Shown here: positions 1 through 64,000 of the stretch, piece by piece
Position numbering within the stretch: position 1 is the stretch's first letter
Layout of the letters: each line of letters begins with the position of its first letter
Origin: Betaproteobacteria bacterium Ga0077540
Lineage (GTDB): Bacteria; Pseudomonadota; Gammaproteobacteria; Burkholderiales; Methylophilaceae
Direction: 5' to 3'
NCBI GenBank assembly: GCA_001464125.1
Contig: LNEP01000015.1
Location: 1 to 64,000, forward strand
Length of the DNA: 64,000 bases
Program-made: the position numbers and the translations under genes
The notes under the pieces: model-generated
Databases searched by the model: none
Told to the model about the DNA's origin: nothing
The model's input: the letters and a program-made list of their open reading frames with translations, nothing else

Positions 1-210
1 CAAATTCATTTCAAGGTATGTGTTACTACTAAAAGTAACCTGTACATACTTGTCTTAAATTTAAGTGTAAGCGTTTATTTTCTGAGTCTTTTAGAAACCG
101 TAGTCTCTTAACCCATCACCACAAACACCCACACTTATCAGTCATTCATATTGTTAAAGAGCAGTTTGCTTTTCAGCTTTTCGTTAGCGCTTTTCGTTAA
201 CGAGGTGCGC
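1..210 (-). promoter_or_regulatory. rRNA operon leader with boxA-like antitermination element (TGCTCTTTAACAA, complement of 151-163); the 16S gene should begin left of position 1
   Basis: Reverse complement reads ...CTGCTCTTTAACAATATGAATGACTGATAAGTGTGGGTG..., typical of a proteobacterial rrn leader; no ORFs; lies downstream of three tandem strong promoters. Confidence 0.75.
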
Positions 211-238
211 ATTATACAGAGCTTTTCAGCGGCGTCAA
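211..238 (-). promoter_or_regulatory. rrn promoter copy 1: TTGACG-N16-TATAAT
   Basis: Complement: TTGACGCCGCTGAAAAGCTCTGTATAATGCGC. Confidence 0.85.
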
Positions 239-344
239 CATTAATTTTCAAACAATTTTTAAATTAAAATAAACGGTATTTTTTGCTGCACTATTTACTA
301 CTTGTTATTACTTATCGTTGCGATGTTTTACTAACGAGCCGCGC

Positions 345-372
345 ATTCTACAGGGCTTTTAATTATCGTCAA
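345..372 (-). promoter_or_regulatory. rrn promoter copy 2: TTGACG-N16-TAGAAT
   Basis: Complement: TTGACGATAATTAAAAGCCCTGTAGAATGCGC. Confidence 0.8.
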
Positions 373-467
373 TACCAATTTGAAACTTTTTTAAATTAAT
401 ATTAAAACGATTTATTTTGCTGCTGCATATCGCGATTCGCTGCGGTGTTTTGCTAGCGAAGGCGCGC

Positions 468-495
468 ATTTTACAGAGGCTAGATTTTTGGTCAA
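468..495 (-). promoter_or_regulatory. rrn promoter copy 3: TTGACC-N16-TAAAAT
   Basis: Complement: TTGACCAAAAATCTAGCCTCTGTAAAATGCGC. Confidence 0.75.
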
Positions 496-562
496 GCTCT
501 ATTCGCAATTTTTACAATTTAATTACAAATAGATTGATTGGCTAATTAGGAGAACCCAAAAC

Positions 563-1360
563 TTAAGGAAAACTTACCAAACGATTTTGGTTAGTTGCAG
601 ATGCGCGATCGGCTGCCAAACAAATACCAACGAACTCTTCAGTATTGAGCGATGCGCCACCGACCAAAGCGCCATCAATATCCGGCATGGCAAACAACTG
701 TTCAGCGTTAGCACTATTCACGCTGCCTCCATAAAGGATGCGTATGTTTTTTGCTAACTCCGCATCCAACATTTCAATATGCCCGCGCAAAAAGCTGAGT
801 ACGTTCTGCGCATGCCCAGGGGTTGCAGCTTTGCCTGTGCCAATCGCCCATACTGGTTCATACGCCAACACCCCACCCGAAAGCCCTTGCACCCCAATTT
901 CGGTGATAACTGCATTCAGCTGTCGAATCGTGACAATGTCTGTAGCACCATCCTCATACTCTTCCAAAGTTTCACCCATGCAAAAAATAGGGATAAGGCC
1001 GGACTGGATTGCAACTTCAAAACGCTCTCCGGTAGATGTATCGGTGTCATGACCGTGCAGACGTCTTTCCGAGTGTCCGATAATCACATATTCACAACCA
1101 AACTCTTTAAGCATAGGAGGAGATACTGAACCTGTATGCGCGCCTGATTGATAGCGACTCATGTTTTGGCCACCCCAATGGACATGGGTGTTTTTTAGAA
1201 TGGCCTGCGCTTGGAACAGGTACGGATGGGGCATACAGACGACATAATCTGCCCGTTGATGGGAAAGCGTAGCAGATACTAAACCTTCTAGGAAAGCTTG
1301 ATTAGATGGCATATCACCATTCATTTTGCGATTGGCCACTACGATTTTACGTCTCATCAT
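563..1360 (-). CDS. tpiA: Triosephosphate isomerase
   Basis: Motifs VVANRKMNG, IIGHSERR, LAYEPVWAIGTG, ILYGGSVNS. Confidence 0.97.
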   Translation of the reverse strand: MMRRKIVVANRKMNGDMPSNQAFLEGLVSATLSHQRADYVVCMPHPYLFQAQAILKNTHVHWGGQNMSRYQSGAHTGSVSPPMLKEFGCEYVIIGHSERRLHGHDTDTSTGERFEVAIQSGLIPIFCMGETLEEYEDGATDIVTIRQLNAVITEIGVQGLSGGVLAYEPVWAIGTGKAATPGHAQNVLSFLRGHIEMLDAELAKNIRILYGGSVNSANAEQLFAMPDIDGALVGGASLNTEEFVGICLAADRASATNQNRLVSFP

Positions 1361-1457
1361 TTTTTCCTAACGCAAACTTTCTTAAAGCATAACAGTATGC
1401 CTATCGCAGATTACACCTATTTCATGCGTTGATTAGATAGCCAACACCAGCCATGCA

Positions 1458-2669
1458 TTAATAGAGCTCGATTTTGGCAAACTTACGCTTACCTACCTGC
1501 GCAATGACCGTGGTATTTTTTTGAAGCTGCAAGTTCTTGTCGGTGACTTTTTCGCTATCTAACTTAACGCCACCCTGTTGAATGACGCGTATCGCCTCAC
1601 TGGTACTTTCTACCAGCCCAGCCAATTTTAGCACTTGTGCAATGCCTGCAGTTTCGCCTTCAATATTGACGCGCACTTCTGGAACTTCATCTGGAACGCC
1701 GCCTTTTGCGCGGGTTTGAAAATCTTCGAGCGCTTTTTCTGCTGCGGCTTGACTGTGAAAACGCGCGACGATTTCTTGCGCAAAACGCACTTTAATGTTG
1801 CGTGGATTCTCTCCAGCCGCCACTTGCGCTTTCCACTCAGCAACCGTTTCTATTGATTCAAATGACAGCAATTCGATATAGCGCCACATTAAAACATCGG
1901 AAACCGACATCAGTTTGGCAAAGATGATTTCTGGGGCCTCGGCCACACCAATATAGTTGCCCAGCGATTTGGACATTTTATTAACGCCATCCAAACCTTC
2001 TAACAATGGCATGGTGAGGACGCACTGTTGACTTTGGCCTGCTTGCTTCTGCAGTTCACGCCCCATCAGCAAATTAAATTTTTGGTCGGTACCACCCAGT
2101 TCCACATCTGCCTTGAGGGCGACAGAGTCATAACCTTGCAGCAAAGGGTACATAAATTCATGAATCGCAATGGGCTGGTTACTTTTGAAGCGCTTGCTGA
2201 AATCGTCACGCTCCAGCATTCGTGCGACGGTATGACTGGCAGCCAGTTTTAACATACCCCCTGCCCCCAACTCGTTTAACCAAGTAGAGTTAAAAACAAT
2301 TTCCGTCTTCTCTTTATCTAGAATCTTAAACACTTGCTCGGCATAGGATTGCGCATTTTCTGCCACCTGTTCTTTGGTGAGTGGCGGACGCGTAGCACTT
2401 TTACCAGTGGGGTCACCTATCATGCCGGTAAAATCACCAATCAAAAACAGCACCTGATGGCCTAAGTCCTGAAACTGTCTGAGCTTATTTAATAGTACCG
2501 TGTGACCCAAATGCAGATCAGGTGCAGTGGGATCAAAACCAGCTTTGATTCTTAAAGGCTTGCCAGCTTTTAATTTCTCCACCAACTCTTGCTCGATAAG
2601 TAACTCATCCGCACCGCGCTTAATGATTGCTAAAGCCTGATTAATCTCTATATTCAATGCAAATTCCAA
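1458..2669 (-). CDS. tyrS: Tyrosyl-tRNA synthetase
   Basis: [14 protein letters not shown] and [11 protein letters not shown] class I aaRS signatures; C-terminal S4-like domain. Confidence 0.96.
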
Positions 2670-2822
2670 TATGATTTAGATGGATAAAGTAACGCGAAGT
2701 GACTTTTTAATATTTAATTTTTTCTGTTAGTATGTTTTTCTACTCGGATTTAGCTCGACGGTTTTAAGCCTGTGCCAATCTTATGCAAGGCAAATACCGC
2801 TTGATATTTTAACGCAAACACT

Positions 2823-4130
2823 ATGTTTTCAGAACGCAAATTTTCTCACAAGCGTATTAAGCTTCATTGGTTAGCAATTGCCAGCGGAATACTTGCGCTT
2901 GTTTTATTTCTGGCAGTGAACGAAACACCACAAGCAGAAACACGCCCTGTGGTATTAAGTACCATTACCGAAGAGGTTTCTTTACCACTGCCTAGTCCAA
3001 CATTAGATCGCAACGAAGCATTTTGGCAAATTGAGCAAGTCAGACAAGATGACACCTTATTAACCCTATTTAGGCGCATGAACATTCGTGATGAGGATGC
3101 GATAAAGTTCTTAATGCTTAGCCCGGACGCACACGCGCTGAATACGCAACTGATTCCTGGTCATACCGTTGAAACCAAAACCAACGCGCAAGGTAAGTTG
3201 CTATATTTAGAATATGAGTTAGATGCAGAAAACATTCTAGTGGCAGGTCTCACTAGCGGCGGGTATGTTGTGGCAACCAAAAAACTATTGCTGGAAAGCC
3301 AACAAGTATTGAAATCTGCTGTGATTCGGGACACCTTATTTGGCGCGACTGACGATGCCGGCATTCCTGACCAGATTGCGATTCAAATCGCAGAAATATT
3401 ATCGTCTGAAATTGATTTTTACCAAGATTTACGCTCTGGCGATAGATTTCATGTAATTTATGAAGCCTTTTACAATGCAGGCGAAATGATGAAGACTGGT
3501 AATGTGCTGGCTGTAGAGTTTGTGAATAACGGCACCACTTATCAAGCCATTCACTTTGGTGATGCATCAGGAAAATATGCTTATTACACGCCTGAAGGTA
3601 AAAGCCTGCATAAAACGTTCTTACGCTCGCCTCTGGAGTACACGCGTATCAGTTCCTCTTTTAGCGCTGGACGCTACCATCCTATATTACAACGCATGAA
3701 AGCACACCGTGGTGTGGACATGGCTGCACCGACTGGCACACGCGTTAAAGCATCTGGAGATGGTAAGGTTGCCTTTATGGGGAAAAAAGGTGGCTATGGC
3801 AATGTGGTGATACTCAATCATCCTAACGGCATCAGCACTGTATATGGACATCTTTCTCGCTTTTCGGACGCTATTCGCAAAGGGGATACCGTGAATCAAG
3901 GCGATATTATTGGGTACGTTGGTATGACAGGATTGGCCACCGGCCCGCATTTGCACTATGAATTTTTAGTCAACGGCAACCATCGCGACCCAATGAAAGT
4001 AGCGCTGCCACAGAGCGTGCCGATCAATGATAATTTTAAATCTGAATTTAATGCACACAGTTTAACCATGATAGCTAAGCTGGAGATGTTGAAACAACGC
4101 ATGCAACTGGCGGCACATCAAACCCAATAA
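2823..4130 (+). CDS. M23 family metallopeptidase (MepM-like murein endopeptidase)
   Basis: HRGVDMAAPTGTRVKASGDGKV and GPHLHYEF M23 motifs; N-terminal TM segment. Confidence 0.93.
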   Translation: MFSERKFSHKRIKLHWLAIASGILALVLFLAVNETPQAETRPVVLSTITEEVSLPLPSPTLDRNEAFWQIEQVRQDDTLLTLFRRMNIRDEDAIKFLMLSPDAHALNTQLIPGHTVETKTNAQGKLLYLEYELDAENILVAGLTSGGYVVATKKLLLESQQVLKSAVIRDTLFGATDDAGIPDQIAIQIAEILSSEIDFYQDLRSGDRFHVIYEAFYNAGEMMKTGNVLAVEFVNNGTTYQAIHFGDASGKYAYYTPEGKSLHKTFLRSPLEYTRISSSFSAGRYHPILQRMKAHRGVDMAAPTGTRVKASGDGKVAFMGKKGGYGNVVILNHPNGISTVYGHLSRFSDAIRKGDTVNQGDIIGYVGMTGLATGPHLHYEFLVNGNHRDPMKVALPQSVPINDNFKSEFNAHSLTMIAKLEMLKQRMQLAAHQTQ

Positions 4131-4134
4131 ACCG

Positions 4135-5259
4135 ATGACGACAGACAATCTATATATAGGCATCATGTCCGGCACCAGCCTGGACGGGGTTGATGTGTGT
4201 TTGGTCAATGCGCAACCCCAACAGTTTAAAGTGATGGCCACCCATTTTTTAGCTTACCCATCAGACATTAAATCTGCCTTATTGACTCTGCACACGCCAA
4301 GCCATAATGAGCTAGAACAGTCCCAATTATTAGCCAATGCGCTTTCCAAGCTATACGCCGAAGCGGTCCGTACCTTATTAGATCAACAGCAACTGAACCC
4401 ATCCCAAGTGAATGCGATAGGTTGTCATGGGCAAACCATACGCCATAAACCCATCATAAACGGCAATGTCGGTTTTACGCTTCAGATTGGCAATGCCGCC
4501 TTACTGGCCGAGCTCACGCATATCACGGTTGTGTCGGATTTTAGGAGCCGGGATATTGCTGCTGGCGGCCAAGGTGCGCCACTAGTGCCTGCATTCCATC
4601 AATCTGTATTTAGTCATCCTAATCAGCAACGCGCCATTATCAATATCGGTGGCATTGCCAACATTACTTATTTACCCAAATCGACTGACCAGCAATTCCA
4701 GGTGTTAGGCTTCGACTCCGGCCCTGGCAATATGTTGATAGACGCTTGGATCAAACAACATCTGCACCAAGATTACGATGCCAATGGGGCTTGGGCACAG
4801 ACTGGCAAATTGGATCATGCGCTTTTACATCGCATGATGCGTGACCCCTACTTTGCAGCGCCTCCGCCCAAAAGTACTGGACGTGATTTGTTCAATGATG
4901 AGTGGTTATATAGCCTGCTCTCGAACACCAATTTGCAACCGAATGACGTTGCTAGAACCTTAACCACATTCACCGCTAGCACAATTGCGGAAGCACTAGT
5001 CAAATTCTGCCCGCCCGTAGATGAGGTATACCTTTGTGGTGGTGGGGCACGCAATAGTTTATTAGTCAATGAATTACGCAATTGCCTACCTAGCACCTTA
5101 ATCGAACCGACAGATGCATTGGGCGTTGGCGTGGATTGGGTGGAGGCAGCCGCATTTGCGTGGTTAGCACAGCAAACCATGCAGCATCTACCAAGCAACC
5201 TACCAGCAGTGACTGGGGCAAAAGGATTGCGTATTTTGGGCGCAATTTATCAAGCTTAA
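4135..5259 (+). CDS. anmK: Anhydro-N-acetylmuramic acid kinase
   Basis: GIMSGTSLDGVD, GCHGQTIRH, FDSGPGN, CGGGARN motifs. Confidence 0.96.
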   Translation: MTTDNLYIGIMSGTSLDGVDVCLVNAQPQQFKVMATHFLAYPSDIKSALLTLHTPSHNELEQSQLLANALSKLYAEAVRTLLDQQQLNPSQVNAIGCHGQTIRHKPIINGNVGFTLQIGNAALLAELTHITVVSDFRSRDIAAGGQGAPLVPAFHQSVFSHPNQQRAIINIGGIANITYLPKSTDQQFQVLGFDSGPGNMLIDAWIKQHLHQDYDANGAWAQTGKLDHALLHRMMRDPYFAAPPPKSTGRDLFNDEWLYSLLSNTNLQPNDVARTLTTFTASTIAEALVKFCPPVDEVYLCGGGARNSLLVNELRNCLPSTLIEPTDALGVGVDWVEAAAFAWLAQQTMQHLPSNLPAVTGAKGLRILGAIYQA

Positions 5260-5396
5260 TAATCAGCATCAACAAGACCGCGCTGCATACTGACATACGT
5301 CAAAAGGCTTATAGAATTCAGCCAGTTTGTATGCCCATTTCGCTACATCCTTGCGTATAATCGTACTTAATCTACCCATTCGATAAAGTCTGTTTT

Positions 5397-6695
5397 ATGA
5401 GTAAAAAGCCAACTAAAGCAACCATCACCTTTGATAACGACTCGGCGCCTATTGAACTACCTGTGCTATCTGGTAGCTTAGGTAACGATGTGATCGACAT
5501 TCGCAGCCTTGGGAAACACGGTGTGTTTACTTACGACCCCGGCTTTATGTCCACTGCAGCCTGTCAGTCTAATATTACCTATATTGATGGCGAAGAGGGT
5601 CTGCTCTATTACCGCGGCTACCCCATTGAGCAATTGGCTGAGCACTGTGACTTTTTAGAAGTCTCCTATTTATTGATGCATGGAGCGCTGCCTAATGCTG
5701 CACAAAAAGCAGAGTTCACCACACTGATTGGTAAGCACACCATGTTGCATGACCAACTCAGCAATGTGTTCCGTGGGTTTAGACGCGATGCGCACCCGAT
5801 GGCGGTGATGATAGGTGTGGTGGGTTCGATGTCTGCCTTCTACTTTGATGCAATGGACGTTTATAACCCACAACACCGTGAAATTTCTGCTTATCGGCTG
5901 CTAGCCAAAGTACCAACCATTGCGGCTTGGAGCTACAAATACAATCTTGGCCAGCCATTTATGTATCCTAATAACAAACTCAATTATGCAGAAAACTTTA
6001 TGCATATGATGTTTGCCACCCCATGCGATGACTATGAGCCCAACCCTGTATTGGCCAAAGCATTTGAAAAAATCCTGATTCTGCATGCCGACCACGAACA
6101 GAACGCATCGACCTCAACCGTTAGACTGGTTGGCTCCAGCGGTGCCAATCCATTTGCCAGCATTTCTGCTGGTATTGCCTCATTATGGGGACCAGCACAC
6201 GGTGGCGCCAACGAAGCCACGCTCAAAATGCTCGAAGAAATGGGCGATGTCAGCCGCATTGGTGAATTTATCAAACGCGCTAAAGACAAAACCGATAGCT
6301 TCCGCCTAATGGGTTTTGGCCATCGCGTTTATCGCAACATGGACCCACGCGCGGCTATCATGCGCAAAACTTGCCATGAAGTACTTAACGAATTGGGCCT
6401 GCATGATGACCCCATGTTTAAGTTGGCCATGGAACTAGAGCGCATTGCGCTGGAGGACGACTATTTTGTCTCACGCAAACTGTACCCTAACGTAGATTTC
6501 TACAGCGGTATCGTCATGCGCGCGATGGGCATTCCTAACAGTATGTTTACCGCCATTTTTGCTTTAGCGCGCACTGCCGGCTGGATAGCACAATGGTCTG
6601 AAATGAATGCCGATCCCGAGCATAAAATCGGGCGCCCAAGACAGCTTTATACTGGCGACCACAGACGTGAGTTTGTCCCGATTGGCAAACGCTAA
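5397..6695 (+). CDS. gltA: Citrate synthase
   Basis: [20 protein letters not shown] and [10 protein letters not shown] signatures. Confidence 0.97.
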
Positions 6696-6713
6696 CTTGT
6701 AAAAATTCTTTGC

Positions 6714-7340
6714 TCAAGGTGCTTGAATAAACCCAAGCGCCTTAAGTGCCTTTCTCATACCACTCGCCACCACAGCATAACCCTCTGCATTAGGATGTAT
6801 CTGATCTGATTTCAAGTCGCGTTTGGACAATACATCTGAAAATACATCTGTGACTAACGGCACCTGCATCTCCTCAGCCACACGCGCATACAAAGGATGG
6901 TCTGATAAATTACCCACCGCAGCCATGAATGGGCTAATTTCAGGAATCGCCACCAACGCTACAGGCACGCCTAGCGCTTTGGCTTGGGCAATGATGGACT
7001 TCAGGTTCTCTTCTACCTGCTTTACTGAAACTTGACGCAACAAATCATTGCCGCCCAGTTCAATCAGCAACAGTTTAGGTTGATGCGTTTCCAGCAAATC
7101 GGGCAACCGCTGCAAACCGCCACTAGTGGTATCACCGGGAATCCCAGCGTTAACAATATGCCAGCCTGTCGTTTTTTCAAGCAATGTTGGGTACGCCTCC
7201 TCTGGTTTTGCACCTGTACCAAAACTCAAACTATCGCCAAGTATCAACACCGTGGAACCCTGCATAATCGTGGGCTGTGGCGGATGTTTTTCCGAGCAAG
7301 CCATCAACACTAACACTACGATCAATATCAGTTTTTTCAT
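6714..7340 (-). CDS. Arylesterase / thioesterase I (SGNH hydrolase, TesA-like)
   Basis: ILGDSLSFG, ELGGNDLLR, DQIHPNAEGY SGNH blocks; signal peptide or lipobox-like N-terminus. Confidence 0.92.
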   Translation of the reverse strand: MKKLILIVVLVLMACSEKHPPQPTIMQGSTVLILGDSLSFGTGAKPEEAYPTLLEKTTGWHIVNAGIPGDTTSGGLQRLPDLLETHQPKLLLIELGGNDLLRQVSVKQVEENLKSIIAQAKALGVPVALVAIPEISPFMAAVGNLSDHPLYARVAEEMQVPLVTDVFSDVLSKRDLKSDQIHPNAEGYAVVASGMRKALKALGFIQAP

Positions 7341-7360
7341 TACAATTCGTCACCACCAAT

Positions 7361-7389
7361 AAAAAAGCCAAGCAAAATGCTTGGCTTAA
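7361..7389 (-). terminator. Rho-independent terminator after erpA-like gene
   Basis: AAGCCAAGCA-AAA-TGCTTGGCTT hairpin with T-rich flank on the minus strand. Confidence 0.7.
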
Positions 7390-7409
7390 TTTTTAGACAA
7401 ATCCACTAC

Positions 7410-7790
7410 TTAAACAGAGAAGGAAGAGCCGCAACCACAGGTAGTTTGCGCATTCGGGTTACGAATCACAAACTGCGAGCCTTGTAAGCTGTCTTGATAA
7501 TCAATTTCTGCACCCATTAAATATTGCAGGCTCATAGGGTCAATCAACAGCGTTACAGTATCCTTTTGCACTTGCGTGTCATCTTCGTTAACCTCTTCTT
7601 CAAAGGTGAACCCATACTGAAAGCCTGAACATCCTCCACCACTTACAAATACACGCAGTTTTAAATCTGGCGTACCTTCTTCTTCAATTAACTCTTTTAC
7701 TTTTTTAGCAGCGTTGTCAGTAAACACCAACGGTGCTGGCATTTCAATATCTGCCAAGTTTTCTGTATTTAACTCTGCAACTGTATTCAT
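7410..7790 (-). CDS. erpA: Iron-sulfur cluster insertion protein ErpA
   Basis: A-type carrier with [11 protein letters not shown] and C-terminal CGCGSSF. Confidence 0.95.
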
Positions 7791-7874
7791 ATCTGCTCCT
7801 TTACCTGCATCTATTGCTACTATTTGATTCGACGTTTGATGACTACAAACGTTCGATAACTTGTAAACGCCAGC

Positions 7875-8258
7875 CTAAACTGCTGACTCTATTGCTTCTT
7901 CACCAATATAAATTAACCGGCCTTCAATCACTGCACCTGTATGCATTTCTAGTGATTTATAATGTAAATCACCCGTGATTCTTGCTTTTGACTGTAGTTC
8001 AATGAACATTCCCGCCTTGACAGGACCAACCACCTTACCGTTTAACACAATCTTAGCCGCAGATACAGAGCCCTCTACACGACCGTGCTCACTCAAAATA
8101 AGTGTACTAGGAGTATCTAGTGGTTCAGCAACATTTCCTCGCACGGCGCCATCAATGCGCAAACCTCCGCTAAAATTAATATCACCTTCTACTCGAGTAT
8201 CTGCGCCAATCAATGTATCGATTCTGCTATCAATTTTGTTACTTTTTTTGAAAAACAT
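7875..8258 (-). CDS. Bactofilin (polymer-forming cytoskeletal protein)
   Basis: IDTLIGADTRVEGDINFSGGLRIDGAVRGNV beta-helix repeat pattern. Confidence 0.9.
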   Translation of the reverse strand: MFFKKSNKIDSRIDTLIGADTRVEGDINFSGGLRIDGAVRGNVAEPLDTPSTLILSEHGRVEGSVSAAKIVLNGKVVGPVKAGMFIELQSKARITGDLHYKSLEMHTGAVIEGRLIYIGEEAIESAV

Positions 8259-8313
8259 CGCAAATCCTTACATTACTTTACGGTATTGAAACTACTAGTT
8301 TGTTATTGTCAGG

Positions 8314-8685
8314 TTATTTGCCAGTTCTTCTGCCCAGCATATTTTTGTAAAACACCAGCTCTTCTTTGACCTTTAGGTTCTCATCTTGAACGCTTGCCAG
8401 CTCTTTTGCAAGATTATTATTTGTCGCAAGCTCTACCTGTAGCTCACGTTGCGCCTCTATTAGTTTGGTCTGCAAGTCCTTATTTTCAAGAGTAGTTTGC
8501 TGTAAAAGTAAACGAACGTTTTCTTGTTCACCGTCGTGCAATGCCCAAAACGCCAAGCCGGCACCTAACAATACAAACACAAACGCGGATAACCATTGAA
8601 AATACCATGGTCGACGTGAACGCACCGCAACCTGTTTGGCCGTTAAGCCAAAGTTACTGCGGAATTTACGTCGTATTGGCTTCAT
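8314..8685 (-). CDS. Membrane-anchored coiled-coil protein of unknown function
   Basis: One TM helix followed by a predicted coiled coil. Confidence 0.6.
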   Translation of the reverse strand: MKPIRRKFRSNFGLTAKQVAVRSRRPWYFQWLSAFVFVLLGAGLAFWALHDGEQENVRLLLQQTTLENKDLQTKLIEAQRELQVELATNNNLAKELASVQDENLKVKEELVFYKNMLGRRTGK

Positions 8686-8691
8686 TCACGA

Positions 8692-9738
8692 TTAAGGAAG
8701 CAGAGGCAACACTTGCAAGCCAATCTTCTCTTCCAACCCCATCATAATATTCATGTTTTGCACGGCTTGACCAGCCGCACCTTTGACCAAATTATCTTGC
8801 ACGACAATCAAGGTGAGATAGTCCGCCCCCTGACGTTGCAATGCAATGCGCAAATGATTTGCGCCACGCACTGAACGCGTTTCTGGTAGCTTTCCAGCAG
8901 GTAGCACATCCACAAAATATTCATTGCCATAGCGCGCTTCATACAATTGCTGCAAATCTAGCGCTTTGGCAGCCGGAGTTAACTTTACATACAGTGTAGA
9001 TAACATACCGCGTATCATCGGGATCAAATGCGGCACAAACACAAACTGTATTTCTTGTTTTGCCAGTTGTGCCAATTGTGCTGCGATTTCCGGATGGTGA
9101 CGATGACCAGCCACACCATAGGCTTTCATATTATCGCTAGACTCTGAAAACAAGGTGGCGACTTCTGCCTTGCGGCCTGCTCCTGACACGCCTGACTTAG
9201 CATCCGCGATAATCGGCGAAGTGAGATCTATCAGACCTTTTTCCAGCAATGGTGCCAAGCCTAACAATACCGTGGTTGGATAACAACCAGGATTGCCAAT
9301 CACTTGCGCTTGTTTAATCTGTGAGCGAAACAATTCTGGCAAGCCGTACACAGCATCTTTAAGGATATCAGGACAGCTATGTGGCATTTTGTACCATTGC
9401 TCGAATACCGCTGTGTCTTGCAATCTGAAGTCTGCGGCCAAATCAATCACTTTGACGCCTGCCGCAGTGAGCGTTTGCGCTTGGCTCATGGCTACACCAT
9501 GCGGCGTTGCAAAAAACACCACGTCACAATCCGTCAGGTTCGCAGTAGCCGGGTCGCTAAAAGCCAAATCTACATAACCACGTAGATTAGGAAACATATC
9601 AGCTACCGGTGTACCGGCATCACCCCGGGAGGTTATGACTGTAAGTGTGACATGCGGATGTACCGCCAGCAGGCGCAACAGTTCAACACCTGTATATCCT
9701 GTGCCACCAACAATACCGACTTTTACTTTTTGTACCAT
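8692..9738 (-). CDS. argC: N-acetyl-gamma-glutamyl-phosphate reductase
   Basis: [43 protein letters not shown]. Confidence 0.96.
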
Positions 9739-9810
9739 TAATTTTCTACCACGGATTAAGTACTTACCCTAAGTGTTCAATACTTAGCCAAAAATGAAAC
9801 CTTAAATGAA

Positions 9811-9837
9811 AAAGGTCGCTAACGCGACCTTTTTTTG
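9811..9837 (-). terminator. Bidirectional intrinsic terminator after rplM-rpsI
   Basis: AGGTCGC-TAAC-GCGACCT with T-runs on both strands. Confidence 0.8.
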
Positions 9838-9869
9838 TACTTAGACGCTCAATGAAGCGTTGTAACCAA

Positions 9870-10262
9870 TTAACGTTTAGAGAATTGTTTACGACGACGT
9901 GCTTTGCGTAAGCCCACTTTTTTACGTTCTACTTCACGTGCATCACGTGTTACAAAACCAGCATGTGACAAGGCGCTTTTCAACGCTGCATCGTAGTCAA
10001 TCAATGCACGGGTAATACCGTGACGAACAGCACCAGCTTGGCCAGATTCACCACCACCGACCACATTGACCATGATGTCAAAGCTAGCTGTGTTGTTAGT
10101 TAATTCTAATGGTTGGCGCAAAATCATGCGTGAAGTTACGCGTGAGAAGTATTCGTCTACTGGCTTATCGTTTACAACAATGTTGCCTTTGCCAGATTTT
10201 AAGAATACACGTGCCACTGAACTCTTGCGACGGCCTGTACCGTAGTTATATTTACCAATCAT
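9870..10262 (-). CDS. rpsI: 30S ribosomal protein S9
   Basis: [15 protein letters not shown] ... [17 protein letters not shown]. Confidence 0.98.
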
Positions 10263-10272
10263 TCTGCAATCC

Positions 10273-10701
10273 TTAGATAGTCAATGCTTGCGGTTGTTGC
10301 GCAGCGTGTTCATGCTTGTCGCCAGCATAAACTTTCATTTTTTTAATCATGGCGTAGCCCAATGGGCCTTTTGGCAACATGCCTTTTACTGCTTTCTCTA
10401 GCGCGCGACCTGGGAAACGATCTTGCATTTTAGAGAATGTAGTTGTGCTGATACCACCTGGGTAACCAGAGTGACGGTGATATTCTTTATCTGTCGCTTT
10501 CGCGCCAGTTACTTTAATTTTGTCGGCATTGATAACCACAATGTAGTCACCTGTATCTACGTGTGGTGTGTAGATAGCTTTATGTTTACCACGTAAACGA
10601 TGTGCAATTGCACTGGCTAAACGACCTAATACTAAGTCAGTGCCATCAATGACGAACCAGTCACGTTGCACTTCATGTGTTTTTGCTGAAAATGTTTTCA
10701 T
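10273..10701 (-). CDS. rplM: 50S ribosomal protein L13
   Basis: [36 protein letters not shown]. Confidence 0.98.
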
Positions 10702-10745
10702 TTTTTATAACAACCAAGTTATGGCATATAAATTCAAGAGGGCGG

Positions 10746-10775
10746 ATTATATGCTTTGGCCACTTAACTTGTCAA
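10746..10775 (-). promoter_or_regulatory. rplM promoter TTGACA-N18-TATAAT
   Basis: Complement reads TTGACAAGTTAAGTGGCCAAAGCATATAAT. Confidence 0.65.
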
Positions 10776-10999
10776 CGCTGAGTTGCATATTTTACCAAAT
10801 ATTTTTTCTGTCGTATGCGCTAGAAAAATAAATCTGGCATACCGATTGCTTAATAACCATTAAATGTAACTAAAAAACATATTCATTAAATCGTAACTTA
10901 ATGATTTTAAATTAAAAATGTAAAACATAGTAAAAGATAATGATGACGGCACCGACAGTGGTGTGGGGTTTTCATCACTGAAGGTAAAAAGGATTGATC

Positions 11000-12868
11000 A
11001 TGGATAACAATTTCAAATTAAGAAAAGCAATCATTATTGCCATCGCATTAATGGGTACTGGTTACTCTATGCACTCCAAAGCGATTGGCTTAAGCGATAT
11101 TCAAGTGAAATCATATTTGGGTCAGCCCCTGCTCGCCAATATTAAGGTGAGCGGCTTAGACAATAAGATGGATGAGCGCTGCTTCACAATCAGCAGTGAC
11201 GACGCAAACGCGATTAGCAAAGTAAATTTTCGCCTGAATCGTATTTCTGATGAACTTGGTGTTTTAACGCTTACTTCCAACAAAGCTGTGCTTGAGCCTA
11301 TTGCGTCGCTGACTGTTGTAAGCCATTGCGATACGACGTTCACACGCCAATATAGTTTGTTGATTGACCCTGCTAGCGCAACACTTAGCACCGAATCCAG
11401 CGCAAATGATGATGCGATTACAAACAATAGTGTAGATTCAGATTTAGGAATGGTTGAAGCAAGCGCAGTTGCTGTTAAGCAAACCAGTGCAGCCCCTACC
11501 AGCACAAAGCGAAAAACCAAACGCCAAGCTAAACAGCAGGTCACTCCGGTCGCACAAGTGGCATCACCAAGCAATGGCCAAGTCACTTATTTGATGCCTG
11601 AAAAAACTGAAGTGAGTAAACCAGCCCCATCAAACACCATTACATCAAAACCAAAACTGACTATCTCAGGTGGCAATTTAACTGGGGTAGATCTCACAGA
11701 AATGTCAATGAAGCTGTCGTTTGACAAACGCATTAACACCAGCCGCGAGAGTAACCCGCAAGCTTTTTCAGAACAAGCCGAGTTTGCGGATGAAGTAACC
11801 GTCATGAATAACCGTTTGGCGCATTTAGACAAACAACTCAACAGCCTATACACACAAAATGCTTCGCTTAAAAAAGCGAATGAGCAGACACAGGGCGAAC
11901 TCTCATCACTTAAACAGCAAAATGATGTGTTGCGCATGATTGCCTTTTGTTTGGGGGGCGGTTTATTGGCAACAGGTTACTTTTTTGTAGATTGGCTAAG
12001 ACGCAGAAGCTTCTTAGTACAAGCCGAAAAAGAACAAGCATTATGGGAAAGTTTACAGACCGCGAATATCGACTCTGACGAAACCGACGCACTCAACATT
12101 GATGAAAACCTGACTAAGCAAGCAGATACTCGCCCAGCGCCAGTCAAGTCAGAAGAAGAGTCTAATGGCTTAGGTAACGCACCTTTATTCAATAGTACTT
12201 ATCCTAGCCAACAGCAGCATGAAATTATTCAAGAAGAGACCAACATTACAGAAGATGCAGAATTGCTGATTTCACATGGTCGCATCCACCTAGCGATTGA
12301 GCTATTGCAAAACCACTTAATTGAAAATCCTAAAGACTCCGCTTCAACTTGGTTGTTCTTACTCGATTTGCTAGCCAAAGAAGGCATGCAAAATGAGTTT
12401 GAAATTGCTGCCAATGAATGTAAAAAACATTTTAATGTGCAGGTTGATGGCTTCTCCAGACCACTAGCCGACAGCAATAGCTTAGAGTCATTTGAGCGAA
12501 TCTCTAAAGAATTACAAAAGCTTTGGGGTACTGAACAAGCATTAATGTTTTTAGATGAGTTGATTTACAACACACGTTTAGAGCCACGCGCAGGTTTTGA
12601 TAAACCAGTATTTGAAGAATTGGTATTACTCAGAGAAATCGCCGAAGAAGAAGTGAAATTGGCCGAGGTGATTTCATTGCATGAAGAAAAAACATCACGT
12701 AGACAGAAAAAGGAAAAAACCATGACCATTAATTTGCCAGAAATTGAAATTTCAGAGGAATTTAAACAACTTGCGTTAGAAACTAGCCAAGAAAACGTTG
12801 AAAATGCCCAAGCTGATCATAGCGAAGAGCATTTTGAGTTTGAGTTATTGGATATTGCGCACCGCTAA
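11000..12868 (+). CDS. fimV: FimV-like polar/pilus assembly protein
   Basis: N-terminal GLSDIQVKSYLGQPLLANIKV, central TM, TPR-like C-terminus; ATG at 11000 used instead of the upstream TTG. Confidence 0.8.
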   Translation: MDNNFKLRKAIIIAIALMGTGYSMHSKAIGLSDIQVKSYLGQPLLANIKVSGLDNKMDERCFTISSDDANAISKVNFRLNRISDELGVLTLTSNKAVLEPIASLTVVSHCDTTFTRQYSLLIDPASATLSTESSANDDAITNNSVDSDLGMVEASAVAVKQTSAAPTSTKRKTKRQAKQQVTPVAQVASPSNGQVTYLMPEKTEVSKPAPSNTITSKPKLTISGGNLTGVDLTEMSMKLSFDKRINTSRESNPQAFSEQAEFADEVTVMNNRLAHLDKQLNSLYTQNASLKKANEQTQGELSSLKQQNDVLRMIAFCLGGGLLATGYFFVDWLRRRSFLVQAEKEQALWESLQTANIDSDETDALNIDENLTKQADTRPAPVKSEEESNGLGNAPLFNSTYPSQQQHEIIQEETNITEDAELLISHGRIHLAIELLQNHLIENPKDSASTWLFLLDLLAKEGMQNEFEIAANECKKHFNVQVDGFSRPLADSNSLESFERISKELQKLWGTEQALMFLDELIYNTRLEPRAGFDKPVFEELVLLREIAEEEVKLAEVISLHEEKTSRRQKKEKTMTINLPEIEISEEFKQLALETSQENVENAQADHSEEHFEFELLDIAHR

Positions 12869-12875
12869 TTACAGA

Positions 12876-13748
12876 TTATTTAAAGGTTAATTCTAAGAAT
12901 AAACCCAATGTAATCACTGCACCAATCCAGCTATTACGTAAAAACGCCTTAAAGCAATCTGCTTTGAGGCGTTTTTTTATGAGTAAAAACTGTTGCACCA
13001 TCAAGAGTGCAGCCACACCAAGGCCGGAGAAATAGTAGAGACCAAACTGCATAAACAGGCCTATATAGACGAGGATTGACAACATGCCAGCAAAACAAAG
13101 CATGATGGCAAGCACATCATAGCGTCCAAAAAATAGTGCCGAAGATTGAATACCTATCTTGATATCATCATCGCGATCCACCATGGCATAGGCGGTATCG
13201 TAAGCAATGGCCCAACACACATTGGCTAGCAGCATCCACCATGCCATGGGTGGGATATAGTCATTAATCGCAGCAAACGCCATGGGGATACCAAACCCAA
13301 AAGCAATGCCCAAATAGGCTTGAGGTATCGCCAAAAAGCGCTTGGTGAGTGGGTAGGTTGCGGCCAGAAATAACGCGACCACAGACCATAAAATAGTTTG
13401 TAGGTTGAGAAAACAGACCAGCACAAAGGCAAGCAAACTTAAGCCGAGCGCTAAATAAATAGCCTCTTTAACACTGACCTCTTGTGTAGCCAATGGCCGT
13501 AACTGCGTACGCTCTACTAATCCATCGTAATTGCGGTCTGCAATATCGTTCATCACACAACCTGCGCTACGCATCAGTACGGTACCCGTCACAAAAATCA
13601 ATACGATTGATAAGCTTGGATGACCGCGTCCTGCAATCAGTAACGCCCACAAAGTAGGCCATAACAGCAACAAAATACCGATAGGCTTATCCAAACGCAT
13701 CAGGCGTTCGTATGCATCTAACTTTTGTATGAGTTGTTGTTTAGTCAT
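12876..13748 (-). CDS. ubiA: 4-hydroxybenzoate octaprenyltransferase
   Basis: MRLDKPIGILLLLWPTLWAL, CVMNDIADRNYDG. Confidence 0.96.
   Translation of the reverse strand: MTKQQLIQKLDAYERLMRLDKPIGILLLLWPTLWALLIAGRGHPSLSIVLIFVTGTVLMRSAGCVMNDIADRNYDGLVERTQLRPLATQEVSVKEAIYLALGLSLLAFVLVCFLNLQTILWSVVALFLAATYPLTKRFLAIPQAYLGIAFGFGIPMAFAAINDYIPPMAWWMLLANVCWAIAYDTAYAMVDRDDDIKIGIQSSALFFGRYDVLAIMLCFAGMLSILVYIGLFMQFGLYYFSGLGVAALLMVQQFLLIKKRLKADCFKAFLRNSWIGAVITLGLFLELTFK
12941..12976 (+). terminator. Intrinsic terminator for fimV-like gene, embedded in the 3' coding end of ubiA
   Basis: AAAACGCCTTAAAGCA-ATC-TGCTTTGAGGCGTTTTTTT: 16-bp stem with one mismatch, 3-nt loop and T7. Confidence 0.75.
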
Positions 13749-14286
13749 GTAAGGCTGGCAAGAATACTTCTGTGACTAAAATACTAACGCAATTTAAGTA
13801 AAATACGGAACGTCTCGCCCACAAATAAGCAGGTGGCACTGCCAATTGAGGCAACGCTTTTTGATAAAGCACATGATGCTTGGATAACTTTTTATAAGTT
13901 AACGGGGTGCGACGTACTTGAGGGTTAGCGAACAACAGCGCACCCAGAGGCTGATTACCCAAGCGCGCTAAATGATGCCAAGGCCCCCTTCTGGCGCGTC
14001 TGGGAATAACACTGTGCGCAAACACGACCGCTTGTTGATTCCCTAGCAACATCACCTCTCTTACGGTAGCTAGTTGATGCAATTTAAGATGCAACACATA
14101 GGCTTCATCTTGAATCACACGCGCATTCGCCATCTGCAAGGTTTGCACAGAAAACTGGGTATAACGTTGCTGCAATCGCGCAGTCAATGAATCAGGATTG
14201 ATGAGCCAACCGTGATCACGACGACATGCCATTGGTTTGCGCAACCAACGCTGACGATCTTGAGAGGTGTGGGAATGAGTTTTCAC
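13741..14286 (-). CDS. ubiC: Chorismate lyase
   Basis: ARRGPWHHLARLGNQPLGALLF and overlap with ubiA. Confidence 0.85.
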   Translation of the reverse strand: MKTHSHTSQDRQRWLRKPMACRRDHGWLINPDSLTARLQQRYTQFSVQTLQMANARVIQDEAYVLHLKLHQLATVREVMLLGNQQAVVFAHSVIPRRARRGPWHHLARLGNQPLGALLFANPQVRRTPLTYKKLSKHHVLYQKALPQLAVPPAYLWARRSVFYLNCVSILVTEVFLPALHD

Positions 14287-14336
14287 AGCGCAGATTATCG
14301 CACACCCAAGCGGCTAACTCAGCGATGAACCACGCA

Positions 14337-16394
14337 TCACACTTTTACCAATTGTTCTACTTGATACATCCAGCGTGCCAAATGCTGGTCGACAGCCTCA
14401 GGGGATTCCTTCAGCAGACGCTCTGCCATCGCCTTTGCTTGCTCCAACAATACTTCATCGCGCTCTAGGTCTGCAATCTTTAACATGGGCACACCACTTT
14501 GGCGGGTACCTAAAAACTCCCCCGGACCGCGCAGGTGAAGATCTGCTTGCGCAATCAAAAAGCCATCCGTGTGCTCATAAATGACTTTTAAGCGCGCACG
14601 GGCGGTTTCAGACAATTTGCTTTGATATAGCAAGATACAGGTGCTTTTGGCTGCACCACGCCCGACTCTGCCGCGAAGTTGATGCAGTTGGCTCAAGCCA
14701 AAACGCTCCGCATGTTCAATCACCATCAAGCTTGCATTGGGCACATCCACACCCACTTCAATGACCGTAGTGGCTACCAGCAATTGCGTTTCATGCGCGC
14801 TGAATGCTTGCATGACTTGTTGCTTCTCGGCTGGTTTCATACGCCCGTGCACCAAGCCGATCTTAAGCTCAGGAAACTGTGCCTGCATGTAGGCATAAGT
14901 GTCATTGGCCGTTTGTAATTGCAATGCCTCAGACTCCTCTATCAGCGGGCATACCCAGTAAGCTTGATGTCCAGCCTGACAAGCATCGCGCACACGCTGC
15001 AAAATTTCCTCTCGACGCTGGTCTGACACCAGCTTGGTCACAATGGGTGTGCGCCCGGGAGGTAACTCATCAATGACGGACACATCCAAATCGGCGTAAT
15101 AACTCATGGACAAAGTGCGTGGAATGGGCGTGGCGGACATCATGAGCTGGTGTGGTTCTGGCTGGCCCTTTTGGCGCAAGGCTAAACGTTGTTGCACACC
15201 AAAGCGATGTTGCTCATCCACAATCGCCAAGCCTAAGCGCTTAAACTGCACCGCCTCTTGAAATAGCGCGTGCGTGCCGACCACCATCGGTGCGGAACCA
15301 TCAGCGATTTGTTGTAATGCTTCGGCACGCTCTTTTTTACTTTGGCTACCGGTGAGCCAGGCAATGCGAACATTCAACGGCGCCAGCCATTGGCTGAATT
15401 TTTTGTAGTGTTGCTCCGCTAAAATTTCAGTCGGCGCCATCAGTGCCACTTGCCATCCATGTTCAATGGCTTGCAAGGCAGCCATACAAGCGACTATGGT
15501 TTTACCGCTACCGACATCCCCTTGCAACAAGCGCTGCATGGGGTGTGGCTGTGCTAAATCTTGGGCAATTTCTGCCACTACTTTTTTTTGCGCGTTAGTT
15601 AATGCAAACGGCAAATGTTGCAATAGCGCAGGTACCAACTGCTTCGATTCTGCAACACTAGGCGCATCCATACTACGACGTCTCGCATAGTGTTTACGCA
15701 TGGACAGCTGCTGCGCCAACAACTCATCTAAAGCAAGCCTCTGCCAAGCGGGGAGTGTGCGGGCTTGCAAAGCCTCAAGAGAAATCTCTGGCGCAGGCTG
15801 ATGTAAGGTACGAATACTCTCTGAAAAACTGGGTAACTGTTGCGATGCATAGACCCAAGCCGGCAATGTCTCATGCAAACCATCCTGTTGAATCGCAATG
15901 GTAACCGCTTTGCGAATATTGGCCTGAGCTAAGCCCGCCGTGGTGGGATACACCGGCGTCAGTTGTGCATTGACTGGCGCGTCTTCACGCCATGTTTTAC
16001 ATTGTGGGTGCACCATTTCATAGCCAAAAAAGCCATGACGCACCTCACCATACACCCGCAAGCGCGCACCCTCTTTTAATGCATTGATTTGACTGGGGTA
16101 GAAATGCAAGAAACGCAAGGTCAGTTGCCCACTGTCATCTTGCAAGCGCGCAATCAGCGCTTTGCGTGGTTTATAGCTGACTTCCGCATGTACGATTTCA
16201 CCCTGTACCTGCGCCTCATCCCCCACACGCAAATCACGTATTGCGGTAATACGGGTTTCGTCCAAGTAGCGCAAAGGCAAATGTAAAATTAAATCCTGCA
16301 AGGTATGTAAGCCAAGTTTGGCCAAATGCGATACCAACGCTGGCGTAAAGCCTTTAAGCGTGGCGAGTGTTGAATGAGTAGGGGAAGCTGGCAA
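14337..16394 (-). CDS. recG: ATP-dependent DNA helicase RecG
   Basis: LLQGDVGSGKTIVA, DEQHRFGVQQR, VIEHAERFGLSQLHQLRGRVGRG. Confidence 0.96.
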   Translation of the reverse strand: MPASPTHSTLATLKGFTPALVSHLAKLGLHTLQDLILHLPLRYLDETRITAIRDLRVGDEAQVQGEIVHAEVSYKPRKALIARLQDDSGQLTLRFLHFYPSQINALKEGARLRVYGEVRHGFFGYEMVHPQCKTWREDAPVNAQLTPVYPTTAGLAQANIRKAVTIAIQQDGLHETLPAWVYASQQLPSFSESIRTLHQPAPEISLEALQARTLPAWQRLALDELLAQQLSMRKHYARRRSMDAPSVAESKQLVPALLQHLPFALTNAQKKVVAEIAQDLAQPHPMQRLLQGDVGSGKTIVACMAALQAIEHGWQVALMAPTEILAEQHYKKFSQWLAPLNVRIAWLTGSQSKKERAEALQQIADGSAPMVVGTHALFQEAVQFKRLGLAIVDEQHRFGVQQRLALRQKGQPEPHQLMMSATPIPRTLSMSYYADLDVSVIDELPPGRTPIVTKLVSDQRREEILQRVRDACQAGHQAYWVCPLIEESEALQLQTANDTYAYMQAQFPELKIGLVHGRMKPAEKQQVMQAFSAHETQLLVATTVIEVGVDVPNASLMVIEHAERFGLSQLHQLRGRVGRGAAKSTCILLYQSKLSETARARLKVIYEHTDGFLIAQADLHLRGPGEFLGTRQSGVPMLKIADLERDEVLLEQAKAMAERLLKESPEAVDQHLARWMYQVEQLVKV

Positions 16395-16408
16395 GGGATT
16401 AGGTAATG

Positions 16409-18646
16409 CTAAATTTTTTGCTCTGCGTGCGTACCTTTGACGCGATTGATGCGCGCTACATCAGGAATCTTGCGCAAATTGCGGATAAGTTCGGCTAAAT
16501 GCACACGGTTATGTACCTGCACTGTGAAGTTCACATTGGTATATTGACTGCCATCCGATTCTTCTACGCTCACGTTATCAATATTGGATTCGGCGTTAGC
16601 TATGGTGGTGGCAATTTTAGCCAGCATGCCGCGCTGATTGGCCACCGCAATGCGTAAATTCACCTTAAACAGTTTTTTATTGTCGGCATCCCAATCCACA
16701 TCCAGCCATTTATCAGGGTCGAGTTTGAACTTACGGATGGCCGGACAATCATGGGTATGAATTACCAGCCCCTTGTCTTTGTTGATAAATCCTAAAATCG
16801 GATCTCCTGGAATTGGGCGGCAACATTGCGCAAATTGCACCGCCATACCCTCTGTACCGCGTATGGTAATGGTATCTAGTGGCTTGTTAGTTTTCTCTTT
16901 ATGCGACTCAATCGCATCTGCGTTGTTGGCCAATAATTGATGTGCCACCATCAGACCAACACGTTTGCCCAAACCAATATCAGTGAGGATAGCCTCTTTG
17001 GTCTGCGTCCCATAATCACGCATGACTTTTTGCCAGTGCTTGTCGGTGATTTCACTGGGTTCCACATGCATGGCTCGCAATGCAATATTCAACATACGCT
17101 CACCCAAATGAGCAGACTCCTCCACCTTAATGGTTTTGAGATAGTGTCTAATATGCGAGCGTGCTTTGCCAGTCACCACATAATTGAGCCAAGCAGGGTT
17201 GGGTTTGGCCAGTGGTGCGGTAATGATTTCCACGTTGTCGCCGTTACGCATTTCCGTTCTAAGCGGTGCCAACTCGTTGTTGATTTTCACTGCCACGCAA
17301 CTGTTGCCGACATCAGAGTGCACAGCGTAAGCAAAATCCACAGCGCTAGAGCCTTTAGGCAAGGCCAAGATTTTGCCTTTAGGCGTAAATACATAGACCT
17401 CATCTGGGAACAAGTCCACCTTGAAATGTTCCAGAAATTCGTAGCTGTCTTCGCTCTCGGTTTGAATTTCAACCAAGCGTTGCAGCCATTGATGGGTTTG
17501 CTGTTGCAGCTTGGTTAAATGCGCATCGGTTGTTTTATATAGCCAGTGCGCAGCCACGCCTGCATCAGCAATATTATGCATTTCTTGGCTGCGAATCTGC
17601 ACTTCAATCGGTGTACCAAAGGGGCCAAACAATGTGGTATGCAGCGATTGATAGCCGTTGACTTTGGGAATAGCAATATAGTCTTTGAATCGGCCAGGAA
17701 TAGGTTTATATAAAGCGTGCAAAGAACCCAAGGCCAAATAGCATGAAGGGGTATCTTTAACGATGATTCTAAAGCCATAAATATCGTTAACTTGCGACAA
17801 CTTAACCGTTTTACCTGTCATCTTCTGGTAAATGCTGTAAAGATGCTTTTCTCGGCCAACCACTTCTGCATCAATCTTAGCATCGTTAAGCTGATCTTGA
17901 ATCGCGCCTAAAATTTTGGTGATGACTTCTTTACGATTGCCTCGGGCTGCTTTGACCGCCTTATCAATCACGTGATAACGAGTGGGGTATAAGTATTTAA
18001 AGCTTAAGTCTTCCAGTTCCTGAAAGATGGGGTTCAGACCCAATCGATTAGCAATCGGTGCATAGATATCCAGCGTCTCGCGTGCAATACGCTTTTTCTT
18101 CTCTGGCTTCATCGCTTCTAGCGTTTGCATATTGTGCAAACGGTCTGCCAATTTCACCAATATCACGCGCACATCTTGGCTCATCGCCAAAAGCATTTTA
18201 CGGAAGTTTTCAGCTTGCGCTTGCGTGGCTGTTTGCTGTTCTACTTTATCCAACTTGGTGAGGCCATCCACCAAATCTGCCACCTGCTTACCAAATACTT
18301 CACCAATTTCAATACTGGCAACCCCTGTGTCTTCAACCACATCGTGCAACAAGGCGGCCAGCAGTGTGGGGATATCCAAATGTAACTTGGCCAGAATACA
18401 GGCCACCGATACTGGGTGGGTAATATAGGGCTCGCCCGTTTTGCGGGTTTGACCGCGATGGGCTTTTTCTGCGTAGCGGTAAGCCACCCAGACTTGTTCG
18501 ATTTCTTCTTGATTGAGGTATTGCTTGAGTAAGACGGTGAGCGGGGAATGCTCGGTGTCTGCAGGTAGCAAGTCTAATACATCATCTATTGCATCAGACT
18601 TGCGCTTTTGAGATTCCGCTTTAAGATAATTAGCGGTAGTGACCAT
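16409..18646 (-). CDS. spoT: (p)ppGpp synthetase/hydrolase, RelA/SpoT family
   Basis: HD domain (AALLHDVVEDT), synthetase, TGS and ACT domains. Confidence 0.95.
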   Translation of the reverse strand: MVTTANYLKAESQKRKSDAIDDVLDLLPADTEHSPLTVLLKQYLNQEEIEQVWVAYRYAEKAHRGQTRKTGEPYITHPVSVACILAKLHLDIPTLLAALLHDVVEDTGVASIEIGEVFGKQVADLVDGLTKLDKVEQQTATQAQAENFRKMLLAMSQDVRVILVKLADRLHNMQTLEAMKPEKKKRIARETLDIYAPIANRLGLNPIFQELEDLSFKYLYPTRYHVIDKAVKAARGNRKEVITKILGAIQDQLNDAKIDAEVVGREKHLYSIYQKMTGKTVKLSQVNDIYGFRIIVKDTPSCYLALGSLHALYKPIPGRFKDYIAIPKVNGYQSLHTTLFGPFGTPIEVQIRSQEMHNIADAGVAAHWLYKTTDAHLTKLQQQTHQWLQRLVEIQTESEDSYEFLEHFKVDLFPDEVYVFTPKGKILALPKGSSAVDFAYAVHSDVGNSCVAVKINNELAPLRTEMRNGDNVEIITAPLAKPNPAWLNYVVTGKARSHIRHYLKTIKVEESAHLGERMLNIALRAMHVEPSEITDKHWQKVMRDYGTQTKEAILTDIGLGKRVGLMVAHQLLANNADAIESHKEKTNKPLDTITIRGTEGMAVQFAQCCRPIPGDPILGFINKDKGLVIHTHDCPAIRKFKLDPDKWLDVDWDADNKKLFKVNLRIAVANQRGMLAKIATTIANAESNIDNVSVEESDGSQYTNVNFTVQVHNRVHLAELIRNLRKIPDVARINRVKGTHAEQKI

Positions 18647-18661
18647 AAGCTACATGCTTAG

Positions 18662-18874
18662 TTAAGCATGCCCACGGTTTAAAATTTCAATGCCCACTTT
18701 ACCAGCAGCAATTTCGCGTAACGCCAATACAGTCGGTTTGTCTTTTTGTGCAGAACCATGCACAAATGGGTCAGAGCCGTTAGCGAGTTGTCTTGCGCGG
18801 TAAGCGGCCACCAATGTCAATTGGAAGCGATTGGGGATTTTGTCCAAACAGTCATCTACAGTAATACGTGCCAT
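18662..18874 (-). CDS. rpoZ: RNA polymerase omega subunit
   Basis: [30 protein letters not shown]. Confidence 0.96.
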
Positions 18875-18925
18875 AATTTTTACCTCTCAGAATATCTATC
18901 TTTGTTACCTTAAACTGAAGTTAGT

Positions 18926-19549
18926 TTAGGTTAACTTTTGAATTAATGCTTGATAGCGTGTGACCTGCGCCGCCATTTTTAATCGCTGAGTACGCACAAT
19001 CGCCAATAAATCGTGGAGTGCGACATCAAAATCATCATTAATTGTAACATAATCGAACTCGACTAAGTGGCGCATTTCCTCACGTGCTGCCGCCACACGC
19101 TTGGCAATCACTTCTGCACTGTCTTGTCCGCGGTTGTTTAAACGCTCAGCCAAAGTTTCTACCGAAGGTGGCAATATAAAAACACTAATGGCATTTGGGT
19201 AAATTTCACGCACTTGTGCCGCGCCCTGCCAATCAATTTCCAAAATCACATCATGGCCTGATGCCAATGCCGTATCCACACCGGCTTGCGATGTGCCATA
19301 GCGCGCACCGTGCACGTGAGCGGATTCCAAAAATGCGCCCTGTTTCAACATGTTTAAAAAAGTCGCATCATCCACAAAGTGGTAGTGCACGCCGTTCTCT
19401 TCCAAGGGTCTTGGCTTACGCGTAGTATGAGAAACAGAAAGCTTAATATGACTATCTTTGGCCAGAAGCGCCTTCACCAAACTAGTTTTACCTGCACCAG
19501 AAGCAGCTGTAATAATGAACAAATTCCCTTGTGTCATATTTAACACCAA
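18926..19549 (-). CDS. gmk: Guanylate kinase (start may be the ATG at 19537)
   Basis: ITAASGAGKTSLVKALL P-loop; SHTTRKPRPLEENGVHYHFV. Confidence 0.95.
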   Translation of the reverse strand: MVLNMTQGNLFIITAASGAGKTSLVKALLAKDSHIKLSVSHTTRKPRPLEENGVHYHFVDDATFLNMLKQGAFLESAHVHGARYGTSQAGVDTALASGHDVILEIDWQGAAQVREIYPNAISVFILPPSVETLAERLNNRGQDSAEVIAKRVAAAREEMRHLVEFDYVTINDDFDVALHDLLAIVRTQRLKMAAQVTRYQALIQKLT

Positions 19550-20268
19550 TCCGGGCTTGGCAATGCCGAAAATACTTCTTTCAAACCTTCACTCCAACCT
19601 TTGCGTACCGTTGCGTAATAGGGGTCTTGCTCGGTCAGACGTTTCTGACAATTGGCATGTAGACTATCGGTACGGTAAATCATTAAATCAATCGGTGCGG
19701 CCACCGAAATATTGCTACGAATCGTTGAGTCGAATGAAATCAGCACACATTTCACCGCATCCATCATATCGGTATTGTGTTTGACCACGCGGTCGATAAT
19801 CGGCTTACCATATTTGGTTTCACCAATTTGAAAATATGGCGTATCACTGGTGGTCTCAATGAAATTACCAGCCGCATACACATTAAACAAACGAGGCTTT
19901 TCTCCTGCAATTTGCCCACCCACCAGCACACTGGCACTAAACTCAATGCCATGCTTTTGCAGATGATCACCATCTCGCTCATATACAGTACGCATCGCCT
20001 CCCCGACCAAGCCAGCCACTTCAAACATATTGCTAGCACTGTGGAGATGTTTAGCCGATTTGCTGTTCAGCTGGGTTTTGAGCAAGCTCACCACTGCCTG
20101 TGTAATCGCCAGATTACCTGCTGTAAGAAGCACAATCACACGCTTACCCGGCAAATCAAATACATGCATCTTGGGTGCAATAGCCACTTGATCCACACCA
20201 GCATTGGTGCGGGTATCCGAGGCAAAAACCAAGCCTTGCTCCAGTAATAAGCCAACACAGTACGTCAT
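19540..20268 (-). CDS. Anbu (ancestral beta subunit) proteasome-like peptidase; ORF-track start is over-extended, proposed ATG at 20266-20268 giving MTYCVGLLLEQGLVFASDTRTNAG
   Basis: HslV/20S-like Ntn hydrolase N-terminus: Thr after Met, FASDTRTNAG with Asp17, IAPK Lys, plus LLTAGNLAITQ. Confidence 0.88.
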   Translation of the reverse strand: MTYCVGLLLEQGLVFASDTRTNAGVDQVAIAPKMHVFDLPGKRVIVLLTAGNLAITQAVVSLLKTQLNSKSAKHLHSASNMFEVAGLVGEAMRTVYERDGDHLQKHGIEFSASVLVGGQIAGEKPRLFNVYAAGNFIETTSDTPYFQIGETKYGKPIIDRVVKHNTDMMDAVKCVLISFDSTIRSNISVAAPIDLMIYRTDSLHANCQKRLTEQDPYYATVRKGWSEGLKEVFSALPSPDWC

Positions 20269-20491
20269 GAAATACTCGAATTGATGAATGCTGAAATCAT
20301 ACCATCTGGCACCCTTTGACGTTAATAAAAACGTCCTTTGGATTGAAAATTCTGTTGCAACTATATGAATCACCAAAGTTTGACTCTTATTTCAAATTCA
20401 TCAAAGCCCTAAGTCATAACACGTATTTTTTTGGCATCCTCTGCTCGGGTAACATACATCTTAAAATAACCAAATACCAACATTTAAGTAC

Positions 20492-22561
20492 GTGATGACC
20501 CTGTTCCCTTGGCAATCAATATTGCTAACCCCACTACTTTTACTGGCCAATATGCCGATAACGAGCGTTGCGAATAGCGAAGAGTCGATTACCCTGGATA
20601 CGATTGCCGTGATTGGTAACTACGACAACGGCATAGGTACATCAGATACAGCCAGTGAAGGGATAGTGACTAGAAAACTCATCGAAAACAGGCCAGCGCT
20701 ACGAACAGGCGAACTACTGGAATTTGTTCCCAACTTAATCGTCTCCCAACACAGCGGTAACGGCAAAGCCAATCAATATTACCTGCGTGGCTTTAACTTA
20801 GACCACGGCACGGACTTTGCCACTTTTGTAGATGGTGTACCGGTCAATATGCGCACACATGCGCATGGTCAAGGGTATACCGATTTAAACTTTTTAATCC
20901 CCGAGCTGGTGCAGGAGATTAAATATAAAAAGGGCCCATATTTTGCGGAGCTAGGTGATTTTGCCTCAGCCGGTGCTGCGCAGATGCAACTGGTCAATCA
21001 ACTTCCAAAGGGGCTTGCCTCAGTCACATTTGGCAGTTATGACTACCAGCGCTACCTCCTAGCCAACTCATCCGAAATTGCGGATGGTAATCTGCTATAC
21101 GGCTTAGAAATCAACCGCAACAATGGTCCTTGGCAAAATGAAGAAAATCTAAAAAAACTCAGTGGAGTGTTTCGTTATTCCGGAGGTACTGCGCTAGATG
21201 GTTTTAATATCACGGCGATGGCCTACCACAATCAATGGGATGCCACAGACCAGATTCCCTTGCGGGCGTTGCAATCAAACGCCTTGAATCGCTTTGGCAC
21301 CATAGATGCCACTGATGGTGGCGAATCTTCACGCTACAGCATCAGTGCAGCGCGGTACCAACATAATAGTGCAGGCGTATTTGAGGCAAATGTCTACGCG
21401 CTACGTTCAAAGTTAGACCTTTACAGTAATTTCACTTATTTTCTTAATAACCCAGTTGATGGCGACCAATTCAACCAGAACGAGCATCGCACCACTCTGG
21501 GCTTTAATGTTGCCAAAACATGGTTTAACGATATGTTTGGTTTGCCGATGCAAAATAAAATTGGGCTACAAACGCGCTACGATGATTTGTCACCAGTGGC
21601 TTTGTTTAATACGGTAGCCACCCAACGCACATCACTGATACGCTCGGATAAAGTGAGAGAGTTGAGTCATGGTTTGTTTGCTGAGAACAGTACGCAATGG
21701 CATGAAAAGTTCAGGTCTGTTCTTGGCATGCGTTATGACGAATATGATTTTGATGTGGATAGCAGCATTACAGACAATTCTGGCCATGCAAAAGACCATA
21801 TTACCTCACCCAAGTTATCCCTTATTTTTGGGCCTTGGGTTGGCACAGAGTTTTTTATTAACTACGGTCAAGGCTTTCACAGCAATGATGCCAGGGGCAC
21901 AACTCAGAAAGTGTTGCCGAACGGCGACCCTGCCGCTTCCGTTACGCTGCTGGCTGCTTCCAGAGGCAGCGAAATCGGCATACGAACTGAAATTATTCCA
22001 AACCTGCAGAGCTCGCTCGCCTTTTGGCAATTACATTTAGACTCTGAGTTGCTCTATATTGGGGATGCCGGAGAGACTGAGCCGACCAGAGCAAGCAAAC
22101 GTAAAGGCATTGAGTGGAGCAATCATTACATTGCCAATGACTGGCTATTGTTTGATTTTGATTTGGCTTTATCTCAAGCAAGATACAGGAGTAATGACGG
22201 CTCTGGCAGATACATTCCTGGGTCGCTGGGTCGGGTGATTGCTTTTGGCGCATCGTTCAACAACCTTAACCAATGGTCTGGCGCTCTACAACTGCGACAT
22301 TTTGGGCCAAGGCCATTAGTGGAAAACAATAGTGTGCGCTCCAACTCGACTACTGTGGCCTATGCGCGTGTTGGCTATCAGTTCACAGCAAGCACCAAGC
22401 TGACCTTGGATGTGTTTAACCTGTTTAATCGAAAACAGAGCGATATTGATTACTTTTATACATCACGCTTGAATGGGGAGGCTGCTGAAGGGGTAGATGA
22501 TATTCACTTTCACCCTGTGGAGCCGATAACTGCGCGCTTAACTTTGAGCCATCAGTTTTAA
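20492..22561 (+). CDS. TonB-dependent outer-membrane receptor (ligand unknown)
   Basis: Signal peptide, TonB box-like LDTIAVIG, plug NQYYLRGFNLDHGTDFATFVDGVPVN, C-terminal aromatic residue. Confidence 0.9.
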   Translation: MMTLFPWQSILLTPLLLLANMPITSVANSEESITLDTIAVIGNYDNGIGTSDTASEGIVTRKLIENRPALRTGELLEFVPNLIVSQHSGNGKANQYYLRGFNLDHGTDFATFVDGVPVNMRTHAHGQGYTDLNFLIPELVQEIKYKKGPYFAELGDFASAGAAQMQLVNQLPKGLASVTFGSYDYQRYLLANSSEIADGNLLYGLEINRNNGPWQNEENLKKLSGVFRYSGGTALDGFNITAMAYHNQWDATDQIPLRALQSNALNRFGTIDATDGGESSRYSISAARYQHNSAGVFEANVYALRSKLDLYSNFTYFLNNPVDGDQFNQNEHRTTLGFNVAKTWFNDMFGLPMQNKIGLQTRYDDLSPVALFNTVATQRTSLIRSDKVRELSHGLFAENSTQWHEKFRSVLGMRYDEYDFDVDSSITDNSGHAKDHITSPKLSLIFGPWVGTEFFINYGQGFHSNDARGTTQKVLPNGDPAASVTLLAASRGSEIGIRTEIIPNLQSSLAFWQLHLDSELLYIGDAGETEPTRASKRKGIEWSNHYIANDWLLFDFDLALSQARYRSNDGSGRYIPGSLGRVIAFGASFNNLNQWSGALQLRHFGPRPLVENNSVRSNSTTVAYARVGYQFTASTKLTLDVFNLFNRKQSDIDYFYTSRLNGEAAEGVDDIHFHPVEPITARLTLSHQF

Positions 22562-22615
22562 AGATGATGTGTTTAGGTGGTTGTGCCAGTACTTCAAACA
22601 ATCCCTGTTGAGATT

Positions 22616-22692
22616 TGGCGGAGTGGACGGGGCTCGAACCCGCGACCCCCGGCGTGACAGGCCGGTATTCTAACCAACTGAACTACCACTCC
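22616..22692 (-). tRNA. tRNA-Asp(GTC)
   Basis: Complement GGAGTGGTAGTTCAGTTGGTTAGAATACCGGCCTGTCACGCCGGGGGTCGCGGGTTCGAGCCCCGTCCACTCCGCCA folds as a cloverleaf; GTC anticodon; CCA encoded. Confidence 0.97.
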
Positions 22693-22741
22693 TGGTATTG
22701 TTTGGATCACAACTTTTGCTTACAACTTGCTAACAAGCGTC

Positions 22742-22817
22742 TGGTGGGTGCTAACGGGGTCGAACCGCTGACATTCGCCTTGTAAGGGCGACGCTCTACC
22801 AACTGAGCTAAGCACCC
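22742..22817 (-). tRNA. tRNA-Val(TAC)
   Basis: Complement GGGTGCTTAGCTCAGTTGGTAGAGCGTCGCCCTTACAAGGCGAATGTCAGCGGTTCGACCCCGTTAGCACCCACCA; TAC anticodon. Confidence 0.97.
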
Positions 22818-22838
22818 TGCCTTACTTGCTGGGCGCGA

Positions 22839-22866
22839 ATTTTACATCAGTTTGCTTAGGAAGCAA
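22839..22866 (-). promoter_or_regulatory. Candidate tRNA-Val/tRNA-Asp promoter TTGCTT-N16-TAAAAT
   Basis: Upstream of the tRNA-Val 5' end; same 16-bp spacer and GC-rich GCGC discriminator as the rrn promoters. Confidence 0.55.
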
Positions 22867-23006
22867 CAAAAATCTGTGTAAATTTTATATTTATTTTTTT
22901 ATCTAGGATGAAGTCACCCAGTGGACAGGCGAAAGTGCATTAAAAATAGATGCATTAAAAACAGACGAAAACCATTAGGCGTTACGATCTGTGCAAATAG
23001 CCTGAG

Positions 23007-23843
23007 TTACTGCTGGGCTTGTTGAGCTTGTTGAAGCAGTGATGCCGAATGCGCTTTGGCATGCTGAAAGACAGGCGCCCCCTGCTGATTGACCACGACA
23101 TTGGACACCATACCCTCTTCACCACCGCCGATACGCATGCCGCTCACCGGGCTAGCGCCGCGGTAATCTAAACCCACCGCCAGACGTACATGGGTTTCAT
23201 TGGCGCGATACCCATTGGAGATATCCAAGCTTTGCCATTGATTGTTTAACCACACGTCCACCCAAGCGTGCGTCTGCATGAGGCTACCATCTTCGGTGAA
23301 TAAATACCCGCTGACATAACGAGCCGGATTACCTAAGCTTCTACAGCAGCTAATAAATACATGGGCATGGTCTTGGCAAACGCCCTGCCCCAAGTCAAAC
23401 GCCTCGCTCGCTGTGGTATCGACCTTGGTAGCACCTTTGATGTAAGCCATTTTGTCACGCAAGGCCAGCATCATGTCTTCAATCGGTCGATTGGCAAACT
23501 GACTGGCAAAGGCAATGATGGCCTCATTAGGGGATGTCAGCTCTGTTTCACGCAAATAGATCGGCATGGGTAAAGCCTGATGCTGTGTTAAATCGGCAAC
23601 ACCTGTTTCCACCTCGCCCGACACCGCGATTAGTAACTCATGATGTGGATTATCGATCACCAGCGTATGCGCAGTGTTGCCAAACGTATCTTGAAATTCA
23701 TGCAACTGACCATTCACTTTGATATCCCAATGGCGCACATGCTGGCCAAAGCCATTCTGTGGCGTGAGGCGTAACTGCTGAATGGTGTAGGTCACCATCT
23801 CGCTATATACATATTGTGTTTGGTGCTGAATATTGAGACGCAT
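23007..23843 (-). CDS. Transglutaminase-like cysteine peptidase (COG1305 type), Anbu-associated
   Basis: GVCQDHAHVFISCCRSLGNPARYVSGY (Cys), THAWVDVWL (His), SLDISNG (Asp) triad. Confidence 0.9.
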   Translation of the reverse strand: MRLNIQHQTQYVYSEMVTYTIQQLRLTPQNGFGQHVRHWDIKVNGQLHEFQDTFGNTAHTLVIDNPHHELLIAVSGEVETGVADLTQHQALPMPIYLRETELTSPNEAIIAFASQFANRPIEDMMLALRDKMAYIKGATKVDTTASEAFDLGQGVCQDHAHVFISCCRSLGNPARYVSGYLFTEDGSLMQTHAWVDVWLNNQWQSLDISNGYRANETHVRLAVGLDYRGASPVSGMRIGGGEEGMVSNVVVNQQGAPVFQHAKAHSASLLQQAQQAQQ

Positions 23844-23865
23844 AATGCTAGCTACTTTACACCTA

Positions 23866-24810
23866 TTAAACCGTTGCGCTCAAGAAACTACGCTGAATTT
23901 CTTCACCCAATACATGATTAGAATGAATAAAGCTCTCCAAAAACTCATGCAGTCCATGCTGAAAAATGTCCTGCATTTTGCCGTAATGCAACTTGGCATG
24001 CAGTTCACCCGCCAAACGCTTGGTCTCACTTTGGCGATTGGCCGCCACCTGTTCAATAATCGGCATAATCTCATCATAACAAGCATGGAGCGAGCGTGGC
24101 ATATCATGTCTCAACACCAAGAGTTCTGAGACACGTACCGGGTCAATCGCATCGCTATAGATTTTTTGATAGGCCTGAAAAGCGGATACCGAGCGCAAGA
24201 CTGCACTCCACTCGTAATAGTCGACTGTACCGCCCATTTGGTGCTGCACAGGCATCAGAAAATCGTATTTGATATTGAGTAAGCGCGCCGTGTTATCGGC
24301 ACGCTCAATAAACGTGCCTAAACGTACAAAGCTAAAGGCTTCGTCGCGCAACATGGTGCCAAAACAGACACCTCTAAATAGGTGCGAACGTGATTTGACC
24401 CAATCGCAAAATTCACTTAAACCTTCTACTGTTAAATCTTTACGCAGAAACTGATCAAACTCTAACCACAAGGCGTTGATATTTTCCCAAGTCTCAGTGG
24501 TCATGGTCACCCGCACTGCACGGGCGTTTTCACGTGCACTGCGCAACGCACTGTAAATACTGGACGGGTTGTTGCTGTCCATGGTCAGGTACTGAATCAC
24601 ATTTTTAGCATTTGGCTTGCCATAGTCACGCTCAAATGCCTCAATATTGCTGGTAATTTCCACTGCGGCCTGCCATAAATCCGCATCGTTACCAGTAGCG
24701 CTGGGCACTAGCGACATGTTGTAGGTCACATCCAACACGCGTGCAGCGTTTTCGGCACGCTCAATATAACGCGCCATCCAATAGAGATGATCTGCTGTAC
24801 GACTTAACAT
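23866..24810 (-). CDS. Alpha-E domain protein (COG2307 type)
   Basis: MLSRTADHLYWMARYIERAENAARVLDV signature; 7-bp overlap with the ATP-grasp gene. Confidence 0.9.
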   Translation of the reverse strand: MLSRTADHLYWMARYIERAENAARVLDVTYNMSLVPSATGNDADLWQAAVEITSNIEAFERDYGKPNAKNVIQYLTMDSNNPSSIYSALRSARENARAVRVTMTTETWENINALWLEFDQFLRKDLTVEGLSEFCDWVKSRSHLFRGVCFGTMLRDEAFSFVRLGTFIERADNTARLLNIKYDFLMPVQHQMGGTVDYYEWSAVLRSVSAFQAYQKIYSDAIDPVRVSELLVLRHDMPRSLHACYDEIMPIIEQVAANRQSETKRLAGELHAKLHYGKMQDIFQHGLHEFLESFIHSNHVLGEEIQRSFLSATV

Positions 24811-26291
24811 GCCACTTCTTCTTTCTTGATTGCTTGGCTGGTATTGGTAGGTTTTTCTGCAGCGGTGTCATCACGCTCTAACACCCAAGTATCCTTGGTA
24901 CCACCGCCTTGTGACGAGTTAACCACCAGTGAGCCTTCTTTGAGCGCGACTCGGCACAACCCACCTGGCACTACACTCACGGTTTTGCCGGACAGTACAA
25001 AGGGGCGTAAATCCACATGGCGTGGCGCAATTCCCTGCTCTACCAAGGTTGGGCAAGTAGAGAGCGCCAGCGTAGGCTGGGCGATATAGCTGGAAGGTTT
25101 GGATAAAATACGTAGCTTAAATTCCGCCAGCTCTTGCTTGGTGGCGGCAGGGCCCACCAACATGCCATAGCCGCCAGAGCCCTGCACCTCTTTCACCACT
25201 AACTCATCTAGATGGTCGAGCACATAAGCCAAATCATCTTCTTTGCTCAGCTCATAGGTAGGCACGTTTTGCAGGATGGGCTCTTCACCCAAGTAGAATT
25301 TAATCATTTGCGGTACGTAAATATAGGTGGCTTTGTCATCTGCCGCACCGGTACCCACGGCATTGGCCAGGGTGACACCGCCGTTACGATACACCGACAG
25401 TAAGCCCGGCACACCCAACATCGAATCCGGTTTAAACACCAGCGGATCCAAAAAGTCATCATCAATGCGGCGATAAATCACATCCACACGCCTTGGGCCT
25501 TGTGTGGTGCGCATATACACGGCGTTATTGCGCACGAATAGATCTTGCCCCTCAACCAGCTCGATCCCCATTTGCTGCGCTAAAAACGCATGCTCAAAAT
25601 AAGCGCTGTTATAAGCACCCGGGGACAGCAACACCACAGTAGGGTCTTGCACTCCAGATTGGGCCACTGAGCGTAAATTATTCAGCAACACCTGCGGATA
25701 ATGCTCGACTGGAGCTACGGAGTATTGCCTGAATAAATCCGGAAACAGGCGCATCATCATTTTGCGGTTTTCCAGCATGTAAGACACACCGGAGGGTGTG
25801 CGCAGATTGTCTTCTAGCACATAAAACTGTGATTCGCTGGTACGCACCAAATCCACTCCGGCAATATGCGCGTAAATCTGATTGGGCACGTCTACACCAA
25901 ACATCTCCGGACGATATTGCGGATTGCTTAAAATGGTGTAGGGCACAATGCCGGCCTGAATGATTTCTTGTTTGTGATAAATATCGTGCAAGAACATGTT
26001 GAGCGCTCGCACGCGTTGTATCACCCCCGCAGACAAATGTGCCCACTCCTTGCTGGAAATGAGCCGAGGAATCACATCGAAAGGAATCAGCCGCTCTGCG
26101 CCATCGGCATCGCCATAGACATTAAAGGTAATCCCCACGCGGCGAAACAACAATTCGGCTTCTGCACGTTTGGCTGCCAATTGATGCGTAGGTACATTTT
26201 TTAACCAACGTTGATAGGCTTTATAAATGGCACGTGCATCCCCCACTTTAGCCTGCATTTCATCAAAAAACTTATCGACAGTATCTGACAT
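24804..26291 (-). CDS. Circularly permuted ATP-grasp type 2 protein (COG2308 type); start set at the ATG 26289-26291 after the sigma-54 element
   Basis: EDNLRTPSGVSYMLENR, VDVIYRRIDDDFLDPL, VVKEVQGSGGYGMLVGP. Confidence 0.9.
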   Translation of the reverse strand: MSDTVDKFFDEMQAKVGDARAIYKAYQRWLKNVPTHQLAAKRAEAELLFRRVGITFNVYGDADGAERLIPFDVIPRLISSKEWAHLSAGVIQRVRALNMFLHDIYHKQEIIQAGIVPYTILSNPQYRPEMFGVDVPNQIYAHIAGVDLVRTSESQFYVLEDNLRTPSGVSYMLENRKMMMRLFPDLFRQYSVAPVEHYPQVLLNNLRSVAQSGVQDPTVVLLSPGAYNSAYFEHAFLAQQMGIELVEGQDLFVRNNAVYMRTTQGPRRVDVIYRRIDDDFLDPLVFKPDSMLGVPGLLSVYRNGGVTLANAVGTGAADDKATYIYVPQMIKFYLGEEPILQNVPTYELSKEDDLAYVLDHLDELVVKEVQGSGGYGMLVGPAATKQELAEFKLRILSKPSSYIAQPTLALSTCPTLVEQGIAPRHVDLRPFVLSGKTVSVVPGGLCRVALKEGSLVVNSSQGGGTKDTWVLERDDTAAEKPTNTSQAIKKEEVAC

Positions 26292-26324
26292 ACTTTTAAT
26301 CTTTCTATAGTTAATGAGATTAAA

Positions 26325-26340
26325 AGCAAACTGCATACCA
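26325..26340 (-). promoter_or_regulatory. Sigma-54 (RpoN) -24/-12 promoter of the ATP-grasp/alpha-E/transglutaminase operon
   Basis: Complement TGGTATGCAGTTTGCT: exact GG-N10-GC; matches TGGYAYR-N4-TTGCW; about 35 bp upstream of the ATG. Confidence 0.75.
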
Positions 26341-26400
26341 GTTTAAATATTCTTTTAAATCAGATGCTTATAAATCAGTTTCGGCCATGAGGATAATAAT

Positions 26401-26417
26401 AGCACCAAAAAGGTGCA
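26401..26417. promoter_or_regulatory. NtrC-like enhancer dyad AGCACC-AAAAA-GGTGCA
   Basis: Compare the enterobacterial NtrC site TGCACC-N5-GGTGCA; 11 of 12 arm positions match; lies 60 bp upstream of the sigma-54 element. Confidence 0.6.
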
Positions 26418-26470
26418 TTAAATGCATTTGGTTTCAAACGCCCATGATTGAACGCACAAAAAACATGCGT

Positions 26471-27334
26471 TTATTCAATATTTTGGATTTGCTCTCGCAT
26501 TTGTTCAATCAGCACCTTGAGTTGCATGGAGATTTGTGTGGTCTCAATCGCCACAGATTTAGAGCCCAACGTGTTGGCTTCACGGTTCATCTCTTGCATG
26601 AGGAAATCCAGTTTTTTACCTACCGCTCCGCCTTTGGCAAGAATATGGCTGACTTCACGCACATGTGCGTCCAAGCGAGAAAGCTCCTCATCCACATCAA
26701 TGCGTTGAGCATACAATACAATCTCTTGGCGCACGCGTTCATCATCTGCCAGCATGGCTTCTTGTAGTTTGGCAGTGAGTTTATCCTGATAGGCTTGAAT
26801 CAATTGTGGCAGCATCGGTTTTACCTTAACCACCAAGGCGTTAATCTCAGTTAAACGCGCCAATATCATTTCTTTAAGCTTCTCGCCCTCACGTTGACGT
26901 GCACCAATTAAATTATCTAACACATCGCTGAGTGTTTTTTTAATGGTGGCCTCTAGGGCTTCCTGATCTAACTGTGGTGCTTGCGTCACACCCGGCATGC
27001 GTAATATTTCTAATAGATCCACCGCTTGGACTGTCGGGAAATATTGCGAAACCGCCTGAATACTCTGTGCAATTTGCTGCACGGCTTGGTGATTGATGGC
27101 CGCAAATTGAACAGCCGCATTGTCTTGCTTTAAAAAGACACGACAATCGACTTTGCCACGGCCAAGCTTGGTTTGTATCTGCTCACGTATGGTATTTTCA
27201 AACACACGCAAGTGATCATCCAATTTTAATTGCAGTTCAAGGTAGCGATGGTTGACCGAACGTATCTCTATTGTCAACGCGCCATTAGGGGTGGTTTGCT
27301 CATGCGAGGCATAACCTGTCATGCTTAAAATCAT
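26471..27334 (-). CDS. yicC: YicC family endoribonuclease-like protein
   Basis: MILSMTGYASHE start; C-terminal FLMQEMNREANTLGSKS. Confidence 0.94.
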   Translation of the reverse strand: MILSMTGYASHEQTTPNGALTIEIRSVNHRYLELQLKLDDHLRVFENTIREQIQTKLGRGKVDCRVFLKQDNAAVQFAAINHQAVQQIAQSIQAVSQYFPTVQAVDLLEILRMPGVTQAPQLDQEALEATIKKTLSDVLDNLIGARQREGEKLKEMILARLTEINALVVKVKPMLPQLIQAYQDKLTAKLQEAMLADDERVRQEIVLYAQRIDVDEELSRLDAHVREVSHILAKGGAVGKKLDFLMQEMNREANTLGSKSVAIETTQISMQLKVLIEQMREQIQNIE

Positions 27335-27437
27335 AGGGCTTACTCTTTTCTAATCGACAACAATTGTATCAAATGCCTCTGTTAATATGAGAAAATATAA
27401 ATACTCATATAACGGTTTGCGTTCACCCTAATTTTTA

Positions 27438-28382
27438 ATGGCCATCACCAACAAAAATCAAGCGCTTGAGATTGGCTTTAAGTTACAAGATTACACCATC
27501 ACCAAAGTGCTGAGCTCTGGCGGTTTTAGTTTTGTGTATTTGGCGCATGACCCTAACAAAAAAGTAGTGGCCATCAAAGAATATATGCCCACCGGTTTAG
27601 CATTGCGCAATAAAGGCGCGACCGTGCAACTGGACGATCATGGCGACTCTGCTGTATTCAAACAAGGCCTTAAAAGCTTTTTTGAAGAGGGTTTATCGCT
27701 CGCCAAAATTGACCATAAAAACATTGTGCGCGTACTGAATTTTTTCAGAGCCAACAATACAGTGTACATGGTGATGAAGTATGAGCGCGGCAAATCACTG
27801 CAAGAATATATACTGGCGCACGAGAATCCTATTTCGGAAAATTTTGTGCGTCGCGTATTTGCTGAATTGCTGAATGGCTTACGCGAGGTGCATACCCATA
27901 AATTACTGCACCTAGATATTAAGCCGGCCAATATTTATATCCGTTTGGATGGCTCGCCGGTGCTGCTGGATTTTGGTTCGGCTAGACAAACCTTGTCTGA
28001 GGCCAAATCGAATATTCCTTTAAGTTATACACCAGGGTTTGCCCCACCGGAGCAATACTACAGTCGTCAGAACTTAGGCCCTTGGAGCGACATCTACAGC
28101 ATAGGCGCCAGCATGTATGCCTGCTTGTACCGCGCCACACCACAAGCGTCTAATCTACGCGTGACTAAAGATAATTTGGAACCCGCTAAATCATTAGGAA
28201 ACAAAATTTATTCAGAAGAGTTACTGGTGCTGATTGATGAGTGTCTTAAGCTAGACCATTTAGCACGACCACAAAGTGTATTTTCATTGCAAAAACAAAT
28301 CATGGCGCTTAGCCCTGCGCCAGAAGGCACAAGAAGTAGTATTGTTAACAAAATCAAAAAAGTATTGAACACACCACTATGA
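27438..28382 (+). CDS. Hanks-type serine/threonine protein kinase
   Basis: HLDIKPANIYI catalytic loop, LLDFGSARQ, APPEQY. Confidence 0.93.
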   Translation: MAITNKNQALEIGFKLQDYTITKVLSSGGFSFVYLAHDPNKKVVAIKEYMPTGLALRNKGATVQLDDHGDSAVFKQGLKSFFEEGLSLAKIDHKNIVRVLNFFRANNTVYMVMKYERGKSLQEYILAHENPISENFVRRVFAELLNGLREVHTHKLLHLDIKPANIYIRLDGSPVLLDFGSARQTLSEAKSNIPLSYTPGFAPPEQYYSRQNLGPWSDIYSIGASMYACLYRATPQASNLRVTKDNLEPAKSLGNKIYSEELLVLIDECLKLDHLARPQSVFSLQKQIMALSPAPEGTRSSIVNKIKKVLNTPL

Positions 28383-29299
28383 AATTTACGATTTATCAAA
28401 GCAGTCGACAAGGGCCTCGTGCGTACAATCAGGATCGCTTGGCGTACTCCTACAGCAAAGACGCGCTACTGATGGTATTGGCTGACGGGATGGGTGGTCA
28501 TCGACACGGCGAAGTGGCTGCGCAATTGGCGGTTAAAACCCTGACCGAGGCCTTTCAACGTTTAGCCTTGCCAACCTTACCTAGCCCGGCTAAATTTTTG
28601 ACAGACCATATTCAGCAAATCCATGACATGATTGAAAACAAGCGTCAGATGGATGATTTGATTGAATCACCCCGCACGACTATTGTGGCGGCAATCATCC
28701 AGCGCAACACCTTGTACTGCGCGCACGTGGGCGATTCCAGACTTTATCATTTTAGAGACGGCCATTTGCTGTTTAGAACCGAAGACCATTCAATTGTGCA
28801 ATCCATGTATCGCAAGGGATTAATTAACAAAGAAGAAATGGCCACACACCCTTACCGTAATAAAATTTATAATTGCTTGGGCGGCGATAATATTCCACAG
28901 ATTGATTTGGCCGACCGCCATGAGCTGATGGATGGGGACATTATCTTGCTATGCACGGATGGCATTTGGAATGTGATTGATGACCGTGAAATTAAGAATA
29001 TCTTAGTCTCCGGCGTGATTGATGAAACCGTCGTGCATTTGCTAGACACGGCAGAGAAAAACAGCGACCACACAGGCGACAACATGAGTGCGATTGGCTT
29101 GCAATGGGGTGACCGTCAACAAAACCCTCAAGCGGTGTCCACCATCACCATGCCGTTGGATCAGACCACCACCATCATGAACCCAACCACACAGCCTGCT
29201 AAATTAAGTGACAATGCTCCTGATGACCTCACCGATGAGGACATTGAAAAAACCATTGCCGAAATTCAAGCAGCTTTAACCAGACCCAAAGCCTTTTAA
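28379..29299 (+). CDS. PP2C-family protein phosphatase
   Basis: [43 protein letters not shown] overlap with the kinase. Confidence 0.93.
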
Positions 29300-29301
29300 T
29301 A

Positions 29302-30033
29302 ATGAGCCTATCCATGAGACCAAGCCAACGTGCCAATAATGCACTCAGACCCGTAGAAATTATTCGCCATTACACCAAACACGCAGAAGGTTCGGTGCTA
29401 GTGAAATTTGGTGATACCCATGTCATCTGCACTGCCAGCGTGGAAGAAAAAGTCCCCGGCTTTTTAAAAGGCAAAAATCAAGGCTGGGTGACGGCTGAGT
29501 ATGGCATGTTGCCCCGCTCCACCGGTAGTCGTATGGATAGAGAAGCGGCCAAAGGTAAACAATCGGGACGCACACAAGAGATTCAGCGCCTGATTGGTCG
29601 CAGTCTACGCGCTGTGATTGATTTAGAAAAACTGGGCGAGCGTACCATCCATTTTGATTGTGACGTGATTCAAGCCGATGGCGGCACCCGAACTGCCAGC
29701 ATCACAGGTGCCTATGTGGCCTTACAGGATGCAATTACCGTGCTACTTAAACAGGGCTTGATTACAAACTCACCACTTAAAGATACAGTGGCGGCCATTT
29801 CCGTAGGCGTTTACAAAGGCGAGCCGGTGTTGGATTTGGATTATATTGAGGACTCCGATTGCGATACCGATATGAACGTAGTCATGACTGGTTCAGGTGG
29901 GTTCGTGGAAATTCAAGGCACTGCCGAAGGTGAACCTTTTAGCCGTGACACCATGAACGCCATGATTGGGTTAGCGGTTGAGGGCATTCAAGCGTTGACT
30001 GTCATGCAATTGAAAGCATTGAGCACACCCTAA
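29302..30033 (+). CDS. rph: Ribonuclease PH
   Basis: [48 protein letters not shown]. Confidence 0.97.
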
Positions 30034-30641
30034 TGGCACTCCCTTTTAAACAATTGGTGATTGCCTCTGGCAACGCTGGCAAACTGAGAGAAATCGAGCA
30101 CCTGTTGGCACCCCTTTCGCTCGAAATCATTCCTCAGGGCAAATTGAATGTGCCTGAGTGCGAAGAACCTTACTGCACATTTATTGAGAACGCTTTGGCT
30201 AAAGCGCGTCACGCCAGCCAACACACTGGTTTACCCGCACTGGCTGACGACTCAGGCTTGTGTGTAGATAGCCTACAGGGCGCGCCGGGCGTGCTTTCCG
30301 CACGTTATGCCGGAGAGCCTAAGTCAGATGAGAAAAATAACCAAAAACTGCTCCAAGTATTGGGTGACAACACACAGCGCACTGCCCATTTTTATTGCGT
30401 GATGGTGCTGGTGCGCCATGCTAACGACCCAGAACCTTTGATTGCGGAGGGACAGTGGGTAGGCGAAATATTAAAAGAATATCGCGGGAACGACGGTTTT
30501 GGCTACGATCCGCTGTTTTTGGATGCCAAAACAGGCAAGACCGTGGCAGAGTTACCGCTGGAGATTAAAAGTAGAATCAGCCATCGCGGACATGCCATGG
30601 CCAAATTGTTGCAAAAGTTAGAAAGGTTGAGCCATGAGTAA
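30033..30641 (+). CDS. rdgB: dITP/XTP pyrophosphatase (RdgB/HAM1)
   Basis: VIASGNAGKLREI, LADDSGLCVDSLQGAPGVLSARYAG, GNDGFGYDPLF. Confidence 0.96.
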   Translation: MALPFKQLVIASGNAGKLREIEHLLAPLSLEIIPQGKLNVPECEEPYCTFIENALAKARHASQHTGLPALADDSGLCVDSLQGAPGVLSARYAGEPKSDEKNNQKLLQVLGDNTQRTAHFYCVMVLVRHANDPEPLIAEGQWVGEILKEYRGNDGFGYDPLFLDAKTGKTVAELPLEIKSRISHRGHAMAKLLQKLERLSHE

Positions 30642-30849
30642 ACAATGGCCAATATGGCTTCGTGATGATGGCTCTGTGGTCTCATGCACGGAAAAAGTTA
30701 AAGTGATGACCGAAAATTTTGATGAAATCAAACAGATTGCGCAAGATGCGTTTGAAGATGGCTTGTTGATGGAAGTCAGTGAAACGCAAATGCGTGCGGC
30801 ATTGCATGCACTGGTAGATAGTCTGATTAACCCTTACAACAAACTCTAG
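30634..30849 (+). CDS. Small conserved-looking hypothetical protein (71 aa)
   Basis: 8-bp overlap with rdgB, same strand; sense ORF with ordinary composition. Confidence 0.6.
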   Translation: MSKQWPIWLRDDGSVVSCTEKVKVMTENFDEIKQIAQDAFEDGLLMEVSETQMRAALHALVDSLINPYNKL

Positions 30850-30902
30850 TCCTGCCAAGCTAGTCACTTAACACTATCCTTCTCAGGCTACCCACGTAAA
30901 GT

Positions 30903-32726
30903 ATGGCAGGTACTCCGCAACAAATCCTTCAAAACATCTTCGGTTATTCGCAGTTTCGCCACCAGCAGCAAGCCATCGTTGAACATGTGATTGCCGGGCA
31001 TGATGCGTTGGTGTTAATGCCCACCGGCGGCGGCAAATCGCTGTGTTACCAAGTGCCGGCACTGGCACGTGAGGGTCTGGCGATTATCGTCTCCCCCTTA
31101 ATTGCTTTGATGCAAGACCAGGTGGACGCATTACAACAACTGGGTGTCAACGCCACTTTCTTGAACTCCAGCCTAAGCGCAGAAGAAAATCAGCGTATCA
31201 CGCGGCAAGTGATTGCTGGCGACATCAAACTAATCTATGTTGCGCCCGAACGCTTAATGCTAAGCAGCTTTTTAAGCCTGCTGGATGAAGTGCACCAACA
31301 TGTTGGTTTGGCACTGTTTGCCATCGATGAGGCCCATTGCGTTTCGCAATGGGGGCATGATTTCCGACCGGAATACCGCCAGCTCACCGTGCTACATGAG
31401 CGCTTTCCTGAAGTGCCACGCATTGCCCTCACCGCCACTGCTGATGCGCCTACACGCGCTGAAATTATCAGCCAACTTAAGCTCGAAAACGCGCGTCAGT
31501 TTGTCTCTAGTTTTGATCGACCGAATATCCGTTATTACGTCGGCATCAAAAATATTGCACGTCAACAATTACAAGCCTTTCTGACACGTGAACACCCAAA
31601 CGATGCTGGCATTATCTATTGTTTATCTCGCAGGAAAGTCGAAGAAACCGCCGCCTGGCTGGTTGAAAAAGGCTGGTCTGCGTTGCCTTACCACGCCGGT
31701 TTACCTGCGCAATTGCGTGAGCACAACCAGCGCCGCTTTCTGCGGGAAGAAGGCATTATCATGGTGGCGACCATTGCATTTGGCATGGGCATCGATAAAC
31801 CCAATGTGCGCTTTGTCGCGCATTTAGATTTGCCCAAAAGCATGGAAGGCTATTATCAGGAAACCGGCCGTGCAGGCCGTGATGGCTTGCCTGCGAATGC
31901 CTGGATGGTGTACGGCATGGGCGATGTCGTCTCCATGCGGCAAATGCTGGATAGCGGTGAAGCTTCTGAAGAACGCAAACGGCTGGAACGCCTAAAGCTA
32001 GACGCCCTGCTCGGCTACTGCGAATCCACCGCCTGCCGCCATCAAAGCATTCTGCGCTATTTTGGCGAAAGCCACCCCGGCGCCTGCGACCAATGCGATA
32101 ACTGCCTGCATCCAGTCGAAACCTGGCAAGCTACCCAAATCGCCCAAATGGCACTTTCTTGTGTCTACCGTACTGGCCAGCGTTTTGGTGCCGGCCATTT
32201 AATTGATGTGCTCACCGGCAAACTCACGCCACAGGTTGAGCGCTTTGGTCATGAAAAAGTCAGCACCTTTGGCATCGGAAAACCACTTAATCAGGCTCAA
32301 TGGAGTGGGGTTTACCGTCAATTAATTGCCACTGGATTGCTTGAAGCAGATATGGTTGCCTATGGTGGATTAAAGCTGACCGAGGCGGCAAGACCAATAT
32401 TAAAAGGTGAGCAGGAAGTCTGGTTACGCCGTGATGCCGAACCTGAAAGACGCATGAGCAACGCCGAGCGTAGCGCCCGCGCCAAAGAAGCCTTTGAAGG
32501 CGCTAACGATGACCCACTCTGGCAGGCACTCAAAGCCAAACGGTTAGAGTTGGCTAAAGAACAGGGCGTGCCACCTTATGTAATCTTTCACGACAGCACT
32601 TTATTGGAAATCCACAATCGCAAACCCCAAACCCTAAATCAAATGGGACAGATTAGCGGAGTAGGACAAGCAAAATTGCAAAAATATGGGGATGTATTTT
32701 TACAGGTACTGGAGGAAATGGCTTAA
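30903..32726 (+). CDS. recQ: ATP-dependent DNA helicase RecQ
   Basis: [35 protein letters not shown], zinc-binding Cys cluster, HRDC domain. Confidence 0.97.
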
Positions 32727-32820
32727 AAGAACATGTTCTATTAGGGCAACTTACTCCATCTTCTTCGTACCCATTAAAAATCGACGCGTGATGTTGAACA
32801 CATTCCGTTAAAATGCCCAC

Positions 32821-34032
32821 ATGATTCCAATCTACCCTGTCAATAGTTTAAGCGCTACGCCACTACAAGGTGAGGTGACGCTAAGCGGCCTGACCAATCC
32901 ACCTCCACTTTCGTTGTACATCCATATTCCATGGTGCGTACGCAAATGCCCTTACTGTGACTTCAACTCGCATGAATCCAAGCAGAACATTCCAGAAGCA
33001 GCATATGTAGATGCGCTGATTCAGGATTTGGAACAGTCCACTCCGTTGATTTGGGGTCGAAAAATCCATAGTGTGTTTTTTGGCGGAGGCACGCCTAGCT
33101 TATTTTCCGGTGAATCTATCGACAGAATATTAAGCCATGTGCGCATGCTCACACCGCTTGAATACGGCGCTGAAATTACGCTAGAGGCTAATCCAGGCAC
33201 CGTTGATGTCGCACACTTTAAGGGTTATAAAGAAGCTGGCGTCAACCGTGTATCGCTTGGCATACAAAGTTTTGATGACCGCTACTTGAAGGCTTTGGGG
33301 CGTATTCACGATACCGAGCAAGCACTACAGGCAGCGCAATTAGCCATCGACACCTTCGAGCGCGTGAATTTAGATGTCATGTATGCCTTACCAGAACAGT
33401 CTTTGGAGGATGCGTTACGCGATGCTGAGATTGCCTGCCAACTCAAGCCTGCCCATTTATCGTTTTATCATTTAACACTAGAGCCCAACACGGCGTTTCA
33501 TCGCACCCCTCCCAGCTTGCCCGACGATGACACCAGCGCCACCATGCAAGAGGAAATTGAAAAAATACTGGCACAACAAGGCTATGTCAATTACGAGACA
33601 TCAGCATTTGCGCAACCGGGTATGCAATGCAAACATAACTTAAACTATTGGACCTTTGGCGATTATTTGGGCATAGGTGCTGGTGCGCATTCCAAATTGA
33701 GTTTTCACGACAAATTGATACGTCAAAGCCGTCACAAACATCCCAAACGCTATATGGAATTTGCCACGCAAGGGAACGCTGTGGATCAAGAGTGGCGTAT
33801 AGAGCGGGATGCTTTAGGCTTTGAATTTATGATGAATACGCTCAGGTTGCACGACGGGTTCGCCACGGATCTATTTCAACAGCGCACAGGCTTACCATTA
33901 ATTACGATTCGAGATAGCCTGCAAGCCGCTGTCCAACAAGGACTATTGGAACACCAAGAAACTAGGATAAGGCCCACACTCAAAGGGCGTCGTTTCCTTA
34001 ATAATTTGCTAGAAATGTTTCTAGACGAGTAA
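32821..34032 (+). CDS. hemW: HemW-like radical SAM heme chaperone
   Basis: YIHIPWCVRKCPYCDFNSH; VFFGGGTPSLF. Confidence 0.93.
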   Translation: MIPIYPVNSLSATPLQGEVTLSGLTNPPPLSLYIHIPWCVRKCPYCDFNSHESKQNIPEAAYVDALIQDLEQSTPLIWGRKIHSVFFGGGTPSLFSGESIDRILSHVRMLTPLEYGAEITLEANPGTVDVAHFKGYKEAGVNRVSLGIQSFDDRYLKALGRIHDTEQALQAAQLAIDTFERVNLDVMYALPEQSLEDALRDAEIACQLKPAHLSFYHLTLEPNTAFHRTPPSLPDDDTSATMQEEIEKILAQQGYVNYETSAFAQPGMQCKHNLNYWTFGDYLGIGAGAHSKLSFHDKLIRQSRHKHPKRYMEFATQGNAVDQEWRIERDALGFEFMMNTLRLHDGFATDLFQQRTGLPLITIRDSLQAAVQQGLLEHQETRIRPTLKGRRFLNNLLEMFLDE

Positions 34033-34035
34033 GCA

Positions 34036-35184
34036 TCAGCTGTTTTTCTCTGATCTAGTTGCCGCATGATTCGAGTTAGCTTCCTCGTTGTAATTTGTTT
34101 CTGCAGACATGTTTTCAAGCAAAGTCTTCGTATCTTGAAATGCTGTGTTTGAATCCTCTAGCGCCAGCCCCAACTCCGAATTGGTCATGGCTGGGCTCTG
34201 TTGTGGCTGTTCGTTGAGCTCAATGACTGGCAACTCACCCATCATTGGCTCCATTAATGTAGGTTCTATGAGCGTAGATTGAATGGTATTCAGCAAAGCG
34301 ATTTTGCGCTGAAGGTAACGCCGCTGTACCTGCCATACTAGCAACCCTAACAGCACCAGCCCACCTGCAAAAAAAGCAATCTTCACTGGTTGATTGCCAA
34401 GCATCTTTGTTGTTTCCTTCGCATTCCATTGCTCCGCCATGCCCAATGCATACGTTTGCCAGCCTATCACTGTCTTTTTGCTGGTTTGCCAAGCGTAGCG
34501 TAGCTGCACCACGGTATTATGCCAAGCGTGATTAAAGTAATCGGAAATATTCCCCAACTTTGGGGGATGTAATGTAGGTAACGAAACTTTGGGAACGTTT
34601 ATTTCGGGCAGTTCCAATGCAATCGGTACCTGGTGAAATGTGGATTTAACTGCATGCTCGTTACTTTTCTTGGGCAGTATCTTAGTGGGTGACGCACTTT
34701 TCAGCTGGTAACTCAATTGCAGTTGCTCCTGCTCAGACACTAAATCATCTCGCTTTTTAATGCGATGTGTCAGTGCACGTACTTCTTTTTCGTTAGGTAT
34801 TGCAATAATCTGCGCATGTTGAAAAGGGGCATTAGGCTCTATATTAATCCCTAGAGCCCTACTTAAACGTATGCTTTTCTGTGTAAAGCGTTGTGCCAAA
34901 ATGGGGCTGTCGGGATAAAACGTTTGCGCTAATTTAGCCAATGAATCTTCGGGCATCATCGGCCAAAGGACTTGTGTGTCGTCTAATACATTCGAAGACG
35001 CTTGGGCAGATAAATAGTTTTCATCCGCAGACGGTGCGTCTGACGTTGGTGCTTGGCTAATTATTGGATTGTTAATGCTACTTAAGGCAGTGTCGATGGG
35101 CAGGTTTGAAGGCTCGGCGAAAGAAAAAGAGGATGCGTAGCACAACCCTAAGCAGAGTAGTGCTGCCAGTCCCCTTGTCGTCAA
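34036..35184 (-). CDS. Exported/membrane protein, FimV- or LysM-like, function unknown
   Basis: Signal peptide, LAKLAQTFYPDSPILAQRF-like segment, one TM helix. Confidence 0.5.
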   Translation of the reverse strand: MTTRGLAALLCLGLCYASSFSFAEPSNLPIDTALSSINNPIISQAPTSDAPSADENYLSAQASSNVLDDTQVLWPMMPEDSLAKLAQTFYPDSPILAQRFTQKSIRLSRALGINIEPNAPFQHAQIIAIPNEKEVRALTHRIKKRDDLVSEQEQLQLSYQLKSASPTKILPKKSNEHAVKSTFHQVPIALELPEINVPKVSLPTLHPPKLGNISDYFNHAWHNTVVQLRYAWQTSKKTVIGWQTYALGMAEQWNAKETTKMLGNQPVKIAFFAGGLVLLGLLVWQVQRRYLQRKIALLNTIQSTLIEPTLMEPMMGELPVIELNEQPQQSPAMTNSELGLALEDSNTAFQDTKTLLENMSAETNYNEEANSNHAATRSEKNS

Positions 35185-35195
35185 CCTTATCTTTT

Positions 35196-36674
35196 TTATA
35201 TCAAAGTTGCCCTTGCTTGTTGTATGGCATTGCGTACTTGTTCGGGTGCTGTGCCCCCCACATGATTGCGGCTCGCCACAGAACCTTCCAACGTTAAAAC
35301 AGAATATACATCGTCTGAAATCATTTGGCTAAACTTTTGTAACTCGGCCAATGACATCTCGGCCAAATCTTGCTGCGTTGCCACACCATGCTTCACAGCC
35401 AATGCCACCACTTCATGTGCATCTCTGAATGGCATGCCTTTTTTCACTAGATAATCGGCCAAATCTGTAGCAGTAGCAAATCCTTCTAGTGCTGCTTGAC
35501 GCATATTGGCTGCATTAACACGCACACCCCGCATCATATCGGCATAAATTTGTAAGGTTACCAATAGCGTATCCGCCACATCAAAAAGAGGCTCTTTATC
35601 TTCTTGGTTATCTTTGTTGTAGGCCAACGGCTGGCCTTTCATCAGCGTCAACAGACCCATCAGGTGTCCATATACACGGCCTGTTTTACCACGCACCAAT
35701 TCCGGCACATCCGGATTTTTCTTCTGCGGCATAATGGATGAGCCAGTACAGAAACGGTCTGCTATATCTACAAATGCAAATCGCGGTGAACTCCATAGAA
35801 TCAATTCTTCCGAAAAGCGTGATAAATGCATCATCAACACAGAAGCCGCTGCACTAAATTCAATCGCAAAATCTCGGTCTGACACCGCATCTAGGGAGTT
35901 AGTACACACTGCATCAAACCCTAGGGATTGCGCCACCATTTCACGGTGAATAGGATAGCTGGTGCCTGCTAGCGCTGCAGCACCCAGTGGCAAACGGTTA
36001 ATGCGTTTACGTGCATCGGCAAAGCGCTCTGCATCGCGCTTTAACATCTCAAAGTAGGCCATGAGGTGGTGACCAAACGTCACTGGCTGTGCTACTTGCA
36101 GGTGGGTAAAACCCGGCATGATGGTATCAGCATGTTGTTCAGCTAGATCTAACAAAGCAGTTTGTAATGCTTTGATGCCGGCGAGCACATCATCCACGGT
36201 AGCACGCAACCACAGGCGAACATCGGTGGCCACTTGGTCATTCCTACTTCTGCCGGTATGTAAGCGCTTACCAGCGTCGCCTATTTTATCGGTCAAACGT
36301 TTCTCGATATTCAAATGCACATCTTCTAAATCTAGCAACCACTCAAATTGATCGGATTCGATTTCTTGCAAAATTTCGGTCAAGCCTTGCTCAATGGCAG
36401 CCACGTCTTGCGTGCTAATGATGCCCTGCGCACCCAACATGCGAGCGTGAGCAACCGAACCCTGAATATCAAAACGCGCCAGACGTTTGTCGAAATCTAC
36501 TGAGGCTGTATAGCGCTTCACCAGCTCTGCCACTGGCTCATTAAAGCGGCCAGACCATGCCTCTGCCTTTTGATTAAGCGATGATGTTTTTTTATCGTCT
36601 GATGACTGCACTTCTATCCCTTTTGCATTTTTGCTAGTGATTGCACTTGTTTGGCTGACACAACTACCAACCAA
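35196..36674 (-). CDS. argH: Argininosuccinate lyase (true start may be internal, near [10 protein letters not shown]-like position)
   Basis: [26 protein letters not shown] fumarase/lyase signature. Confidence 0.95.
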
Positions 36675-36741
36675 AGAGTTTTTATGAAAATTTTCTTTAA
36701 TAATAATATACTTATCGCATCATTATAACTAACTATAAGCC

Positions 36742-37728
36742 GTGCGCAAAAACAGCCGCCTCCCAAATTTACATAATTTTGGCATTCACCTGCGTATCAT
36801 CCTCATCGTCAATCTATTCGCGGTGATGGCGGCCATATTGCTTAGTCAGTATTTTTCCCAGTTTTTGGCCAAGTTCACTGAGCTTTCCACAGTGGTTCAG
36901 CCCATCTTGATTGTGAGCTTACTTTGCCTATATGGCTTACACCCCCTTCTTGATAAACTGGAATATCACATGAGTGTGGTGGCGATAGTGAGTTTGGAAA
37001 TGGTGCTCACCAATCTAACCTTCTCTGTACTGAGCCCATTTTTTGCGCCTGATTTTGTTCCAGACATGACGCGCGCCTGTTTGCTCGCTGGCATCGTTAC
37101 TGCCATCGTGTTGTACTACTTTAACCTGCAACAGCGGGCTTACTCCCCAGCGATTGCAGAGGCACGCCTTCAAGCTTTACAGGCGCGTATCCGACCACAT
37201 TTTCTGTTCAATAGCATCAATGCGGTGCTATCGCTCATTCGCAGCCAACCTAAGCGCGCAGAATCTGCCCTTGAAGATATGGCCGACTTATTCCGTGTGC
37301 TGATGGCGGATAATCGTGACCTAGTCCCGTTGGCAGATGAGATTGCATTATGCCGCCAGTATTTATCGTTAGAAAAATTACGTTTGGAAGACCGCTTGCG
37401 CGTGAATTGGCAAATTGAACAGGTGCCACCAGATGCCATGATACCGCCATTGATTATGCAACCCTTGCTCGAAAATGCGGTTTATCACGGCATTGAACCG
37501 CTACCCGATGGCGGGGAAATCACGATTACTATCACACGTAAACATGAAGACATTCTGATTACCATTAGCAATCCGTTTAGTGCTGATAAAGATCGGCATC
37601 ATGGCAATAAAATGGCGCTAAAAAACATTAAAGAGCGGTTATTATTACACTTTGATTTAGAAGCTTCGCTCAAATCCGAAGTCAAAAATAACCATTATCT
37701 GGTGCATATTCGCGTACCTCATCGATAG
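36742..37728 (+). CDS. LytS/AlgZ-type sensor histidine kinase (GTG start)
   Basis: RIRPHFLFNSINAVLSLIRSQPKRAE and ATPase N-box PLLENAVYHGIEP. Confidence 0.9.
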   Translation: MRKNSRLPNLHNFGIHLRIILIVNLFAVMAAILLSQYFSQFLAKFTELSTVVQPILIVSLLCLYGLHPLLDKLEYHMSVVAIVSLEMVLTNLTFSVLSPFFAPDFVPDMTRACLLAGIVTAIVLYYFNLQQRAYSPAIAEARLQALQARIRPHFLFNSINAVLSLIRSQPKRAESALEDMADLFRVLMADNRDLVPLADEIALCRQYLSLEKLRLEDRLRVNWQIEQVPPDAMIPPLIMQPLLENAVYHGIEPLPDGGEITITITRKHEDILITISNPFSADKDRHHGNKMALKNIKERLLLHFDLEASLKSEVKNNHYLVHIRVPHR

Positions 37729-37734
37729 ATACCC

Positions 37735-38481
37735 ATGACTAAACTGACGATATTAATTGCCGATGACGAGACGCCAGCGCGTAACCGATTGCGAGATTTA
37801 TTGGGTGATATGGCAGAAATCACCATTATGGCAGAAGCCCAAAACGGCAAAGAAGCGGTGGAACTTGCAGTGCAACATACGCCTGACCTGATTTTGATGG
37901 ACATACGCATGCCGCTCATGGATGGCATTGAAGCAGCGCAACACTTACAGCAATTGCCCGTGCCTCCTAAACTTATTTTTACCACTGCTTATGATGCCTA
38001 TGCCATCAAAGCGTTTGAACTCAATGCGATTGATTATCTGCTAAAACCCATACGCCAAGAGCGATTGGAAACAGCACTGGGTAAGGTGCGTGCGCTATTG
38101 CCTGCACAAATCGAATCGCTTAAACCGTTACAACCAATACGCACCCATTTAAGCATTCATGAACGTGGTCGTGTGATCTTGGTGCCTTTGAGTGATGTGA
38201 TTTATTTTCGTGCTGAGCAAAAATATGTAACCGTTAGAACAGCACAACGCGAGTTTTTGATTGAAGATTCACTGACGCAATTAGAGCTGGAGTTTGGTGA
38301 TCACTTGCTTAGAATGCACCGCAACTGTTTGGTCGCCAAACATTTTATTGCTGGGTTTGAAAAGCGCACCATCACTCACGACGATGCGCAAACCGAACAA
38401 CAGTGGGTCGCCATCTTAAAAGGTGTGCCAGAAACCATCGCCGTCAGTCGTCGCCAGCAACACCTGATTAAAACTATTTAA
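37735..38481 (+). CDS. LytTR-family response regulator (AlgR-like)
   Basis: Receiver domain ILIADDETPARNRLR ... LILMDIRMPLMDG, C-terminal LytTR domain. Confidence 0.92.
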   Translation: MTKLTILIADDETPARNRLRDLLGDMAEITIMAEAQNGKEAVELAVQHTPDLILMDIRMPLMDGIEAAQHLQQLPVPPKLIFTTAYDAYAIKAFELNAIDYLLKPIRQERLETALGKVRALLPAQIESLKPLQPIRTHLSIHERGRVILVPLSDVIYFRAEQKYVTVRTAQREFLIEDSLTQLELEFGDHLLRMHRNCLVAKHFIAGFEKRTITHDDAQTEQQWVAILKGVPETIAVSRRQQHLIKTI

Positions 38482-38525
38482 CTAAGGTTTAATAACCTAA
38501 CGTTTAATTAGCCCAGATTGCTAGG

Positions 38526-39203
38526 TTACAGCTTATTTTTTCTTTCCTGCATATCAGCAATCACTTTAGCAGCCCAATCTTTACCACCCAGGCCAAACGC
38601 AATCGCCAGCGCCAAAAATACAGCACCAAACACAATCACAAACAACGAATAGATGAGTTGCATGCCGATACCTAATTGCTCTAAGGCGACAAATACCGCC
38701 AAAATTTGAATGCCGTATTCTGTAGAGGTACTGACGGCCAAGGCTTGAGGAAATTTAATGCTATGTAGCCATGCAAACACAATACGGTTCATAAAACGCG
38801 CCAATAGCGTACCAAACACCAAAATCAGTATCGCCACGATAATGTGTGGTAAGTAGACGGCTAGTTGTTGTAACAATCCGGCGACTGCAGTCAGCTCCAA
38901 GGCGTTGGCACCGGTAATCACGAACAGCAAAATCACCAACCAATACACCACCTGACTGATAACACCGCTTAATGTGACATGAATATTGCCACTATTCATA
39001 AATGCTTCTAGACCGGATTTGCGTGCAAACTGATCAAACTGCATCAATTCCAATACCCGCTTGACTCCGCTACGCACAAGTTTAGCCACTATCCAACCAA
39101 AAAATAGAATGACCAAGACGGCTAACAAACGTGGTACAAAATTCACCAACTGTAGCCAAAACTGATTGAGTGATGCGAGAAAAATATCAATTTGATATTG
39201 CAT
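38526..39203 (-). CDS. Mechanosensitive-channel-like TM-helix protein (CmpX-like)
   Basis: Multiple TM helices; LAIAFGLGGKDWAAKVI motif. Confidence 0.75.
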   Translation of the reverse strand: MQYQIDIFLASLNQFWLQLVNFVPRLLAVLVILFFGWIVAKLVRSGVKRVLELMQFDQFARKSGLEAFMNSGNIHVTLSGVISQVVYWLVILLFVITGANALELTAVAGLLQQLAVYLPHIIVAILILVFGTLLARFMNRIVFAWLHSIKFPQALAVSTSTEYGIQILAVFVALEQLGIGMQLIYSLFVIVFGAVFLALAIAFGLGGKDWAAKVIADMQERKNKL

Positions 39204-39340
39204 AATTGCCTCCTATCTTGCGCTTAACAATGACGATTCAACTTTCATGCGAGGAGTAAGCTTACCCCAAAACCACACCATAGTTCCAAATGTTTTATCA
39301 CTTTCCGGTGTTCATAAGCGCATGTGATAAAATTTAAGTT

Positions 39341-40279
39341 ATGAAAAATGCACCGCAAAAACTCGTCATCGCTTCGCGCGAAAGCGCCCTTGCCATGTGG
39401 CAAGCCAAACATATTCAAGCCAAATTACAAGCATTGTATCCGCAATGTGATGTGCAAATTTTGGGCATGACCACTACTGGCGATCAGATTTTAGATTCCC
39501 CATTGGCGCGCATTGGCGGCAAAGGGCTGTTTGTAAAAGAGCTAGAAACCGCACTGGAAAATGGCAGTGCTGATTTAGCGGTGCACAGCATGAAAGATGT
39601 GCCCATGAACTTGCCCGAAGGTTTCGCACTAGTGGCTACCGGTGAACGGGAAGATCCTCGTGATGCGTTTGTCTCCAATCAATATGATGGGCTAGAGGCA
39701 TTGCCCGCAGGCAGTGTGGTCGGCACCTCCAGTCTGCGTCGCCAAAGCCAAATACAGGCACGCTTTCCACATCTTAAAATTGAATCTTTACGCGGCAATG
39801 TGCAGACACGTTTGCGCAAATTAGATGAAGGCCAATATGCCGCCATTATTCTGGCCGCCGCTGGGCTCATACGTTTGGGCTTAGGTGAAAGAATTCGAAG
39901 CTTTATTTCGCCGCAAGACAGCATTCCCGCCGTTGGGCAAGGTGCGCTTGGTATCGAAATTAATGCTAATCGTCATGACTTAATCGATATTTTGGCACCG
40001 CTTAACCATGCAGACACCCAATTATGCGTGGAAGCAGAACGTGGTTTTAGCCGAGCGCTAGCAGGCAGTTGTACCGTACCGCTGGGTGCGTATGCCACAC
40101 GTGACGGCAACAACATTCACATCACAGGCTTTGTGGCCAGTGTAGATGGCGCACAAATGCTGCGTGAGCACATGGTAGGGGATGTCGGCAATGCAGAGGC
40201 CGTCGGTAAAGCCTTAGCAGCTAAGTTAGTAAGTTTGGGTGCAGATCACATCTTGTCTGCCTTAGATCACATTAAATAG
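39341..40279 (+). CDS. hemC: Porphobilinogen deaminase
   Basis: [46 protein letters not shown]. Confidence 0.97.
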
Positions 40280-40280
40280 T

Positions 40281-41036
40281 ATGTCTTCATTACCGCTTGC
40301 TGGCGTAAGTGTTGCGATTACTCGGCCTAGAGACCAAGCCAAAAAACTCACCCACTTGATTGAGTCAGCCGGCGGCCATGTCATTTTATTTCCGCTAATT
40401 GAGATTGTTGCGCTGGATGATGTCAGCCCATTTGAGCACGTGATTGCCAAGATTAACGACTATGATTGGGTGGTTTTTATCAGCAGTAATGCTGTGCAAC
40501 ACGGCATGCCTCACTTGCTCAAACAGACCATTCCCAGCCATTTAAAATTTGCTGCCATTGGCCCAGTCACGGCCAAAGAGTTAAAAGACTTCGGGGTTGA
40601 AGATGTACTAATTCCAGAGGGCAGATTTGATAGTGAGTCTTTACTATCCATGCCACAACTCCAAGATATGCAAGGTAAAAAGGTAATGATTGTACGCGGG
40701 GTTGGCGGGCGTGAGGTGTTGGCAGATACCCTCAAATCGCGCGGTGCAACTGTCACCTTTGCAGAATGCTATCAGCGTATCAACCCGCAAGATAATATCG
40801 AGCTACTCGCCAAGGCTTGGTCAAATGAGCATTTAAAAGCCATTGTAGTGACCAGCTCAGAAGCGATGCGTCATCTGCTGGACTTAGCCAAGGACGCGAG
40901 TTGGTTAAAACAGGTTACCCTTTGTGTGAATCATGCAAGAATAGCTGAACAACCACTTGCGATGGGCTTGAAAGTAAAAATTGCGGGAGCGCCCGGCGAT
41001 GAAGCGATGATAAAAAGCTTACTCAGCTTGCGCTAG
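40281..41036 (+). CDS. hemD: Uroporphyrinogen-III synthase
   Basis: Follows hemC; ITRPRDQAKKL, FISSNAVQHG. Confidence 0.92.
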   Translation: MSSLPLAGVSVAITRPRDQAKKLTHLIESAGGHVILFPLIEIVALDDVSPFEHVIAKINDYDWVVFISSNAVQHGMPHLLKQTIPSHLKFAAIGPVTAKELKDFGVEDVLIPEGRFDSESLLSMPQLQDMQGKKVMIVRGVGGREVLADTLKSRGATVTFAECYQRINPQDNIELLAKAWSNEHLKAIVVTSSEAMRHLLDLAKDASWLKQVTLCVNHARIAEQPLAMGLKVKIAGAPGDEAMIKSLLSLR

Positions 41037-41046
41037 AGATCCACAA

Positions 41047-42072
41047 TTACTTAGGCGCAAACGTAAACGCGTCACTGAAAAACTCATCTGCTGGTAAGCC
41101 CTGCTCGACAAACGTTTTATGGGCTATCTCCACCATCCCCGGTGCACCGCATACATAGGCCTGATGCGCACTTAAGTCGGGGTAATCTTTAAGTACAGCC
41201 TCGTGAACTAAGCCGGTTCGGCCTTGCCAGCCTGAATCTGCTGGTTCCTCTGATAATACGGGGATATAGCGCAGGTTTGGTAAGAAGTCTGCCCAGCGTT
41301 GGCATAGCTCATCCATGTATAAGTCTTGCTGCAAGCGACCGCCACGATACAACACGATTTCACGTTGCATGCCTAGATGAATCATATGTTCAATAATGCC
41401 TTTGATGGGCGCAAAGCCAGTGCCGCCCGCTACAAAAACTATCGGCTTGTTCGATTCTTCTCGCAAAAAGAAAGTGCCCAGAGGTGCCTCAATCCGCAAT
41501 ATGGCTTTTTCCGACATTTCCTCAAATACGTATTGGGTGAATTGTCCGCCTGGCACTAAACGTAGATGGAGTTCAATCAACGCATCGTCATGCGGTGCAT
41601 TGGCGATAGAAAAGGCTCTGCGCTTGCCATCTTTGAGAATAAATTCCAGATATTGCCCCGCCACAAACTGTAAACGCTCGCTGGCAGGTAATTGCAAAAA
41701 CAACACCATCACATCGCCAGATAACTGTTCTTTTTTCTGCACACGTACCGGCAAAATTCTGGGTTTAATTCCATTCACGCCCGTCAGCTCACGGCACTCA
41801 ATCACCAAATCTTCCAATGGACGTGCGCAGCAAAACAAGGCTTGGCCTGCTGCTAATTCTGCATCGGTCATGGCGCTACCCTGATAATCATCATGCATCA
41901 GTTTGCCGGAAATCACTTTGCCTTTGCATGCCCCGCAAGCACCGTTTCTGCAGCCATAAGGTAAGTTGATACCAGCTTCAATCGCTGCCTCAAGCACGGT
42001 TTGACTCGGGCGCACTTGAAATTGATGGCCACTGTTTTGAATAGTCACATTGGGGTGGTTGTTTGCACTCAT
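41047..42072 (-). CDS. 2Fe-2S ferredoxin / NAD(P)H-flavin reductase (CDP-6-deoxyglucoseen-reductase-like)
   Basis: GCRNGACGACKGKV and ferredoxin reductase domains (RAFSIANAP, FVAGGTGFAPIKG). Confidence 0.9.
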   Translation of the reverse strand: MSANNHPNVTIQNSGHQFQVRPSQTVLEAAIEAGINLPYGCRNGACGACKGKVISGKLMHDDYQGSAMTDAELAAGQALFCCARPLEDLVIECRELTGVNGIKPRILPVRVQKKEQLSGDVMVLFLQLPASERLQFVAGQYLEFILKDGKRRAFSIANAPHDDALIELHLRLVPGGQFTQYVFEEMSEKAILRIEAPLGTFFLREESNKPIVFVAGGTGFAPIKGIIEHMIHLGMQREIVLYRGGRLQQDLYMDELCQRWADFLPNLRYIPVLSEEPADSGWQGRTGLVHEAVLKDYPDLSAHQAYVCGAPGMVEIAHKTFVEQGLPADEFFSDAFTFAPK

Positions 42073-42512
42073 TATTTCTTTTCCAAATCTTCTCTAATAT
42101 GCGTAAATTCGCCTTCAATCACATCATCATTGGCTGGCTGTTGATAACGTTTATTTTGGTAGGTGCCGTTACTCGCATCAGCTTGCGTGTTCGGCTTGCT
42201 TTGTTCAATTGGAATCAACAACAATATCACGGCAATAGCATCGCTGATCACACCCGGAATGAGCAACAGCACACCGGCCACCATATTACGTGCCGTGCCC
42301 ATCAAAGCCTTTACAGGATTGCCACCAGCCAAACTTTGCATCATTCTTGGTGCCATTAATACCTTCTCGCCCTTAATCAGCTGTAAGCCTAAATAGCCAA
42401 TCACGACTAAATAAACTAACAACCACCAGCCGTAGGCATCGGCAAGCTGAATCAACAGCACTATTTCTGCAATTGGAAAAGCAAGTAAAATAAGCGTAAA
42501 CAATAAACGCAT
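42072..42512 (-). CDS. fxsA: FxsA family membrane protein
   Basis: Small TM protein with LLLIPGVISDAIAVILLL. Confidence 0.85.
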   Translation of the reverse strand: MRLLFTLILLAFPIAEIVLLIQLADAYGWWLLVYLVVIGYLGLQLIKGEKVLMAPRMMQSLAGGNPVKALMGTARNMVAGVLLLIPGVISDAIAVILLLIPIEQSKPNTQADASNGTYQNKRYQQPANDDVIEGEFTHIREDLEKK

Positions 42513-42549
42513 GATTAACCCTTTAGTTGGAGACTGCTATTCGCACACC

Positions 42550-42879
42550 ATGGATAATGCCGAAATTATAATCGTGTTGACCCATGTCCCTGACGAAGCG
42601 TGTGCAAATAAAATTGCAGACATGCTGATACAACATCAACTTGCGGCCTGTGTTAACATTTTGAGTCCATGCCAATCGGTATATGCATGGAACAATGCCA
42701 TTGAACGCGCTACCGAATGGCCGATGACCATTAAAACAACTCGTCAACAGTATGCGGAAGTGGAGTCTTGTATTTTAAAACATCACCCCTACGAACTTCC
42801 TGACATTCTTTGTCTCAATGTAGATGGTGGTTTACCCGCCTATTTACAATGGGTCAGCGCAAACACCGCAAAAAATTAA
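42550..42879 (+). CDS. cutA: Divalent-cation tolerance protein CutA (start revised from 42511)
   Basis: IVLTHVPDEACANKIADMLI, AACVNI, YELPDILCL. Confidence 0.93.
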   Translation: MDNAEIIIVLTHVPDEACANKIADMLIQHQLAACVNILSPCQSVYAWNNAIERATEWPMTIKTTRQQYAEVESCILKHHPYELPDILCLNVDGGLPAYLQWVSANTAKN

Positions 42880-42893
42880 GCTTTGGGAGCACC

Positions 42894-44708
42894 ATGTTAA
42901 GACTACTCGTCATCACATTAAGTTTTTGGACATTGCTGTTATCGGCAAATAGTACGCTTGCCGAAACTTCCAGCAATCCGCTCAAAAACATGTTTGTGGA
43001 TGAGGTATCTGAAGATGACTTTTTATCTCCCGATGCAGCTTTTCAGCTCAACATAACCCCAACCGATGACCAAACTTTACGTGCTGATTTTAAGATAGAA
43101 CCCGGCTACTACTTATACAAACAGCGCATTCAGTTTAAGGTACAAGCCCCTGCTGGCACTGAAGCCTTAGCAGAACTACCTGCGGGCGAAATGAAAGATG
43201 ACCCTAATTTTGGTCAGCAGGAAGTCTATCATCACGATTTTTCTGCCAAGGTAAAAGTAGCCAGCACTGACAGCCTTGCCCTGAAAGTCACCTATCAAGG
43301 ATGTAGCGAAAAAGGCCTGTGCTACGCCCCGCAAACCAAAACATTCAATTTTGGTGCACCTAACACCTCTAACCCCGCTGAGGTTACAGCCTATCAGCAA
43401 AGTAGCAGTAGCGTAAGCGATGACAGCCAAGCTTCTAATTTACTCAAAAGCGGACGTTGGTGGCTGATTATTTTGGGCTTCTTTGGAGCTGGTTTATTAC
43501 TTGCTTTTACGCCCTGTGTATTCCCGATGATTCCTATTTTATCCAGCATGATTATCGGTAAAAATGCACACGTGTCACGCTTGCATGCATTTAATCTATC
43601 GCTTGCTTACACGATGGGCATGTGCCTGACTTATACGTTGTTGGGGATTGCGGCTGGCTTGTCTGGCCAATTACTCAGTAACGCACTGCAAACACCTTGG
43701 GCCTTGAGCTTTGGCGCGGTTATTTTTGTATTATTGGCACTTTCCATGTTTGGCTTTTATGAGCTCAAAATGCCTAGCCATTTGGAAAACAGTATTTTTA
43801 ATTTAAGCAACCGCATCAAAGGTGGTCAGTTTTTTAGTGACTTTTTGATGGGGGTGCTATCTGCGCTCATTATCAGCCCTTGTGTCGCCGCGCCCTTGGC
43901 AGGTGCCCTGCTCTATATTAGTAAAACACACGATGTGGTGTTGGGTGGCGTGGCCTTGTTCTCACTCTCACTCGGTATGGGCTTCCCGCTTCTTTTGATA
44001 GGGGCATCCGCGGGCACCTTATTACCACGTGTTGGTGCATGGATGAACGCCGTGCGCCAATTGTTTGGTGTACTCATGTTAGGCGTGGCGGTTTGGCTAA
44101 TTAGCCCCATCATTCCGAGCTATATTCAACTAGCGTTATGGGCTTCACTTCTGATTGTACCCGCGATATTTATGCACGCACTTGACCACCTGCCCACTGA
44201 TGCAAAACCCATCATGCGCTTTTGGAAAGGCATAGCCATCATGATGCTCATTACTGGAATTGCATTGCTGATTGGCGCGTTATCGGGTGCTAAATCACCA
44301 TTACAACCATTAAGCGGTGTGCTCGCCAGCACTAGTTCAACGACGCAACATGGCTTAAGCTTCAAGCGTGTGCGCAGTGTTGCTGAATTAGACCAAGCCA
44401 TTCAGTCTGCCAAAGGGCAATATGTGATGTTTGATTTTTATGCAGACTGGTGCGTATCCTGCAAGGAATACGAGCAGTTTGTATTTACCGACCCACGTGT
44501 GCAGTCAAAACTTAAACAGGCGGTATTGTTGCAAGCTGATGTCACGGCCAATAATGCTGACGATGCCGCATTATTAAAACGATTTGAATTATTTGGCCCG
44601 CCCGGGATTTTGTTTTTTGATCGGGCAGGCAAAGAAACACCTCCCAAAGTCGTTGGCTATAAAGATGCCGATGCTTTCCTAGCCATTCTTAACACGGTAC
44701 AGCCTTAA
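42894..44708 (+). CDS. dsbD: Thiol:disulfide interchange protein DsbD (start revised from 42810)
   Basis: N-terminal signal, DsbD TM core, C-terminal YADWCVSCKEYE thioredoxin domain. Confidence 0.94.
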   Translation: MLRLLVITLSFWTLLLSANSTLAETSSNPLKNMFVDEVSEDDFLSPDAAFQLNITPTDDQTLRADFKIEPGYYLYKQRIQFKVQAPAGTEALAELPAGEMKDDPNFGQQEVYHHDFSAKVKVASTDSLALKVTYQGCSEKGLCYAPQTKTFNFGAPNTSNPAEVTAYQQSSSSVSDDSQASNLLKSGRWWLIILGFFGAGLLLAFTPCVFPMIPILSSMIIGKNAHVSRLHAFNLSLAYTMGMCLTYTLLGIAAGLSGQLLSNALQTPWALSFGAVIFVLLALSMFGFYELKMPSHLENSIFNLSNRIKGGQFFSDFLMGVLSALIISPCVAAPLAGALLYISKTHDVVLGGVALFSLSLGMGFPLLLIGASAGTLLPRVGAWMNAVRQLFGVLMLGVAVWLISPIIPSYIQLALWASLLIVPAIFMHALDHLPTDAKPIMRFWKGIAIMMLITGIALLIGALSGAKSPLQPLSGVLASTSSTTQHGLSFKRVRSVAELDQAIQSAKGQYVMFDFYADWCVSCKEYEQFVFTDPRVQSKLKQAVLLQADVTANNADDAALLKRFELFGPPGILFFDRAGKETPPKVVGYKDADAFLAILNTVQP

Positions 44709-45238
44709 TGTTTGCAAAACTTAAAACACCCCTCATTTACCTCATCCTGATTGCGGGTTTGGGGTTTGCTATTTTTCATTTATTTTTAAATACGCAAGTG
44801 GAAGACGGCGCACAACAATCAACAGCCCCGCTCTTTGCTGCGAGCTTTCCGAATGAAAAAGGTGAAACTAAGCCGCTCAGCGCTTATCAAGGCAAAATCG
44901 TTGTGCTCAATTTTTGGGCGACTTGGTGTGAGCCTTGCCGCGAAGAAATGCCCGAGTTATCCGAACTCCATGAGGCATACGCAGCAAAAAATGTTGTGGT
45001 ATTGGGTGTAGCGATTGATGAGGTCAGCGCCATCAGTGAGTTCACCAACAGCACAAAAGTCAGCTATCCACTCTTTGCTGCCGACATGGCAGGGATGGAA
45101 ATTGCCACCAACTTGGGCAATAACAAAGGCGTGTTACCTTACACCGTGGTTATTAAGGCAGATGGCACTGTGCATCAAACATTTTTTGGACGCATTTCCA
45201 AGGCCATGTTAGAAAAATCGCTGAACCCTATCTTGTAG
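44708..45238 (+). CDS. TlpA/ResA-like thioredoxin-fold protein
   Basis: NFWATWCEPCREEMPEL. Confidence 0.92.
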   Translation: MFAKLKTPLIYLILIAGLGFAIFHLFLNTQVEDGAQQSTAPLFAASFPNEKGETKPLSAYQGKIVVLNFWATWCEPCREEMPELSELHEAYAAKNVVVLGVAIDEVSAISEFTNSTKVSYPLFAADMAGMEIATNLGNNKGVLPYTVVIKADGTVHQTFFGRISKAMLEKSLNPIL

Positions 45239-45382
45239 AGGCCTACTCAAAAAACTTGGGTTTGGGCCATTTTTTAGGCTTTATCTTCGTCTAAATGCTG
45301 TGATTTAGCTGGACAAAAATTCATAACTTCGGCAAACTCGCTCCTATGCAAATTCGTTTAAATTGTTGCTTGGAAGCCTGCA

Positions 45383-45820
45383 ATGTCCGCTAAATCGATT
45401 TTGGTGGTGCACGGACCCAATTTGAATATGTTGGGCACGCGTGAACCGGCACATTATGGCACTGTTACTTTAGTGGATATTGATACCACTTTAGCCAATA
45501 TGGCCAAACATGACGGTCATCAACTTGAGTCTTTTCAGAGCAACTCTGAAGCAGACATTGTCAGCAAAATTCAGTCGTTAATGGTGAATCGTGTCGACTA
45601 CATCATCATTAATCCAGCTGCATTTACGCATACTTCCATCGCGATACGCGACGCAATCTCCGCCGTGAATATTCCATTTATTGAGGTACACCTGTCGAAT
45701 GTTTACGCGCGCGAGCAGTTTAGGCACCATTCTTATTTTAGCGATATCGCCACTGGCGTGATTAGCGGACTGGGCGCAGAGGGTTATTTTGCTGCTTATC
45801 GCTATATCACCAAACCCTAA
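45383..45820 (+). CDS. aroQ: 3-dehydroquinate dehydratase type II
   Basis: [32 protein letters not shown]. Confidence 0.97.
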
Positions 45821-45858
45821 CATTATTATAAATATATTCAGTTAATACCGAGGTCTAT

Positions 45859-46314
45859 ATGGATTTACGCAAACTTAAAAAATTGATTGATCTAGTGGAG
45901 GAATCTGGCATTTCCGAGCTGGAACTGACAGAAGGTGAAGAAAAAGTACGTATCAGCCGCGCACTAATGCATAGTGCAGCCCCTGTTACGCACTATGTCT
46001 CCGCACCACAACAAGCACCATCGGCCGCACCTACCGCCGCATCACCTGCCCCAGCACCAGCAGTGCCGGCTGAAGAAGAGGGTCAAATTGTTAAATCACC
46101 GATGGTAGGTACTTTTTACCGCGCCTCCTCACCAGATGCTAAATCATTTGTTGATGTGGGTTCCAGTGTCTCTTCCGGTGACACTCTGTGCATCATCGAG
46201 GCGATGAAATTACTCAACGAGATTGAAAGTGACTACTCTGGTGTCGTGAAGAAAATCTTTGTTGAAAACGGTCAACCTGTTGAATACGGTGAGCCATTGT
46301 TCCTGATTGGTTAA
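45859..46314 (+). CDS. accB: Biotin carboxyl carrier protein
   Basis: [14 protein letters not shown] biotinylation site. Confidence 0.97.
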
Positions 46315-46320
46315 TGAATT

Positions 46321-47670
46321 ATGTTTGAGAAGATATTAATCGCCAACCGCGGTGAAATTGCGCTTCGTGTTCAGCGCGCCTGCCGTGAGCTTGGCATACG
46401 TACCGTTGCTGTACACTCGGAAGCAGACCGCGAAGCAAAATATGTAAAACTAGCAGATGAGTCTGTTTGCATTGGTCCAGCACCTTCTAATCAAAGCTAT
46501 TTAAGCATTCCCGCTGTGATTAGTGCTGCTGAAGTCACTGACGCGCAAGCGATTCATCCTGGTTACGGCTTTTTATCAGAAAACGCTGACTTTGCAGAAC
46601 GTGTGGAACAAAGTGGCTTTGTGTTTATTGGCCCACGCGCAGAAACCATTCGCCTGATGGGTGATAAGGTGTCTGCCAAAGATGCAATGCGTAAAGCGGG
46701 CGTGCCATGTGTACCAGGTTCTGAAGGTGCACTGCCTGACGACCCAGCAGAAATCATCAAAACAGCCAAGAAAATCGGTTACCCCGTCATTATTAAAGCC
46801 GCGGGTGGCGGTGGTGGTCGTGGTATGCGCGTCGTGCATACCGAAGCTGCACTGATTAACGCAGTTTCTATGACCAAAGCCGAGGCACAAGCTGCATTTG
46901 GTAATCCAATGGTATACATGGAAAAGTTTTTAGAAAATCCACGTCATATCGAGATTCAAATATTGGCAGACCAACATGGTAACGCTGTATTCTTGGGTGA
47001 TCGCGATTGCTCCATGCAACGTCGCCATCAAAAAATCATTGAAGAAGCGCCATCTCCGCTGTTAAATCCTAAATTACGCGATAAAATCGGCGAACGTTGT
47101 GCTGAGGCTTGTCGTAAAATTAAATACCGCGGTGCAGGTACATTTGAGTTCTTGTACGAAAACGGTGAGTTCTATTTTATTGAAATGAATACTCGCTTGC
47201 AGGTTGAGCATACCGTGACAGAAATGATTACGGGCTTAGACTTAGTGCAACAACAGATCTTTATTGCAGCGGGTGAAAAACTGCAATTCCGCCAAAAAGA
47301 TGTGGAGCTGCGTGGCCATGCCATTGAGTGTCGTATCAACGCAGAAGACCCCTATAACTTTATTCCATCGCCAGGCACTATCAATCGTTTCCACATGCCG
47401 GGCGGCCCTGGTGTGCGTATTGATACCCATGCTTATGGTGGTTATGTGGTACCTCCACATTATGATTCGATGATAGGCAAGCTCATTACTTACGGTGCAA
47501 CCCGTGAACAAGCGATTGCGCGCATGCGTATCGCATTGTCTGAAATGTATGTGGAAGGGATTAAAACCAATATCCCGTTACATGCAGATTTAATGGCAGA
47601 TGCAGCTTTCCACCTTGGTGGCACCAGCATCCACTACCTCGAACAAAAGTTAGGTATACATAGTAAGTAA
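46321..47670 (+). CDS. accC: Biotin carboxylase
   Basis: [42 protein letters not shown]. Confidence 0.98.
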
Positions 47671-47673
47671 ATC

Positions 47674-48558
47674 TTGAGTTGGCTACTACTTAAAATTCAG
47701 GCAAACGATGCCAATGCAGAGACGCTGAGTGACGCACTGATGGACTTAGGTGCGCTCTCAGTGAGCATTGAGGATGCCAATGCAGAGACGCTGGCTGAGC
47801 AAGCCATTTTTGGCGAGCCCGGCGATCCACCCCCTGGTATTTGGCACCAAAATGTGGTCACGGCGATGCTGGAATCTGATGCGGACATCCAACAACTGCT
47901 CACTGCACTTGAGCATGCCACCGATATCCAAGGCTTTAGCTACAGTACTGAAGTGATTGAGGAACAAGACTGGGTGCGCCTAACGCAGTCTCAGTTTGAG
48001 CCAATTCCCATTACATCCAAACTGTGGATTGTGCCCACTTGGCATGAGGCGCCAACACCAGATGCAATTAATATCGTGCTGGACCCAGGATTAGCTTTTG
48101 GCACAGGCAGCCACCCTACCACGCACTTATGTCTTGAGTGGCTAACCCAACAAACTAGTCTGCAAAAGGTGCTGGATTATGGTTGTGGCTCTGGCATTTT
48201 AGCGATCGCTGCAAAAAAACTAGGGGCGACGGAAGTCACCGGCGTAGATATCGACCCGCAAGCGATTGTAGCCAGTCGCTACAATGCACAGAACAATCAG
48301 GTAGATATTGCCTTTTATGACTCTAATGCTTATTTGCACGAAGCCTACGATATTGTAGTGGCCAATATTTTATCCAGCGCACTGATGGTGTTGGCGCCGG
48401 TGATTGCCAAATCCTGCAAAACTGGCGGTAAAATTGCATTGTCTGGTATTCTGGACACGCAGCAAGATGCACTGGCTGAACAATACAGCGAGTGGTTTGA
48501 AGTACATCCACCCGTCATCAAAGATGGCTGGGTATTACTGACTGGAACCAAAAAATAA
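47674..48558 (+). CDS. prmA: Ribosomal protein L11 methyltransferase (TTG start)
   Basis: LDPGLAFGTGSHPTT, VLDYGCGSGILAIAA. Confidence 0.95.
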   Translation: MSWLLLKIQANDANAETLSDALMDLGALSVSIEDANAETLAEQAIFGEPGDPPPGIWHQNVVTAMLESDADIQQLLTALEHATDIQGFSYSTEVIEEQDWVRLTQSQFEPIPITSKLWIVPTWHEAPTPDAINIVLDPGLAFGTGSHPTTHLCLEWLTQQTSLQKVLDYGCGSGILAIAAKKLGATEVTGVDIDPQAIVASRYNAQNNQVDIAFYDSNAYLHEAYDIVVANILSSALMVLAPVIAKSCKTGGKIALSGILDTQQDALAEQYSEWFEVHPPVIKDGWVLLTGTKK

Positions 48559-48559
48559 A

Positions 48560-49474
48560 ATGCCTCTCGTTACTTCTTGCCCTGAGTGTAATACGCAATT
48601 TGTTGTTAAAAAAGAACAGCTTAAAGCTTACGATGGTCAAGTTCGTTGCGGCACTTGTCAGCATGTATTCAATGCTAAAACCTATCTTATTAAGCAGACA
48701 CGCACCAAAAAGTCAGTGCCTACTAAGGTAGAGGCTGTACTGAGTGAAGTTTCACTCACCCCTGAAACTCAACCAGAGGCCGCTGAACATATTGAAATGA
48801 CAGTGCCTGCTCATTTGCAGGATCAATTTATTGAAGACACTGCCCCAGCTAACTCAACTGCATTAGCCAATGCGGACATAACTACAGCGACCACGCCATC
48901 TGAAACCAGTCAAGACAGTTATCAAACACCAAGCTTTTTGAATGATTTAACGGTGGATGAGCCGTTAGACAAAGGTTGGAGGCGCAAGCCATTTAGCTGG
49001 CCAGCATTTGTTCTGGGCTTATTGTTGCTGCTATTGCTCGCAGGCCAATCTGTATACTTTAAGCGCACAGAAATTGCAGCCTTTTATCCACAAACTAAGC
49101 CGTTACTAACCCAAGCATGTGAAGTTTTAAAGTGTTCTGTCCCGCTCCCTCAACGGATCGATTTGCTCACCATTGATGACTCGGACATGCAAGAACATCT
49201 GACTTATCAGAATGTGTTGATATTTTCTAGCACTTTGATTAATCACGCTAATTTTGCACAAGCATACCCCAACATCGAGCTCACACTCACTAATACGGAA
49301 GATGATCCAGTGCTTAGACGCACATTTAGAGCCGACCAGTACTTGCAAAATCAGTCTTCTGTCACACGAGGTATTGCCGCAAAAGAAGAAATTCGAATCA
49401 AGCTACAACTAAACACTTCTGATATCGCAGTAGCTGGTTATCGCGTCTCGCTCAATTACCCTTCATCCCCCTAA
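48560..49474 (+). CDS. Zinc-ribbon/DUF3426-type membrane protein
   Basis: N-terminal CPECNTQF...VRCGTCQHVFNA zinc ribbon, central TM. Confidence 0.88.
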   Translation: MPLVTSCPECNTQFVVKKEQLKAYDGQVRCGTCQHVFNAKTYLIKQTRTKKSVPTKVEAVLSEVSLTPETQPEAAEHIEMTVPAHLQDQFIEDTAPANSTALANADITTATTPSETSQDSYQTPSFLNDLTVDEPLDKGWRRKPFSWPAFVLGLLLLLLLAGQSVYFKRTEIAAFYPQTKPLLTQACEVLKCSVPLPQRIDLLTIDDSDMQEHLTYQNVLIFSSTLINHANFAQAYPNIELTLTNTEDDPVLRRTFRADQYLQNQSSVTRGIAAKEEIRIKLQLNTSDIAVAGYRVSLNYPSSP

Positions 49475-49604
49475 TAATCCCTCTTAAACATCTCATGGAA
49501 ATCATGAGTGTGATTTAAGCATTAAGCACACTATGTTTTTTCGTGACTCAGATATCATTCAATTATAGATTGATTTATTTAATAACCCATTTAGGAGAAC
49601 TACC

Positions 49605-49676
49605 ATGTGGACAACACCAGCAGCTACTGAAATGCGTTTTGGCTTTGAAGTAACAATGTACGTAATGAACAAATAA
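49605..49676 (+). CDS. pqqA: Coenzyme PQQ precursor peptide PqqA (23 aa: MWTTPAATEMRFGFEVTMYVMNK)
   Basis: Glu15 and Tyr19 in the E-V-T-x-Y motif; aligns with classic PqqA of the [23 protein letters not shown] type; SD TTAGGAGA; absent from the ORF track. Confidence 0.92.
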   Translation: MWTTPAATEMRFGFEVTMYVMNK

Positions 49677-49690
49677 TTTTGTTTATGTTA

Positions 49691-49717
49691 AAAGGGAGCA
49701 AATGCTCCCTTTTTTTA
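49691..49717 (+). terminator. Intrinsic terminator after pqqA
   Basis: AAAGGGAGC-AAAT-GCTCCCTTTTTTT. Confidence 0.85.
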
Positions 49718-49788
49718 TTTGGCCGCATACTGCGCACATCTTCTACCGATTCAACCCTATAAATTTATCCTAGTAACATTGTTTTCAA

Positions 49789-50679
49789 TTATTGAATACG
49801 CTGATTGGCGGTTTGAATTGCCTCTATTAGCTTTTCAATCGCAGCCGTTCTGACAAAACTCTTGCGCCAAGCAATCGCGATTCTGCGCGTAGGTGCGGGT
49901 TGCTTAAACGGCACTACGCTCACTAGCGGGTTTTGGTAACGCGCGACTGTGGCGGATGCTGGCAGTACAGTGATACCAAGATTAGAAGCCACCATGTTTC
50001 GGATGGTCTCCAATGAGTTACCCTGTAACACTTCACCTTTGCGAGAAAGCTCTGGGCAAGCCTGTGTCACTTGATTACTAAAACAGTGGCCGCTATTGAG
50101 CAAGAGCACTTTCTCCTCGGACAGCTCAGCCGAATCAATCTCCTGCCGACCAGCCCAATGATGATCAGCAGGCACAACGACTTTAAAGGCTTCATCGTAC
50201 AAAATCTCGATGTTGATACCGGGTATATTGAATGGCAGTGCAATAATCGCCGCGTCAATCACACCGTTTCTGAGCTGCGCTTCTAAGTTTGCGGTGAGGT
50301 TTTCTTCCACTTCTAAAGGCATCTCCGGCGCTGATTGGCGTAATATAGGAATAATCTCGGGCAACAAATAGGGGCCAACCGAATGAATCATGCCTAACTT
50401 GAATAAACCATGCAATGGATTGGTGCCCAGTTTGGCCATTTCCTTCAGGCGCGCCGCTTCTTCTAATACCACGTTCGCCTGTTCTATGATTTGCACGCCA
50501 ACTTCAGTGGGTGTGACTTCAGAACGGCTACGCTCGAAAATAGAAATATTCAACTCATCTTCCAGCTTTTTAATGCCTAGGCTGAGTGCTGGCTGCGTGA
50601 CAAAACATTTTTCCGCTGCACGGCGGAAATTACGCTCTTGTGCCACTGCGACCACAAACTTGAGTTCAATCAATGTCAT
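49789..50679 (-). CDS. oxyR: LysR-family regulator, OxyR-like
   Basis: LysR HTH N-terminus; GHCFSNQVTQAC places two cysteines in the OxyR redox-loop position; divergent from katG. Confidence 0.88.
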   Translation of the reverse strand: MTLIELKFVVAVAQERNFRRAAEKCFVTQPALSLGIKKLEDELNISIFERSRSEVTPTEVGVQIIEQANVVLEEAARLKEMAKLGTNPLHGLFKLGMIHSVGPYLLPEIIPILRQSAPEMPLEVEENLTANLEAQLRNGVIDAAIIALPFNIPGINIEILYDEAFKVVVPADHHWAGRQEIDSAELSEEKVLLLNSGHCFSNQVTQACPELSRKGEVLQGNSLETIRNMVASNLGITVLPASATVARYQNPLVSVVPFKQPAPTRRIAIAWRKSFVRTAAIEKLIEAIQTANQRIQ

Positions 50680-50719
50680 GCCTACCCTCCTCTATCACAT
50701 CGCTTGGACTATCATCATA

Positions 50720-50738
50720 TGATAAATATTACTTATCA
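50720..50738. promoter_or_regulatory. Inverted repeat TGATAA-N7-TTATCA in the oxyR/katG intergenic region, candidate LysR-type operator
   Basis: Perfect 6-bp arms, located between the divergent genes. Confidence 0.5.
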
Positions 50739-50828
50739 ACAATATCAAATCATACAATTATACAAATTGAAATGCGCTGTCTAGAATGCAACACATGCAT
50801 CACATCAACGTCAAAAAAGGAGCGCATC

Positions 50829-50900
50829 ATGCAAACACTGATTACAACAAGCAGCCAGCTAATGATTGAATTATTGGCAGGCTATGCTCTGACCTATTGA
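50829..50900 (+). CDS. Short ORF in the katG leader (23 aa: MQTLITTSSQLMIELLAGYALTY)
   Basis: AAAAAAGGAGCGCATC-ATG Shine-Dalgarno with good spacing. Confidence 0.5.
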   Translation: MQTLITTSSQLMIELLAGYALTY

Positions 50901-50947
50901 TACCTTGCCAACTGCAATACCGATAACCATCATCAAAGGAGTGAGCG

Positions 50948-53223
<2,276 letters not shown>

Positions 53224-53244
53224 TCACAAGCTTGATTAGCAACC

Positions 53245-53281
53245 AAAACGAACGCTCGCAGCATAGGAGCGTTCGTTTTTC
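53245..53281 (+). terminator. Intrinsic terminator after katG
   Basis: AACGAACGCTC-N9-GAGCGTTCGTTTTT. Confidence 0.8.
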
Positions 53282-53365
53282 TATTGTTATCATGCAATAC
53301 AATCGTGTTGAGCGTTATACTCGCGCTATGCATAAGGCATGTGACGGAATAATAAGGAAACCAAT

Positions 53366-53530
53366 ATGAAATCTTGGATGTGTACCGTGTGCGGTTTGAT
53401 TTATGAAGAAGAAAAAGGTTGGCCTGAGGATGGCATAGCGCCAGGTACGCGCTGGGAAGATGTACCCGCCGACTGGGTTTGCCCAGAATGCGGTGTAAGT
53501 AAAGCCGATTTTGAAATGGTTGAATTTTAG
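53366..53530 (+). CDS. Rubredoxin ([54 protein letters not shown])
   Basis: Paired CxxC motifs MCTVCG and VCPECG; absent from the ORF track because of its length. Confidence 0.95.
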
Positions 53531-53673
53531 ACCACTGGGACTTAATCCTCGCATAGCCATTGTGAATATGACTTAATTCGTTAAAATATTGTCCGCAGAA
53601 TATTCTGTTGTTTGCCAGTGAAATATTGCGAATGCAATAGTGATAATACAATTTTTTATGAAGGATTAAGTAA

Positions 53674-53769
53674 ATGGAAATACAAGGCGCAGTAGGTATT
53701 TATACTTTGATTGGTATCTTGGTGGTGATTGGTGTTTTACTTTACGCTTGCGCTAAAGTAGTGAAATAA
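53674..53769 (+). CDS. 31-aa single-TM peptide MEIQGAVGIYTLIGILVVIGVLLYACAKVVK
   Basis: AAGGATTAAGTAA-ATG ribosome-binding site; strongly hydrophobic core. Confidence 0.6.
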   Translation: MEIQGAVGIYTLIGILVVIGVLLYACAKVVK

Positions 53770-53793
53770 ATGACAAAGGCGCTTTATGCGCTT

Positions 53794-56205
53794 TTAACCT
53801 TTAATTTTGTGGACAGTTGCCTTCTTCTTAGTAGTGTCAGCCTTATCTGCATTCATACTTTTAATCTGCTCTTCCCAGCGCACCAGCCAAGATTTAAAGT
53901 CTTTTTCTGGCATGGGTTTGCCCATAAAATACCCTTGCCCATAATCACAGCCAATTTTAGCCAATAAATCCCAAACTTCTAGATTTTCTACGCCTTCGGC
54001 CACCACTTTCAGGTTGAGGTTATGCCCTAAATCAACGGTGGAACGCACAATAATGGCATCGTTTTCATTGGTTGCCATATTCATTACAAATGATTTATCG
54101 ATTTTTAACTCTTGCACTGGCAGGCGTTTCAAATAGCCCAATGAAGAATAACCGGTACCAAAATCATCAATAGCAATTTTTAATCCCATTTGCGACAAAC
54201 GCTGCAAAGTGGCTTCTGCGCGTACCGGGTCATCCATAATACTGCTCTCGGTAATTTCCAGTGAAATCGCATCAACAGTGACGTCATGTAGCTTAAAAAT
54301 TTGCTCGATTTTTTCTGGCAGATCCGAGCTAATCAAATCGCGTGTGGAGATATTGACGGCGATGGTGAGTGCTATACCCTCTTTTTTTAATGCTGCATGT
54401 ACGCGGCAAGCTTCTTCTAGCATCCACAAAGTAATACCCTGAATCAGGCCAGTTTGTTCGGCAAATGGAATGAACTGATCGGGAAAAATAAAGCCTTTTT
54501 CCGGATGTATCCAACGTACCAACGCTTCTGCCGCATAGCCTTGTTTGGTTTGCATATTGATTTTGGGCTGTAGGTATAAAGCAAGCTGATGACCTTGGAT
54601 AGCCGACTTCAAATCGGTGGCCATGGTGAGGTTTTCTTGCGCGCCCGAATCCAATTGTGGGTGGTACACCACAATGTCGGAGTTACGAAGTTTGGAAACA
54701 TTGAGCGCGGTTTCGGCGTTATGCAACAAGGCCTCGTCACTTTCACCATGTTGCGGATAGTTGGCAATGCCAAAACCGGCACTTACATCAATTTTTTGTT
54801 GTGCGACTTCTAACGGCACTTCAAAAGCTTTTTTGAGCTTATCTGCCACGATTAAGGATTGCTCTTCCGTTAAATTAGATAGCAACACGCCATATTCGTC
54901 TGCACCCAGACGAGCGACCAAATCGTCGCCTCTAACCACTGCCTTAATTTTTTTGGCGACTTCATACAACAGCACGTCACCCAAATCACGCCCTAAAATT
55001 TTGTTGATCTGTTTAAATCTATCCAGATTGAGTACCAGTACCGAGAGTGGTTGGTTACGATTACGATGCACGCGAATTCTGTCGCCCAGTTGTTGAATGA
55101 ATGCAGCGCGGTTTGGCAAACCAGTGGTCTCGTCACCAAACGCTAGGCGTTTCACACGCTCTTCTCTGGTAGCGATAGCTTCACGCATCGCACTAAAGGA
55201 TTTGCTTAGTTCACCAATCTCATCGATACGATCCGTTTCAATCTCAGCTTCATAATTGCCAAACTCCAGCTGCTTGGCGTATTCCGTCAGCTTTGTAATC
55301 GGTGCGACTATGTAATTTGACACGTAAATAATGGCGATGCTGAACACGCCTAAACCCAAAATGGTCAGGATAAACAGGCTATATTTCATGGCTTGAAATT
55401 GTGCAATCTCAGCGGTGACAGAGCGCTGCAACACGGCTAAAAGTTTATTATCTTTGTTATCGTGCAATATCAGGTATTTGGTTTCGTAAAGCTCGCCACC
55501 GACATCCATTTCATTGGCTATCGCATCACTTTTGACTTGAGAAAAATAGTTTTTGACGATACGTTGTTCTTCGGCAGACAAAGTGGATGCGTTGGATATC
55601 CATGATTTGTCTTTAGTTTGTTGCACAAAAGTGACTTGTAGATTGCTTAGCTGATTGATTTTTAACGCCAATACATCGTCTATTTCAAAACCCACTACCA
55701 TCCAACCAATAATAATAGGCGCTTTAATTGGCACTGCCACCAACTGGTAAGGCATGCCATTGAAAATATCAAACTGGATTTTTTGTGTAGATGCGGAGTA
55801 ATTGTCGATAAGATGCTGTACCGCGGGCAATGCTTCCTGCTCGGTTAAGTCCCCTGAAACGGTAGTGATTTCATTTTCCAGACCATGGAAAATGGCAATA
55901 TCGGCATGAATCCGGCTTTGGAAATTATTGAGTGCTGAGAGTATCGTCTCTTGGTCGTTTGAGGCAATCGCCTCACGAAAACCATAATCGGCTGCCAACA
56001 CTTTTGCGCCGTTAATAATGTTTTCGTTGTTACTTTCCAGCAAGTTTAGGAAGACTTTCTCACCGACTTCCAGTTCTTTTGCCACTAGATTTCTGACGTT
56101 TTTATCGACGCTACGATCAATTGGAATGAGCCCGACTAATTGAATAGCCAACACCAAGGTGAGAAAGATGATGACGATTTGTTGTTTTAGGCTTTTAAAT
56201 TTCAT
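53794..56205 (-). CDS. Membrane sensor with HAMP, degenerate GGDEF (GADEY) and EAL domains
   Basis: Two TM helices around an extracytoplasmic sensor; ARLGADEYGVLL; AAEALVRWIHPEKG. Confidence 0.93.
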   Translation of the reverse strand: MKFKSLKQQIVIIFLTLVLAIQLVGLIPIDRSVDKNVRNLVAKELEVGEKVFLNLLESNNENIINGAKVLAADYGFREAIASNDQETILSALNNFQSRIHADIAIFHGLENEITTVSGDLTEQEALPAVQHLIDNYSASTQKIQFDIFNGMPYQLVAVPIKAPIIIGWMVVGFEIDDVLALKINQLSNLQVTFVQQTKDKSWISNASTLSAEEQRIVKNYFSQVKSDAIANEMDVGGELYETKYLILHDNKDNKLLAVLQRSVTAEIAQFQAMKYSLFILTILGLGVFSIAIIYVSNYIVAPITKLTEYAKQLEFGNYEAEIETDRIDEIGELSKSFSAMREAIATREERVKRLAFGDETTGLPNRAAFIQQLGDRIRVHRNRNQPLSVLVLNLDRFKQINKILGRDLGDVLLYEVAKKIKAVVRGDDLVARLGADEYGVLLSNLTEEQSLIVADKLKKAFEVPLEVAQQKIDVSAGFGIANYPQHGESDEALLHNAETALNVSKLRNSDIVVYHPQLDSGAQENLTMATDLKSAIQGHQLALYLQPKINMQTKQGYAAEALVRWIHPEKGFIFPDQFIPFAEQTGLIQGITLWMLEEACRVHAALKKEGIALTIAVNISTRDLISSDLPEKIEQIFKLHDVTVDAISLEITESSIMDDPVRAEATLQRLSQMGLKIAIDDFGTGYSSLGYLKRLPVQELKIDKSFVMNMATNENDAIIVRSTVDLGHNLNLKVVAEGVENLEVWDLLAKIGCDYGQGYFMGKPMPEKDFKSWLVRWEEQIKSMNADKADTTKKKATVHKIKG

Positions 56206-56226
56206 TGGGCTATTCTGGATTGGTAG

Positions 56227-56853
56227 CTAAATGAGTTTCGCGTCATTAATGTCTAGCTGTATGACCACCGGTGCATTAGTCGCTTTGACCGTGATGGCTT
56301 GTTCGGCTGGTTTGTTCTCAGTTTTTAGGGCGTAATGCCACACCTTAAGCTGGTAACCTTCTTCTGGCACATTGCTGATTTTGGCAACGCCATTACCATC
56401 AGTCTTGGCATGGTATGGGGTATCAACAATATGAATAAACGCCAGCATAGTGTCATGAATATTACAGCCCAACACCACGGTACCCGCTTTATCAAACATT
56501 ACGGGGTTAGCCGGCACGCCAGAATACAGTTTTAATTCAAACTTTTTTGCGGGTGAGAATGAGTAAACGTGATGCCTTACTTTATCTTTATTGGGAAAAT
56601 TGATATTGGTGCCAGTTTGCACTACGGACACCTGCGGATTGAATTGCCGCCCTCTTTGCTCAATCTGGAATTCTTTACTTGCTGCTTGACTGGCTGTTTT
56701 GCTATTTTCTATATAAACAATCGCATCCACAAGTTTGTTGCCTTTGCTATCACGCACTTCTACCGTCACTTCCGCTGCAACCACAAATTGCGATGCCAGC
56801 AATAAACCAAGGCTTATGAACAAGGGTGTTGGATTTTTGAACAGTTTCATCAT
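56227..56853 (-). CDS. Exported cupredoxin-like protein annotated in relatives as methylamine utilization (MauL-like)
   Basis: Signal peptide, VRHHVYSFSPAKKFELKLYSG, VLGCNIHDTMLAFI. Confidence 0.78.
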   Translation of the reverse strand: MMKLFKNPTPLFISLGLLLASQFVVAAEVTVEVRDSKGNKLVDAIVYIENSKTASQAASKEFQIEQRGRQFNPQVSVVQTGTNINFPNKDKVRHHVYSFSPAKKFELKLYSGVPANPVMFDKAGTVVLGCNIHDTMLAFIHIVDTPYHAKTDGNGVAKISNVPEEGYQLKVWHYALKTENKPAEQAITVKATNAPVVIQLDINDAKLI

Positions 56854-57278
56854 TATTTGGTCACCACATCGCGCTTCATCGGGGCTAATATTTTCAACAA
56901 TTCGTTTTTTTCGCGTGTGCCGATATGGTTGGCATCCAAAGTATCGCGCAAGTCTTGCACCATCAGTTCAAATTCGGCGGTGGTGATATTTAATTCTGCA
57001 TGCGAATTTTTCATGGTTTCACCTTCGTAAACGCAATCGCCTCCGGTCTGTACGCACAAAAAATCCGCTAGGGATTGCTTGAGGGTTGCCATCTTCACGC
57101 CCTCGAAAGAGCGCTTGGTGGCTGGATCTTGCGCGACTTTATCTAAAGTTTGCGAAGAAATGGTATAGAGCATTTCCTTACCACCGATTCGTTGATACAG
57201 GCTGGCCTCCGGCGCGCTTGTGGTTTTGCAAGCCGTGACCATCATCAGCAAACCTAAACTTAACAGCAGTGATTTCAT
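56853..57278 (-). CDS. Truncated-hemoglobin-like (group 1) predicted lipoprotein
   Basis: SLYQRIGGKEML globin start, MKNSHAELNITTAEFELMVQDLRDTLD, lipobox-like LMMVTAC. Confidence 0.78.
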   Translation of the reverse strand: MKSLLLSLGLLMMVTACKTTSAPEASLYQRIGGKEMLYTISSQTLDKVAQDPATKRSFEGVKMATLKQSLADFLCVQTGGDCVYEGETMKNSHAELNITTAEFELMVQDLRDTLDANHIGTREKNELLKILAPMKRDVVTK

Positions 57279-57432
57279 TTCATACTCCGACGCTATTGGA
57301 TATTGGCATCATATGCCCAAGTGAATTGATTCAATCGCAAGAAATGAGGCCTAAACCTTGCTTATCTCCATATAATAGTTAGTGCGCGAATCATTAATAA
57401 TTGAAACATATCATTGGAGTGGGATAGTTGTC

Positions 57433-58308
57433 ATGAGAAATTTAAATATCATCAAACAATCTGCGTTGGCAGTTGCATGCTTATTAGGCTTGAGTATTAA
57501 CCATGCCTTAGCGGGTGACCGTCTATTGGGCACCGGTGGTGTCTCACAGATTGAGGGGGCTGGTGGTGGCGGTCTCACCCCTTGGGCGATGATTGCAGGC
57601 TATGGCACCGATGCACAAATTGGCGGCTCTGCTTTTTTTACGCGCGCAAAAACCGGTGATGATTTTGAATTGAATACCGGTGGTATTGCAGTGGGCTTTT
57701 ACAATCGCCTTGAGTTGAGCGTCAGTCAAACCAAATTTGAACTGGGTAGCACCGTGCCCAAAGAATCTATTCGCTTGAACACCATGGGCATTAAATTGCG
57801 CTTATTTGGTGATGCCATTTACGATCAAGACACCTGGGTGCCGCAAGTATCAGCTGGGGCACTGATTAAGCATAACGAAGATTTTGATCTTGTGCCTAAG
57901 TTGGTTGGTGGCAAAGACAGCACTGGGGTAGATTACTACCTAGCTGCATCCAAACTATATTTAGATGCGGTATTTGGTAGAAACCTATTGCTAGGTGCCA
58001 CGCTGATTGCCACCAAAGCCAACCAGTTTGGCTTATTAGGGTTTGGTGGGGATTTGAATAACGATTACCAAATCAAACCTTCTTATTCCGCCGCTATTAT
58101 GCTGACAGATAACTTACTGGTGGGTATGGAATATCGTTACAAGCCAGATAACCTATCATCATTTAACGAGAACGATGCCAAAGATGTGTTTGTCACTTGG
58201 TTTCCACACAAACGCTTTTCCGTTACAGCTGCGGCCGTAGATTTAGGTGACGTGGCTGACAAAACCAACCAAGCTGCATGGTATCTATCCGGCCAAATCA
58301 GTTACTAG
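57433..58308 (+). CDS. DUF3034-like outer-membrane/exported protein (start revised)
   Basis: Signal peptide ending NHALAGDRLL; beta-rich GGVSQIEGAGGGGLTPWAMIAGYG. Confidence 0.75.
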   Translation: MRNLNIIKQSALAVACLLGLSINHALAGDRLLGTGGVSQIEGAGGGGLTPWAMIAGYGTDAQIGGSAFFTRAKTGDDFELNTGGIAVGFYNRLELSVSQTKFELGSTVPKESIRLNTMGIKLRLFGDAIYDQDTWVPQVSAGALIKHNEDFDLVPKLVGGKDSTGVDYYLAASKLYLDAVFGRNLLLGATLIATKANQFGLLGFGGDLNNDYQIKPSYSAAIMLTDNLLVGMEYRYKPDNLSSFNENDAKDVFVTWFPHKRFSVTAAAVDLGDVADKTNQAAWYLSGQISY

Positions 58309-58313
58309 CAAGG

Positions 58314-59063
58314 TTATTTTTTAGCCGCCAAACCACAATCAGATTTCGTTTTGCTCTCCAATCGTGCGAAATACTGACTGCTACCGGTCGCCATCGCATA
58401 TGGGTTAGACCGTACATAATCAATGTAAGCCATTTGTCGTTCGCTCACATGCGCTGCTAATGTCTTGGCTTGGCAGGCGCAGGCAGCTACCCTATCTTGG
58501 CCCGTTTGGGCCGTATATTTTTCAGTGCAACGCTGCGTGTTTGCTTGCTGATATGCCGTGCTCCAAGGCGTAGTATTTTGTGCGTTTTCTGCCAAATTTG
58601 CCCGTGCTTGCGTAATCAGTGAGTACATCATCTCTACACTTGCGCGTAATTGACCTAGGGCAGCGGTTTGTAAAATTTCAGTGGATGGTATCTCCAAGTT
58701 AGCAGGCGTTACTCTAAACGCTGCTTCTATTTGTGTGGTGCTTGGGATGGCATAACCTTGTGCCGCCAACATAATTTTCTTAGCAGGCTCAGCATCCAAA
58801 ACCGCATTCGCTTCTTCCAGATGTGCAGCGGGCAAGCTTAATGTTAATAGCGCAGTACATGGCTCGTCTTGCTTTTCGGTGACTTTCAGCGTCACTAGTT
58901 GATCACTCACGGCGTGCGTAAAGGCCGGCGGAATACGGTTGAGCAAATAATTTTGCTCATTCTGTTGCAGAGTTTCTAACTGCGTGGTGTTTAAACAGGC
59001 TGCATCGGATAATTGCCAGAACCCGCTAAAGAATACAATCCAAAAACCGCGTTTGATGCTCAT
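58314..59063 (-). CDS. Exported hypothetical protein with Cys-rich C-terminal region (start revised to MSIKRGF)
   Basis: Signal peptide MSIKRGFWIVFFSGFWQLSDA; CTEKYTAQTGQDRVAACACQAKTL. Confidence 0.65.
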   Translation of the reverse strand: MSIKRGFWIVFFSGFWQLSDAACLNTTQLETLQQNEQNYLLNRIPPAFTHAVSDQLVTLKVTEKQDEPCTALLTLSLPAAHLEEANAVLDAEPAKKIMLAAQGYAIPSTTQIEAAFRVTPANLEIPSTEILQTAALGQLRASVEMMYSLITQARANLAENAQNTTPWSTAYQQANTQRCTEKYTAQTGQDRVAACACQAKTLAAHVSERQMAYIDYVRSNPYAMATGSSQYFARLESKTKSDCGLAAKK

Positions 59064-59156
59064 ATACACACTCTCATTCAAATATTTGCGTGTGTGACAA
59101 AGCCTTACGTGGCGAGTTCTATTTTGATACAAAAACCACTAGGAAAAAGTGCGAAA

Positions 59157-60254
59157 TTAGGCGAAAAATGTGCGAACTACATTAATTGTGGCCTCTACGT
59201 CGGCATCTGACAATTGCGGGCCGATAGGTAAACTGAGAGTTTGTTGCGCATATTGCTCAGCCAGTGGGTAACTTGCTTGCGCAATGGGGAGATGCTGATA
59301 GGCCTGCTGCTTGTGCGGCGGGACAGGATAGTGAATCAGCGTTTGCACACCTGATTGTGTAAGGTGTTGTTGCAGTGCATCGCGCTGCGGTGTTGCCACT
59401 ACGTATAAATGCCAGACCGGGCTTGCGCCTGCTGGTGTTGTGGGCAACACCAAAGGCAAATCTGCCAATGCTGCTTGGTAACGTGCTGCTATGGTTTGTC
59501 TGCGTGCATTCCATGCATCTAAGTACTTTAGCTTAACGGCTAAGACAGCTGCCTGGATCGGGTCTAGGCGACTATTCACGCCCAACGCATCGTTGTAATA
59601 CTTAACCGCCGAACCATAATTGCCTAATTGGCGAATGCGTTTTGCTAAATCTGCGTTTTGCGTGGTGACTGCACCACCATCGCCCAGCGCCCCTAAATTT
59701 TTACCGGGGTAGAAGCTCCACGCCACCACATCGCCATGGCTACCGATACGCTCACCATGGATGGTAGCGCCGTGTGCTTGGGCGGCATCTTCTACTACAT
59801 ATAACCCGTGTTGTTTTGCCAGTGCGCAAATGGCTGGCATGTCTGCCGGCATGCCATATAAATGCACCGGCATAATGGCTTTGGTGCGTTTTGTAATATG
59901 TGGTGCGATATCTTCTGCGGTAATCACGTATTGTCCTGTGGCAGGCTCCACCGGCACAGGCGTAGCACCCACTGCACTGACTGCCAACCAAGTGGCAATA
60001 AAGGTGTGCGAAGGCACAATCACCTCATCACCAGCACCCACATCCAAAGCTCGTAAAGCCAGTGTTAACGCATCTAAACCATTGCCTACCCCTACACAAT
60101 ATTGGGCTTGGGTATATTGCGCAAAAGCGGCTTCAAAGGTTTCCACCTCGGGGCCGCCAATATACCAACCAGAACGGCTGGCACGTAATACCGCTTCATC
60201 TAGCTCTTTAGCTAGCGCATGATAAGCGGCTTTTAAATCTAAAAATGGAATCAC
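59157..60254 (-). CDS. DegT/DnrJ/EryC1 sugar aminotransferase (FdtB/QdtB-like)
   Basis: DEVIVPSHTFIATWLA, VVEDAAQAHGA, WSFYPGKNLGALGDGGAV with PLP Lys. Confidence 0.92.
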   Translation of the reverse strand: MIPFLDLKAAYHALAKELDEAVLRASRSGWYIGGPEVETFEAAFAQYTQAQYCVGVGNGLDALTLALRALDVGAGDEVIVPSHTFIATWLAVSAVGATPVPVEPATGQYVITAEDIAPHITKRTKAIMPVHLYGMPADMPAICALAKQHGLYVVEDAAQAHGATIHGERIGSHGDVVAWSFYPGKNLGALGDGGAVTTQNADLAKRIRQLGNYGSAVKYYNDALGVNSRLDPIQAAVLAVKLKYLDAWNARRQTIAARYQAALADLPLVLPTTPAGASPVWHLYVVATPQRDALQQHLTQSGVQTLIHYPVPPHKQQAYQHLPIAQASYPLAEQYAQQTLSLPIGPQLSDADVEATINVVRTFFA

Positions 60255-60283
60255 AGCTTGATTTCTAATTGAATGGTGCCTGA

Positions 60284-60697
60284 CTAGGCAGCAGCCCAGC
60301 GTGCACGCATAAAATCATCATACTTGCGGTAGTAATCGTCTTCGCTGTATTTGTTAGAAGCCAAACACATCAGCACGGAGCCAGATGAGAAATTGTCGAT
60401 TTCGCGCCAAATCATCGGGCATACATATAAACCGTAATAAGAGCGTGCTAAGTGGAATTTGCGTTTGTTTTTGCCATCATCCAAGGTGATGTCAAAGCTA
60501 CCGGACATAGCGACTATGAACTGATGCAAGCCTTTGTGTGCATGGCCGCCACGCTCGGCGCCACCCGGCACATCGTAGACGTAATACACGCGTTGCATCT
60601 CAAATGGAATCTGCGAGCTGTTTTCCACAAAGGTTAAATTCCCATGGGGATCATGAATTTTGGGCAATTCTATAATTCTGCAATCTTCTAGTGGCAT
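60284..60697 (-). CDS. dTDP-4-keto-6-deoxyhexose 3,4-ketoisomerase (FdtA/QdtA-like)
   Basis: RVYYVYDVPGGAERGGHAHKGLHQFIVAMSGSFDITLDDG cupin. Confidence 0.92.
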   Translation of the reverse strand: MPLEDCRIIELPKIHDPHGNLTFVENSSQIPFEMQRVYYVYDVPGGAERGGHAHKGLHQFIVAMSGSFDITLDDGKNKRKFHLARSYYGLYVCPMIWREIDNFSSGSVLMCLASNKYSEDDYYRKYDDFMRARWAAA

Positions 60698-60833
60698 ATA
60701 TGCTCCAACTCAGCGTTTGAGGCGCTACTTCATTTAATCAATAGACTTTTTCGTATATTGATAATGCCACATGACTAGTCACTACTTTTCAGTAATCAGA
60801 AGGCGTTTTTCCCGCTAAATTCTGGTTTTGCAT

Positions 60834-62291
60834 TTAGGCACTTAATGCCATCGCCTTCTCAGAAATATCCACAGGCAATATATGTTGCTTCGTTGCGGCA
60901 TAATGTAAGCCTTGCACCACTTGATCATTGAGTGAAGTCGCAAAGAAACCACTCGACATCGCTAACAATGCAATCTCTGGGTAGTGTTGAATAATGGTGC
61001 CTTGGTCCTGCTCCCACGCATCACGCGCGGCTGCATCTGGCACCAAAAAGCCACCAGGGATACGTTTGATGGCGGCAATCACAGGTACTGTATCTGCTGC
61101 AATCAATTGCATCTGCGCCAATTCGGCCAATAGCTTTTCAATGATGAGTGCGTCATCTGTGGCATCGCCATACAGCTTGCGGAAATAGTCCGTATTAAAC
61201 TCCGCAGCAATGTTCATAAAATCGCCATCGTCTTCGGCACACGCCGTTTGGTTGGTAATGCGGTACAAGCTGCAATTTAAATCCACCACATTCAACAAGG
61301 TATAAACATTGCATATATCGGCTTTTTTAATGCGGAAGAATGATACCGCAATGGCAGACTTTGTTTCTTGCACTGGTGTTGGTTGCAAGCCCAAGCATTT
61401 CAACAATTGTGATGGCTGATACGTCCATACCAAATCCGTTGCGTTGAGTTCTGACTCAGCACAACGCACTTGCCAGCCGGTTTCCGTTTTAGTCACTTGT
61501 TGTACTGCTTGCGTGACGTAATGGATGTTTTTATGCGCTAACAGCTCTTGCTTTACTTTGGTCACAATCGCGCCGACGCTACTCAATTTTGGATAATGGA
61601 ATATGGTGGGGGCCAAGCTCACAGGCTTGCCTTGGTAGCTTTCTAGCAAGGTCTCAGGATAAAACAGCGGCAACCAAGCCACACGATGATAACGCCCAAG
61701 CATCTTGTCTGCAGTCACACCCTGCGCTTTCAGTAAATACGGAGCAATCAGTTTTTTATGCATGGTGTTGCCATGGTTGGCGATGGAGGCTGTGGCGTAA
61801 TCCAAGGTATCGTAAGCCGTGCCATTCACTTTTTGGCGCGCATGGATAGACGCTTCTGGTTGCGAATGTTGTAAATCGGCAATGCTGTCCTGCGCGAAAG
61901 GCAATTGGCTGAAGCTGTGGTAAGCGTTGCTCAACAGCACATCGTCATACACCGCACCATCCACCATCATTTTTGGCATGTCAAACTCATGCAATGGGCT
62001 ATATTTCAAGGCCCACTCATGCACGATATTTAAAAATCTGCCCACATCGTTGCGTAAAGTAGGGTCATAACTTGCCAGTTCAGACCACTTGGCTTGGTTC
62101 AAATAGCCATCCAACTCAAACTTCACCAGCCCGGCATCAAACATCACGCCGTCAATCTGCAAGCCAGCAAAGTAGCCACCCAATGGGCCGCCCGGGTTCA
62201 CCAACGTGACTTGTTTACCCTGCTCTGCCAATTCTAAAGCGGCAATCATGCCTGCTAATGCGTTGCCTACAATGACGGTGTGGTTGTTCAT
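60834..62291 (-). CDS. FAD/NAD(P)-binding amine-oxidase-like oxidoreductase
   Basis: VIVGNALAGMIAALELAEQGKQVTLVN Rossmann; polysaccharide cluster context. Confidence 0.8.
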   Translation of the reverse strand: MNNHTVIVGNALAGMIAALELAEQGKQVTLVNPGGPLGGYFAGLQIDGVMFDAGLVKFELDGYLNQAKWSELASYDPTLRNDVGRFLNIVHEWALKYSPLHEFDMPKMMVDGAVYDDVLLSNAYHSFSQLPFAQDSIADLQHSQPEASIHARQKVNGTAYDTLDYATASIANHGNTMHKKLIAPYLLKAQGVTADKMLGRYHRVAWLPLFYPETLLESYQGKPVSLAPTIFHYPKLSSVGAIVTKVKQELLAHKNIHYVTQAVQQVTKTETGWQVRCAESELNATDLVWTYQPSQLLKCLGLQPTPVQETKSAIAVSFFRIKKADICNVYTLLNVVDLNCSLYRITNQTACAEDDGDFMNIAAEFNTDYFRKLYGDATDDALIIEKLLAELAQMQLIAADTVPVIAAIKRIPGGFLVPDAAARDAWEQDQGTIIQHYPEIALLAMSSGFFATSLNDQVVQGLHYAATKQHILPVDISEKAMALSA

Positions 62292-63055
62292 GATGACAAT
62301 TCCTTACGTTGAAGATTGATGTAAATTTCGGAGCCGTTTTCCGGAAAATGCTTGGTCAGCGCCCACAAGCCATCCAACATGGCTTGGTTGGCAAACCCGC
62401 TTTGCGCTAAGGTGTGCATTTGTGCGTGGGTAAATGGCTTCATAAAAAACGAGCCTTCGGATACCACGGCAAACCCAGTCAGGTCAGCCAGTGTCTTGAG
62501 GCTTTGCAAATCAAAAATACGGGGTTGTTTAAAGGTTTTTTGCAACTCAGAAGGCGCATACAGCGTATCGATCAAGCCCATTTCTAAGGCCAATAGGCGA
62601 TGCATGGATTTAGCGTTCGGCACATTCACATGCACCAGCGTATGCGCGGAGCACAATGCTTTGGCACTGAGCATCAGCGCTTCGGCATCGGGCACTTCGT
62701 GCAATAGGCTACTGAGTAAAATCAAATCGTAATCACCTTGCAACTGCTCGGTAGCGGTAGCGTCTTCTAAAAAATGCTGTACAACATTAACCTTGCTATT
62801 CTTTGCCATATCTTGTCTGGCTTTTTCGGCAAAGGCGCTACCTGGCTCCACAATGCACAAATGCTCAAACCCCTGCCAGCTGTTGGCAATGGTGTCCCAG
62901 CCGCAACCCACTTCTAAAATACGTTTGGGTTGATGGGTTTCTAGTAATTCCAACAATAACCGTTTGCGATACTGCGCTTGTATCACTTCAAAATTACTGG
63001 CGGAATACGCACTTTGGTAAGCTTCAATTTCTTGCTGTTTTAAGGTCAAACTCAT
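62288..63055 (-). CDS. Class I SAM-dependent methyltransferase
   Basis: RILEVGCGWDTIANSW motif I; ATGA overlaps at both ends. Confidence 0.85.
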   Translation of the reverse strand: MSLTLKQQEIEAYQSAYSASNFEVIQAQYRKRLLLELLETHQPKRILEVGCGWDTIANSWQGFEHLCIVEPGSAFAEKARQDMAKNSKVNVVQHFLEDATATEQLQGDYDLILLSSLLHEVPDAEALMLSAKALCSAHTLVHVNVPNAKSMHRLLALEMGLIDTLYAPSELQKTFKQPRIFDLQSLKTLADLTGFAVVSEGSFFMKPFTHAQMHTLAQSGFANQAMLDGLWALTKHFPENGSEIYINLQRKELSS

Positions 63056-63990
63056 GCCAACTCCAATTCTAGCCATTGCAAAATCGTGGTTCTGCCGCCA
63101 AACATCTCTTTTTGTGCCGCCAAACCTTCATTGAAAGATAAGCCGCGATTACAGGTGGAAATGCCAAAATTAAAATAGGGTTTATGGGCAAACGCGTCTG
63201 AAATCAAATGTTCCAGCAGCGCATCCAACGCGCCGGTTTCGCGCGCCGCATCGGTTAAGCCAATGTATTGGGTATGCGTCACTTCGGCATAGTCATACAC
63301 CACGACACCTGCCACTGGCTGGTCGCCAAGGTAAGCTAGATATAACTGGATTTGTGGAAAGCGCGAGGCCAGTAATTGCATTTCTTGCAAGCTGTGTGTG
63401 GGTTTGACCGCATGACGATCTTCCAGATTTTGTGTGAGCATCTGCCAAAAACTGGCGTAATCCTCACTTTTTTGTACGGTAATACCCGCTTTTTTGGCTT
63501 TGCCAATGGCGTGTTTTCTTCCTTTGGCCAATGGCAAACGTGCAGACTGCTGAATGGTGGTCGAGACATCCACGCGCGAGGTTTTGGCCCCTAAGCGGTG
63601 TAATGCATATAAATCTTCTTCGCTGGGTACGCGGTGGTAAATATGCGGTACGGGTTTATAAATCAACTTGGCAATGCCCGCAGCAATCAACCAATCTTTC
63701 AGTTGCTCGAAGATGGTTTTCACATCGGCAGCGCCCGTTTTATCCGCCAAAACAAGTCCGCCAAAGGTCAGACCGCCGTGCGATACCACGGTATCGCCAT
63801 CGCGACTGGCAGACAGCATAGCGACCAACTGCCCTTCTTTTTCAATCATTAAAGAGGCATCAGTAAAGCGGTCTGCGTGGTAATCCATATAACCACGGTC
63901 AAACAAAAATGTCCCGTTACGGCTGGCTTGGTTAAAGCGATTCCAAGTCTCTAAATCTTCTGCGCGGTAAGGTTTGAATGTAAAGCTCAT
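63052..63990 (-). CDS. FemAB/GNAT-like acyltransferase
   Basis: GRKHAIGKAKKAGITVQKS and LYLAYLGDQPVAGVVVYDY, as in GNAT proteins of polysaccharide loci. Confidence 0.85.
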   Translation of the reverse strand: MSFTFKPYRAEDLETWNRFNQASRNGTFLFDRGYMDYHADRFTDASLMIEKEGQLVAMLSASRDGDTVVSHGGLTFGGLVLADKTGAADVKTIFEQLKDWLIAAGIAKLIYKPVPHIYHRVPSEEDLYALHRLGAKTSRVDVSTTIQQSARLPLAKGRKHAIGKAKKAGITVQKSEDYASFWQMLTQNLEDRHAVKPTHSLQEMQLLASRFPQIQLYLAYLGDQPVAGVVVYDYAEVTHTQYIGLTDAARETGALDALLEHLISDAFAHKPYFNFGISTCNRGLSFNEGLAAQKEMFGGRTTILQWLELELA

Positions 63991-64000
63991 GCAAATTGCC

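Follow-up and report, generated by a model that had tools for sequence, protein, structure and literature searches.

A very probable NtrC-activated, sigma-54-dependent promoter of the ATP-grasp/Alpha-E/transglutaminase operon in a methylotroph family

The ATP-grasp/Alpha-E/transglutaminase operon in the window (the whole stretch of 64,000 nucleotides of DNA that was analysed) is preceded by what we regard, with high confidence, as a genuine NtrC-activated, sigma-54-dependent promoter, which would turn the operon on when fixed nitrogen is short. A promoter of this kind is very probable because its two elements are conserved at a fixed spacing, because the control searches came out negative, because the compound pattern is specific, and because the genes for NtrB, NtrC and RpoN are present in the genome. 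In the proposed mechanism, low nitrogen would lead NtrB to phosphorylate NtrC; phosphorylated NtrC would bind the dyad at 26417-26401, IHF would bend the DNA at 26370-26358, and the looped NtrC oligomer would, with ATP, open the sigma-54 polymerase complex at 26340-26325, so that transcription would begin near 26314, a predicted start some 12 bp downstream of the GC in the sigma-54 box.

The regulators belonging to such a promoter are encoded in the same genome: NtrC (712 bits; cut-off 558.6) in a glnA-ntrB-ntrC locus, NtrB (365 bits; cut-off 240), and RpoN (TIGR02395, 463.7 bits; cut-off 277). The closest named relatives are Methylophilus and Methylotenera; protein identity is 95 percent with a Methylophilus metagenome-assembled genome (MAG), so that Methylophilus or a near relative within Methylophilaceae is the most likely source of the window. 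The features in the window are listed in Table 1.

Table 1. Genes and predicted regulatory elements in and around the operon
Feature	Position	Strand	Remarks
Proteasome-like gene Anbu, set apart from the sigma-54 promoter	19540..20268	-	PF00227, 34 bits
TonB-dependent receptor gene, between operon and Anbu	20492..22561	+	PF00593, PF07715
Transglutaminase-like gene	23007..23843	-	PF08379 and PF01841
Alpha-E gene, overlapping the ATP-grasp gene	23866..24810	-	PF04168, 330 bits
ATP-grasp gene, circularly permuted; operon gene 1	24804..26291	-	PF14403, 559 bits; PF04174, 524 bits
Sigma-54 -24/-12 promoter TGGTATGCAGTTTGCT (predicted)	26325..26340	-	11-12/12 in 30/30 family loci
IHF-like site TAAGCATCTGATT, between enhancer and promoter	26358..26370	-	full match to YAANNNNYTGATW
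NtrC-like enhancer dyad TGCACCTTTTTGGTGCT	26401..26417	-	centre about 95 bp upstream of predicted transcription start
Possible second NtrC site CGCATGTTTTTTGTGCG, weak and uncertain	26453..26469	-	7/10; 52 bp further upstream
yicC, upstream neighbour on the operon strand, outside the switch	26471..27334	-	

Elements of the promoter region

The sigma-54 box and the dyad were re-read from the sequence, and the letters and coordinates given for them by the initial annotation are correct. That annotation had called the box an exact match to the RpoN consensus, which is true of the invariant GG-N10-GC and not of TGGCACG-N4-TTGCW, against which TGGTATGCAGTTTGCT has two mismatches; against the relaxed form TGGYAYR-N4-TTGCW, it scores 12/12. 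The longest open reading frame of the ATP-grasp gene begins at 26336, within the box; the likely start codon is at 26291, because the homology of the relatives begins there, and the distance from the end of the box to this ATG is 34 bp, in agreement with the approximately 35 bp noted before. A search for a sigma-70-like promoter in the region found none. Taken alone, the sigma-54 box says little, because the window has such sites as often as shuffled sequence does (128 with up to three mismatches, 144 expected, thus no enrichment).

The upstream dyad, AGCACC-AAAAA-GGTGCA, is present as had been claimed, with 11 of the 12 arm positions of TGCACC-N5-GGTGCA; every other site in the window departs from that consensus at three or more positions. 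Compared with TGCAC-N7-GTGCA, it matches at 9/10 positions, and its centre at about -95 lies at enhancer distance. At the observed spacing, the window holds a single pair of dyad and box, 16 Mb of simulated sequence gave none, and the chance rate of the pair, as estimated from single-site rates, is roughly 0.002 per 64 kb. Thus, the box alone is near chance, whereas the pair of dyad and box is not. A second NtrC site was also considered. Many congeners have a better one, TGCACCAAAAYCGTGAY (8/10, 24 bp upstream), although in the window nothing like it was seen at that place, and only the weak 7/10 candidate of Table 1 was found.

Between the two elements lies an IHF-like site, new here and absent from the initial annotation. 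It matches YAANNNNYTGATW in full, the reverse complement of WATCARNNNNTTR, which we take to be the IHF consensus. The best IHF-like match is located on the same strand, 30-32 bp before the TGG of the box, in 23/29 family loci, and such a site recurs in the upstream regions of many named loci. At sigma-54 promoters, looping is commonly assisted by IHF, and binding of IHF at 26370-26358 would fit this arrangement.

Conservation of the layout and its occurrence at other nitrogen genes

Operon loci were fetched from relatives and their upstream regions were scored, with the starts of the distant loci placed from match coordinates. In the family, the sigma-54 box scores 11 or 12/12 in 30/30 loci, and an NtrC-like dyad (7 to 10 of 10 positions) is located upstream in all 29 loci that have enough sequence. 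The distance between dyad and box in these 29 is 77-79 bp in 27, 67 bp in one (approximately one helical turn short) and 101 bp in one. Conservation of the motifs upstream of orthologous operons had been proposed as a check on the promoter, and the absence of both from close relatives that still have the operon had been named as evidence against it; the opposite was found, as dyad and box are kept at a fixed spacing. A test of whether the operon is lost together with its regulators has no power, since rpoN is kept in 61/61 genomes and ntrC in 60/61.

The set of named loci comprised 80, of which 78 were testable for dyad and box. Both elements are present in 24/78 upstream regions, mostly from Methylophilaceae, with Methylophilus, Methylotenera and Methylobacillus keeping the layout. 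In a coding-sequence control, dyad and box occurred together in 0/480 stretches. Upstream regions of a paralogous fused ATP-grasp gene of about 850 residues, taken from 20 genomes, had a box of at least 11/12 in 0/20 cases. This paralogous ATP-grasp, encoded in an open reading frame of that length (C3:34444-35844 in the window's own genome, and loci L119-L138), is found in most relatives and lacks the sigma-54 promoter. The predicted NtrC/sigma-54 control does not extend to every relative with the operon, because in the Collimonas and Herbaspirillum relatives no such promoter was found within 400 bp upstream, with one weak exception. Farther afield in the class, some lineages also show the layout, e.g., G099 (12/12 box, 10/10 dyad, 81 bp) and G226 (12/12 box, 9/10 dyad, 80 bp). 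One genome placed in the genus, G019, has only a divergent copy of the operon (52 percent identity), without a sigma-54 box (L049, G019:C16); on the same contig, several Anbu-like matches lie side by side (G019:C16:16869-18379).

To assess specificity, 22 genomes of the genus were searched with a strict pattern of dyad and box, which gave 23 matches, 19 at the operon and 4 at a urea-type ABC transporter; the reversed pattern gave none in the same genomes, and a congener without the operon (G017) had no strict match. Two of the transporter matches were inspected (L196 and L213), and both lie ahead of the same gene, which encodes a binding protein of a urea-type ABC transporter (TIGR03427; the L196 match exceeds the cut-off); the other two (L215 and L216) are nearly identical in sequence to L196. 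The region ahead of this binding-protein gene is thus, after that of the operon, the second place in the genus with a conserved, predicted NtrC and sigma-54 promoter.

With a looser pattern, the sole other match in the window's own genome precedes an ammonium transporter gene, identified by a score of 309.7 bits with the amt model, which is below the cut-off of 343.3. The amt promoter (L057 1300-1500; contig C1 around 178800-179000) comprises two NtrC-like dyads, TGCACAAATTTTGTGCA and TGCACATTCGTAGTGCG, and a sigma-54 box, TGGCGCGCAATTTGCT; as at the operon, the dyads lie upstream of the box, but there are two of them, where the operon has one strong dyad. Upstream of glnA, the neighbour of ntrB and ntrC, a 9/10 dyad precedes an 11/12 box (L058), and the 77 bp between them is identical to the spacing at the operon. 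Read from the sequences, the dyad-box layout is a mark of nitrogen genes, the operon among them.

Several other explanations of the two elements were weighed. A lone sigma-54-like site is expected by chance in a sequence the size of the window, so that the resemblance might be accidental and the operon transcribed from an unrelated promoter; against this stand the fixed-spacing conservation in all relatives and the paralog, coding-sequence and reversed-pattern controls, which render the chance reading very unlikely, to the point of being hardly credible. The dyad might instead serve chiefly as an intrinsic terminator for yicC and resemble an NtrC site only by coincidence. It does lie after yicC on the same strand, it scored as a terminator-like hairpin, and in several congeners TTTTG runs follow it. 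However, the tail of the dyad in the window is TATTATTATC, which has no T-run; yicC was not found beside the operon in 25/52 family loci, and in most of these the dyad is kept, with its GCAC-N7-GTGC-like letters and its distance of 77-79 bp; and a dyad at equal distance precedes glnA, just as two dyads precede amt. A main role as terminator was rejected on the retention of the dyad in most loci without yicC and on the missing T-run, and only a slight chance is left to it.

A somewhat different question is which protein would act at the dyad. The sigma-54 promoter could be real and its activator an enhancer-binding protein other than NtrC, given that the genome has six long NtrC-like matches and that one alone exceeds the NtrC cut-off; yet the letters of the dyad are those of the classical NtrC site, and besides the operon the compound pattern is found across the genus only at nitrogen genes (amt and the urea-type ABC transporter, with glnA slightly weaker), so that another activator seems very unlikely. 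Control of the operon by NtrC and sigma-54, as the initial annotation had suggested, is thus supported by the fixed-spacing conservation, by the three controls, and by the like layout at amt, glnA and the urea-type transporter.

Separation of Anbu from the operon

All four genes of the Anbu operon type (ATP-grasp, Alpha-E, transglutaminase and Anbu) are present in the 64-kb window with the expected domains (4/4). They are not contiguous on one strand, as the TonB-dependent receptor gene, on the plus strand, intervenes. Anbu orthologs were found in 42/61 genomes searched. In most congeners, Anbu comes shortly after the transglutaminase gene, their matched ends lying some 90-160 bp apart, and there it would share the promoter of the operon. 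The nearest relative, G016, has an opposite-strand gene for a SulP-type permease between transglutaminase and Anbu (L055 4953-6488, +), and in G011 the two are about 5 kb apart. The slot between transglutaminase and Anbu thus holds unrelated genes in near relatives: a TonB-dependent receptor in the window, a SulP-type permease in G016. On the other side of the operon, a gene pair for a serine/threonine kinase and a PP2C phosphatase (27438-29299, +) is divergent from yicC and is kept beside it in congeners.

No sigma-54 element had been reported upstream of Anbu. A weak GG-N10-GC site does exist there (TGGTATGATTTCAGCA, 20304-20289, 10/12); the negative statement nevertheless holds in substance, because a site like TGGTATGATTTCAGCA is not conserved upstream of Anbu in the nearest relatives. 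A sigma-54 promoter of Anbu's own was rejected, the one weak site being confined to the window's species. Possibly, in the small clade of the window, control by the nitrogen switch is confined to the ATP-grasp, Alpha-E and transglutaminase genes, Anbu having been uncoupled by the inserted opposite-strand genes; this we put forward tentatively, as the less probable course of events. If it were true, the job of the three enzymes in nitrogen starvation would need no co-induced Anbu. The clade is a natural test case in which Anbu stands apart from the rest.

Relation to known systems

The nitrogen link of this type of operon is not new, because it has already been published for Pseudomonas putida (PMC8050072, PMC7801951). 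In that organism, PP_2685 and PP_2688 are up by log2 4.4 and 4.0, respectively, on nitrate versus ammonium (PMC8050072). PP_2685-2688 are placed in the nitrogen/NtrC regulon (Hervas et al. 2008, 2009, as relayed in PMC8050072 and PMC7801951), and a passage of PMC7801951 citing Hervas 2009 attributes them to NtrB/NtrC. The gene set of PP_2685-PP_2688 (Anbu, transglutaminase, Alpha-E, ATP-grasp) is the same as that of the window; the comparison covers gene content and regulation, and a difference is that in the window a gene on the other strand parts Anbu from the operon. Under nitrogen limitation, PP_2686-2688 rose 14-20 fold in both the wild type and an rpoN mutant (PMC7801951, Table 2), which counts against a strict sigma-54 dependence of the operon in P. 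putida. This result may say more about the strain or the condition than about the operon, because the urea transporter genes urtABCD were likewise still induced in the rpoN mutant (PMC7801951, Table 2).

Structural papers on Anbu also mention a nitrogen response (PMC5666114, PMC6376114). In Burkholderia cenocepacia, the transglutaminase cluster I35_5080-83 is reported to be a common target of sigma-54 and NtrC (PMC5491218); it is a transglutaminase-type cluster of a betaproteobacterium, but may correspond to the paralogous cluster of large transglutaminase and fused ATP-grasp rather than to the Anbu-linked one. Computational work found sigma-54 promoters enriched at COG3484, the proteasome-type protease Anbu, in proteobacteria (PMC12316311), an independent link between Anbu and sigma-54, which applies at family level to Anbu itself and not to the promoter of the window's operon.

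What is new here is the footprint in methylotrophs, the IHF-like site, and the separation of Anbu from the promoter by inserted genes in the window's clade. The control reported for these genes in P. putida would thereby extend to methylotrophs, and the operon may be linked to nitrogen storage, scavenging or peptide turnover. A conserved nitrogen-starvation switch across the methylotroph family, in agreement with a distant gammaproteobacterium, would say when the system is used, and nitrogen starvation would offer a simple growth condition under which to seek the product or the targets of its enzymes.
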